From the IMG/VR virus record IMGVR_UViG_3300021425_000074, positions 1 to 39,628 of that record: a DNA stretch of 39,628 nt, one strand, 5' to 3'. This document shows, one piece after another, positions 1-39,628 of the stretch. Every line of letters starts with the position of its first letter. The first letter of the stretch is position 1. Both the position numbers and the translations under genes were made by a program. The DNA is from a virus. The notes under the pieces were generated by a model. The model did not search any database. It was not told where the DNA came from and was given only the letters and a program-made list of their open reading frames with translations.

Positions 1-1
1 A

Positions 2-193
2 GTAGACTCTCATAATCAATACCTAGAAACGCATTATAAATTATCTGTAGATGATATTGTTAACGATCCTCGTAATCATTTATATTATAATGGGTACAAA
101 TACGTGTCTTTAGATGTAATAAAAAATATGAAGATAGTTAGAAATGAAAAAAAAGATATCGTAGATGTACAACTAATACAGAGCATTAAATGA
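2..193 (+). CDS. 3' end of an unidentified protein (partial)
   Basis: An open frame enters from the left edge and runs 63 codons to a TGA that overlaps the ATG of the next gene (ATGA), the coupling used throughout this cassette. The visible C-terminus is mixed charged and aromatic and includes DPRNHLYYNGYKYVSLD and a final NEKKDIVDVQLI. This style of ending is seen in some phage nucleotidyltransferase-like proteins, but too little is present to name a family. It is probably part of the same surface-glycan cassette because it is translationally coupled to a glycosyltransferase. The reading frame is supported by absence of stops and by the coupling. The function is unknown. Confidence 0.6.
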   Translation, partial: VDSHNQYLETHYKLSVDDIVNDPRNHLYYNGYKYVSLDVIKNMKIVRNEKKDIVDVQLIQSIK

Positions 194-1005
194 AAAACTT
201 AATTTATCAAGTGTGGTGTGGGACTCTTTCAGAGGAAGCAAAAGTTAGCAGTAAACTTATGAAACAATATTCAGATCGAATTGGGTCTGAATATCTTTTG
301 CACCTAAACCCTAACATTGCGTCTAAACATGTAAACAGTGATGGTCCATATTGGGAATGGTTGAACCCTATAATTGACGATTCCTTTTTAGAATATGACA
401 ATGTTTTAGTTACTGACCTAGACGTCTTTCCAGTGGAAAATTTAAATGAAAACATCTTTGAAGAAAACTTTGGGGATATTGGCGCATGTACTGAACCATT
501 TCAAGGGAAACAAAGAGCGACAATTACAGTCGGTGGGCATATTAATAAATCCAATGACGAAAGGTGGAACAACGTTATCAAAGAAAAATGGGGAGTGAAA
601 TTACCTCGAGATAACGATGGTCATCTAAAAACATACAATGCAGGAGTTGTAGTATTTTCAAATGAAGGAATGCAAAAAGCTAGGAACTGGATGCCATTTC
701 AAGAATATATGAACCTGATGAGAAGTAAAAACTTGGGAAGATTTTATACGGTCGATCAAAATTATTTTCATGCTATGTCATTTGTTAATGATATCGATTT
801 CGTTGAAATGGATAATGGATGGAATTCTCAAATCCATTACATTAGAGGTCCACTAGCAATTACTGGTAATATCAATGATGAAAGAACTGCCAATACTAAA
901 TTTGTGCATGTGCAAATGACTGGTCATAAATGGAATGAACCCCATTTGCATGAAATCGTAAACCTTCCACAAAGCAAGTGGACTTTTGAATATCAACGTG
1001 GATAG
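190..1005 (+). CDS. Putative GT-A glycosyltransferase (GT8-like)
   Basis: A 271-aa protein with a GT-A layout: an N-terminal beta-alpha segment, then hydrophobic NVLVTDLDVFP with a DxD motif at residues 76-78, as expected for metal and nucleotide-sugar binding, and a later YNAGVVVFS strand typical of GT8-type and related transferases. It likely moves a sugar from a nucleotide donor to a surface glycan or a virion protein; donor and acceptor cannot be read from sequence. The ATG at 190 overlaps the stop of the upstream gene. An epimerase, methyltransferases and further glycosyltransferases follow closely, so it is the head of a glycan-modification cassette. The family call is from motif recognition, and other GT-A families are possible. 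Confidence 0.7.
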   Translation: MKNLIYQVWCGTLSEEAKVSSKLMKQYSDRIGSEYLLHLNPNIASKHVNSDGPYWEWLNPIIDDSFLEYDNVLVTDLDVFPVENLNENIFEENFGDIGACTEPFQGKQRATITVGGHINKSNDERWNNVIKEKWGVKLPRDNDGHLKTYNAGVVVFSNEGMQKARNWMPFQEYMNLMRSKNLGRFYTVDQNYFHAMSFVNDIDFVEMDNGWNSQIHYIRGPLAITGNINDERTANTKFVHVQMTGHKWNEPHLHEIVNLPQSKWTFEYQRG

Positions 1006-1016
1006 GAGATTCACCA

Positions 1017-1577
1017 ATGAAAATATATGAACATAAATCGTATGAAGAATATGTTGCTGCTCAGACTAAGGTGAATAAATCAAAAATAAAATGGGTGTAT
1101 GCAAAAGAACACGGGATTGCGAAAATTTGTGCACATAAAAAAGAAGCAAGTTACATCATATGTCACGGGACTAGAAATGGTGGGGAGATGAGATTCTTCC
1201 TTAAACATTTTCCTGACACCTATATCATAGGAAGTGAAATAAGTGACACTGCTGATCAATTTGAAAATACTATTCAGCACGATTTTTCAATGCCAAGAGA
1301 AGAATGGATAGGAAAAGCAGATATCGTTTATTCTAATTCATTCGATCATAGCAACGATCCTAAAAAAACAATCGAAACTTGGAGAGACCAACTTAACGAA
1401 ACTGGTTCAATATATCTAGAATACAACGAAGGGCAAAGTGTCTGTGAACCAGCGGATTGTTTAGATGCAACAGAAACAGAAATAAAAGAACTGATAGAGA
1501 ACAGTGGATTAACTATAGTAGATAGATTCATTGGAAGTCAAGGATCTGCAGTGTTGGTTTGTAAGAGAAGTTCATGA
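1017..1577 (+). CDS. Putative class I SAM-dependent methyltransferase
   Basis: A 186-aa protein. A strand leading into HGTRNGGEM (residues 50-58) resembles the glycine-rich SAM-binding motif I of Rossmann-type methyltransferases. A following IIGSEIS places an acidic residue at the end of strand 2, where the ribose of SAM is usually bound, and ADIVYSNSFDHSNDP resembles motif IV. The substrate is unknown; a sugar or small molecule of the glycan pathway is most consistent with the neighbours. The start is preceded by GGAG overlapping the previous stop region. It overlaps the downstream epimerase by four bases (ATGA), so translation is probably coupled. Confidence 0.65.
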   Translation: MKIYEHKSYEEYVAAQTKVNKSKIKWVYAKEHGIAKICAHKKEASYIICHGTRNGGEMRFFLKHFPDTYIIGSEISDTADQFENTIQHDFSMPREEWIGKADIVYSNSFDHSNDPKKTIETWRDQLNETGSIYLEYNEGQSVCEPADCLDATETEIKELIENSGLTIVDRFIGSQGSAVLVCKRSS

Positions 1578-2434
1578 GATTATTAGTAACAGGTGCCACA
1601 GGGTATATCGGTTCTCACTTTGTCAAGACAGCAGCAGAAGCAGGTCATTCGATTTTAGCAGCAGATTATAACTGGAATCAAAATGATATATCCGAATATA
1701 CCAAACGGTTTTTTAATTGGGATATCCGTGTAGAATCTAAACACATACACAATATTGACAAGGTCGTTCATATTGCTGCTAAAACAAAAGTTCCTGAATC
1801 AGTAAAGAACCCCTATGACTATTATCTTACAAACGTCATAGGAACTGCTAATGTCGCTAAATCTCTTATAGACCCTATTGACCATTTTATATACTGTTCA
1901 ACAGGAAGCGCATTTGAACCAGAAAGTAATCCATATGCAGGTTCAAAATATGCTGGTGAGTTAGTCGCCAAACAATATTGCGATAGGACAAGTGTTGTTA
2001 GGTTTTATAATGTGAGTGGCAACGACGGGATGAGTAAATTCGATGATGAATACAGTCATCTCATAAGAAAAGCAGCAGCAGTGGTCAATGGTAAATTTGA
2101 CAAACTTTATATACATGGAACTGACTACGATACTAGAGATGGGACTTGTATTAGAAACTATACTCATGTCAAAGATATTGTTGATTCGTTGCTTAGAATA
2201 GTAGAAAATGATCCTACAAACGAAATAGACTGTCTAGGATCACCCAATGGATACACAGTTAAAGAAGTCATAGATACTATGAGAAGTGTTTCTAACACTC
2301 AGTTTGAAGTGGTGGAAACAAGTAGAAGGGATGGCGATGTTGATATATCTACAGTTCCTTATGAGTCAAAATATTTTAAAGAAGAAAAAACTTTAGAAGA
2401 CATGTGTTTAGACGCACTAAAATATGAGGTATAA
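1574..2434 (+). CDS. NAD-dependent sugar epimerase/dehydratase (GalE-like)
   Basis: A 286-aa extended short-chain dehydrogenase. The N-terminus carries the NAD-binding GATGYIG motif (residues 7-13). A catalytic YxxxK lies at Y121-K125 within NPYAGSKYAGE, and the STGSAF segment before it gives the Ser/Thr of the triad. The VVRFYNVSG segment is typical of UDP-glucose 4-epimerase and related enzymes. It is shorter than canonical GalE (about 340 aa), mainly in the C-terminal substrate domain, so the substrate should be left open: UDP-sugar epimerase or dTDP-sugar dehydratase are both possible. It would supply a modified nucleotide sugar to the adjacent transferases. Confidence 0.85.
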   Translation: MRLLVTGATGYIGSHFVKTAAEAGHSILAADYNWNQNDISEYTKRFFNWDIRVESKHIHNIDKVVHIAAKTKVPESVKNPYDYYLTNVIGTANVAKSLIDPIDHFIYCSTGSAFEPESNPYAGSKYAGELVAKQYCDRTSVVRFYNVSGNDGMSKFDDEYSHLIRKAAAVVNGKFDKLYIHGTDYDTRDGTCIRNYTHVKDIVDSLLRIVENDPTNEIDCLGSPNGYTVKEVIDTMRSVSNTQFEVVETSRRDGDVDISTVPYESKYFKEEKTLEDMCLDALKYEV

Positions 2435-2436
2435 TT

Positions 2437-3027
2437 ATGCTAACTGCTGAATTGAAACATGTAAAAACGGTAGATGAATTCTATACGGAGATTCGGTCAC
2501 AACAAGAAGAACATCATGGCAAAGATTATTGTGCTATGCATGATGCTATCCGTAAATATATGAAAGATTGTAAATCGTATAAAGAACTAGGAACGCATCA
2601 AGGTGGTTCTGCTGCTTCTGTTATGACTGGTGAACATAAACCAGAATACATGGAACTGGTTGATATTAACCACGAGAAGTATAGATGGAAACTTAAATCC
2701 CTTGCCCAACCATACTGTAAGAAAAATGGGATTGAACTTGTAGTAAGGGAAGCAGACTCTACTGCCTTAAACTCTATCAGTGATCGTGACATTGATATGC
2801 TGGTGATTGACTCTTTACATCAACGTCAGCATATGGAAAAAGAACTTGCTATGCATGCTGGTTACATCAAGAAATATATTATCGCTCATGATACTACTAT
2901 CTGTCAAGATCGCCCAAAAGATGCACTTTACAGATGCCTTTCAGATTTTTGTGACAATGGCACTACATGGAAAATCATTGAACGTGGCACAACGAATGTA
3001 GGATATACGGTACTAAAAAGATCATGA
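2437..3027 (+). CDS. Putative class I methyltransferase (Methyltransf_24-like)
   Basis: A 196-aa protein. The stretch YKELGTHQGGSA (residues 49-59) matches the E/DxGxxxGxS motif I of class I SAM methyltransferases, and DIDMLVIDSLHQRQHMEKEL matches the conserved late-strand segment with an aspartate and nearby histidine seen in Methyltransf_24-type proteins, which often methylate sugars or glycan ends. It begins three bases after the epimerase stop and overlaps the next gene by four bases. It is not similar to the methyltransferase-like protein two genes upstream beyond the common fold. Cofactor use is inferred; the substrate is unknown. Confidence 0.7.
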   Translation: MLTAELKHVKTVDEFYTEIRSQQEEHHGKDYCAMHDAIRKYMKDCKSYKELGTHQGGSAASVMTGEHKPEYMELVDINHEKYRWKLKSLAQPYCKKNGIELVVREADSTALNSISDRDIDMLVIDSLHQRQHMEKELAMHAGYIKKYIIAHDTTICQDRPKDALYRCLSDFCDNGTTWKIIERGTTNVGYTVLKRS

Positions 3028-3719
3028 ATGCTTATTCTATAGTCATACCAAATAATAAAGTGTCCTTTGAAGGATACGAAACATTGATTAAATCTTCCGA
3101 GAAAGTTAAGAATGAATTTGAGGTAGAAAAGTTTGATGCGGTTACTGCTGACTTAGCGGATACTGTTTTCAAAGGAAATGGACTCAAGTGGAACTATCCT
3201 TGGGAAGGTGAAACTGTAGATCTATTAACTGGTCTTGTAAAACGTTCTTATCCTACGACTTACAAAGAAAGACGGATGGCATGTTTTGCTAGTCATTATT
3301 TGTTATGGTATAAATCTTTCAGAGAAGACGTTCCTATTTTAGTTTTAGAACATGATGCAGTTTTTGTGCATAAGTTTGACCCTCAACCAATTCTAGATTC
3401 AAAGTATGATATTGTTGGAATCAATAACCCTCTTATGGCGACAAGAAGAGCAAAGAAATTTTATGATATAGTAAAAGGTAAAAAAGAAGAAATACAACCG
3501 ATACCAGATATTGATGATTTCAATGTGCCGCAAGGTCTTGCTGGAAACAGTGCCTATATAATAAAACCAAAGGGTGCTGAAGAACTTATTATGGCAGTTG
3601 AAAAATATGGTGCATGGCCAAACGATGCGATTATGTGTAAACAATTAATTCCCAATATGGGAGTGACTAGAAGGTTCTATACAAAAGTACAAGGACTGCC
3701 CTCTACTACTACAGGATAG
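3024..3719 (+). CDS. GT25-type glycosyltransferase, copy 1
   Basis: A 231-aa protein of the LPS glycosyltransferase family 25 type: RRMACFASHYLLWY, then LVLEHDAVF (E109-H110-D111), then a GNSAYIIKPKGAEEL segment. This corresponds to the GCxxSH...LEDDA...GTxGYxI series of GT25 enzymes. The usual EDD acidic motif reads EHD here. It probably adds a hexose to lipopolysaccharide-like or virion glycans. It is followed directly by a paralogue of nearly the same length, which suggests an ancestral tandem duplication. Start ATG overlaps the previous stop. Confidence 0.72.
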   Translation: MNAYSIVIPNNKVSFEGYETLIKSSEKVKNEFEVEKFDAVTADLADTVFKGNGLKWNYPWEGETVDLLTGLVKRSYPTTYKERRMACFASHYLLWYKSFREDVPILVLEHDAVFVHKFDPQPILDSKYDIVGINNPLMATRRAKKFYDIVKGKKEEIQPIPDIDDFNVPQGLAGNSAYIIKPKGAEELIMAVEKYGAWPNDAIMCKQLIPNMGVTRRFYTKVQGLPSTTTG

Positions 3720-3722
3720 ATT

Positions 3723-4391
3723 ATGGAATACGAAGCTTTTGTGATTACAATAATGGATCTTGAAAAATCTGTTAAAGCAGCAGATAGGTGCATTAAGTCA
3801 GCATCTATGTTTGATATGAAAGTAGAAAAATTTGCTGCTCTTACACCAAAAGATAACCCAGAAGCGCAGTTCAAAGTAAGGAATATCCCTACCGAAAATT
3901 TTGAAGAGGTTTATTCTCGTAGAGTGAACTGTATGGCAACATTCTTATCTCATTTTAGTTTATGGGAAAGGTGTTTGCAGAGTGGGAAAAGAACTGTTAT
4001 CTTTGAACATGATGCTATCGTTACTGGTGATGTTCCAGTGTTTGCAAATTTTCAACATTTTATGACCTTTTCAAAACCATCGTATGGTGAGTTCAATACA
4101 CCTGCTATGCTTGGTGTAAATCCTTTGACTCAGAAAAGATATTTTGGTGGTGCGCATGGTTATGTCATTACACCTAAAGGTGCATGGATTCTTACACAGG
4201 CAGCACAAAGAGTAGCAAGACCAACTGATATATTTTTAAACAAAGAAAATTTACCATCCATTCAAGAATATTATCCATGGGTTTGTGAGGCACGTGATTC
4301 ATTCAGCACTATTCAAAATGTAGCAGGAATACAAATGAAACATGGATTGAAAAAACATGGTAAAAGATATGAGTTGTTAAATGTCAAATAG
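3723..4391 (+). CDS. GT25-type glycosyltransferase, copy 2
   Basis: A 222-aa paralogue of the preceding protein: RRVNCMATFLSHFSLW, then VIFEHDAIV (E95-H96-D97), then GGAHGYVITPKGA. The same EHD in place of EDD is present, so the substitution is a property of this lineage and not a sequencing error. The two proteins differ widely elsewhere, including the central loop, which would suit different acceptors. The C-terminus overlaps the next gene by 11 bases. Donor and acceptor are unknown. Confidence 0.7.
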   Translation: MEYEAFVITIMDLEKSVKAADRCIKSASMFDMKVEKFAALTPKDNPEAQFKVRNIPTENFEEVYSRRVNCMATFLSHFSLWERCLQSGKRTVIFEHDAIVTGDVPVFANFQHFMTFSKPSYGEFNTPAMLGVNPLTQKRYFGGAHGYVITPKGAWILTQAAQRVARPTDIFLNKENLPSIQEYYPWVCEARDSFSTIQNVAGIQMKHGLKKHGKRYELLNVK

Positions 4392-5061
4392 AAAATATCC
4401 AGAATGTGTTTTAACTGGTTGTGATTCTAATACTGAATGGCAACTAAATTGGTTTATTGAAAATTATGGGCAACATGAAAAGCGACCTTTGATTATTGCA
4501 GACTTCGGTATGTCTGAACAATATTTAAAATATGTTTCAAGTCATCCACGAGTCAATGGGATTATGAACCTCCGTAAAACTAAAGAACAAGGTTGGTTCA
4601 ATAAACCGATAGCAATGTTTAATTCACCAGCAGTCAAAACGGTTTGGTTGGATACTGATTGCGAAATAAAAACTAATTTGAACCCTCTATTCAGAATGAT
4701 CGTACCAAACAAATTGAATATGGTAGAAGATAAACCATGGACGAAAAGACGTAAAGAAATTTGGCATAACAGCGGAGTTGTAGGGTTTATCGGCAGACCA
4801 CAGATACTCCACACTTGGTGTAATGCTATTCGCGATAACCCCAATATCGGTGACCAAGAAGTTTTACACACTTTGCTTAACCCTATCATGCGAATCACGC
4901 ATATCAATGATATTCCGCCTGAGTGGAATGTGATGCGTCTTGCTACAGATGAAGATGGTTATACTGGACCTATAAGTATTCAGCACCATACAGGGGCAAA
5001 AGGTAAAGTTAAAATAAAAGGTCTTATGAAAATTAAAGAGGTGATATCTAAAAATGCCTAG
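4381..5061 (+). CDS. Putative GT-A glycosyltransferase
   Basis: A 226-aa protein with KTVWLDTDCEIKTNL, a DxD (D91-D93) at the end of a hydrophobic strand as in GT-A nucleotide-sugar transferases. Downstream, WHNSGVVGFIGR is analogous to the N-S/A-G strand of GT8-type enzymes, and a late IQHHTGAKG may supply metal ligands, as the C-terminal histidines of GT8 do. It differs from the GT25 pair. It overlaps both neighbours (11 bases upstream, 8 bases downstream), indicating tight co-translation. Confidence 0.65.
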   Translation: MSNRKYPECVLTGCDSNTEWQLNWFIENYGQHEKRPLIIADFGMSEQYLKYVSSHPRVNGIMNLRKTKEQGWFNKPIAMFNSPAVKTVWLDTDCEIKTNLNPLFRMIVPNKLNMVEDKPWTKRRKEIWHNSGVVGFIGRPQILHTWCNAIRDNPNIGDQEVLHTLLNPIMRITHINDIPPEWNVMRLATDEDGYTGPISIQHHTGAKGKVKIKGLMKIKEVISKNA

Positions 5062-5704
5062 AGTAGTTCATGTTATTGGTAATGGTGATTGTGCAGATTT
5101 TTATAATAACGCACCAAGAAAAGGTTTGAAACTTACTTGTAACTTTTCACCGTTTGAAGTTCCTGATCAGTATGCTACGATGATCGTTGATTTTAAAATG
5201 ATGCATGCTATTAATAAACAAGAAGTATCTATGCCTCCTGGTGAGTGGATCGTTGGCATGCGTCCTAAATTATACTGTGAAAAGCATCCTGGTTTCCACA
5301 TGAAAATAGCAGGTCGGATAAAAGAGTTCTATACAAAGAAACCAAGTTACTGCCCAAACTACACAGATTTCAACTGTGGTCACATGGCAGTGTATTATGC
5401 TGCTGCTAAATTAAAAGCAGACGTTGTGCATATGTGGGGGTTTGATTCTATTATGGATTTCAATCTACGATCTTATACTGACCTCGTTATGAACTCAGAT
5501 CGTGGTAATATGAACAACCATAGACTTGCTGAAAACTGGAGACCATTATGGGCAAACATATTTAAGGACTTCAGTGATCAAGGGCAATACTCTAATGGTG
5601 AGACTAGGACTAAATTTGTAATTCACCATAAACATGATCAGATTAAGTTCCCTGTCACAGACAATGTTTCTATTGAAGTTCACACAAAAAATGATAAAAA
5701 ATAA
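5054..5704 (+). CDS. Unassigned protein of the glycan cassette
   Basis: A 216-aa protein. It opens with a beta strand and VIGNGDCADF, a glycine-containing turn like that of nucleotide-sugar binding or MptE/DUF115-type proteins. The middle has NCGHMAVYYAAAKLKADVVHMWGFDS, a helix then strand as in a Rossmann-like half. I cannot assign a family. Position as last gene of the cassette, coupled to a glycosyltransferase by overlap and with GAGGTGAT ahead of its start, argues for a role in glycan synthesis or transfer. Alternative: a GT29/GT42-like transferase; no definitive motif supports this. Confidence 0.6.
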   Translation: MPRVVHVIGNGDCADFYNNAPRKGLKLTCNFSPFEVPDQYATMIVDFKMMHAINKQEVSMPPGEWIVGMRPKLYCEKHPGFHMKIAGRIKEFYTKKPSYCPNYTDFNCGHMAVYYAAAKLKADVVHMWGFDSIMDFNLRSYTDLVMNSDRGNMNNHRLAENWRPLWANIFKDFSDQGQYSNGETRTKFVIHHKHDQIKFPVTDNVSIEVHTKNDKK

Positions 5705-5705
5705 C

Positions 5706-5734
5706 TTTACTTTTATTTAAATATATGATATAAT
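5706..5734 (+). promoter_or_regulatory. Sigma70-like promoter P1
   Basis: -35 TTTACT at 5706-5711, 17-bp spacer, -10 TATAAT at 5729-5734 with TG one base upstream (extended -10). One of five near-identical copies in the first 11.2 kb. It lies just after the last glycan-cassette stop and drives the HExxH gene. Confidence 0.8.
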
Positions 5735-5751
5735 AATAGGAGGAGGAAGTT

Positions 5752-6183
5752 ATGATGTTTATTAGTATTGATGGTGGCACTCGCAAAGAACGCAAAATGG
5801 TTTATGATGCAGTAAACTTTGCAATTAAGTGTCTTATGCCTCGCAAGAAAAATCTATCGGTACAAGTAAATATCACAGACATACCAGATGATGCTGATGC
5901 TTATCACTGTTGCATAGAAAAAGGCAACCATGAACTTGAGATTCAAAAAGGTTTGATAGAAGAAGATTTCATGACTGCTATATTTCATGAGATGGTTCAT
6001 GTTCGGCAACACGAAAGAGGTATCTTGAAAGACTATGGTATTCGTAAAGCATGGAAAGGTGAAGAATATATTTCCGTGTTCAGTACAACTGACGAATATA
6101 TGGCACTTCCTTGGGAAGAAGAAGCATATAGATTACAAGAGGAGATATACGACAAATGGATCAAGACGTCGACTTCAAAATAG
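5752..6183 (+). CDS. HExxH metalloprotease-like protein
   Basis: A 143-aa soluble protein with HEMVHVRQ (H79, E80, H83), the HExxH zinc motif on a helix, and a later PWEEEAYRLQE (E122-E124) that could give the third glutamate ligand as in gluzincin-type peptidases. This compact arrangement is seen in small phage and bacterial SprT/M48-like proteins of unknown target. An AGGAGG lies five bases before the first ATG (5752) and eight before a second (5755), so the start is ambiguous by one codon. It is the first gene after promoter P1 and is probably expressed early. Protease activity is inferred only from the motif. Confidence 0.7.
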   Translation: MMFISIDGGTRKERKMVYDAVNFAIKCLMPRKKNLSVQVNITDIPDDADAYHCCIEKGNHELEIQKGLIEEDFMTAIFHEMVHVRQHERGILKDYGIRKAWKGEEYISVFSTTDEYMALPWEEEAYRLQEEIYDKWIKTSTSK

Positions 6184-6368
6184 TAGAACCTGATTTAAAT
6201 TACGAAGAACCTTATCTTCGTGCTAAGATTGGTTCGTATGAAAGAGAGATTGCAAATCTGAAAGCAGATAATGCTGAATTGACAAAGTCTTTATATAAGG
6301 CATATGAGCGAATCAAAGAACTTACAGAAGGTCCAAAAACAATCAGTGGTAACGAAAAAAGTTGGTAA
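6156..6368 (+). CDS. Small coiled-coil protein, unknown
   Basis: A 70-aa acidic protein. Residues 26-58 form a heptad-like helix (YEREIANLKADNAELTKSLY) and should make a short coiled coil. It starts 28 bases inside the preceding gene, with GAGGAG at a normal distance from the ATG, and shares promoter P1. No family is recognised. It could be an adaptor or inhibitor peptide; this is a guess. Confidence 0.65.
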   Translation: MDQDVDFKIVEPDLNYEEPYLRAKIGSYEREIANLKADNAELTKSLYKAYERIKELTEGPKTISGNEKSW

Positions 6369-6384
6369 AAAAAGAAAAAAAAGC

Positions 6385-6413
6385 TTTACTATTATCGAAA
6401 AGTATGATATAAT
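6385..6413 (+). promoter_or_regulatory. Sigma70-like promoter P2
   Basis: -35 TTTACT 6385-6390, 17-bp spacer, -10 TATAAT 6408-6413, extended TG. An A-rich tract lies directly upstream, as in UP elements. It drives the 54-aa gene at 6450. Confidence 0.82.
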
Positions 6414-6449
6414 ATAAGGGTAGAGAGTTTTCATTGAGGAGTTTATATT

Positions 6450-6614
6450 ATGAAAAAAGTTATCGATTATTTTATCATCACTACAACCATGGAAAATGGT
6501 GACAAGTGGGAAACCATTCGTCATACACGTGAAGGTCTGTCTGCTGTTATCCAAAGTATTTGGAAAGACGAAGAAGTTGCATCATTCACAGTTGAAGAAA
6601 AGGTTGCGGCATAA
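6450..6614 (+). CDS. Small protein (54 aa), unknown
   Basis: A short reading frame too small for many gene finders. It has a strong GAGGAG ahead of the ATG and is placed about 40 bases after promoter P2. The protein begins MKKVIDYFIITTTMENGD and looks like a beta-beta-alpha mini-domain, with acidic and hydrophobic residues alternating to the end. Its stop overlaps the next ATG (TAATG). The leader (TTGAGGAGTTTATATTATG) is almost the same as that of the gene at 7922. Function unknown. Confidence 0.7.
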   Translation: MKKVIDYFIITTTMENGDKWETIRHTREGLSAVIQSIWKDEEVASFTVEEKVAA

Positions 6615-6868
6615 TGAAGGTCAAGTTTATTTCAGAACGTGATTCTATAGAGTATCCTGGGTATAAAGTAGCAACTTGGGAAACAGCAAATCAAGGAACT
6701 GTTTATGAAGCGAATGATCTGAGAAAGTATTATGAGAAGGACGGAGAGGTTCTTCACGTTTTAACTTTTTACAACTCAGGCATTGATGCTTTAACAAATA
6801 AAAAAATTGGAGAATCAGTCTCAGGATATGAGGTTATTTTCAAAAAGAATTCCGACAATGTAGAGTAA
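6614..6868 (+). CDS. Small protein (84 aa), unknown
   Basis: An 84-aa protein translationally coupled to the 54-aa gene by TAATG. It is rich in beta-type residues (VKFISERDSIEY, YKVATWETANQ, HVLTFYNSG) and has no cysteine or membrane segment. No family is recognised. The last codons and the stop lie inside the left arm of a very strong hairpin (6850-6903). Confidence 0.65.
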   Translation: MKVKFISERDSIEYPGYKVATWETANQGTVYEANDLRKYYEKDGEVLHVLTFYNSGIDALTNKKIGESVSGYEVIFKKNSDNVE

Positions 6869-6903
6869 ATATAACTCCTCTCTCTCTTACTCCATTGTCG
6901 GAA
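6850..6903 (+). terminator. Long imperfect hairpin, possible terminator or processing site
   Basis: TTCCGACAATG (6850-6860) pairs perfectly with CATTGTCGGAA (6893-6903), and GAGTAA (6863-6868) with TTACTC (6887-6892). This makes a 17-bp stem with a 2-base bulge and an 18-base pyrimidine-rich loop. It spans the stop codon of the preceding gene. There is no classical U-tract after it (C/T-rich instead), so it may act as a terminator, an RNase III-type processing site or an mRNA 3'-end stabiliser. Confidence 0.6.
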
Positions 6904-6913
6904 CCCCTTCCCT

Positions 6914-6921
6914 TATAAATA
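6914..6921 (+). promoter_or_regulatory. T4-type late promoter box
   Basis: An exact TATAAATA, the T4 late promoter consensus, flanked by TTCCC and GGGAA. It sits between the long hairpin and the G/C-rich non-coding block, so it would start a transcript at about 6927-6930. Confidence 0.65.
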
Positions 6922-7239
6922 GGGAATATGGGAATGGTCCGTTCGCCCATATAAAACTTAGTAGGAACGCAACGTCTTGGACACGCAGACGTTAAAGCGA
7001 GGTCCAGATGGCCCTGCCCGAGAGGTTTTGAACCCTCAGTCATAGAGAGTACTATGTTAAAGGGGAGGTAAGCGCTGGCGTTACTATATGTGACGGGGAG
7101 TAGGTGGAAGCCCTACATTAACAAAAGGAGAACGCACCCAGCAATTATATACTGGCACTGCTAAATTTAAGGTTGGTCGCTCAATAGACTCGCGAGGGGA
7201 CAACGGTGATCCCCTCATCACTTTCCGGAGTAACAAAAA
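6922..7239 (+). ncRNA. Putative structured non-coding RNA / long leader
   Basis: The interval 6869-7239 carries no convincing coding sequence on either strand; the only ORFs are short with no ribosome site. It is visibly richer in G and C than its surroundings. Perfect local stems: ATATGGG 6926-6932 with CCCATAT 6946-6952; AACGTC 6971-6976 with GACGTT 6988-6993; CATAG 7041-7045 with CTATG 7052-7056; GTAGG 7100-7104 with CCTAC 7112-7116; GAGGGGA 7194-7200 with TCCCCTC 7210-7216. The loop of the second stem can pair with 7002-7006 to form a pseudoknot. A late promoter box lies just upstream. It could be a free RNA or a long 5' leader of the 7240 gene. Confidence 0.5.
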
Positions 7240-7452
7240 ATGATAGGGATACTTTTATTAGCAACAATCATTGGAATCAATGAACGAGAATTTTTAGACG
7301 AAAAACTGAAGTGGAATGCAGAAGGATATAACTGGTGGAAACAGATTGAATGTCGTGCCCCAGATCCAAATGCTAAATCCATGCCTATCACGACACCGAT
7401 TGGAAACCAATACGTATGTTACAAACAAGCAATAAGACCGAAAAATCAGTAA
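7240..7452 (+). CDS. Small protein with N-terminal hydrophobic segment
   Basis: A 70-aa protein. The first 12 residues (MIGILLLATIIG) are hydrophobic like a short signal or anchor, followed by a polar region with two cysteines (ECRAP and YVCYK) that could form a disulfide if exported. GGAG at 7227-7230 gives a ribosome site nine bases before the ATG, just after the 7194-7216 hairpin, so initiation may be structure-sensitive. It may act at the host envelope; this is inference. No family is recognised. Confidence 0.6.
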   Translation: MIGILLLATIIGINEREFLDEKLKWNAEGYNWWKQIECRAPDPNAKSMPITTPIGNQYVCYKQAIRPKNQ

Positions 7453-7586
7453 AATTATTTGATCTTTTAATTATCTGCCCATTTGCTTGGGTGATATCAC
7501 AAGCAGGACTCAATGGCAATCTTTTGTGGGTTGCTATTGGGTATGTTTTGTTTGCTCAATATGCATTTATAAGAAGGGAATGGTAA
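7416..7586 (+). CDS. Small two-helix membrane protein (56 aa)
   Basis: This frame starts inside the preceding gene (37-base overlap) and runs 56 codons to a TAA that overlaps the next ATG. It has two hydrophobic stretches, LFDLLIICPFAWVIS and LLWVAIGYVLFAQYAF, separated by a short AGLNGN turn, and a basic C-terminus (IRREW). This is the pattern of a helical-hairpin inner-membrane protein. It could be a membrane-active phage peptide (holin-like or superinfection-related). There is no direct sequence evidence for either. Start choice: only ATG ahead of the first helix. Confidence 0.6.
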   Translation: MLQTSNKTEKSVKLFDLLIICPFAWVISQAGLNGNLLWVAIGYVLFAQYAFIRREW

Positions 7587-7852
7587 TGTCTGACGATGAT
7601 ATCTTTGATTTTGGATTCACTGCTGTAGATGAAACTGAATTAAAAGCAGTTCAACAAACTCAGGCACTTGCACAAGATGCTGAACAAGCAGCATTAGGTA
7701 ATCAAGAAAAACTTGACAAGTTATATAATGCTATTCAACCTCTGCTAGCAAATCTTAAAAAGAATCCAGAAAAAGAATACATTTTGTGGCCTAATCGAAT
7801 CGAAAAGGTCGATCAGTTTGAAGATTATTTAAGAAAAATCTACAAATCATAA
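7586..7852 (+). CDS. Conserved-type acidic phage protein, unknown
   Basis: The true start is the ATG at 7586 (MSDDDIFDFGFTAVDETEL). The frame is open further upstream, but AAGAAGG lies at the right distance from 7586, and the upstream part overlaps the membrane peptide. The 88-aa product has an acidic N-terminus, a helix with many Q/A/L residues, then KKNPEKEYILWPNRIEK and a basic tail. I recall proteins of this layout in marine T4-like phages, where they are unannotated. It is soluble, probably helical. Function unknown. Confidence 0.7.
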   Translation: MSDDDIFDFGFTAVDETELKAVQQTQALAQDAEQAALGNQEKLDKLYNAIQPLLANLKKNPEKEYILWPNRIEKVDQFEDYLRKIYKS

Positions 7853-7860
7853 AAAAAAGC

Positions 7861-7889
7861 TTTACTTCTTTCTAAAAGTATGATATAAT
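7861..7889 (+). promoter_or_regulatory. Sigma70-like promoter P3
   Basis: -35 TTTACT 7861-7866, 17-bp spacer, -10 TATAAT 7884-7889, extended TG, A-tract directly upstream. It drives the 7922-9707 gene string. Confidence 0.82.
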
Positions 7890-7921
7890 ATATGTAGAGA
7901 TAATCTTTGAGGAGTTATATT

Positions 7922-8266
7922 ATGTCTAAGCAAGTTGAAATGTTCGAGTTTGATTCTGCTACTCAATCTGCGATTAATGCAGCAAACCTTAAAAATCACA
8001 TTGATTGCATCAACGAAAAAGCACAAGCGGAAATGGATACAAATCCTGGATTGTGGATTTCAAAAATCACCAATGATGTTTCACATTGGGCAGGATATGG
8101 TGTTTACACACCTGATCAGTTTGATTTCTATATGGATTATATTGCTCTCCATGACTTCATTGCCGAAGAGACATCAAAGTTTACAGCAACATATATTCTT
8201 GAAGGTTGCACAACCTGCGAAGAACTTGACGAACGTTATCAATCGTATTGTAGAGGAGTTATATAA
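7922..8266 (+). CDS. Unassigned protein (114 aa)
   Basis: Starts at ATG 7922 (MSKQVEMFEF) after GAGGAG. An in-frame ATG at 7907 lies before this ribosome site and is rejected. The protein is acidic, with a tryptophan/tyrosine-rich middle (LWISKITNDVSHWAGYG) and a GCTTCEELDERY segment holding two of its three cysteines. It is most likely a small all-alpha protein. Its last base overlaps the next ATG. It is the first gene downstream of P3, consistent with early expression. No family is recognised. Confidence 0.65.
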   Translation: MSKQVEMFEFDSATQSAINAANLKNHIDCINEKAQAEMDTNPGLWISKITNDVSHWAGYGVYTPDQFDFYMDYIALHDFIAEETSKFTATYILEGCTTCEELDERYQSYCRGVI

Positions 8267-8508
8267 TGGCACAAATGAATATCACTAAAGAGATGACACA
8301 AAAACAACGTTTAGCAGTTATCCGTCGTCATTCTAAAAAGTTTGCTAAAAAACTTGCACGAAACCAACGTGTTCGTAAGACTGAAACTCAATCATACATG
8401 TATGACAATACTAACATTAATGCTTGGACAGATGCTCCACAGTATGCTGAAAAGTATTATGGTGATCGTATGCGCGATACAGTAAATTATGATAAGGAGT
8501 GGGACTAA
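8266..8508 (+). CDS. Small basic protein (80 aa)
   Basis: The N-terminal 45 residues are strongly basic (QRLAVIRRHSKKFAKKLARN), and the C-terminal half is acidic and aromatic (YYGDRMRDTVNYDKEWD). The basic helix may bind nucleic acid or an acidic surface of host RNA polymerase. This is inference from charge only. It is coupled to its neighbours by a shared base upstream and TAATG downstream. GAGGAG lies ahead of the ATG. Confidence 0.65.
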   Translation: MAQMNITKEMTQKQRLAVIRRHSKKFAKKLARNQRVRKTETQSYMYDNTNINAWTDAPQYAEKYYGDRMRDTVNYDKEWD

Positions 8509-8600
8509 TGTGGGGATTCTTATTCGGCGTTGTTGTGACTGGACTGATTGTATATTTTCGTCCAGATATTGTCAGTAGTTTTATGAGTTGTGTATTATGA
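8508..8600 (+). CDS. Single-span membrane peptide (30 aa)
   Basis: A 30-codon frame coupled by TAATG upstream and ATGA downstream. The peptide MWGFLFGVVVTGLIVYF is one clear transmembrane helix with a short RPDIVSS tail. The two-sided coupling and the AAGGAG in the preceding gene's end support real translation despite the size. It could be a membrane anchor or a toxin-like or lysis-timing peptide; none is shown. Confidence 0.5.
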   Translation: MWGFLFGVVVTGLIVYFRPDIVSSFMSCVL

Positions 8601-8788
8601 TTCCAGATATGTCAAGTGACCGAATTCTTGCATATAGAATATTCCAAGGTGAATTGGAAAAGTTAAGTCTTAAAAAACTTCCTGTTGATAATACCAAACC
8701 AGATCACTTATCAGCAACAGAATATTTTGTTATGGAATATCTTAAGAAAAGGATTGTAGATATGGAAAAAAAGGGGCATATTAAATGA
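8597..8788 (+). CDS. Small protein (63 aa), unknown
   Basis: Start taken at ATG 8597 (MIPDMSSDRIL), which overlaps the stop of the membrane peptide (ATGA). A TTG at 8588 in the same frame is less likely. The product is helical and of mixed charge, with SATEYFVMEYLKKRIVDMEKKG as a probable amphipathic helix. It overlaps the next gene by four bases. Function unknown. Confidence 0.6.
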   Translation: MIPDMSSDRILAYRIFQGELEKLSLKKLPVDNTKPDHLSATEYFVMEYLKKRIVDMEKKGHIK

Positions 8789-9123
8789 CGATGCATCTGG
8801 TTAGAGGAATGACCTCGCTCAATACTCGTAAACGTAAATCAGGCAAAAAGACGGAAGCGATTCGTGAAGAAGAACGCAAGATGGCGAAGTTGCTGAAGAA
8901 GGTTGGATATGCAAAAACAAACTACAGAGTGTCTATACCTGACTATCACGTCGAAAGAGTTGCACCTACATCAGATTTTGTTGGTAATGGGTTTAAGAGA
9001 GTTGCGAAACAATATACTGGCGATGAACTGGCAGGGATCGGTACACTGCATAAAAGTAATATGGTTCCAGTTCGTAAAGATAGCAATGATGCTAAAGAGA
9101 TAGCAAGAATGAGGAGAGGGTAA
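8785..9123 (+). CDS. Basic protein (112 aa), marine-phage type
   Basis: A 112-aa, very basic protein. Residues 12-45 are lysine/arginine-rich with a helix (TEAIREEERKMAKLLKK). The second half ends with YTGDELAGIGTLHKSNMVPV and a terminal ARMRRG. I recall this GxxTMHKSNxVPV...MRR ending in small proteins of marine podo- and myophages, all without known function. The basic N-terminus may bind nucleic acid; this is inference. It is coupled to both neighbours (four-base and one-base overlaps). Confidence 0.65.
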   Translation: MTMHLVRGMTSLNTRKRKSGKKTEAIREEERKMAKLLKKVGYAKTNYRVSIPDYHVERVAPTSDFVGNGFKRVAKQYTGDELAGIGTLHKSNMVPVRKDSNDAKEIARMRRG

Positions 9124-9707
9124 TGCCAAATCATGTTACTACAACTGTTCGTTTTGAAGGTTTGAACGAAGCAGCAATTTTAAGATTAAATGAATTATAT
9201 GCAAACGTTCGAGAGGATCAAGACTATAAATGGTTTTCTGATATGTTCGTTTCAAAAGAAACACCATATGAAATGCTTGAAACTCGATCTTGGAATGTAG
9301 ATAATACTGGTGCCAAGTGGAACTACTTTGATGACATGGATAATGATCAGTTTCAAATTACTTCTGCATGGGATAGTCCGTCCGAAGGTATCAAAAAAGT
9401 CATTGACGAATTATATGATGTCTGTAACAATTTCTTGACCATATCAACTTATGAAGATGAGTTTCCTAATTTTATTGGGATACAGATATGGAAAGGTAAT
9501 AAACTTATTGAAGATGAGTTGATTCTTTGGGAAAATATTATTGAACGTGCTCAAGATAAGTTTCCTGAACTTGACGGTCAGTGGGATGAAGAAGAAGGTA
9601 ATTGGAAAACAGAAGATGCACAAGACTTCTGGGATGATATCCAGTGGGAGTTTTATAATGATTTACTTGATGATATAGAACAAGAAACTCGAGAAATATT
9701 AAATTAA
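9123..9707 (+). CDS. DUF1281/YubB-like protein
   Basis: A 194-aa, very acidic protein that begins MPNHVTTTVRFEG. It continues with a NTGAKWNYFDDMD region and ITSAWDSPSEGI. This series is typical of the DUF1281 (YubB ferredoxin-like) family found on plasmids and phages, whose biochemical role is not established. The C-terminal 60 residues are rich in D/E/W and are probably an extension. It is the last gene of the P3 unit. Family call is from memory of the N-terminal motif. Confidence 0.65.
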   Translation: MPNHVTTTVRFEGLNEAAILRLNELYANVREDQDYKWFSDMFVSKETPYEMLETRSWNVDNTGAKWNYFDDMDNDQFQITSAWDSPSEGIKKVIDELYDVCNNFLTISTYEDEFPNFIGIQIWKGNKLIEDELILWENIIERAQDKFPELDGQWDEEEGNWKTEDAQDFWDDIQWEFYNDLLDDIEQETREILN

Positions 9708-9730
9708 TTTAAAAAAAACGAAATTAATGC

Positions 9731-9759
9731 TTTACTTCCATATAAAAGTATGATATAAT
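9731..9759 (+). promoter_or_regulatory. Sigma70-like promoter P4
   Basis: -35 TTTACT 9731-9736, 17-bp spacer, -10 TATAAT 9754-9759, extended TG. It precedes the 372-aa gene and gp33. Confidence 0.82.
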
Positions 9760-9793
9760 ATATGGAGAGAGTCATATTTCATAGGAGTTAATC

Positions 9794-10912
9794 ATGGCAG
9801 TTCGTAAAAAGAAAAAAGTTGTAGCACGTCGTTCTGGAGTAACAGGAGCACCTTTTGCTAAAGGACTTGATGCTGTTCATTCATTTTTTCATACGGAAGT
9901 AGAGCGCAAAGATTTGATCAGTTCGTTCAAGTCTTATGCTAAGACACAGTTGAGTAAGGAGCAGATGAAGTATCTTAATGCTGTTCCTGACTACAAGTTC
10001 ACTATGGCAACTTGGCACTGTGCAACTGCAGCGTTCCTGATTAACTCTAATGAGAGCAATGAACGTGTAGATTATTGGAAAGGTAAACTGCACGGTTATA
10101 TACATCAACTCATTACCATAGGAAAAGAACTATGGTTTGAGAAAGAATCTCAAAGAAAAGATTCTGATCGTATAGTTTCATTGTCTCCGATGCAGAGATT
10201 GCAAAATAAAATATCTAACACTATCATGCAAGATTTGTTAGATCTAGAAGATTCTTGGATGGAGGGTGAAAAAACTTCTCTAGATATATATGCTCTATTC
10301 AAGAAACATGGACTGGGTGCTTCTGCAACAAAACCAGTTCGTGAGGTGATTGAGGGATGGTTACTTGATTATTCAGATGCCTACAACAAGTCGTGTCCTG
10401 ATGCCGTTGAAGGTTACTCTTTCTTGAAAAGACCTGAACTCAATCGCCGACTTAAAGTATGTGAAAGTATGATCGCCGATCTTGATCGTATTACTTCTGC
10501 TGCTAAAGCAACTCGGAAGACTAAAGTAAAAGCACCGAAGACTGCTGATAGGCAAGTTCGTCATGTTAAGTACAAGACTCAAGATAACGACTTCAAGTTG
10601 GTTTCTATACCTCCTATTCAGATAGTCGGTAAGATTCGTTTGTATGTGTTCAACACTAAAACTAAACAGATCACCGAGTATCTTACTCAGTCTGCTCAAG
10701 GATTTGAGATTAGTGGTTCAACGATTAAAAACTTCGATGGTGTAAACAGTCGCATAGTTAAACTTCGGAAACCAGATGAGTTTCTTGGTATCGTCTTGAA
10801 AAAGACTCCTAATCAGATCGGCAAAGCATGGTCTGAACTAACTACTAAATCTTCTATTCCTAATGGAAGAATCAACAAAGATACAATCATATTGAAAGCA
10901 TTCGATAAATGA
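9794..10912 (+). CDS. Unassigned 372-aa basic protein
   Basis: Starts at ATG 9794 after AGGAG. The N-terminus is a basic patch (VRKKKKVVARR). A helical part follows (residues 20-250), and a lysine-rich linker near residue 240 (AAKATRKTKVKAPK) leads to a C-terminal beta-rich domain (IRLYVFNTKTKQITEYL, FEISGSTIKNFD). It is probably a nucleic-acid-binding early protein. It sits just upstream of gp33 with a four-base overlap and shares promoter P4. I do not recognise the family; T4 has no obvious equivalent at this place. Confidence 0.7.
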   Translation: MAVRKKKKVVARRSGVTGAPFAKGLDAVHSFFHTEVERKDLISSFKSYAKTQLSKEQMKYLNAVPDYKFTMATWHCATAAFLINSNESNERVDYWKGKLHGYIHQLITIGKELWFEKESQRKDSDRIVSLSPMQRLQNKISNTIMQDLLDLEDSWMEGEKTSLDIYALFKKHGLGASATKPVREVIEGWLLDYSDAYNKSCPDAVEGYSFLKRPELNRRLKVCESMIADLDRITSAAKATRKTKVKAPKTADRQVRHVKYKTQDNDFKLVSIPPIQIVGKIRLYVFNTKTKQITEYLTQSAQGFEISGSTIKNFDGVNSRIVKLRKPDEFLGIVLKKTPNQIGKAWSELTTKSSIPNGRINKDTIILKAFDK

Positions 10913-11157
10913 GTAATCAGGTAGAAGAAAACTTTTTAAACAAAAGCAGATTTTCAAAACTCGTAGAACACGAGGTCGTTGAAAAGTCAATAGGATATAT
11001 GGAAGCAATCCTATTGTTATGTGAGAAAAACGATATTGACCCAGAAGACGTCAAGAAGTTTATCTCACCAATCATAAAAGATAAGTTAGAGGCAGAAGCA
11101 ATGGGTCTCAACTTCCTTCCGCAAACTAATACCATTGATTCAGCATTATTTGAATAA
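10909..11157 (+). CDS. gp33: gp33-like late transcription co-activator
   Basis: An 82-aa acidic helical protein of the T4 gp33 type. gp33 binds the beta-flap of host RNA polymerase and, with the sigma-like gp55 and the sliding clamp gp45, activates late promoters. Recognisable segments are LVEHEVVEKSIGYMEAILLL, then DIDPEDVKKFISP and IKDKLEAEAMGLNFLP. T4 gp33 is 112 aa; marine versions are shorter at the N-terminus. The position immediately before gp32 matches the T4 gene order 33-59-32. Its presence supports the TATAAATA late boxes found in this window. Confidence 0.8.
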   Translation: MSNQVEENFLNKSRFSKLVEHEVVEKSIGYMEAILLLCEKNDIDPEDVKKFISPIIKDKLEAEAMGLNFLPQTNTIDSALFE

Positions 11158-11163
11158 AAGTGG

Positions 11164-11171
11164 TATAAATA
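11164..11171 (+). promoter_or_regulatory. T4-type late promoter box ahead of gp32
   Basis: An exact TATAAATA located three bases upstream of the -35 of promoter P5. It would give gp32 late expression in addition to the sigma70-like promoter. Confidence 0.6.
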
Positions 11172-11173
11172 AC

Positions 11174-11202
11174 TTTACATTACAGTGTAAATATGATATA
11201 AT
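11174..11202 (+). promoter_or_regulatory. Sigma70-like promoter P5 (gp32)
   Basis: -35 TTTACA 11174-11179, 17-bp spacer, -10 TATAAT 11197-11202, extended TG. Slightly different -35 from P2-P4 (A instead of T at the last base), nearer to consensus TTGACA. Confidence 0.8.
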
Positions 11203-11240
11203 AATACAGCAATATTTCAGTACATACAAAGGATAAATAT

Positions 11241-12143
11241 ATGTCATTCGAAAACTTAAAACGCAATCGCGATCAAATCTCAAAACTCGTACAAGCAGCA
11301 GAACAAGCAGGGGGTGGGACTACTGAAAAGAAGTCTTATGCCGATGAACGTATCTGGAAACCAACTGTTGATAAAGCAGGTAATGGTTATGCCGTACTAC
11401 GATTCTTGCCAGCAGCAGAAGGACAAGACCTTCCGTGGGTACGTTATTGGGATCATGGATTCAAAGGTCCAACTGGTCAGTGGTATATTGAGAACTCTCT
11501 TACTTCTATTGGTCAACCAGATCCAGTCGGTGAACTGAACAGTCGCCTATGGAACTCTGGCGTTGATGCGGATAAAGAAACTGCACGTGCACAAAAACGT
11601 CGTCTACACTATGTGACGAATGTGCTAGTTGTTTCTGATCCTTCTGCACCTCACAATGAAGGTAAGGTTATGCTTTACAAGTTCGGTAAGAAGATCTTTG
11701 ATAAATTGATGGATGTTATGCAACCATCGTTTGCCGATGAAACACCTGTAAACCCATTTGATATGTGGGAAGGTGCCGACTTCAAATTGAAGATTCGAAA
11801 TGTAGAGGGATATCGTAACTACGATAAGTCTGAGTTCGCTAGTTCATCACCACTAATGGAAGGCGACGATTCTAAACTTGAATCTGTCTTTAATAGTTTG
11901 CATGATCTGAGTGAATTCAACGATCCTAAGAACTATAAGTCTTATGATGAACTAAAAGCAAAGTTGATGCGTGTTCTTGGTGAACAGGAACAGATGGGTG
12001 CACCTACTATGGCGCAGGAATCTATGATGAATGAACCTGTAGCAACACCTATGCCAACTCCTGTTCAGGAACCAATCACTGCTGATACTATGGATGGTGA
12101 CGATACTATGTCTTATTTTGCTAAGTTGGCAAACGAAGACTAA
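11241..12143 (+). CDS. gp32: gp32 single-stranded DNA-binding protein
   Basis: A 300-aa protein, the same length as T4 gp32 (301 aa). The basic N-terminal segment (LKRNRDQISKLVQ) is the cooperativity domain. The OB-fold core shows WVRYWDHGFKGPTGQWYIENS, LHYVTNVLVVSDPSAPHNEG, KVMLYKFGKKIFDKLMDVM and WEGADFKLKIRNVEGYRNYDKSEF. The acidic tip MDGDDTMSYFAKLANED is the protein-interaction tail. The protein has no cysteine, so the zinc site of T4 gp32 (H64, C77, C87, C90) is absent. gp32 coats ssDNA during replication, recombination and repair and, in T4, represses its own translation. The stop is one base from the stop of the convergent tape-measure gene. Confidence 0.93.
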   Translation: MSFENLKRNRDQISKLVQAAEQAGGGTTEKKSYADERIWKPTVDKAGNGYAVLRFLPAAEGQDLPWVRYWDHGFKGPTGQWYIENSLTSIGQPDPVGELNSRLWNSGVDADKETARAQKRRLHYVTNVLVVSDPSAPHNEGKVMLYKFGKKIFDKLMDVMQPSFADETPVNPFDMWEGADFKLKIRNVEGYRNYDKSEFASSSPLMEGDDSKLESVFNSLHDLSEFNDPKNYKSYDELKAKLMRVLGEQEQMGAPTMAQESMMNEPVATPMPTPVQEPITADTMDGDDTMSYFAKLANED

Positions 12144-12144
12144 G

Positions 12145-13860
12145 TTATCCACCAACACCAGAAACAAAACCTGTTTTCATTGCCTGACCATTCCCAGTGG
12201 ATGGTCGGGTTTCCCCTGCCAATACTGTACCACCGCCACTAACTTGAGATGAATTATCCTGAACGATAATCGGTCTACCTCCTGGCATTGCTGCAGGAAC
12301 AGGTGTGGCATCTACAGAAGTTGCACCTTTACCTGATAACTGTCCTTCTTTTATTTCCTGAGGTCCACCTTTACCTTTGCTGACGACTCTATAATTGCCT
12401 TCATCGTCTTGAGCAACAGAAGTCATAGACAGTCCCTGTTTTCTAGCAGCAATCTGTGCTTGTTTTTTGGATTTATATTTTTCCTTACCAAATCCTTTTG
12501 TTTCAGCGTCATACTTATCTAATGCTTCACCTGCCGCTTGTTCCTCACCCTTCTTACGAGCAACCATCTCGGTTCGTGACTCACCAGTGTCATCAAATTT
12601 AAATCCTCGTATTGTTGCTGCTGCTTCCTTTTCATCAACGAATGGAATATCAAACCTTTCGACTGCTGCAGCAATTAACTCAATAATGCCATTGAATGCA
12701 CGTTTTAACATTACAATCGGAGACATAATGATATCACGAATTATGTCTGTAAATTTAAATCCTTTAAGAAATTCTGCAGCATTTTCAAATCCCATTTTAT
12801 CAAGGATAAATGCCACAGCACCTTTCAACAGATCAAGAGGCATACCAACAATACCTTCAAGCAGTCCAGAGATGCCACCAAGCAGTCCCATCAATAACTT
12901 TTCTGCGATAGTGCCATCAGTGTTTACAAATCCTTTAAATGCACCTGTAATGGAATCAATTACACCCATGATCAAAGTAATCGGCCATGCAAGTCGACCA
13001 ACAACACGACCAATTGTTCTAAGAGTTTTTAAGAATCCACTTCCTTCACTTGCAAACGAGAAAGCATTCTTAACCATTCCAACAACTCTAGCAAGTGGAC
13101 CCTCTGCTGAAAAGAATGTTCTGATAGGTTTAAAAAAGTCTCCAACTGTTTGACCGATGCGACCAAAGAAATCCTTTACAAGTTTTATCTCTTCACCTTG
13201 AAATGATCCGAACAATAGATTTTTGATTGCTATAAATCCATTCTTTAAAACTTTGAAAATGCTATTCTCGGTGAGAAACTTGAGTGCATCATCTCCACCA
13301 GATGTGAAGAAAGTTCTGATCCTACCAAAATAACCTTTGAGTGCCTTAAATGCTTTTTGTGCTGCCTCTGGATCAGGCATTAATACCTTTAATGCACTAC
13401 CAATACGACCCATAAGACCTCTTATACTCTTACCAATATCAGCAGCATATTCACCAAGTTTTGATGCTTTGAATAATGTTCTAAATGCAGTTCTGATTTG
13501 CCTAAACACAAAACGAATTGCAGCAGTGACAGGTTTAAATAATGTCTTAAGCAGTTTTGTGACATTCTGAAAATAATCTTTTACAGCAGTCACCATTGCA
13601 GTAGCAGCAACTATTGCTGCAGCAAGAAACGGATTGATAGACTTTTCTGCTTCCTTTTCAGGTGAAGCACCTCCACCTCCTCCACCACCAGAACCACCTT
13701 CACGTGCTGCTTCTGCCATCTGACGAAGAAGTTTCTCTTGGATACCATACAGTTTTTGGAAGTCGTCTCTCAGTCCATTAACACCACGAGCAATTACCTC
13801 ATCAACTCTCATCTGAGAACTGAGTTTTGCGCTTACATCATTTAAGGTTGCTTCTGCCAT
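12145..13860 (-). CDS. Tape-measure/tail-length protein (gp29 position)
   Basis: A 571-aa protein, close to T4 gp29 (590 aa), directly after the gp26/gp51-like chaperone genes, where tape-measure proteins lie in most tailed phages. The N-terminus is helical (VDEVIARGVNGLRDDFQKL). A glycine-rich linker (residues 55-66) follows, then a hydrophobic segment INPFLAAAIVAATAMVTAV, then many amphipathic helices with repeated FK/LK/F-rich turns (LFKPVTAAIRFVFRQIRT) and further hydrophobic spans. The C-terminal 120 residues are polar and glycine-rich. This hydrophobic helical pattern suits a protein packed in the tail tube and ejected into the membrane. Identification is by position, length and composition; sequence similarity to gp29 is not evident by eye. 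Confidence 0.6.
   Translation of the reverse strand: MAEATLNDVSAKLSSQMRVDEVIARGVNGLRDDFQKLYGIQEKLLRQMAEAAREGGSGGGGGGGASPEKEAEKSINPFLAAAIVAATAMVTAVKDYFQNVTKLLKTLFKPVTAAIRFVFRQIRTAFRTLFKASKLGEYAADIGKSIRGLMGRIGSALKVLMPDPEAAQKAFKALKGYFGRIRTFFTSGGDDALKFLTENSIFKVLKNGFIAIKNLLFGSFQGEEIKLVKDFFGRIGQTVGDFFKPIRTFFSAEGPLARVVGMVKNAFSFASEGSGFLKTLRTIGRVVGRLAWPITLIMGVIDSITGAFKGFVNTDGTIAEKLLMGLLGGISGLLEGIVGMPLDLLKGAVAFILDKMGFENAAEFLKGFKFTDIIRDIIMSPIVMLKRAFNGIIELIAAAVERFDIPFVDEKEAAATIRGFKFDDTGESRTEMVARKKGEEQAAGEALDKYDAETKGFGKEKYKSKKQAQIAARKQGLSMTSVAQDDEGNYRVVSKGKGGPQEIKEGQLSGKGATSVDATPVPAAMPGGRPIIVQDNSSQVSGGGTVLAGETRPSTGNGQAMKTGFVSGVGG
12183..12209 (+). terminator. Possible terminator for gp32 transcript
   Basis: CCTGACCAT (12183-12191) and ATGGTCGGG (12201-12209) form a 9-bp stem with one G-T pair and a 9-base loop, followed by only three T residues. 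It lies within the end of the convergent tape-measure gene, 40 bases after the gp32 stop. The weak U-tract makes this uncertain. Confidence 0.3.
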
Positions 13861-13861
13861 C

Positions 13862-14056
13862 TTAATATCCTGCTGTCTGTTCTTGTTGTTGCTTTTCTCT
13901 TTGTTCTTTTAGATATTGGACTAACATAGTGAGGTATATTTCCCTCTCCCAAGGCAACATTTCTTCAAGTTCTTTTATCGAATAATTATGGTGTTGCATT
14001 AATTGAAAATTTGTTGTGTAAAAATTTTCTAATGATTCATGCGAGAGGCAAACTAG
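13862..14056 (-). CDS. gp51-like tail assembly chaperone segment (-1 frame)
   Basis: An open frame between gp26 and the tape-measure gene in the -1 frame of gp26. It encodes 64 aa, including ESLENFYTTNFQLMQHH, YSIKELEEMLPWEREIY and a Q/E/K-rich tail. The NFxLMxHHxYSxxELExMxPWEREIY pattern is that of small gp51-like hub assembly proteins of marine T4-like phages. No ATG, GTG or TTG precedes the conserved part: upstream in frame there is only a TGA, and the first ATG lies 20 codons in, after half of the conserved block. It is best read as the C-terminal extension of gp26 made by frameshifting at 14056-14062, giving about 303 aa. T4 gp51 is a separate, longer gene. The stop is one base before the tape-measure ATG. 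Confidence 0.7.
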   Translation of the reverse strand, partial: LVCLSHESLENFYTTNFQLMQHHNYSIKELEEMLPWEREIYLTMLVQYLKEQREKQQQEQTAGY

Positions 14057-14772
14057 AAAAAATTGTCCATACCCTCCATCAATAATTCATTTTCGTGTTG
14101 ACAATTTTCACATGTAAATTTCATGTTGTAACTCAGTTTAGGAATATCTCCGATAAACTTTGCAATCTTTTCAAACTGTTCAGAGTTTAATGAATCCATA
14201 AAATTCACAACCTCTTGCCTTGATTCATTCTTTAAATCAATCCGTTCTTCATCTGTCAGAAGTGTTTTCATGCAAGAGATGATTAGGTTCATTGAGGATT
14301 CACTGGTCTTTGGATTATCATCACCATCAAAGACATCAGTGTTTGACATTAGGTCACTATATGTTGGATAGTGCATTTCAATTGCAATATCAGGTGTCAA
14401 CTGAATATTTTGTGGTTTTATATCACCAATGACTTTTGTCTGCATGATGTCTACTTTCACATCATTATCATGTTCACACTCTGAACATTTTATGACTAAT
14501 TCAGCAGTTTCACCAACCGATTTTGCCCTGATTCGTGTAAAGATATAATCCACATCAAATGACGATAAACTTGTAACATCGATGTCCTCTTGGACACATG
14601 ATTTAATTGTATCTGTGATTGCCCGAATTACCTGCTTTGGTTGGTTTGATTCTCCTGCAAGTAGCAAGATTTTTTGTTCCTTTACTAGGAACGGTCTGTA
14701 GTGAATTACTTCACCTGATGATGGTAATTTAAGATCATACCAAATAGTTTCATTCAAACGTGGCAGTGCCAT
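14053..14772 (-). CDS. gp26: gp26-like baseplate hub assembly protein
   Basis: A 239-aa protein of the T4 gp26 (T4_baseplate) type; T4 gp26 has 208 aa. Recognisable N-terminus: MALPRLNETIWYDLKLPSSG, then YRPFLVKEQKILLLAGE, then FDVDYIFTRIRAKSVGE. Two CxxC pairs, C96/C99 (CSEC) and C221/C224 (CENC), probably bind zinc as a split ribbon. gp26 helps assemble the baseplate hub; its place before the tape measure fits a tail assembly chaperone role. The last three codons and stop read TTT TTC TAG, forming the slippery site described separately. Start ATG at 14772, one gene after the gp54-like protein. Confidence 0.82.
   Translation of the reverse strand: MALPRLNETIWYDLKLPSSGEVIHYRPFLVKEQKILLLAGESNQPKQVIRAITDTIKSCVQEDIDVTSLSSFDVDYIFTRIRAKSVGETAELVIKCSECEHDNDVKVDIMQTKVIGDIKPQNIQLTPDIAIEMHYPTYSDLMSNTDVFDGDDNPKTSESSMNLIISCMKTLLTDEERIDLKNESRQEVVNFMDSLNSEQFEKIAKFIGDIPKLSYNMKFTCENCQHENELLMEGMDNFF
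14056..14062 (-). promoter_or_regulatory. Predicted -1 ribosomal frameshift site (T TTT TTC)
   Basis: Read on the minus strand, the last sense codons of gp26 are AAT TTT TTC followed at once by TAG. T TTT TTC is a canonical X XXY YYZ heptamer in the zero frame. Slipping back one base gives TTT TTT CTA GTT TGC and enters the gp51-like frame with no stop for 64 codons. Phage P2 uses T TTT TTG in its equivalent E/E+E' site. No obvious downstream stem was found. Confidence 0.65.
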
Positions 14773-14786
14773 TATTTAATTTTCCT

Positions 14787-15452
14787 TTATCTTAAAAAGC
14801 TAGAAAGAGATCCTAAGCTAGCGTCAAGTGAGAACAGTCCCTGATTGTCTTCTACAGGTGACCATTTAGTGTATGTCATTTCAACTGTTAACTGCATAAC
14901 GCCATCGGCGTCGTTAGTAAATTCAGTTTGTGTTATATTTGTTGGGTATGCTTCTTCTAACAAAGCACTATAAACAGTTCCTTGCCCAATACCCACATTG
15001 AGACTGATCGGACCTGCACCAAACTTTTTATTAGTTATGGGTTTTCTTAATTGATGAATTTTAATTTGTCTTGCATAGTTGCTATGGTAAAATGCTTTCC
15101 CTGTGTTTTGCGAAGTTGTTGAGGAATACCATGTATCAAAATATTTTCTTATGCCATAATCATTTAATAATAGGAAAGTCAGATTAACAGACCCTGCACC
15201 AGAATATCCATATGCAACTTTACGTGCTTGGACACCCATCTTTTGATCTAATGTTAAAACGGTTTTGGGTGGAACACCTACACTTTGGCAGAGTAAGTTC
15301 AACTCATTACCACTCATCAAATTTCTGATAGCACTGAGGATACCGCCACTATTAGAATTGAAATCGGTTGGAAGTTCTACCATAAATTGGTTTGGTTTTG
15401 CTACACCTAATTTGAAAGATACTGCGGATTTTAACTGGTCTATGGTTGCCAT
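14787..15452 (-). CDS. gp54: gp54-like tail-tube initiator
   Basis: A 221-aa protein with features of the tail-tube fold family (gp19/gp54/gp48): a hydrophobic N-terminal region (NQFMVELPTDF), a long central region with YGIRKYFDTWYSSTTSQ and YARQIKIHQLRKPI, and a final strand pair AYPTNITQTEFTNDADGVMQLTVEMTYTKW, typical of tube proteins. T4 gp54 (320 aa) forms the ring on gp48 from which the tube grows. The marine version is shorter. It could instead be a gp19-type tube protein, but the gene order gp4, (gp2-like), gp54, gp26, gp51 and its separation from sheath genes favour gp54. Confidence 0.62.
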   Translation of the reverse strand: MATIDQLKSAVSFKLGVAKPNQFMVELPTDFNSNSGGILSAIRNLMSGNELNLLCQSVGVPPKTVLTLDQKMGVQARKVAYGYSGAGSVNLTFLLLNDYGIRKYFDTWYSSTTSQNTGKAFYHSNYARQIKIHQLRKPITNKKFGAGPISLNVGIGQGTVYSALLEEAYPTNITQTEFTNDADGVMQLTVEMTYTKWSPVEDNQGLFSLDASLGSLSSFLR

Positions 15453-16048
15453 TAAATCATTCCTCTAGAAACTTTATAAACTTCTTTTCCACTCGCTTTT
15501 GCCCAATCAGCAGTTGGCATAAAGGTTGCTATTTCCCATTCTGCGGGTGATACTCTTCCGAGTCTTGATTTTACATGAGCAAATAGGTAATGTTTGAAGC
15601 AAGGTTTATAGTATCTCAATGTTCTTATTTTATTGATCATTTCATATCTTGCTTTGAATCTGGTCGTATCATCAAATTTTGTATTGTTTGTTAGATCCAT
15701 CAATGCGCCTAAAAACTTCGCTCTGAGAACTGGTGGTAGATAATGTAGATTCATTCCATAAAAACCTCCTGGTGCTGGACCAGAGATAATTGCTAATGGG
15801 AACCTATCATAGAAAGGTAATGTGTCTTTCGTTTTTGGATCATAGAAAAACATATTCATTGTTCCGATGAGAGGTTGTGATTTATTCACTAACTTGACCT
15901 CATCGGACTTCATTACTTCTAGACGATTCACACGTCTTAATTGCCTCAGTCTAGTACGAAACCAAGCACGTGATTCTTCAGTTCTTGGGGTTATACCAGC
16001 ACGAAATGCTTCTAATTCTAATTTTTGAAATAACTTGCTATCTACCAT
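15452..16048 (-). CDS. Conserved T4-type virion protein, possible gp2 (DNA end protector)
   Basis: A 198-aa basic protein: AGITPRTEESRAWFRTRLRQ, then MFFYDPKTKDTLPFYDRFPLAI, then GGFYGMNLHYLPPVLRAKFLGALMD, then a basic region FKHYLFAHVKSRLG and ATFMPTADWAKASGKEV. This combination (FYDPKxKxTLPFYDxFPL...GMNLHYLPP) is a strongly conserved family among T4-like marine phages. The gene next to it is gp4, and in T4 genes 2 and 4 are adjacent, so gp2 is a plausible identity, but I cannot verify it. Its own late promoter lies at 16054-16061 and the stop overlaps the next ATG. Confidence 0.55.
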   Translation of the reverse strand: MVDSKLFQKLELEAFRAGITPRTEESRAWFRTRLRQLRRVNRLEVMKSDEVKLVNKSQPLIGTMNMFFYDPKTKDTLPFYDRFPLAIISGPAPGGFYGMNLHYLPPVLRAKFLGALMDLTNNTKFDDTTRFKARYEMINKIRTLRYYKPCFKHYLFAHVKSRLGRVSPAEWEIATFMPTADWAKASGKEVYKVSRGMI

Positions 16049-16053
16049 GTTAC

Positions 16054-16061
16054 TATTTATA
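16054..16061 (-). promoter_or_regulatory. Late promoter box (minus strand)
   Basis: TATAAATA read leftward, six bases from the ATG of the gp2-like gene and inside the last codons of gp4's trailing sequence. The distance to the ATG leaves almost no leader, so the mRNA would be nearly leaderless if it is used. Confidence 0.45.
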
Positions 16062-16547
16062 TCATTTTTTACGTTTTTTCTTATATGGTTTTAATGGTTT
16101 CAGACCCTTCAACTTCTTCATGATGCCCATACTATGTAGAGTTTCTTCTGTCCATATTTGAAAATCCCAACCACGATCCTTTGCATAACTGTTTGCTGCT
16201 TCCCACTTATTCATATTCTTGACATAAGTCATCGCTTCACCGATATATCGTTTAGATTTATCTGGACGTTTGGGTGGACTAGTTTCTTTATCGGGTTTGA
16301 TTTCTATAAGCAAAGTTTTATTATCGTTGAATGTAATTTTAAGATCAACGAAGTATCTATGCATTTTCTTATCTATATCCCATTTATAAGGTACAACAAC
16401 TTCTTCAGATGACCATGACTTAATATTTGGATTATTATCACACCAAATAAAACATGCCTTTTCCCATGAAGAACGATACGTTACTTTATCAGGATCACCA
16501 GAATATTTGCCCATATTCTTGATTCTATATTTGCCAGAATATGCCAT
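16062..16547 (-). CDS. gp4: gp4 head completion protein
   Basis: A 161-aa protein clearly of the T4 gp4 type (T4: 150 aa). Motifs: MAYSGKYRIKNMGKY, YRSSWEKACFIWCDNNPNI, WSSEEVVVPYKWDIDKKMHR, YFVDLKITF, LLIEIKPDKET, and a final WEAANSYAKDRGWDFQIWTEETLHSMGI. The pattern E...YFVDLKI...IEIKP resembles a PD-(D/E)XK-type nuclease core. gp4 acts at the portal vertex after DNA packaging, with gp2, to allow tail joining. The C-terminus ends with a basic LKPYKKKRKK tail. It is first in the leftward late operon, with a promoter box at 16582-16589. Confidence 0.9.
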   Translation of the reverse strand: MAYSGKYRIKNMGKYSGDPDKVTYRSSWEKACFIWCDNNPNIKSWSSEEVVVPYKWDIDKKMHRYFVDLKITFNDNKTLLIEIKPDKETSPPKRPDKSKRYIGEAMTYVKNMNKWEAANSYAKDRGWDFQIWTEETLHSMGIMKKLKGLKPLKPYKKKRKK

Positions 16548-16555
16548 AAAAACCT

Positions 16556-16563
16556 TATAAATA
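16556..16563 (+). promoter_or_regulatory. Late promoter box for baseplate operon (+)
   Basis: An exact TATAAATA, 37 bases before the gp48 ATG. Confidence 0.65.
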
Positions 16564-16581
16564 GCTCAAATGAATTTTATT

Positions 16582-16589
16582 TATTTATA
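16582..16589 (-). promoter_or_regulatory. Late promoter box for leftward operon (-)
   Basis: TATAAATA on the minus strand, 35 bases before the gp4 ATG. It lies downstream of the rightward box at 16556-16563, so the two initial transcripts overlap by about 10-20 bases. Confidence 0.6.
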
Positions 16590-16599
16590 GGAAAAAGAA

Positions 16600-17841
16600 A
16601 TGTCTTATGATCCGATAGGTGCTACTCAAACTTCTAGACCGAAGGCAAATTCTTCTGCGGATGCTACAGACCCAAGAGGTCGGAATCAAATTCCATTAAC
16701 TTCTAGTCCGAAGTATGGTGGACATGCATCAATTCCAGAAGTAGGAAACACGCAACAAATAAAGAAAAGTAGAGGGTCAACTCAGATACTCAAGTTTCCT
16801 GTGAATCGTACAGACATGTATCCAGCACACATTGTATTTCACCCATATAAAATTGATACAGGTTTAATTGATGGTGCTCTTGGAGATGTTTTTAATAGTG
16901 ATCTTGTTACAAAAGTAACAGAAGGTCAAACTTCAGAATCTACAAACGATGAAGTTGCTACTGGGTTTGATGATGCTGATGATGAAGAGGGTGGACCTTT
17001 TGCTGCAGATGCTCAGTTTCAATCTGACCAAAAAGCAGCAGCCAATAGGCGAAGATTTGAAGCAGAAAACGCTGAAATCAATAAAGAAATTAAAGAAAAC
17101 CAAGAAGTGATGGGTAAAAAACTTACAGACCTTCGTGCTTATCGTGATTTAAGTCGTCCTGCTATTCAGTTGTTTTTCCCACCTTCACTACAATACAATG
17201 ATGCGGTCAATTACAATAGTGCGAATCTTGGTGGGGCAGGTATGGCCGCTACGGCAGCGATAAATTCGGGATCAAGTATTTTGGGTGCCATTGGTTCAGG
17301 GTTATCAGAAGGCATAGAAAGTATATTTAATCTTGCTACTGGTAGTATATCAGCAGAAGCAACGAAGGTAGGAGCAGCAAGATTAGCGAAGAAATTTCCA
17401 GGAGGAACTGCGAATGCGGTTTCCTCAGCTTTACAAACAGGAATGAATCCTGGCACACGTTTGCTTTTTGATCAACCATCAATGAGATCATTTGCATTTT
17501 CTTTCAAATTAATCCCCACCTCTCCACAAGAGGCAATCACTATAAGAAGCATCATTGAAAATTTTAGATTTCAAATGTATCCTCGTGAAATAGATGTGTC
17601 TGAAGGTGTTCCTATCGGTTACGAGTTTCCTAACATCTATAGAATTGAATTTGCGTTTGATGGCGGGACTTTACAAATACCAAAGATTCAATATTGTTAT
17701 CTGAAAGATGTGCAAGCTGCATATAACTCTACAAGTGGTGGTGTTTTCTTTGAAGATGGTCACCCAACAGAAATTGATTTAAACTTAACATTCCTAGAGT
17801 ACAGAGCATTGAGTAAGAGAGATATCGAGGCAGGATTCTAA
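16600..17841 (+). CDS. gp48: gp48 baseplate tail-tube cap
   Basis: A 413-aa protein (T4 gp48: 364 aa). The N-terminal 100 residues are polar (NSSADATDPRGRNQIPLTSS). An acidic linker follows (residues 105-140, DEVATGFDDADDEEGG), then RPAIQLFFPPSLQYNDAVNY, an alanine/glycine-rich helix (AGMAATAAINSGSSILGAIG), SMRSFAFSFKLIPTSPQE, IIENFRFQMYPREI and the final YCYLKDVQAAYN...EIDLNLTFLEYRALSK. This ending is the tube-fold beta-strand signature of gp48. It caps the hub-wedge baseplate and seeds the tail tube together with gp54. The stop overlaps the gp53 ATG. Confidence 0.8.
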   Translation: MSYDPIGATQTSRPKANSSADATDPRGRNQIPLTSSPKYGGHASIPEVGNTQQIKKSRGSTQILKFPVNRTDMYPAHIVFHPYKIDTGLIDGALGDVFNSDLVTKVTEGQTSESTNDEVATGFDDADDEEGGPFAADAQFQSDQKAAANRRRFEAENAEINKEIKENQEVMGKKLTDLRAYRDLSRPAIQLFFPPSLQYNDAVNYNSANLGGAGMAATAAINSGSSILGAIGSGLSEGIESIFNLATGSISAEATKVGAARLAKKFPGGTANAVSSALQTGMNPGTRLLFDQPSMRSFAFSFKLIPTSPQEAITIRSIIENFRFQMYPREIDVSEGVPIGYEFPNIYRIEFAFDGGTLQIPKIQYCYLKDVQAAYNSTSGGVFFEDGHPTEIDLNLTFLEYRALSKRDIEAGF

Positions 17842-18614
17842 TGGACTTCTTTAAAAATTTTAAAAAAACAGCATACACCTTTGGTGATGACCACGAAAAT
17901 TTAGGTGGTGCAACAAGACAAATAGAATTCTTCAGGGATCTCACTCAATATGTTGACGTTGTTGACCAAGTTAGAGAAGGGATACATTTTTACGAACCAT
18001 ACAATATTCAAGACGGTGAACGTCCTGATCAAGTTTCTATGTTTTTATATGATACACCAACATACCACTGGACTTTTTATATGATGAATGATTCTCTCCG
18101 TTCACATGGATGGCCATTGACTTATAAACAGATGGATGAAAAACTAGCAACTGATTTTCCCCACCAATACATTTATGTTCGTGCCGATTTATCACAAACT
18201 TTTTTACAGAATGAATATGTGCAAGGAGTTATATCAGGATGTCGTGGTAAAATTATTAAACGAGATATTGATCACGGCATCTTGGTGGTTGATACATCTG
18301 ATTATGCAAATGCAGGTAAACCATCAACGTTCAGGCAAGGTGAGGCAGTTATAGTCACAAACACTTTGGGTCAGACGAGAACACTGACGATTGTTGGAAC
18401 TGGTAAAGAATTCAATGCTACTCATCATTATGAAGATGCAAATAAAGAGCAGGTTGATATAGATCCAACCGCACCAGCACCTGCATTGTATAATGAAGTA
18501 ACAATTAGCGATAGATATCATAGAATAAATACTTCATTAAAACAAATGAAAGTTATCAAACCTGCTAACATTACACAGATAGCAAGTTCATTTAAGAGAG
18601 CATTGACTAGTTAA
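17841..18614 (+). CDS. gp53: gp53 baseplate wedge protein
   Basis: A 257-aa protein (T4 gp53: 196 aa). Conserved gp53 features: RDLTQYVDVVDQVRE, FYEPYNIQDGERPDQVSMFLYDTPTYHWTFYMMND, RSHGWPLTYKQMDEKLATDFPH. gp53 joins the wedges around the hub in the final step of baseplate assembly and resembles a LysM-like module at its C-terminus in some phages. The start overlaps the gp48 stop; TAATG couples it to the next gene. The final 60 residues (VIKPANITQIASSFKRAL) form a helix that likely contacts the hub. Confidence 0.83.
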   Translation: MDFFKNFKKTAYTFGDDHENLGGATRQIEFFRDLTQYVDVVDQVREGIHFYEPYNIQDGERPDQVSMFLYDTPTYHWTFYMMNDSLRSHGWPLTYKQMDEKLATDFPHQYIYVRADLSQTFLQNEYVQGVISGCRGKIIKRDIDHGILVVDTSDYANAGKPSTFRQGEAVIVTNTLGQTRTLTIVGTGKEFNATHHYEDANKEQVDIDPTAPAPALYNEVTISDRYHRINTSLKQMKVIKPANITQIASSFKRALTS

Positions 18615-19939
18615 TGGCTGAACCAAGTAAAAAGTATGTATTAGAAAGTGTACAAATATTTTCTTCACGATCTACTATCCCAGTAGAAATAGCAAATGTT
18701 GTATCTGACTTAGATATATTTGAGCATTTAGATTGCCCATTTTTAACTGCAAAACTAGCATTTGCTGATGAATCAAATCTTATGGGTAGACTTGATTTAC
18801 AAGGTGCTGAATTTGTTGTTATTAAAATTAAACCTTCTTCTGCAGCAGAACCTGTCGTAGAAAAACGGTTTGTTATAGAAACTGTCATATCACAAACAAA
18901 AATAAATGAAACGTCTGAACTCGTACTCCTTAGTCTTTATGAAGATATTCTTTTTAAATCAAATTATAAAAACGTAAACAAACCATATTCTGGTAGTCCT
19001 TTTCAAATGATATCAGATATTGCCAAAGAATTTTTGGATAAAGAAGTTGAACAAGAAGGCGAATCTAGTTTTCAAAATAGAATGAAACTAATCGTTCCAA
19101 ATTTAGATCCTTTGAAAGCAATCGCTTGGATTAAAAATAGAATGACAACCTCTGATGGCGTTCCTGATTTTATCTATTCTACTCTCGGTGTGGATAAACT
19201 CATAGTGAACGACCTTCTTACTATGATTGATAAAGAACCCATAAATGCTTCTAAACCCTTTATGTATGCTTCTACGCCTAACCTTGCGGAAGAAGAAAGG
19301 GGTGGGACTAATTATATTCCAATATTGAGTTATAACGAAGAACAAAAAGAAAATATGTTTGAGATGATTCAAAAGGGTTTAGTGGGCGCAAATTACCAAT
19401 TTTATGATGCATTTACTTCTCAAGTTCATAAACACGATTTTAATTTTAAAAAAGATATTGTAGATGCATTACCTTCTACGAAAGAAAAAGAATACAACTT
19501 TGCTGAATATGAAATAGATGGTGAAGTTTTAAATAATATTCAGTCACAAAAAATAACTCAAATAGGTGGTTCGGGCGCATACAATAATGGATTGTCATCA
19601 CCAAAATCTTACAACGAAGAAAAAGAAAGCAGTGATTATGCGAAAAAGGTGATCGGTAATGTTATGAAACAACACTTACTGAAAGCACCTATTACAATAA
19701 GAGTTTCTGGCGTTGGGTTTTTGAAACCTGATCATAACATGACTATCGGTAACACCCTTAGAATTTATTTTTTACAAAATAAACCTGCAAGGGCCAACAG
19801 TACTAATAATTGGGATATGAAAAGGTCTGGTGATTATTTAATGTATGCAACTAAACATTCTTTCACTGTTGAAAGATATGACATAAGCATTACATGTGCA
19901 AAAATGAAAAACTTTACAAGTGAGCAAGCAATCGTATGA
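18614..19939 (+). CDS. Baseplate hub protein, gp27-like
   Basis: A 441-aa protein located directly upstream of the gp5-like gene, the same relation as the gp27-gp5 hub complex of T4 (gp27: 391 aa). The N-terminus (KKYVLESVQIFSSRSTIPVEI) starts a beta-barrel-like region followed by a helical insert (PFQMISDIAKEFLDKEVEQ) and a second barrel (TIRVSGVGFLKPDHNMTIGN, YLMYATKHSFTVERYDISITC). This double-barrel order is typical of hub proteins (gp27, Mu gp44, VgrG N-terminus). It probably forms the trimeric torus at the tube tip. Identification is structural inference; overlap with the next gene is four bases. Confidence 0.6.
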   Translation: MAEPSKKYVLESVQIFSSRSTIPVEIANVVSDLDIFEHLDCPFLTAKLAFADESNLMGRLDLQGAEFVVIKIKPSSAAEPVVEKRFVIETVISQTKINETSELVLLSLYEDILFKSNYKNVNKPYSGSPFQMISDIAKEFLDKEVEQEGESSFQNRMKLIVPNLDPLKAIAWIKNRMTTSDGVPDFIYSTLGVDKLIVNDLLTMIDKEPINASKPFMYASTPNLAEEERGGTNYIPILSYNEEQKENMFEMIQKGLVGANYQFYDAFTSQVHKHDFNFKKDIVDALPSTKEKEYNFAEYEIDGEVLNNIQSQKITQIGGSGAYNNGLSSPKSYNEEKESSDYAKKVIGNVMKQHLLKAPITIRVSGVGFLKPDHNMTIGNTLRIYFLQNKPARANSTNNWDMKRSGDYLMYATKHSFTVERYDISITCAKMKNFTSEQAIV

Positions 19940-20883
19940 TACCACAATCCCCCTCTTTCTATGGTGATCAAACTCGTTGGTTTGTTGGTAGAGTTATCAG
20001 TATCAACGATCCACTTGAAATGGGTAGAATAAAAGTCAGGATCGTAGGGATTCATGACAACTCAGAAATTAGAGATGCTGATCTACCATGGGCACAGGTT
20101 GTAGTACCTGTCACAGAAGGCGGTAGTTCAGGTCTAGGAGCAAGCACAGGTATTAAAGAACAGGCACAAGTCTTTGGTGTATTCTTAGATGGTGTTCATT
20201 CTCAACTTCCATTAGTCGTTGGTTCTATGCCAAAGTTTGAAGCAGATATTGAATCAACAGCAGGTGTTTTTCAACCAAATATACCAAGTCGGTTTGACCC
20301 TGCAGTAAATAAGAATCTATTACCTGCTGATCAGGTTGATGAAGAAAATCTATATGGAGAAACCAATATAGAAAAAGCATATAATTTTCTTATTACAAAG
20401 GAAGGATTAAGTTTATCCCCTCAAGCAGCGGCAGGAGTTATAGGAAACTTTTGTGAAGAGTCTGGTGCGAATGCTAATGATGGAGATATTGATCCTCTTG
20501 CGGTTTCAGGTATTCCAGGAGAAAATTCTTTTGGTATTGCTCAGTGGAATCCTGCAGCAGCTGCTGGTAATAGACTCGGTGCACTTCAAGAGTTCTCTGC
20601 TTCATGTAATCTAACATATACAAGTTTATATGCACAATTGTTATGGACTCGTAAAGAGTTGACCACGTTTCCGTATCTTGGATATGCTGAATTGAAAAAG
20701 GCAGAAACGCCAGAAGAAGCAGCACTTATATTTATGCGTAAATTTGAAAGACCAGGATATCAAACAGAACGAACTGCTGCAAATGAGATAAAGAGAAAAA
20801 CTGGAAAAGACGGTAAATATAAACGTCTTGGTGAAGAAGAACGAATTGAGTTTGCCGAAGAAATATTTAGGAAGTTTGAATAA
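19936..20883 (+). CDS. gp5: gp5-like hub lysozyme: OB fold + tail lysozyme domain
   Basis: A 315-aa protein with two domains. Residues 1-105 match the gp5 N-terminal OB fold (RWFVGRVISINDPLEMGRIKVRIVGIH...LPWAQVVVP). Residues 135-315 match the Phage_lysozyme2 (phage tail lysozyme) domain: AYNFLITKEGLSLSPQAAAGVIGNF, catalytic-type E175 in CEESG, and SFGIAQWNPAAA. It should cut peptidoglycan during tail penetration. T4 gp5 (575 aa) carries a T4-lysozyme-type domain and ends with a beta-helix spike. Here the lysozyme family is different and the spike is encoded separately (23304-25331). Overlaps the upstream stop by four bases and shares one base with the next start. Confidence 0.82.
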   Translation: MIPQSPSFYGDQTRWFVGRVISINDPLEMGRIKVRIVGIHDNSEIRDADLPWAQVVVPVTEGGSSGLGASTGIKEQAQVFGVFLDGVHSQLPLVVGSMPKFEADIESTAGVFQPNIPSRFDPAVNKNLLPADQVDEENLYGETNIEKAYNFLITKEGLSLSPQAAAGVIGNFCEESGANANDGDIDPLAVSGIPGENSFGIAQWNPAAAAGNRLGALQEFSASCNLTYTSLYAQLLWTRKELTTFPYLGYAELKKAETPEEAALIFMRKFERPGYQTERTAANEIKRKTGKDGKYKRLGEEERIEFAEEIFRKFE

Positions 20884-23300
20884 TGGATTTAGAAAACGAT
20901 ACTATCACCATTGCTGATGCTGAGGCAGATTTAAATAAACAATTACCTTCATCTATAAGGTTTAAATTTAATACAGGTGGAAATACCGCTTCATTCACGC
21001 CAGCAAAACCACTGCCCAAATCTGTCCAGAAAACTATAGGCAGGCGCATCAGAGAATTGAATAATATTCAATATGAAAAGGGCACAGACGGCAGTGGTGG
21101 TTTCAATAATAAAGTGATGGAAAATATCGAGACGCTTAAAACTGTTTACAGAGTAGCGAGAGGTATCCACTTTAACTATGTTCGGCAAGAGCGAGATGCA
21201 AAAAAGGCAGCAAAGAGGGAAGCGAAGAAAGCAGAAAGGGAAAGGGTAAAGACTCAGGCAAGAATTGCTTCAGATAAACGTGGACAAGATCGCGTTAAAG
21301 CAGAAACCAATAAAATAAAAGCAGATAAGATCATAGCTGAAACAGCAACTAACTCTGACCAATTAGGTAAGGAAACTGCTGGATTTAAATCTTTGACAGA
21401 ATCTACGAAACCAAAAACTGCTATACCAAAACCAAATAAAGTTCAAAAACCAAATCCATCACCGTCAGAGATGACTGCTAATGTTCCTGGAATTACCGTT
21501 ACAAAAAATCCTGTAGATAAAAATTCTGTTGATATACTAGGAGCCAGCGTCACTGAACAAAGGAAAAATTTAAACAAACTCATTGCTTCTGGTAGTTCAA
21601 AGGGTGTTAAGAAAACTTTAGAAAATTCTACTATAGCAAAAGAATATAATATCAGAGCACCAGATGTTAATAATGCAGTAAAATCTAATGCTACATTGCA
21701 AGATCTTGCAACCGATCCATTTATTCAAAATGGGTTGAAGGGTGCTGGATTAAGTGCTGAGGAAATAGAAGAAGTCAATAAAGAAATAGATGAAGCGATA
21801 GTGGTTGCTGCTAGTCAAGAACAAAAATTATTAGCAGTAAAACCTCAAAAAGATTTTTCTGTAAAACAATTCCGTGCTCTCGGTAATCCATTTGGTTCTC
21901 CTGAAGTTTCACTTCCCACGCAAGTTGGTCAATCAAATCCATTATCTTCATTAGTTGCACCAATAACTAAAAATCCACTGAGTAGTCTTGGTGCGGTAGT
22001 TGGCGGTGTACTTGGATCCGTGATAGGAGATGCTATTAATACAAATGCGAATGGTGCTAATAACTTTGCTCCTGGCAATCCCTTTGGTTCTTTGGGTATG
22101 GATTTTGGTAACATTATGGCAACTGTAACAGGTCTTGCGCAAGGAACTGGATCATTCAAAGAACTTGGTCAATCTATTCCAAGTATTCCTGGCGGTGTTG
22201 ATCCTCTTACTAAAGCACCTGTTCCCGATATTGTTCAATCGACAGGAACAACGCAATTAGCAAAAACAGTAGACAAGGGAACTAAAACTGCGGTTGATAC
22301 TCCTACAACTCCAGTAAAAGAAGTCACGAAAACTAAAACAACAGGATTTGAAGCTCTGGGGTATGATGAAATAGATGGTGAATTTTTTGGTGGATATGAA
22401 CCTGTTAATAGTAAAAAAGAATTTGAACTTGAACTTAAAAGTTGCCCAAGAAAAATTAAAAATGCAATTATTGCTTGGACTGCAACAGCAGAAAACGAAT
22501 TTTATACTGCTAGGTCTTACAACGAAAAAAGACATAAGAAGTATAAACAAAGACCTGAAGAAAAAAGAGTACCAGCTGGAACTCCTGTCGGTAGGATAGG
22601 ATATCAGAGAACCAACTATTTCATACGAAAAGATGGTGTTGTTGAAAGACTTGTTCCTATTGGCACGAGACCTACGATTTATGGGGCCAATCTATTAGAA
22701 CAAGAATCAAGTTCTAAATATGTAAGGATTCATGAAGAAGGTATTATGATTCAATTTGATGCTGGTATATTAGGGGACGCACCAGAGTCTGGTCTTAATC
22801 ATGCTAATCTTTCTGATAAATCTATCACTGCAGAACAGTGGAAATCCTTTGATATGATGATGGATGTTATGTACCGACACTCACCAGGAGGTGTATTAAA
22901 AGGTCTTGACCAAATACTCGCTGAGAGTAAAGGTATAATAACAAGAGATGGAACTGAAGTTGAACAACTTATGAGATTTCAAGATATAATGGCCCTTGTT
23001 GGCCCAGGATTTGATGTTGGCACTTATCTAGAAAAGAAAAGAGAGATTCCAGACGGTGATGACGGTGCCAATGTTGAAATTGTTGTAGATGATGATACAG
23101 GAGAAGTGATTGAAGATGATGATCCATATTCAGGTTTGGATGATGACTTTTTAAACAGTGAAGTTATTAATGGAAACACGGTTTCCTACGATGAAGTTCG
23201 TGGAAGGTGGTCAGTTTTTTATCGAGATACCCAGACCAAACTAAATTACGGAACAAAAGATGCGGCAATCTTTGCCGCACGTGAGAATCTTGGAGAATAA
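20883..23300 (+). CDS. Hub-associated protein with degenerate amidase-like domain
   Basis: An 805-aa protein between the hub lysozyme and the spike. N-terminal part: residues 90-150 form a very basic coiled coil (ERDAKKAAKREAKKAERERV). The middle is low complexity, Lys/Pro/Asn-rich (190-200) and glycine/alanine-rich (SSLGAVVGGVLGSVIGD), perhaps membrane-active. Residues about 520-715 follow the order of an Amidase_2/PGRP fold: AIIAWTATAEN, VGRIGYQRTNYFIRKDG, TRPTIYGANLL, IMIQFDAG, TAEQWKSFDMMM, VLKGLDQI, LVGPGFDVGTYLEK. The usual zinc ligands are lost (His to A531, His to L675, and Cys/Asp at L705/V706). An acidic C-terminus (DDDTGEVIEDDD) ends the protein. It may bind peptidoglycan without cutting it. 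Confidence 0.65.
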   Translation: MDLENDTITIADAEADLNKQLPSSIRFKFNTGGNTASFTPAKPLPKSVQKTIGRRIRELNNIQYEKGTDGSGGFNNKVMENIETLKTVYRVARGIHFNYVRQERDAKKAAKREAKKAERERVKTQARIASDKRGQDRVKAETNKIKADKIIAETATNSDQLGKETAGFKSLTESTKPKTAIPKPNKVQKPNPSPSEMTANVPGITVTKNPVDKNSVDILGASVTEQRKNLNKLIASGSSKGVKKTLENSTIAKEYNIRAPDVNNAVKSNATLQDLATDPFIQNGLKGAGLSAEEIEEVNKEIDEAIVVAASQEQKLLAVKPQKDFSVKQFRALGNPFGSPEVSLPTQVGQSNPLSSLVAPITKNPLSSLGAVVGGVLGSVIGDAINTNANGANNFAPGNPFGSLGMDFGNIMATVTGLAQGTGSFKELGQSIPSIPGGVDPLTKAPVPDIVQSTGTTQLAKTVDKGTKTAVDTPTTPVKEVTKTKTTGFEALGYDEIDGEFFGGYEPVNSKKEFELELKSCPRKIKNAIIAWTATAENEFYTARSYNEKRHKKYKQRPEEKRVPAGTPVGRIGYQRTNYFIRKDGVVERLVPIGTRPTIYGANLLEQESSSKYVRIHEEGIMIQFDAGILGDAPESGLNHANLSDKSITAEQWKSFDMMMDVMYRHSPGGVLKGLDQILAESKGIITRDGTEVEQLMRFQDIMALVGPGFDVGTYLEKKREIPDGDDGANVEIVVDDDTGEVIEDDDPYSGLDDDFLNSEVINGNTVSYDEVRGRWSVFYRDTQTKLNYGTKDAAIFAARENLGE
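23261..23279 (+). repeat. Perfect 8-bp inverted repeat at gene end
   Basis: TGCGGCAA and TTGCCGCA around a three-base loop, in the last codons of the 805-aa gene (DAAIFAA). No U-tract follows. It could be an mRNA stability or pausing element or may be coincidental with the Ala codons. Confidence 0.4.
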
Positions 23301-23303
23301 ATT

Positions 23304-25331
23304 ATGTCTGACGATGAATTTTTAATTGAAGAAAAAGATAAAAATTTACCAAGTAAAGGTGATCCTTTTTCTGATCCCAAACGTGTTTATCCTAAACGCG
23401 AATATGCAAATGCACCTTCTGTAAACCTTGAAGCAAGGGGAATTGAAGAAAACGAACTTTTTATTGGTGGTGGTGATGTAGGGATTGACCTCGAGTTAAA
23501 AAATTATCCTTCATCCAAAGCACCATTGAATCAGGTTAAAAGAACTGTTTCTGGTCATGTTCAGGAAATCGATGATACTCCTGGCCGCGAACGTATGCTA
23601 TTCAGACATAAGACTGGAGCAGGTGTTGAAATGCGTTCCGATGGTACTGTCGTTATCAATGCTACAAATAATATTATTCGTGTTGCAGCAGGAAGTGAAA
23701 AGGTTATCATTGAAGGTGATGGGGATATTGTTTATCATGGCAACTTGAATCTTCGTGTTGATGGTGACTTTGATTTAAATGTTGGTGGTAATTTTACAGT
23801 TACAACTGGCGGTGACATGGAAGAAGATGTTAAAGGTGGGTATCGCCAAGACGTAAATAACAATCACCAAACGTTCGTCAATAGAAATGTATCAAAGACT
23901 ATTACTGGCGCAGAAACTACCCTTGTTCTTGGTGATCAAAATAATATCGTCAAAGGCGATCAAAGCACAACAGTTGGTAAAAATAAAGAAGATATCGTTG
24001 GTTCCGAATATCAAATATCTGCTGAAAACAAATACATCGCAACATCACCCGATATCAATATAGGTGCGTCAAGTTTAACTGTTATTGGTGATAGTGGAAC
24101 AATGGGTGGTGAGAATATTATCACTTATAATTACAATCAATATACAGGTCACTCAATTACTGCTGGCGACACAATCACAACCCATACGGCATATACGACA
24201 AGAACACAGGCAACTGAATTTGTTGGTTCATTGACTGGTAATGCTGACACTGCAACACAAGCAGGGAGAGCTGGTACTGCTGGTGGAATTGGTGCTGGTG
24301 GTTCAGCAGGAACAAAGAATACTGCAGCTGCGCAAGCGGTTGATACAAAAGCAACAGTACAACCTACAAACTCAGTTATGAAAAATAGTTGGTTTAACTC
24401 TGCCTATGGTATCTTCAAAGTTGCCGTAGATGTTGGAGATGTGATCTATAACTCTATCAACAGGTTTGTAGATTATGGTGGGGTTCAAAATAGAACATTA
24501 ACAGTCAGTGAAGTAAGATCAAAATTAAGAAACCCAGCAACTCAAAATAATGAAGATTTCATCGGTACTGCTATTTCAGAAAATGTTTTAAATACAACTT
24601 ATTCTAATGCTGTTCCTTCTCTGATAGGTTCTATCATTGATGATGAACCGACACCTAGAACTCCGAATCCAAAAGAAGTGTTTGGTAAAATTAAAGGAGC
24701 AGAAGCAAAACGATTTGCAGGATCAGTACAAAATGATATCGTAACAATTCAACCGAATCCAACTTACGACCCAAGAAGAAAGAAAACTATTACCGAAAGA
24801 ACAAAACTTGCCAGAGGAATTAATATGGCAAAGTTCTTTGGAAGTCATGGTGACCCTATTACTATGGATCATATGTTCTTTGAAGATAGATACGAAACTG
24901 CAAAATACCTTTATCTTCATGCTCAATTAATGAGATCTATTATGGAAGATGAAGGTGAGTTTGATGAGTTTAGACTTGTAGTTTCGGAAGGCGTGTATAA
25001 ACCTTCAGAAACAGAAACAATAGCAGCAGGTAGTGTCAATGATTATAGGACATATGGTCGTGCTATTGTATACGAACTAAGAAATCGTAAAGGCGAAATT
25101 GCTTTAAAACAAACATTTAAACTTGCTGCTTGGTGGAAAGATAGTCAGCAGTACGAAAAAATGATATTAGACTACGACACATATAATGTTGATGGGTCAC
25201 TCAATGCTCAAATTATTGTGATTATGCCAGAGTTGCAAGAAGGATATAAAGCAAGCTATCAAAACAGACTTGAAACGAGATATAATAATTATGTTCAAGC
25301 AACTGGTGAACTTATAGAGATCCTTGCATAA
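23304..25331 (+). CDS. Baseplate central spike protein (gp5 C-terminal type)
   Basis: A 675-aa protein. Residues 70-130 (KRTVSGHVQEIDDTPGRERMLF, then HKTGAGVEMRSDGTVVINA) are the conserved entry to gp5C/VgrG-type beta-helices. Residues 130-260 are short repeats of the GDxxLxVxG type (VDGDFDLNVGGNFTVTTGGD) that build a trimeric spike needle. A linker of Gly/Ala/Thr repeats (residues 310-350) leads to a C-terminal domain (residues 490-675) containing AKYLYLHAQLMRSI, LVVSEGVYKPS and a SVNDYRTYGRAIVYEL block, which echoes an M15 peptidase core without its zinc ligands. It pierces the outer membrane and guides the lysozyme. Begins four bases after the preceding stop. Confidence 0.75.
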   Translation: MSDDEFLIEEKDKNLPSKGDPFSDPKRVYPKREYANAPSVNLEARGIEENELFIGGGDVGIDLELKNYPSSKAPLNQVKRTVSGHVQEIDDTPGRERMLFRHKTGAGVEMRSDGTVVINATNNIIRVAAGSEKVIIEGDGDIVYHGNLNLRVDGDFDLNVGGNFTVTTGGDMEEDVKGGYRQDVNNNHQTFVNRNVSKTITGAETTLVLGDQNNIVKGDQSTTVGKNKEDIVGSEYQISAENKYIATSPDINIGASSLTVIGDSGTMGGENIITYNYNQYTGHSITAGDTITTHTAYTTRTQATEFVGSLTGNADTATQAGRAGTAGGIGAGGSAGTKNTAAAQAVDTKATVQPTNSVMKNSWFNSAYGIFKVAVDVGDVIYNSINRFVDYGGVQNRTLTVSEVRSKLRNPATQNNEDFIGTAISENVLNTTYSNAVPSLIGSIIDDEPTPRTPNPKEVFGKIKGAEAKRFAGSVQNDIVTIQPNPTYDPRRKKTITERTKLARGINMAKFFGSHGDPITMDHMFFEDRYETAKYLYLHAQLMRSIMEDEGEFDEFRLVVSEGVYKPSETETIAAGSVNDYRTYGRAIVYELRNRKGEIALKQTFKLAAWWKDSQQYEKMILDYDTYNVDGSLNAQIIVIMPELQEGYKASYQNRLETRYNNYVQATGELIEILA

Positions 25332-25336
25332 AACAT

Positions 25337-25344
25337 TATAAATA
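25337..25344 (+). promoter_or_regulatory. Late promoter box ahead of gp25
   Basis: An exact TATAAATA, 18 bases before the gp25 ATG, in a short intergenic gap. It opens the gp25-gp6-wedge unit. Confidence 0.6.
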
Positions 25345-25362
25345 GGATAAAAGGAATTAAAT

Positions 25363-25806
25363 ATGCCAGCAAAAGCATTTTCTATAGAAGATGGAAATTT
25401 AAATACATCATCCATCTCTACCACAAAGTCGGTAGTCTATACAGATTTGGATTTATTCTTTGCTCCAAAACCTTCTGGTGACATATACAAAAAGCAAGAC
25501 GTTGCGGCAGTTAAACAATCTGTGAAAAATATCCTTATGACTAACTTCATGGAAAAACCGTTTGATCCTGAATATGGTGGAAATTTAAATAGTTTTTTAT
25601 TTGAACTTGACACTACAGTTGAAGCAGACATACTGAGAGATCAAATATTTGAAACTATTTCTTTACATGAACCACGTGCTTTAATGAGAGAGGTTTTTAT
25701 CTCTCTTGATCCAGAATATAATAACATAAATGTAACAATTAATTTTCAAGTTTTAAATTCGGTAGAACCTGTTTCTTTAGAACTATCACTTACAAGGTTG
25801 AGATAA
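25363..25806 (+). CDS. gp25: gp25 baseplate wedge (lysozyme-like sheath initiator)
   Basis: A 147-aa protein of the gpW/gp25 family (T4 gp25: 132 aa). Motifs: VYTDLDLFFAPKPSGDIYKKQDVAAVKQSVKNIL, MTNFMEKPFDPEYGGNLNSFLFEL, then LHEPRALMREVFISLDPEYNNINVTINF. The LxTxxGExPFxPxxG type loop (EKPFDPEYGG) is the family hallmark. gp25 starts sheath assembly on the baseplate and links gp6/gp53. Two bases separate its stop from the gp6 start. Confidence 0.9.
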   Translation: MPAKAFSIEDGNLNTSSISTTKSVVYTDLDLFFAPKPSGDIYKKQDVAAVKQSVKNILMTNFMEKPFDPEYGGNLNSFLFELDTTVEADILRDQIFETISLHEPRALMREVFISLDPEYNNINVTINFQVLNSVEPVSLELSLTRLR

Positions 25807-25807
25807 A

Positions 25808-27646
25808 ATGGCAACTACTATTAAATCGGCAGATCTTGATTTTAATAAAATCAAAAATCGCCTTAAAGATCATTTCAAAAGCAAAGATGAATTTAATTCA
25901 TACAACTTTGAAGGTGCTGGCCTAAACAACTTATTAGATGTTCTCGCTTACAATACTCATCAAAATGCTTTGACCGCAAACTTCGCTTTGAATGAAGCAT
26001 TCTTACCAACAGCGCAATTAAGAAGTTCTGTTCTTTCTCATGCTGCTATGCTTGGGTATGAAACTCGTTCTAGAACCTCATCAAAAGCACTTGTAGAATT
26101 ATCTTTAAACCTTACCAACGTTCCTGGTCGTCCAGTAACTATTGGAATCCCTAGAGGAACTCAATTTACAGGTTCGGTTGATGGCGTATCATATACATTT
26201 AGAACGCAAGAAGCATTTTCAGCAAGGGACAATGGTTCAGGAACATACGACTTTAGGACTAGCGCAGGATCAACGGATATCCCAATATTCGAAGGTATTC
26301 AAAAGACAAAAACATTTATCGTTGGTCAAAAGAATGAAAGACAAATTTATATCGTTCCTGATGAGACAATGGACAAGTCTACAGCACGTGTTTTAGTTTA
26401 TGATAGTCTCACTTCAAATACATTTACAGAATATACACCCCTTTCTACTGCTGTAAGAATTGATTCAGAAACAACTTACTACAGCATCCACGAAGCACCT
26501 AATGGTACATTTGAAATCAACTTTGGGGATGGAACTTCTTTCGGTAAATCACCAGATCCAGGACAAAAGATTGTTGTAACATATTTGTCATCTAAAGGAT
26601 CAGTCGCAAACGGTGCAACTTCATTTACTGCTGATTCACAAGTTTCAGTAAATGGTGTACAATATGTTTTGTCAGCAGTTTTATCCGCTGAATCTTCTGG
26701 TGGTTTAGAAAAACAATCAATTGAGTCTATTCGCCAACTTGCTCCTATCGCTTTTGCCGCTCAGCAAAGGTTGGTGACTTCTCTAGATTATAAAGCAATT
26801 ATTGATACTAATTTTTCTGCAGTAAAGGAATCAGCAGTTTGGTCTGGTGATCAAAACGTACCGATAGATTATGGTGCAGTTTATATTTCCTTGAACTTTA
26901 CTGTAGGAACTCCTGCTGCAACTAAACAGCAAGTACAAGATCAGATTAGATCAAACTATGTGAAGAACCTTTCTACTATGTCAATGACGCCAAAGTTTGT
27001 AGAACCAAAAGATGTTTTCCTAATCTTGACAACTCAATTTAACTTTGATCCTGCCCTTACAGGACTATCAAGTCAAACTCAGGAAAGCAACATACAAAAA
27101 TACATCAGGAATTATTTTTTGAGAAACTTAGAATCCTTTGATAAAACTTTCAGAAAGAGTAATCTATTAACAGAAATTGATGCATTAGGAAAAGCAGTAC
27201 TGAATACTAAAATCGGCGTAAAGGTTCAAATGCATGAATTGATAGTTGCTGCTGACTTAAACACATTTGAAGTTCAGTTCCCTTGTGATATTGCTGACCC
27301 AGATGACGTATTCCATCGGATTACTACAGACGCATTTGAATTCCAAGGAACGGTTGCTGTTGTTAAAAATAGATTAAGTTCAAATCAACTCGCTGTCTTT
27401 GATTTAGATGATAACATATTGGTTGATAATGTAGGAAATTATGACGTTTCTTCGGGTAAAGTTTCTTTTGTAGGATTTCAACCAACTAGATTATTAAGTG
27501 GATCAAATGAAATAAAGATAACTGTTGTCCCAGCAGATGATTCTAGCATTAAACCATTAAGGAATTACATATTAAAATTATCAACAGAAACATCTTCTTC
27601 TTCCGCTGTTCTTGACAGACAGACTGCAACACTTGAAGTGAACTAA
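25808..27646 (+). CDS. gp6: gp6 baseplate wedge protein
   Basis: A 612-aa protein (T4 gp6: 660 aa; gpJ-like family). The N-terminus is diagnostic: LDFNKIKNRLKDHFKSKDEF, YNFEGAGLNNLLDVLAYNTHQNALTANFALNEAFLPTAQLRSSV. Later segments include EFQFPCDIADPDDVFHRITTD. gp6 forms the continuous ring of the dome that changes shape on contraction. It is coupled to the next gene (TAATG). All domains expected for the family appear present; there is no break. Confidence 0.92.
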   Translation: MATTIKSADLDFNKIKNRLKDHFKSKDEFNSYNFEGAGLNNLLDVLAYNTHQNALTANFALNEAFLPTAQLRSSVLSHAAMLGYETRSRTSSKALVELSLNLTNVPGRPVTIGIPRGTQFTGSVDGVSYTFRTQEAFSARDNGSGTYDFRTSAGSTDIPIFEGIQKTKTFIVGQKNERQIYIVPDETMDKSTARVLVYDSLTSNTFTEYTPLSTAVRIDSETTYYSIHEAPNGTFEINFGDGTSFGKSPDPGQKIVVTYLSSKGSVANGATSFTADSQVSVNGVQYVLSAVLSAESSGGLEKQSIESIRQLAPIAFAAQQRLVTSLDYKAIIDTNFSAVKESAVWSGDQNVPIDYGAVYISLNFTVGTPAATKQQVQDQIRSNYVKNLSTMSMTPKFVEPKDVFLILTTQFNFDPALTGLSSQTQESNIQKYIRNYFLRNLESFDKTFRKSNLLTEIDALGKAVLNTKIGVKVQMHELIVAADLNTFEVQFPCDIADPDDVFHRITTDAFEFQGTVAVVKNRLSSNQLAVFDLDDNILVDNVGNYDVSSGKVSFVGFQPTRLLSGSNEIKITVVPADDSSIKPLRNYILKLSTETSSSSAVLDRQTATLEVN

Positions 27647-28692
27647 TGACTTATTCGCCAAATAATTCAGAAACTCTGAAAGACTATAATAGACTTCCTG
27701 TAAATCTCAGAAAGAGTTTGGTACAAGAAGTTTTGCCAGAATACTTTCAAGAAGATTATCCAAACATTATTCAGTTCTTAGAAGGATATTATGAATATCT
27801 CGACTCTGATGGACAATGGGGTGGTATTATTAACGAAATTTCTGCAGTCAGAGATTTTGAAGACACCGAACTTGAAAGACTAGATTTTCTTTTAGATGAA
27901 GTTGGTCTTGGGGTTGGGGCAGGTCAGTTTACATTCCCAAGAGAAGTTATTAGGAACTTTGGTAATTTTTTCCGAGTAAAGGGTTCTGAATATTCGGGAT
28001 ATGGTTTCTTTAGATCTTTCTTCAATGAAGAAGATGTTGAAATAATTTATCCTAAAAAAGATTTGATCTATGTTGGTATGGATGAGATTGGAACTGAGTT
28101 TGGTAAAAGGATCCATGACGGTAAAATCTATCAGGTCTTTTCTTTGTTGGTCAGTTCTCCTTTCCCGATCCATGTTTGGGAAACTTTATGGAGAAGGTAT
28201 GTACACCCATCAGGTTATCATTTAGCAGCAGAAGTTGTAATTTTATCTAACGTACCAGTTGGTGTAACGACAGAAGAATCACTCCCAGAACTTGATCCTC
28301 GTGAGAAAGTACACTCATCAGCAAACATGGTATATGGTAGAACAGAGGGTGAAGTCACTGGTATCTATGCTGATAATGATGATAAAACAGGTTATGTTGT
28401 TGCTGGATATGTTAATCCTGATTACTTCAATATCATTGAAGATGATGAAGATCATGCACCAGAAAGACTTAGTGTTTACAAGACACCTGCGGAGTTTGGT
28501 CTATCAGAAACTATCCGTTATGTGGATTCAAACTTTGCGGACGTGGATCACTGGGCAGGTTTCCATCTTACTTACGACGATACGTTCACGAAGTTCTCAA
28601 GCACTTCACCATTTACAACGTTCGATGGAACATATCATATTAAAGCATCTGACAGTGATGGTCCAGTAAGTCTGTATAACTATTATAAATAG
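27646..28692 (+). CDS. Baseplate/virion structural protein after gp6
   Basis: A 348-aa protein placed where T4 has gp7, but far shorter than T4 gp7 (1032 aa). Its N-terminal half carries RKSLVQEVLPEYFQEDYPNIIQFLEGYYEYLDSDGQWGG, DFLLDEVG, RNFGNFFRVKGSEYSGYGFFRSFFNEEDVEIIYPKKDLIYVG. This 'joining the ring' segment is common to larger marine T4-like virion proteins. The C-terminal 140 residues (DHAPERLSVYKTPAEF, DVDHWAGFHLTYDDTF) may be an adhesin-type domain. It is likely a wedge protein that reaches the baseplate periphery. The identity with gp7 is not proven. The stop overlaps a late promoter box. Confidence 0.6.
   Translation: MTYSPNNSETLKDYNRLPVNLRKSLVQEVLPEYFQEDYPNIIQFLEGYYEYLDSDGQWGGIINEISAVRDFEDTELERLDFLLDEVGLGVGAGQFTFPREVIRNFGNFFRVKGSEYSGYGFFRSFFNEEDVEIIYPKKDLIYVGMDEIGTEFGKRIHDGKIYQVFSLLVSSPFPIHVWETLWRRYVHPSGYHLAAEVVILSNVPVGVTTEESLPELDPREKVHSSANMVYGRTEGEVTGIYADNDDKTGYVVAGYVNPDYFNIIEDDEDHAPERLSVYKTPAEFGLSETIRYVDSNFADVDHWAGFHLTYDDTFTKFSSTSPFTTFDGTYHIKASDSDGPVSLYNYYK
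28684..28691 (+). promoter_or_regulatory. Late promoter box ahead of the fibre-like gene
   Basis: An exact TATAAATA across the stop region of the preceding gene, 26 bases before the ATG at 28717. Confidence 0.58.
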
Positions 28693-28716
28693 TCGTATTA
28701 AATAAGGAATTTAGAA

Positions 28717-29721
28717 ATGGCAAGACAAATTATAGCAGTCGGTAGTGCAGGAAACGACGGAACAGGAGATACCCTGCGTTCTGGTGCTATTAAGATGAAC
28801 CAAAATTTTGCAGAGGTGTATTCAGACCTTGCGTCTATAGGTTTATTAGTTAATGATTCAGTCGGTGGATTGAACCTCGAAGGTATTTCCTTTGACCAAA
28901 GAAGTGTTGTATTTATTGGAGCAGATAGTCCTAACTCCACACCAAGCGATACCAATGAAACATTTCTACGTGCAACGGAACCAACCAAAGACAACATTAT
29001 CACCTTGCCAGATAGTACAGGCACAGTTGCACTTATATCAGACATTGCCATCAGTCCAAATATTCTAGATTCTGCTGCTATTCTAGCATTTTCTGCTGAC
29101 TTTGATTCTGCTAAAACCATAACTCTTATCAACGAAAACTCAATAGATTCTGTTGGTGTCATTAACTTAGTCGATGCAACTTATATTCAAACCAGAGTAG
29201 CAAGTGGATTAGACTCTAACCTGACACGTCAAGAAATCGATGCCTATGTCACCAAAAGTTATTTGGTAACAAATAATCTAGCACTAGATTCATCACTTGT
29301 TGGAGATATTATTGATATTCGATTAGATGCTTATCCAGATTCAGCAAATTTTAATAGTCTTGCTTCAGCACTTGAGGTTTCGCTAATTCCAAATACAAAT
29401 AATTCTAAGAATATTGGTTCTGAAACTAATAGATTCTCTAATATATTTGGTCTTTCTCTTGAAGTTGACAGTGCTAGATTCACATATGATTCAGCATTTA
29501 ATTCACTTTCATTGGCCAATGTAGCTAATTTGAGATTGGCTAACAACACCGATAGCGCAAACATTAGTATAACTGGAACTCATGTCGTTTTGCCAGCAGG
29601 TACAACTATTGGTGGAATCCCAGTCGACTCAGAAATATTCATGTCAATAACTGAACTCAAAACAGAGGTCGCGGCAAGTGCTGATTTCGCAGCATTCAAA
29701 ACTAGAATAGGAAACTTATAG
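28717..29721 (+). CDS. Fibre-like baseplate protein with DSA repeats
   Basis: A 334-aa protein. The first 40 residues (QIIAVGSAGNDGTGDTLRSGAIKMNQNFAEVYSDL) are a module found at the N-terminus of many phage fibre and baseplate-peripheral proteins, probably the anchor. The rest is rich in Asp-Ser (DSAAILAFSADFDSAKT, DSVGVINLVDATYI, LEVDSARFTYDSAFNSL) in the style of beta-solenoid or fibre repeats. The last part (ITGTHVVLPAGTTIGGIPV) looks like a fibre-tip strand pair. It probably projects from the wedge set by gp6/gp8. Receptor is unknown. Confidence 0.62.
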   Translation: MARQIIAVGSAGNDGTGDTLRSGAIKMNQNFAEVYSDLASIGLLVNDSVGGLNLEGISFDQRSVVFIGADSPNSTPSDTNETFLRATEPTKDNIITLPDSTGTVALISDIAISPNILDSAAILAFSADFDSAKTITLINENSIDSVGVINLVDATYIQTRVASGLDSNLTRQEIDAYVTKSYLVTNNLALDSSLVGDIIDIRLDAYPDSANFNSLASALEVSLIPNTNNSKNIGSETNRFSNIFGLSLEVDSARFTYDSAFNSLSLANVANLRLANNTDSANISITGTHVVLPAGTTIGGIPVDSEIFMSITELKTEVAASADFAAFKTRIGNL

Positions 29722-29730
29722 GATTAAATC

Positions 29731-31080
29731 ATGCCAGCAATTATCACAAGACAACTAAGGAAAATCCTAGCAAGAAACTTCTTTGACGGTTTCAACTTAA
29801 ATAGCAACAATTATTATGTTGGTATTGGTAGACCTGAACAGTGGGATTCATCAGATAACGTTCCAATCCCAGAGGATACTATTACTGATATCCGTCAGGT
29901 GCGTGACCAGTTAACTTCTGTCAAAAAGGTGCAGGCAGTATCACAGGTTGTTCCAAGAAACAACTGGGCAAGTGGTACGATCTATTCACAATACGATGAT
30001 TTGATTTCGGGTTATCCGACTCAACCTTATTATGTAAAAACTGATAATAATCAAGTTTATATGTGCCTTGAAACAGGTCGTGATGCTAACGGTAATATTG
30101 TTCCTTCTACTGTAGAACCAACTAATTCAAATGATGATTCTCATCGTTTGGGTGATAATTATGTCTGGAAGTTTTTGTTTACAATTTCATCTAGTGATGC
30201 TAATAACTTTATGTCATCAAACTTTATGCCTGTAAAGCAACAGGGTCCAACTGATTCAAACTCTACTGGCATTGAGTTACGACAAGAATCAGTACAAAAC
30301 CACACGAAACCTGCTTCAATCACAAGTTTGGTTTTGACGAACGGTGGTTCAGGATATACTTCGGTTCCTACAGTATCGATCACAGCACCTACTGGTGTTG
30401 GTGCATCTGCTTCTGCTCATATCGATTCTAGTCTTGGTATTGTGACTCACATTACGATTGATCCGGATAGTTCTACATTAGCACATGGTGCCGCATACTA
30501 TAACACCCCAACAATTGGGATAACTGGTGGCGGTGGAACAGGTGCTACAGCACGTGCAGTTGTAGGTCCAGATTCAGGTATTGGTAGAGATGCGGTTAAT
30601 GATTTAAGATCAACTGGCGTTATGTTCCATTCACAACTCCTACCAAATGATAGTGATTTTATTACTGGTCAAGACTTCCGTCAGGTTTCTTTGTGGAGAG
30701 ATCCACGTCAACAAAATGGTGCGTTCTTCACTGACTTGACTGGCAATGCTATGGATAAAATGACACTAAGCAGTATTGTGACAGCATTCACTCGCGATAA
30801 AAAAATGGAAGGTCAAACTTCCGGAGCGATTGCTTATGTAGATCATATTGATTCAAATGAAATATACTACCACCAAACCGATAGCACAGGATATATTGCC
30901 TTTATCGACGGTGAATTGCTTCAGGAAGCTAATGGAGCTGGTGACGGAGTCATTGATTCCGCTCTTATCAAACCAAAGTACGATGTTGAAACAGGTGATA
31001 TTCTGTATATAGATAATCGTGCAGCAATACTAAGAGATACCACTCAGACTGAAGACGTAAAAATAATTATATCGTTCTAA
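29731..31080 (+). CDS. gp8: gp8 baseplate wedge protein with insertion
   Basis: A 449-aa protein, longer than T4 gp8 (334 aa). gp8 signals: ILARNFFDGFNLNSNNYYVGIGRPEQWDSSD near the N-terminus, SQYDDLISGYPTQPYYVKTDNNQVYMCLE, DNYVWKFLFTISSSDANNFMSSNFMPVK and the C-terminal YDVETGDILYIDNRAAILRDTTQTEDVKIIISF. Residues about 194-283 hold an insertion of two repeats of the GGSGYTSVPTVSI...GGGGTGATARAVV kind, which explains the extra length. gp8 dimers hold the wedge and contact gp7/gp10 in T4. The insertion should be exposed. Confidence 0.85.
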   Translation: MPAIITRQLRKILARNFFDGFNLNSNNYYVGIGRPEQWDSSDNVPIPEDTITDIRQVRDQLTSVKKVQAVSQVVPRNNWASGTIYSQYDDLISGYPTQPYYVKTDNNQVYMCLETGRDANGNIVPSTVEPTNSNDDSHRLGDNYVWKFLFTISSSDANNFMSSNFMPVKQQGPTDSNSTGIELRQESVQNHTKPASITSLVLTNGGSGYTSVPTVSITAPTGVGASASAHIDSSLGIVTHITIDPDSSTLAHGAAYYNTPTIGITGGGGTGATARAVVGPDSGIGRDAVNDLRSTGVMFHSQLLPNDSDFITGQDFRQVSLWRDPRQQNGAFFTDLTGNAMDKMTLSSIVTAFTRDKKMEGQTSGAIAYVDHIDSNEIYYHQTDSTGYIAFIDGELLQEANGAGDGVIDSALIKPKYDVETGDILYIDNRAAILRDTTQTEDVKIIISF

Positions 31081-31090
31081 GGAATAGAAA

Positions 31091-34000
31091 ATGTCTAGTA
31101 ATTTAACAGAAACCCTTTTTCAAACAAAATATAAAGATGATTTCAAAGATAGCGATCACTATCATAGAATTCTCTTTAATAGTGGAAAGGTTCTTCAAGC
31201 AAGAGAACTCACCCAAATGCAAACAATTTTGCAAAAGCAAATTGAGCGTTTTGGTACCAATATTTTTAAAGAGGGTGCTGCTGTTTTAGGTGGTGGCGTT
31301 ACTGCCAACAACAAATATGAATTTGTTAAGTTGGACACATCCAGTAATGCCTTGCCTGCTACTCCTAACTCACTTCTCGGTGTAACTATTACTGGTGCAA
31401 CTTCTAGTGTGGTGGGTAAAATTGTTGAGGTTGTTCCTGCTGCAAGTGGTGATCCAGCAACAATTTATGTTGAATATACAAATACAACTGCAGGAACTGC
31501 TGGTGCAACTACTCCCATCAGATTTACTCCTGGCGAAAACCTTTCAAACTCTGTTACACCATTAACAGTACAATTAACAAATACTGCAGTCAATCCTGCG
31601 ATGGGTACTGGTACAAGAGTATCAACCCAAACTGGTGTTTTCTTCACACAAGGACATTTTGTACAGGCAGATGCACAAAATAAAATTGTTTCAAAATATT
31701 CTCCAATTCCTGATTTAAATGTTGGGTTTAGGGTTCAACAAAGAATTTTTACTGTTGATGATGACCAAGGTCTATATGATAATCAAGGTGCTTTGGCAAA
31801 CTTAACTGCTCCTGGTGCTGACCGTCTTAGAATTGATATGACACTAGCACTCGAATCAGAAGTTGATTCTGACGAGATCTTTGTATTCTATGCAAAACTT
31901 CAATCAGGTAAAGTCATTGAAGTTGTTTCAGCAGATGAATCATATAATAAGATTGAAGACCATGCTGCTACTCGGATTAAAGAAATTAATGGTGACTTTA
32001 TCAAAAAACCATTTAAAATAAATTTCCAACAGCACGCAACTGATTCTGCAACTAAGTATGCTCTTAAAATTTCTCCTGGTCTTGTATACCTTAATGGATA
32101 TAGAAATGAATATTCTGGAGTTTCGACGATAAGTGTAAATCGCGCTCTTGACACAGAACAAATAACTAACGATGTCGTTTCAATAGGTATCGGCAATTAT
32201 TTGCTTTGCGATAGTTCTCTTGGTGTTCCTAACATTGACGAATTTGAAACATACAACTTGAAAGACGGTTATCGCCATAATGGTTCGACTATTGGTACTG
32301 CTAGAATAAAATCCGTTGAAGAAGATGGCGCAAATCTTCGATACCATTTGATGGATATTCAAATGAATGCTGGTCAAGACTTTAGACTAGTTCGTTCTAT
32401 TGGAACAAACTCCACTAATTATGCAAACCCAATTCTAGAAAATGCAAGTGCTGTACTTAAAGATAAAACGAATAACACTTTGTTGTATAGTTTCCAGCAT
32501 CCTCGCATTCAAGCAATTACAAATGCATCATACAATGTTCTAAGAAGAGACACAAGAACCACTGACGGTTCTGGTAATGCTTCTTTGCCTACACTTTCTG
32601 GTGGTGAGTTATATACTGATACAACTGATTGGATCATCGCAAGAACAGACACAGGTGCGTTAATATCACCAACCATTACATTAGCAGGTGGCGGTGCTAA
32701 TGCTTCGATTTCTGGTGGACCTAGTTCTACAAACATTGAAATACTTTATAAGAAATCAGTAAATGCAACCGCAAGAACTAAGACAGTTACAAACACTACA
32801 GTAACAACAACTGTGACGACTCCTGCTACTGGTGCTCCATATATTTCTCTTGGTAAAGCAGACGTTATCGATGTAACAAGAGTTCGTGTTACTGATTCAG
32901 ATGGTGCCGATCTTCAAGTTAAATTCGTGCTTGATAATGGTCAACGAGATAACTTCTATGATGTATCACGTTTGATCCTCAAAGGTAATCAGTCGAAACC
33001 AGCAGGAAATATCTTTGTACGTTTCAATTACTATTTACATGGTTCATCTGGTGATTTCTTTGCTCCTACGTCATATCCATCTCCTTATAAGGATATCCCG
33101 AAATATACAAGTCGGACAGGTCGTGTGTATGACTTAAAGAACTTCTTAGACTTCCGCTCTAGAAAAGATGACACTGGTGCAAACTTCAGTGCGGGAACCG
33201 CAAGATATAATCCACTACCAACAAACACTTCTTTGTATACTGCTGATGTGACATACTATCTTCCTCGATACGATAAACTTGTTGCAACAAATCCTTTACA
33301 ATACATTGAAGGAAATTCAAGTTTCAACCCACAGTTCCCTCAAACACCAGAAGGTGCATTAGAACTGTATCAAATTAAAATGAATGCTGGATCTGTTACT
33401 GACAGTGATATGCAGATGCGAAAGGTTGAAGCAAAAGGATTTACAATGAAAGATCTTTCTAGATTGGAAGATCGCTTAGATAATCTAGAAGAAGTGACTG
33501 CTCTAAGTCTATTAGAAATAGATTTGAAAAACTTCTCTGTCCTAGATTCAAACGGTTTGGATCGTACCAAGTCAGGTTTCCTTGTAGATAACTTTATTGA
33601 CCATCAGTCCTCTGATGTTAATAATGTAGAATATCGCGCATCTATAGATCCGCAAGAAAAAATTCTAAGACCTCAATTCTCAGAAGAAGAGATTCGTTTG
33701 GTTTATGATTCAGGGCAATCAACTAATACCATTCTAAAGGGCGATAATGTGTACATGAAATATAATCATGTATCATTTATTGATCAAGATATTGCGTCTG
33801 GTACAGAAAACATTAACCCATTCGCTGTTATTACTAACGAAGGATATGCAGAATTATCTCCTGCTTCTGACCATTGGAAAGAAACTAAGGTTCGCCACGA
33901 AACAGTTATATCAGGTGGAACTAGACTTGATAACCGATCAAACAGAAACTTCGGTAACTGGGGTTGGAACTGGGGTGGTGTATCAGTAGGAACTAACGTC

Positions 34001-36181
34001 ACTGGCGCAAGGACTGCTCAAGAAGGTCAGTTTAATGTTACACGTGTTAATCGCGTTGTTTCAGAACAAACTATCCGTGAAGTAATTAACCAAAGAGTTG
34101 TTGATGTAGCATTGATTCCGTTCATGCGTTCATCAAAAGTGTCCTTCCGTGTACAGGGATTGAAACCTAACACTCGGCATTATCCTTTCTTCGATGGTGT
34201 TTCTGTTGCTGATTTTGTGGATGGGACTGTAAACTTTACTCGTCATGCTTCTTCAACCACAGCAGTAGGAACGCAGTTTAATCGTGCTACAACTCACCCA
34301 GATGCACCAAACGCTGCGGATAGAGTGTTGACTTCAGATGCAGCAGGTAAGATTGAAGGTAACTTCTTTATTCCTAATACTGATGCTATTCGGTTTAGAA
34401 CAGGAACTCGTGCCTTTGAATTGATGGATGTTACAGGTGGAGATGCAAACTTCGCGACATCATTCTCAAAAGGATTCTTTGATGCAAACGGTGTACTTGA
34501 AACTGTAGACCGTACAGTAAAAGCAACTCGTCAGATTTCAATCAGATCCGTTGTAACTGGTCGTTCACGTATCAGTCCACCATTCCAAAGCGATGATGAT
34601 AAGAATACGCCAGAACCGAATCCAAATGATCCGTTGGCACAATCATTCTTTGTGAATAAGCCAAATGGTGTATTCATCACTAAGGTGAAGATATTCTTCA
34701 AGACTAAGGATGCTAATATTCCAGTACAACTTCAGATCAGACCTATGATTGCAGGTGTTCCGGATAATATTCCAGTTCCTGGTGCGGTTAAGTTTTTGAA
34801 TCCTGTTGATGTCAACATATCTAATGATTCGTTGACTGGCACAGAGTTTGAATTTGATGAACCAGTATTCCTCAGTGGGTTGACGGAATATGCTATCGTT
34901 CTTCTTGCTCAGTCAGTAGATTATAATGTCTATGTTGCTGAAACAGAAAAGTTTGAAGTTGGTTCAACTGCTCGTAAAGTTGCTAAACAACCTACACTTG
35001 GTTCGTTGTTCCTATCTCAGAATGGTTCAACTTGGAATCCTGCACAAAATAAGGATATGAAGTTCCAGTTGTTTAGTGCTAAGTTCCCAACAACTTCTGC
35101 AGAAGTAATCCTTGAAAACGTAACACTTCCAATAGACTTGCTTCCTGAAAATCCATTCCAAGTAGATTCTGGTTCATCTGTTGTTACAGTTAATCAACCA
35201 AATCATGGATTCATTGCTGGTGATAAGGTTATCATTAGCGGTCTTGACAGTTCACTATCATTTAACAATGGTATGACTGGAAAAGGTCTTAACGGTACTA
35301 GAACAATTATTAATGTAGATGAAAACTTCTATACAATAACTGCTGATAGTGCTTCTACTGATTCGTCTACATTTGGTGGTCTTACTGGACTTGCTACTCA
35401 GAATATTCATTACGAAATTTTGACTCCAAGAATTGAAACTTTGGTTCCAAAAAATACTACTGTAACACTAGATGCTAAGTTGACAACTGGTAAATCTCAT
35501 GCTGGTAATGAAACTCAGTACACCAAAGATGGTGCGTATAGCAGACTCATTATGAATGAAGACAATTACTTCACAACAGCGAAAGTTCTTGCGAGTAGTG
35601 AGCGTGAAGCAAATGCCATGAGTGGTGCTAAGTCTGCTACATTGAAAGTCAATCTACAAACTTCTGATAGCGATCTAGCACCGTTCATTGATATGCAAAG
35701 AACTGGTATGTGGTTGTTCCATAATGAGATTGACTTCCAAGATTCTGCTGGTTCATTAGGGGTTCTAACTAATCTTAATAGAAACAACCCATTAGAGTAT
35801 GCTGACGAGACTGATCCAAACGGTGGTTCACATCTTTCTAAGCATATCGTAAAACCAGTAATTTTGGAATCACCATCGGTTGGTGTGAAGGTTCTGCTTT
35901 CAGCAAATAAACCTTCAATTGCTGACTTTGATGTGTACTACAAGGTTGCTACCGAAGATGAAAACTTTGAAGATATTAACTGGACTGAAGTATCCCCTGA
36001 AGAACTTATAGCAAGTGATGAAAATCCTGCTGTGTTCAGAGATTATACTTTCTTGGTTGGTGGAACTGGTGGTTTTGCTAATCCGTTTGATAAGTTCATT
36101 CTCAAAATTGTAATGAAATCTAGAAATAGTGCTTTGGTTCCTACATTCAAGGATCTAAGAGTAATTGCACTGGCGGTATAA
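31091..36181 (+). CDS. Giant baseplate/fibre connector (DUF4815-like)
   Basis: A 1696-aa protein, the largest in the window. The N-terminus (DDFKDSDHYHRILFNSGKVLQARELTQMQTILQKQIERFGTN) is the DUF4815-type start of large cyanophage-type virion proteins. Around residue 775 there is a conserved coil with RKVEAKGFTMKDLSRLEDRLDNLE. Beta-rich repeat regions lie before and after. A C-terminal segment (GVFITKVKIFFKTKDANIPVQLQIRPM and YNVYVAETEKF) is common to these proteins, which likely replace T4 gp7/gp10/gp11-type proteins at the rim. Reading frame is uninterrupted; the stop overlaps the next ATG (TAATG). Confidence 0.7.
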   Translation: MSSNLTETLFQTKYKDDFKDSDHYHRILFNSGKVLQARELTQMQTILQKQIERFGTNIFKEGAAVLGGGVTANNKYEFVKLDTSSNALPATPNSLLGVTITGATSSVVGKIVEVVPAASGDPATIYVEYTNTTAGTAGATTPIRFTPGENLSNSVTPLTVQLTNTAVNPAMGTGTRVSTQTGVFFTQGHFVQADAQNKIVSKYSPIPDLNVGFRVQQRIFTVDDDQGLYDNQGALANLTAPGADRLRIDMTLALESEVDSDEIFVFYAKLQSGKVIEVVSADESYNKIEDHAATRIKEINGDFIKKPFKINFQQHATDSATKYALKISPGLVYLNGYRNEYSGVSTISVNRALDTEQITNDVVSIGIGNYLLCDSSLGVPNIDEFETYNLKDGYRHNGSTIGTARIKSVEEDGANLRYHLMDIQMNAGQDFRLVRSIGTNSTNYANPILENASAVLKDKTNNTLLYSFQHPRIQAITNASYNVLRRDTRTTDGSGNASLPTLSGGELYTDTTDWIIARTDTGALISPTITLAGGGANASISGGPSSTNIEILYKKSVNATARTKTVTNTTVTTTVTTPATGAPYISLGKADVIDVTRVRVTDSDGADLQVKFVLDNGQRDNFYDVSRLILKGNQSKPAGNIFVRFNYYLHGSSGDFFAPTSYPSPYKDIPKYTSRTGRVYDLKNFLDFRSRKDDTGANFSAGTARYNPLPTNTSLYTADVTYYLPRYDKLVATNPLQYIEGNSSFNPQFPQTPEGALELYQIKMNAGSVTDSDMQMRKVEAKGFTMKDLSRLEDRLDNLEEVTALSLLEIDLKNFSVLDSNGLDRTKSGFLVDNFIDHQSSDVNNVEYRASIDPQEKILRPQFSEEEIRLVYDSGQSTNTILKGDNVYMKYNHVSFIDQDIASGTENINPFAVITNEGYAELSPASDHWKETKVRHETVISGGTRLDNRSNRNFGNWGWNWGGVSVGTNVTGARTAQEGQFNVTRVNRVVSEQTIREVINQRVVDVALIPFMRSSKVSFRVQGLKPNTRHYPFFDGVSVADFVDGTVNFTRHASSTTAVGTQFNRATTHPDAPNAADRVLTSDAAGKIEGNFFIPNTDAIRFRTGTRAFELMDVTGGDANFATSFSKGFFDANGVLETVDRTVKATRQISIRSVVTGRSRISPPFQSDDDKNTPEPNPNDPLAQSFFVNKPNGVFITKVKIFFKTKDANIPVQLQIRPMIAGVPDNIPVPGAVKFLNPVDVNISNDSLTGTEFEFDEPVFLSGLTEYAIVLLAQSVDYNVYVAETEKFEVGSTARKVAKQPTLGSLFLSQNGSTWNPAQNKDMKFQLFSAKFPTTSAEVILENVTLPIDLLPENPFQVDSGSSVVTVNQPNHGFIAGDKVIISGLDSSLSFNNGMTGKGLNGTRTIINVDENFYTITADSASTDSSTFGGLTGLATQNIHYEILTPRIETLVPKNTTVTLDAKLTTGKSHAGNETQYTKDGAYSRLIMNEDNYFTTAKVLASSEREANAMSGAKSATLKVNLQTSDSDLAPFIDMQRTGMWLFHNEIDFQDSAGSLGVLTNLNRNNPLEYADETDPNGGSHLSKHIVKPVILESPSVGVKVLLSANKPSIADFDVYYKVATEDENFEDINWTEVSPEELIASDENPAVFRDYTFLVGGTGGFANPFDKFILKIVMKSRNSALVPTFKDLRVIALAV

Positions 36182-36384
36182 TGAGAGCGAAAGTAGAAAA
36201 CCACAATACTCTCGTTCGAGATTTAAACAACAATGCTATATTGAATATGGATAATGTTTCTATTCAAAAAGCAAAAATTGTTAAAAAATCTCGAAAAGAT
36301 CAAAACGATGAAATACAAGGTTTGAAAAATGAGGTTGGTGAGTTGAAATCTATGATGCGAGAAATATTGGATAGGTTAAAATAA
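36181..36384 (+). CDS. Small coiled-coil protein
   Basis: A 67-aa protein coupled to both neighbours (TAATG). The N-terminal half is NNNAILNMDNVSIQKAKIVKKS, and residues 39-66 (QNDEIQGLKNEVGELKSMMREI) make a clear parallel-type coiled coil. Small proteins with this layout occur beside fibre genes in T4-like marine phages. It could trimerise as a hinge or chaperone for the fibres. Function is not known. Confidence 0.65.
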   Translation: MRAKVENHNTLVRDLNNNAILNMDNVSIQKAKIVKKSRKDQNDEIQGLKNEVGELKSMMREILDRLK

Positions 36385-37268
36385 TGGCAAGAAAAATCCA
36401 TATTGACAGTGACAATACTCTCCAACAATGGATTGATAGTCAGAATACCATGTCTGACTATATGGGCAATCTAGATAGTTTCAGATCAGATATCTTAGAT
36501 GGTTTTGTGTTCACTCCTCATAATAGTTCAACTGGGGCAAGTTTTGTCACAGCATTGAATTACCTTTATGATCCGTTGATGTCAAAATTATTGAATCTTT
36601 TCAATGGTACAGGTTCTACAAATTTTGATGAACTTGAATTACGAGTAGATTCTGGAACATTCAATATTTTAAGATTGGATATGCAGGATTCTACCGTTGG
36701 AAAAAATCTTCTAGGGAGAGCAACATTATTTGCTGCTGATGCTCATGTTCGTGATAGTTATGAAGATGGTGACTCTATAGGGTCTACTAACTTAATTGCA
36801 AGTGTTCTTAGTGGGTATGTTCATCTCATACCTGATTTCAATTATGATTTATACATTGAAAGCAATGCTGCCTTTAGAAATATTGTTGTTGAGAGTTCCT
36901 TTGATGTATCTAATTTAGATAGTGCAAAGTTCAACAAAATAACAATTGTAGATAGTTCTAGGGTCGATAAACTTATTGCTGACAGCAATGGTACAGTGAC
37001 AATATCACAAACGAAAGTTATAGACTTTCATCCAGGACAACCAGATTCAGGTAATATAGGATTTTTGGTTAATCACAATCTGGTTGCTGACAGTGCAGTA
37101 TTCCTGAAAGCAAGTATAAATAATTTGACTATAGATAGTGATCTAATATTCGATAACCATACATTCACAGAGGCAAGTAAATTTTTAATCACAGATTCAT
37201 CAAGTCCAGATACATCTTCTGATCCAGGAGTTATATATCTTGGTGGATTTAAATTAGATTCGGTGTAA
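36384..37268 (+). CDS. Fibre-like protein with DS repeats, copy A
   Basis: A 294-aa protein. The N-terminal module HIDSDNTLQQWIDSQNTMSDYMGNLDSF resembles that of the next protein (QWVSKTNLMSDYIGDLDLLDSS), so both probably share an anchor. Strand-turn units marked by Asp-Ser (DSGTFNILRL, DSAKFNKITIVDSSRVDKL) follow, then DPGVIYLGGF near the end. This is likely a side-fibre or whisker-type component. Evidence is repeat structure and location; there is no receptor-binding domain of known type. Starts one base before the preceding stop ends. Confidence 0.6.
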   Translation: MARKIHIDSDNTLQQWIDSQNTMSDYMGNLDSFRSDILDGFVFTPHNSSTGASFVTALNYLYDPLMSKLLNLFNGTGSTNFDELELRVDSGTFNILRLDMQDSTVGKNLLGRATLFAADAHVRDSYEDGDSIGSTNLIASVLSGYVHLIPDFNYDLYIESNAAFRNIVVESSFDVSNLDSAKFNKITIVDSSRVDKLIADSNGTVTISQTKVIDFHPGQPDSGNIGFLVNHNLVADSAVFLKASINNLTIDSDLIFDNHTFTEASKFLITDSSSPDTSSDPGVIYLGGFKLDSV

Positions 37269-37271
37269 AAG

Positions 37272-37958
37272 ATGACTAGAAAAGAAACAATATTAACTAA
37301 TGCTCCCATAGGTCAATGGGTTTCCAAAACTAATTTGATGTCTGATTATATTGGCGATCTAGATTTATTAGACTCGTCATTTAGAGCATATGATAGCAGC
37401 ATATACAAATCAAACGATTCGAATGTTGTTTTTGCAATCAACTATCTTTGGGATGCTATTGATAGCATCAACACGTTATTGAGTACTGGAGTTCTTACAC
37501 TCAAAAACTTGAAAGCAGACTCTGCTACTTTCCGGATTATTAGAGCAGGTATGCTTGTTGCTGATAGTGCGACTGTAGATAGTGCGTTTATCAAAGATCT
37601 AACTGTTTCAGGAGTTTTAGATGTAGACAGTGCAGAATTTGATATTATCAATGTAAATAGGATTGATGTAGATTCTGGTGGAACGCTCTTTATTGATAGT
37701 GCAACTGTAAATATGCTAAATGCTCATTTCATTGTAACAGACAGTGCTAGAATTGATAACTTGAGAGTTGGAAGTCTTATTGGTGATAGTGCAACCATTG
37801 ACAGTGCGTTTATTTCTGACATAACAGTGAACACTTCGTTCACATTTGATAATAATAAATTTACTGACACACATCTACTTACAATCAAAAATGAAGCAGG
37901 AACAACTGTTCTCGCTGGACATATTTTAACTACTGATCCGGATGTGAGTATTCCATAA
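37272..37958 (+). CDS. Fibre-like protein with DSA repeats, copy B
   Basis: A 228-aa relative of the preceding protein. The N-terminal anchor module (about 60 residues) is followed by at least six LxADSATxxx/DSAxI units. Two of these, at 37564-37607 and 37784-37827, are strongly similar at DNA level (GATAGTGCRAC...GAYAGTGCGTTTAT). The pattern suits a beta-solenoid or triple-stranded fibre shaft. It ends with a NEAGTTVLAGHIL strand. The repeats suggest growth and loss of shaft by recombination. The stop overlaps the next ATG. Confidence 0.62.
   Translation: MTRKETILTNAPIGQWVSKTNLMSDYIGDLDLLDSSFRAYDSSIYKSNDSNVVFAINYLWDAIDSINTLLSTGVLTLKNLKADSATFRIIRAGMLVADSATVDSAFIKDLTVSGVLDVDSAEFDIINVNRIDVDSGGTLFIDSATVNMLNAHFIVTDSARIDNLRVGSLIGDSATIDSAFISDITVNTSFTFDNNKFTDTHLLTIKNEAGTTVLAGHILTTDPDVSIP
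37564..37827 (+). repeat. Direct DNA repeats within the DSA fibre gene
   Basis: Two 44-base units (37564-37607 and 37784-37827) share most positions and encode ADSAT/DSAFI-type units. They lie 220 bases apart with weaker DSA units between. Confidence 0.6.
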
Positions 37959-38971
37959 TGGCAAGAACTGCAATCAGAGCATTCATTGAAGATGGTTCTA
38001 CTGGTATAAGAGACACCACATTAGCAGAGCATAATGCTATGTTGGGTAGAATTGCCTATCTGTACCAACAAGCACCATCGGTAGAATTATCCGTTGTTGC
38101 TAGTAATGGTAACATCTCACCAAACATGACTGATACCAGATATAGGTCTGGAACTGCTGTTAGAAATACCTCAGGTGCTTGGCCAGCGGTTACAAGTTAT
38201 CCACCAGAAACTTCAACTGGTGAACCACAACTTGTAGTTGGTACGACTTACGATAAGATCAGTCAAACGATTAATGCGCCAGCAACGTTCCTTAACTCGG
38301 ATTATCAATCTCTTAATACAAAACCAATCTTTATGGAAGCTGATGGTTCTTTAAGAGAAATGAGTTATAGCGAATGTCTTGTTTATTTTGCTGGTCCAGT
38401 AATTGATGCAATGATGTCTACTTCTGAAAATGGTATTCAGGCTGGAGGTTCATATTATATTTCCACAACCTCTTCCATATCCGGATCAACAAATTTAGGA
38501 ACTGTTTTTGCGGATACTGTTGCAAATCTTTCTGGGTATCTTGCTTCAAATATTGGTGGTACAGGAAGTGTTCAAGATGTATTTTCTACGACAACTTATT
38601 ATTTACAAAGAGTAGATTCGAATATTTCGGTACAAGGAAGTGGGTATAGAACTCCACTCATGATTGACACCACTTCAAATAGAAAAAATACACCTACTGG
38701 TCTCAGGCATATGACGTATGCAGAATTTGATGCTTTGTTTGCACCGTTGATAAAATATGCAATCCATGCTGCTGCAGGATACACATTAAGATATAATGTA
38801 AATGGTAATGGCACACGTCAAGGAACAAAGATAGCAAATAAACAAATGATTGGTGTTACTGGGGCATATACAAAATATGCTGCCACTGCGGATGATTATC
38901 GTGCTCAAGAATTTCCAAATGGTACCATTGTCAATCAAAATGAATTTAAACTTAATTTAGAGAGAACATAA
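37958..38971 (+). CDS. Unassigned virion-type protein (337 aa)
   Basis: A 337-aa protein, low in cysteine and rich in Ser/Thr/Ala/Gly. The N-terminal segment (ARTAIRAFIEDGSTGIRDTTLAEHNAMLGRI) is followed by a long region with SSISGSTNLGTVFADTVANLSGYL and a C-terminal domain with GLRHMTYAEFDALFAPLIKYAIHAAAGYTLRYNVNG. It is most likely a structural protein at the distal fibre or head-tail periphery, given its neighbours. I recognise no family. It starts with the ATG that overlaps the preceding stop. Confidence 0.58.
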   Translation: MARTAIRAFIEDGSTGIRDTTLAEHNAMLGRIAYLYQQAPSVELSVVASNGNISPNMTDTRYRSGTAVRNTSGAWPAVTSYPPETSTGEPQLVVGTTYDKISQTINAPATFLNSDYQSLNTKPIFMEADGSLREMSYSECLVYFAGPVIDAMMSTSENGIQAGGSYYISTTSSISGSTNLGTVFADTVANLSGYLASNIGGTGSVQDVFSTTTYYLQRVDSNISVQGSGYRTPLMIDTTSNRKNTPTGLRHMTYAEFDALFAPLIKYAIHAAAGYTLRYNVNGNGTRQGTKIANKQMIGVTGAYTKYAATADDYRAQEFPNGTIVNQNEFKLNLERT

Positions 38972-38972
38972 G

Positions 38973-39467
38973 ATGATTGAAGGTCACAAACTAATTCATG
39001 CTCACTTTTCAAACAATGAACGAACTACTGTAGAAATACATTGGCAATTTGATGATGATGAAAAACAAGAAACGCAAATAAGAGTTGAATATTGTGATGC
39101 TGATGAATCAGACGAAGTGTATAACTGGTTATTGACACAAATGTCAATCGATGATTTGCACGAAGCAACTGCTTTACATATTAGAGAACAAGATGCTATC
39201 TACCGTGAAGCAGTAATTGAGATAGCTAAATCTGATGGTCTATTACATAACCAGAAAGATGGTGTAGTAAATACTGCTCAACTCATTACTGATATATTAT
39301 TCAACTTCGATGAAGATAAACAAAAAGAACTTTTATTCCAAATTAAATTAATTGTGTTTGAAATGGAAGCAGTAAAAAATGCGAAGAAACCTGCGGTCAA
39401 AACTAAGATTAGAAAAGCAAAAACCGTACTGGAAGTTGTTAACGAAGTATCAAAGTTGATTAAATAA
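38973..39467 (+). CDS. Unassigned 164-aa protein
   Basis: Starts one base after the previous stop. The first 60 residues are beta-type and acidic (TTVEIHWQFDDDEKQETQIRVEYCDADESDEVYNWLL). The middle is helical. The end is very basic (KKPAVKTKIRKAKTV). It has no membrane segment and no known motif. The last 18 bases overlap a convergent gene on the other strand, so the two 3' ends share sequence. Function unknown; it may be a chaperone for the neighbouring structural proteins (inference). Confidence 0.6.
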   Translation: MIEGHKLIHAHFSNNERTTVEIHWQFDDDEKQETQIRVEYCDADESDEVYNWLLTQMSIDDLHEATALHIREQDAIYREAVIEIAKSDGLLHNQKDGVVNTAQLITDILFNFDEDKQKELLFQIKLIVFEMEAVKNAKKPAVKTKIRKAKTVLEVVNEVSKLIK

Positions 39468-39628
39468 TTTATTTGATTGATGTAAAAAGTAGTGCGCATC
39501 ACTATATTCGCTGATAAAATTGTCGAGTATAAAGTTCCATGCCGCAGTTAATTCGGTACAAGGAATATTATATTTCTCTATGATATACGAAACGAACACT
39601 TCGTTATTATCAAAGTTATGTTCTTGCG
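39450..39628 (-). CDS. 3' end of an unidentified convergent gene (partial)
   Basis: An open leftward frame of 58 sense codons enters from the right edge and stops with TGA at 39450-39452. The visible segment is helical and acidic/aromatic, with VSYIIEKYNIPCTELTAAWN followed by FILDNFISEYSDAHYFL. I do not recognise it. The frame is the only one open across this stretch, and its end overlaps the upstream gene by 18 bases in convergent orientation. No terminator is seen between them. Confidence 0.55.
   Translation of the reverse strand, partial: QEHNFDNNEVFVSYIIEKYNIPCTELTAAWNFILDNFISEYSDAHYFLHQSNKLFNQL

Follow-up and report, generated by a model that had tools for sequence, protein, structure and literature searches.

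The window analyzed here, the whole 39,628-nucleotide stretch of IMG/VR virus record IMGVR_UViG_3300021425_000074, carries on its minus strand a homolog of T4 gene 26 whose 3′ end overlaps a second open frame. The features of this locus are the following:

14787 to 15452, minus strand: tail tube gene, 221 aa, upstream of gp26 (phrog_45, 4.9e-28)
14053 to 14772, minus strand: gp26 gene, short form (TAC-N), 239 aa (PF12322, 3.8e-58; phrog_150, 4.7e-62)
14072 to 14077, minus strand: Shine–Dalgarno (SD)-like GGAGGG, a probable stimulator located 9 nt upstream of the heptamer (from sequence; anti-SD signal, p 2e-12; GAG bias, p 6.5e-14)
14056 to 14062, minus strand: slippery heptamer T TTT TTC, in the zero frame and abutting the stop TAG (from sequence; T TTT TTN in 263/266 relatives)
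13996 to 14042, minus strand: tentative feature, a weak hairpin (−5.8 kcal/mol) predicted 3′ of the slip site (from folding)
13862 to 14056, minus strand: −1 frame extension (TAC-C), 64 codons plus TAA (phrog_634, 2.9e-27; substitution pattern; hhalign to gp51 residues 200–246, E 2e-8)
12145 to 13860, minus strand: tape-measure-like gene, 571 aa (phrog_1535 tape measure, 1.6e-10)

The product of the gp26 gene matches the PF12322 profile over its full length (3.8e-58). Read on the minus strand, the gene ends in AAT (14064–14062), TTT, TTC, and the stop TAG (14055–14053), so that the zero-frame T TTT TTC that an earlier note on this DNA had described at the stop is present, to the base. In-frame T TTT TTN occurs six times in the 12,126 codons of a window-wide control, and the gp26 copy is the only one at a 3′ end. 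The −1 frame, as had also been noted, is closed on its 5′ side by a TGA (14089–14087) and stays open for 64 codons past gp26, to a TAA at 13864–13862; the ATG of the tape-measure-like gene lies one base past this stop. The extension encoded in this frame matches phrog_634, 'baseplate hub assembly catalyst' (2.9e-27), and has no ATG, GTG, or TTG ahead of its conserved part, the first ATG (13999–13997) lying inside that block. A −1 shift at the heptamer would yield the short form of 239 aa and a fusion of 303 aa, matching the earlier prediction (239 and about 303 aa).

Elsewhere in the window, on the plus strand, a 216-aa ORF (5054–5704) carries an in-frame A AAA AAT heptamer six codons before its end. 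Also on the plus strand, phrog_430 (gp5-like hub/tail lysozyme) is split between two ORFs, its N-terminal part (15–121) in 19936–20883 and its middle part (328–595) in 23304–25331, with an 805-aa ORF lacking any PHROG match between them.

The earlier note had proposed aligning the junction across related genomes in search of a conserved heptamer and missing start codons. For this comparison, peptide patterns internal to gp26 were used to gather homologs from viral contigs, and named phages were added, giving 266 gp26 genes that form 137 clusters at 70% identity; because these patterns lie within gp26 and not at the junction, the frequency of the heptamer is not a product of ascertainment. An in-frame T TTT TTN falls among the last nine codons in 263 of the 266 genes (134 of the 137 clusters). 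Across the 263, the codon before the phenylalanines ends in T and the first Phe codon is TTT, followed by TTC (203 genes), TTT (49), TTA (9), or TTG (2). The variable last codon indicates conservation of the DNA string and not of the FF dipeptide; at the remaining FF pairs of these genes, the heptamer string occurs in only 4 of 108 cases. A naive calculation that treats the clusters as independent puts the chance of these codon choices at 10^-49.6. A zero-frame stop follows the heptamer by 0–8 codons in all 263 genes, from which it follows that the short product is kept as well. Among five additional distant phages, Aeh1, Milchi, X1, and OLIVR5 carry the heptamer, and Klebsiella phage May (Ackermannviridae) does not.

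The substitution pattern changes frame at the same point. Across 72 disjoint pairs of relatives, changes favor zero-frame third positions up to the heptamer and −1 frame third positions directly after it. Over 99 pairs, the first 17 codons past the heptamer—the stretch ahead of the usual first ATG—show 209 changes at the first, 139 at the second, and 448 at the third position of the −1 codons, and single changes there are more often synonymous (333) than non-synonymous (158). The −1 frame is open for 56–69 codons in every cluster with a contig that reaches its end; in P-SSM2, the predicted junction peptide, running from gp26 into this frame, is ...SFFRISMAHEDLESYYK. We put at about 0.95 the probability that, as these patterns suggest, a programmed −1 ribosomal frameshift at the end of gp26 yields two tail-assembly chaperones, a short one of 239 aa and a long one of 303 aa, the reading that the earlier note had advanced and that the heptamer, the frame switch, the missing start codon, and the SD-like stimulator together favor.

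The −1 frame could alternatively be translated separately, by re-initiation after gp26 or by internal initiation, to give a free small gp51. Most GenBank annotations assume as much, with a small CDS annotated in P-SSM2, KVP40, phiM19, and others, and a start codon overlaps the gp26 stop in 19 of the 134 clusters. But conservation of the −1 coding sequence starts already at the heptamer, ahead of the usual first ATG, and in the window that first ATG (13999) has no SD sequence (+2.4 kcal/mol). A search of the Desulfovibrio phage 7757 extension recovered no start codon anywhere in its −1 frame. Separate translation would, moreover, leave the upkeep of the heptamer without a reason, and T4 gp51 is itself a fusion. 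As a replacement for frameshifting, this explanation seems very unlikely. In the 19 clusters with a start overlapping the gp26 stop, re-initiation could nonetheless add a separate gp51. KVP40, phiM19, and Rhizobium phage AF3 all combine the heptamer with a start of this kind (TAATG/TGATG), and for these three phages frameshifting and re-initiation are each possible.

Programmed frameshifting is further favored by signals around the slip site, of which the SD-like element is clear and the downstream hairpin, at the window junction, weak. Across clusters, the strongest anti-SD energy minimum falls at the SD-like site (−6.2 kcal/mol) and is stronger than when those residues are re-coded synonymously (p 2e-12), and glutamate at this site is encoded by GAG in 53 of 75 cases, versus 28% elsewhere (p 6.5e-14). 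The spacing between GGAGGG and the heptamer resembles that of the Escherichia coli dnaX frameshift signal. Folding around the slip site is more stable than in shuffled sequence, although a second folding signal, about 200 nt further on and within the following gene, shows that the slip site is not alone in having one. Several relatives have stronger downstream hairpins, that of P-SSM2 comprising 11 bp. A uniformly conserved hairpin was considered and rejected: a recurrent stem, pairing positions 9–13 with 29–33 after the heptamer, is present in some clusters only and is weak in the window.

Slippage of RNA polymerase on the T run would yield mRNAs with altered numbers of U and hence the fusion by normal translation. 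A run of eight T in 27 of the 134 clusters might accommodate this, but in the window and in 91 of the 134 the run is six, which is short for bacterial transcriptional slippage, and an SD-like stimulator located 9 nt upstream is in keeping with ribosomes, not polymerase; we regard this route as extremely improbable. Sequencing error and gene decay, for which nothing speaks except the frame break itself, are refuted as its cause, since 263 genes drawn from many phages and metagenomes share this junction and both of its frames show purifying selection. Sequence evolution supports the slip site, the coding −1 frame, and the maintenance of both products of the proposed frameshift; its efficiency, the product ratio, the partners, and the role are what we infer.

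Under the mechanism proposed, the SD-like GGAGGG, possibly together with the downstream hairpin, would hold ribosomes at T TTT TTC. A minority would slip back by one base, both tRNAs pairing anew with TTT TTT, and would read 64 further codons to produce the 303-aa long form, which carries the C-terminal domain of gp51. On the lambda model, the short form may coat the tape-measure protein and the extension may recruit tail tube or hub subunits; the roles of the short and long lambda chaperones, G and GT, have been summarized in review (PMC5009743). In T4, gp26 and gp51 are described as hub assembly chaperones, of which gp51 is essential but not in the final particle, whereas the presence of gp26 there is uncertain (PMC3004832). 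An essential protein that is absent from the particle fits a chaperone role.

The slip site of lambda G/GT is G GGA AAG, and the heptamer of P2 E/E+E′ is T TTT TTG. As in lambda, one gene of the window would give rise to both a short and a long chaperone through a −1 frameshift, and the gene order—tail tube, gp26, tape measure—lends weight to the G/GT analogy that the earlier note had drawn. The differences are the T TTT TTC heptamer, the T4-type contractile tail, and the lack of any visible sequence relationship: the only family for which gp26 passes the Pfam cut-off is PF12322, so that this comparison gives no homology to lambda gpG/gpGT. Profile and fold searches of the PDB with gp26 and gp51 returned no solved relative and no gp26 or gp51 chain, and a BFVD fold search returned members of the gp26/gp51 family along with further phage proteins, many of them unnamed, with no link to lambda-type chaperones. 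The window's gp26 system probably works like G/GT, a likeness of function for which these searches gave no sign of homology to lambda gpG. The P2 system is also similar in its −1 shift on a T-rich heptamer, and two gp26 loci carry T TTT TTG itself, but we know of no relationship between the P2 E/E+E′ proteins and gp26/gp51.

Gene 51 has a gp26-family gene next to it, on the opposite strand, in T4 and in 38 further T4-type loci. The two proteins are recognizably related by BLASTP (1e-13 in phage E26, 2e-6 in T4), and both of the E26 proteins match PF12322 over its length. In profile comparisons, window-type gp26 aligns to gp51 residues 7–201 (E 1.8e-11) and the −1 extension to residues 200–246 (hhalign, E 2e-8); gp51 is therefore collinear with the predicted frameshift product, with the join at the slip site. 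On this sequence evidence, the −1 extension is a homolog of the last ~48 residues of T4 gp51. T4 gp51 is, by the same alignments, the long form, in which a single frame holds both the gp26 domain and the extension; T4 gp26 is a paralog of the first 200 residues of gp51. The earlier statement that T4 has two separate genes thus holds as to their number, but misses that one is a gp26 domain joined to the extension and the other a short paralog, as the profile alignments and tree indicate. Neither T4 copy, when searched for the heptamer, keeps the slip string. The difference from the window is one of two divergent paralogous genes without a heptamer versus one recoded gene; the window has a single match, on a contig that is a fragment, and not the T4-type paralogous pair. 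A tree resolves three groups (T4 gp26, T4 gp51, and the frameshift type) but, being unrooted and with long branches, gives no ancestral state between the T4 and frameshift types. The predicted structures of T4-type in-frame gp51 and of gp26 have pLDDT values of 89.5 and 92.9.

A further arrangement occurs in the Ackermannviridae and Vibrio phage D495, where the −1 extension is kept and the heptamer is absent. Their junctions read (A/G/C)TT TTC with a stop two codons on, overlapped by ATG, ATT, or ATC. In the Ackermannviridae (loci L310, L312–L329, L268, and L270), the extension has the form HL[IM]FExDLxSYF...MPWHL and the junction is (A/G)TT TTC AT(T/C) T(A/G)A. Several heptamer-less loci have no ATG, GTG, or TTG ahead of the conserved part. 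Single-tRNA slippage on TTC and re-initiation at a rare start are each possible at these junctions. The chances seem evenly balanced that the family makes its short and long chaperones in at least three exchangeable ways: by the heptamer, by duplication (as in T4), and by the Ackermannviridae −1 junction, through either TTC slippage or AUU/AUC/AUG re-initiation at the stop.

Frameshifting is reportedly conserved in several T4-like groups, with T4 genes 26 and 51 named, according to the abstract of a 2022 study by Vladimirov and colleagues. That study identified the chaperone genes of T4-like phages (Vladimirov, Gautam, & Davidson, Virology, 2022), and a later paper reports from it that some of these phages have a short gene and a longer fused gene in place of a frameshift (PMC10885494). 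This prior work rules out novelty for frameshifting in T4-like phages: the extension of G/GT logic to T4-type phages, which the earlier note had inferred, had already been described. Literature searches found no other prior description. The window phage is thus a well-supported further example of the known T4-like chaperone frameshift set, sharing the genes of the 2022 set and differing in being an uncultured marine relative. Possibly new are the quantified slip site (137 clusters), the stimulatory signals, and the heptamer-less Ackermannviridae junction.

The predicted recoding bears on several older observations. T4 was called an exception to the tail-chaperone frameshift in a 2016 review (PMC5009743), and cyanophage and vibriophage gp51 were reported to lack the first ~200 residues, with Aeh1 lacking gp51 altogether (Sullivan et al., 2010; PMC3037559). 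In Aeromonas phage Aeh1 (locus L307, around 2240–2420), gp51 is found as an unannotated −1 extension behind GAT TTT TTC GAC TGA. Among the cyanophage, vibriophage, rhizophage, and Aeromonas phage records examined, gp26 and gp51 are labeled as unrelated small genes, or gp51 is missing. Cyanophage, Cronobacter phage, and Aeromonas phage records (L018–L021, L262, L263, and L307) leave gp51 unannotated with the −1 extension present. In the records examined, gp26 and gp51 should be re-annotated as one recoded gene. The predicted frameshift would explain both the T4 'exception' (PMC5009743) and the truncated or missing gp51 of other T4-like phages (PMC3037559), in line with Vladimirov et al. (2022).
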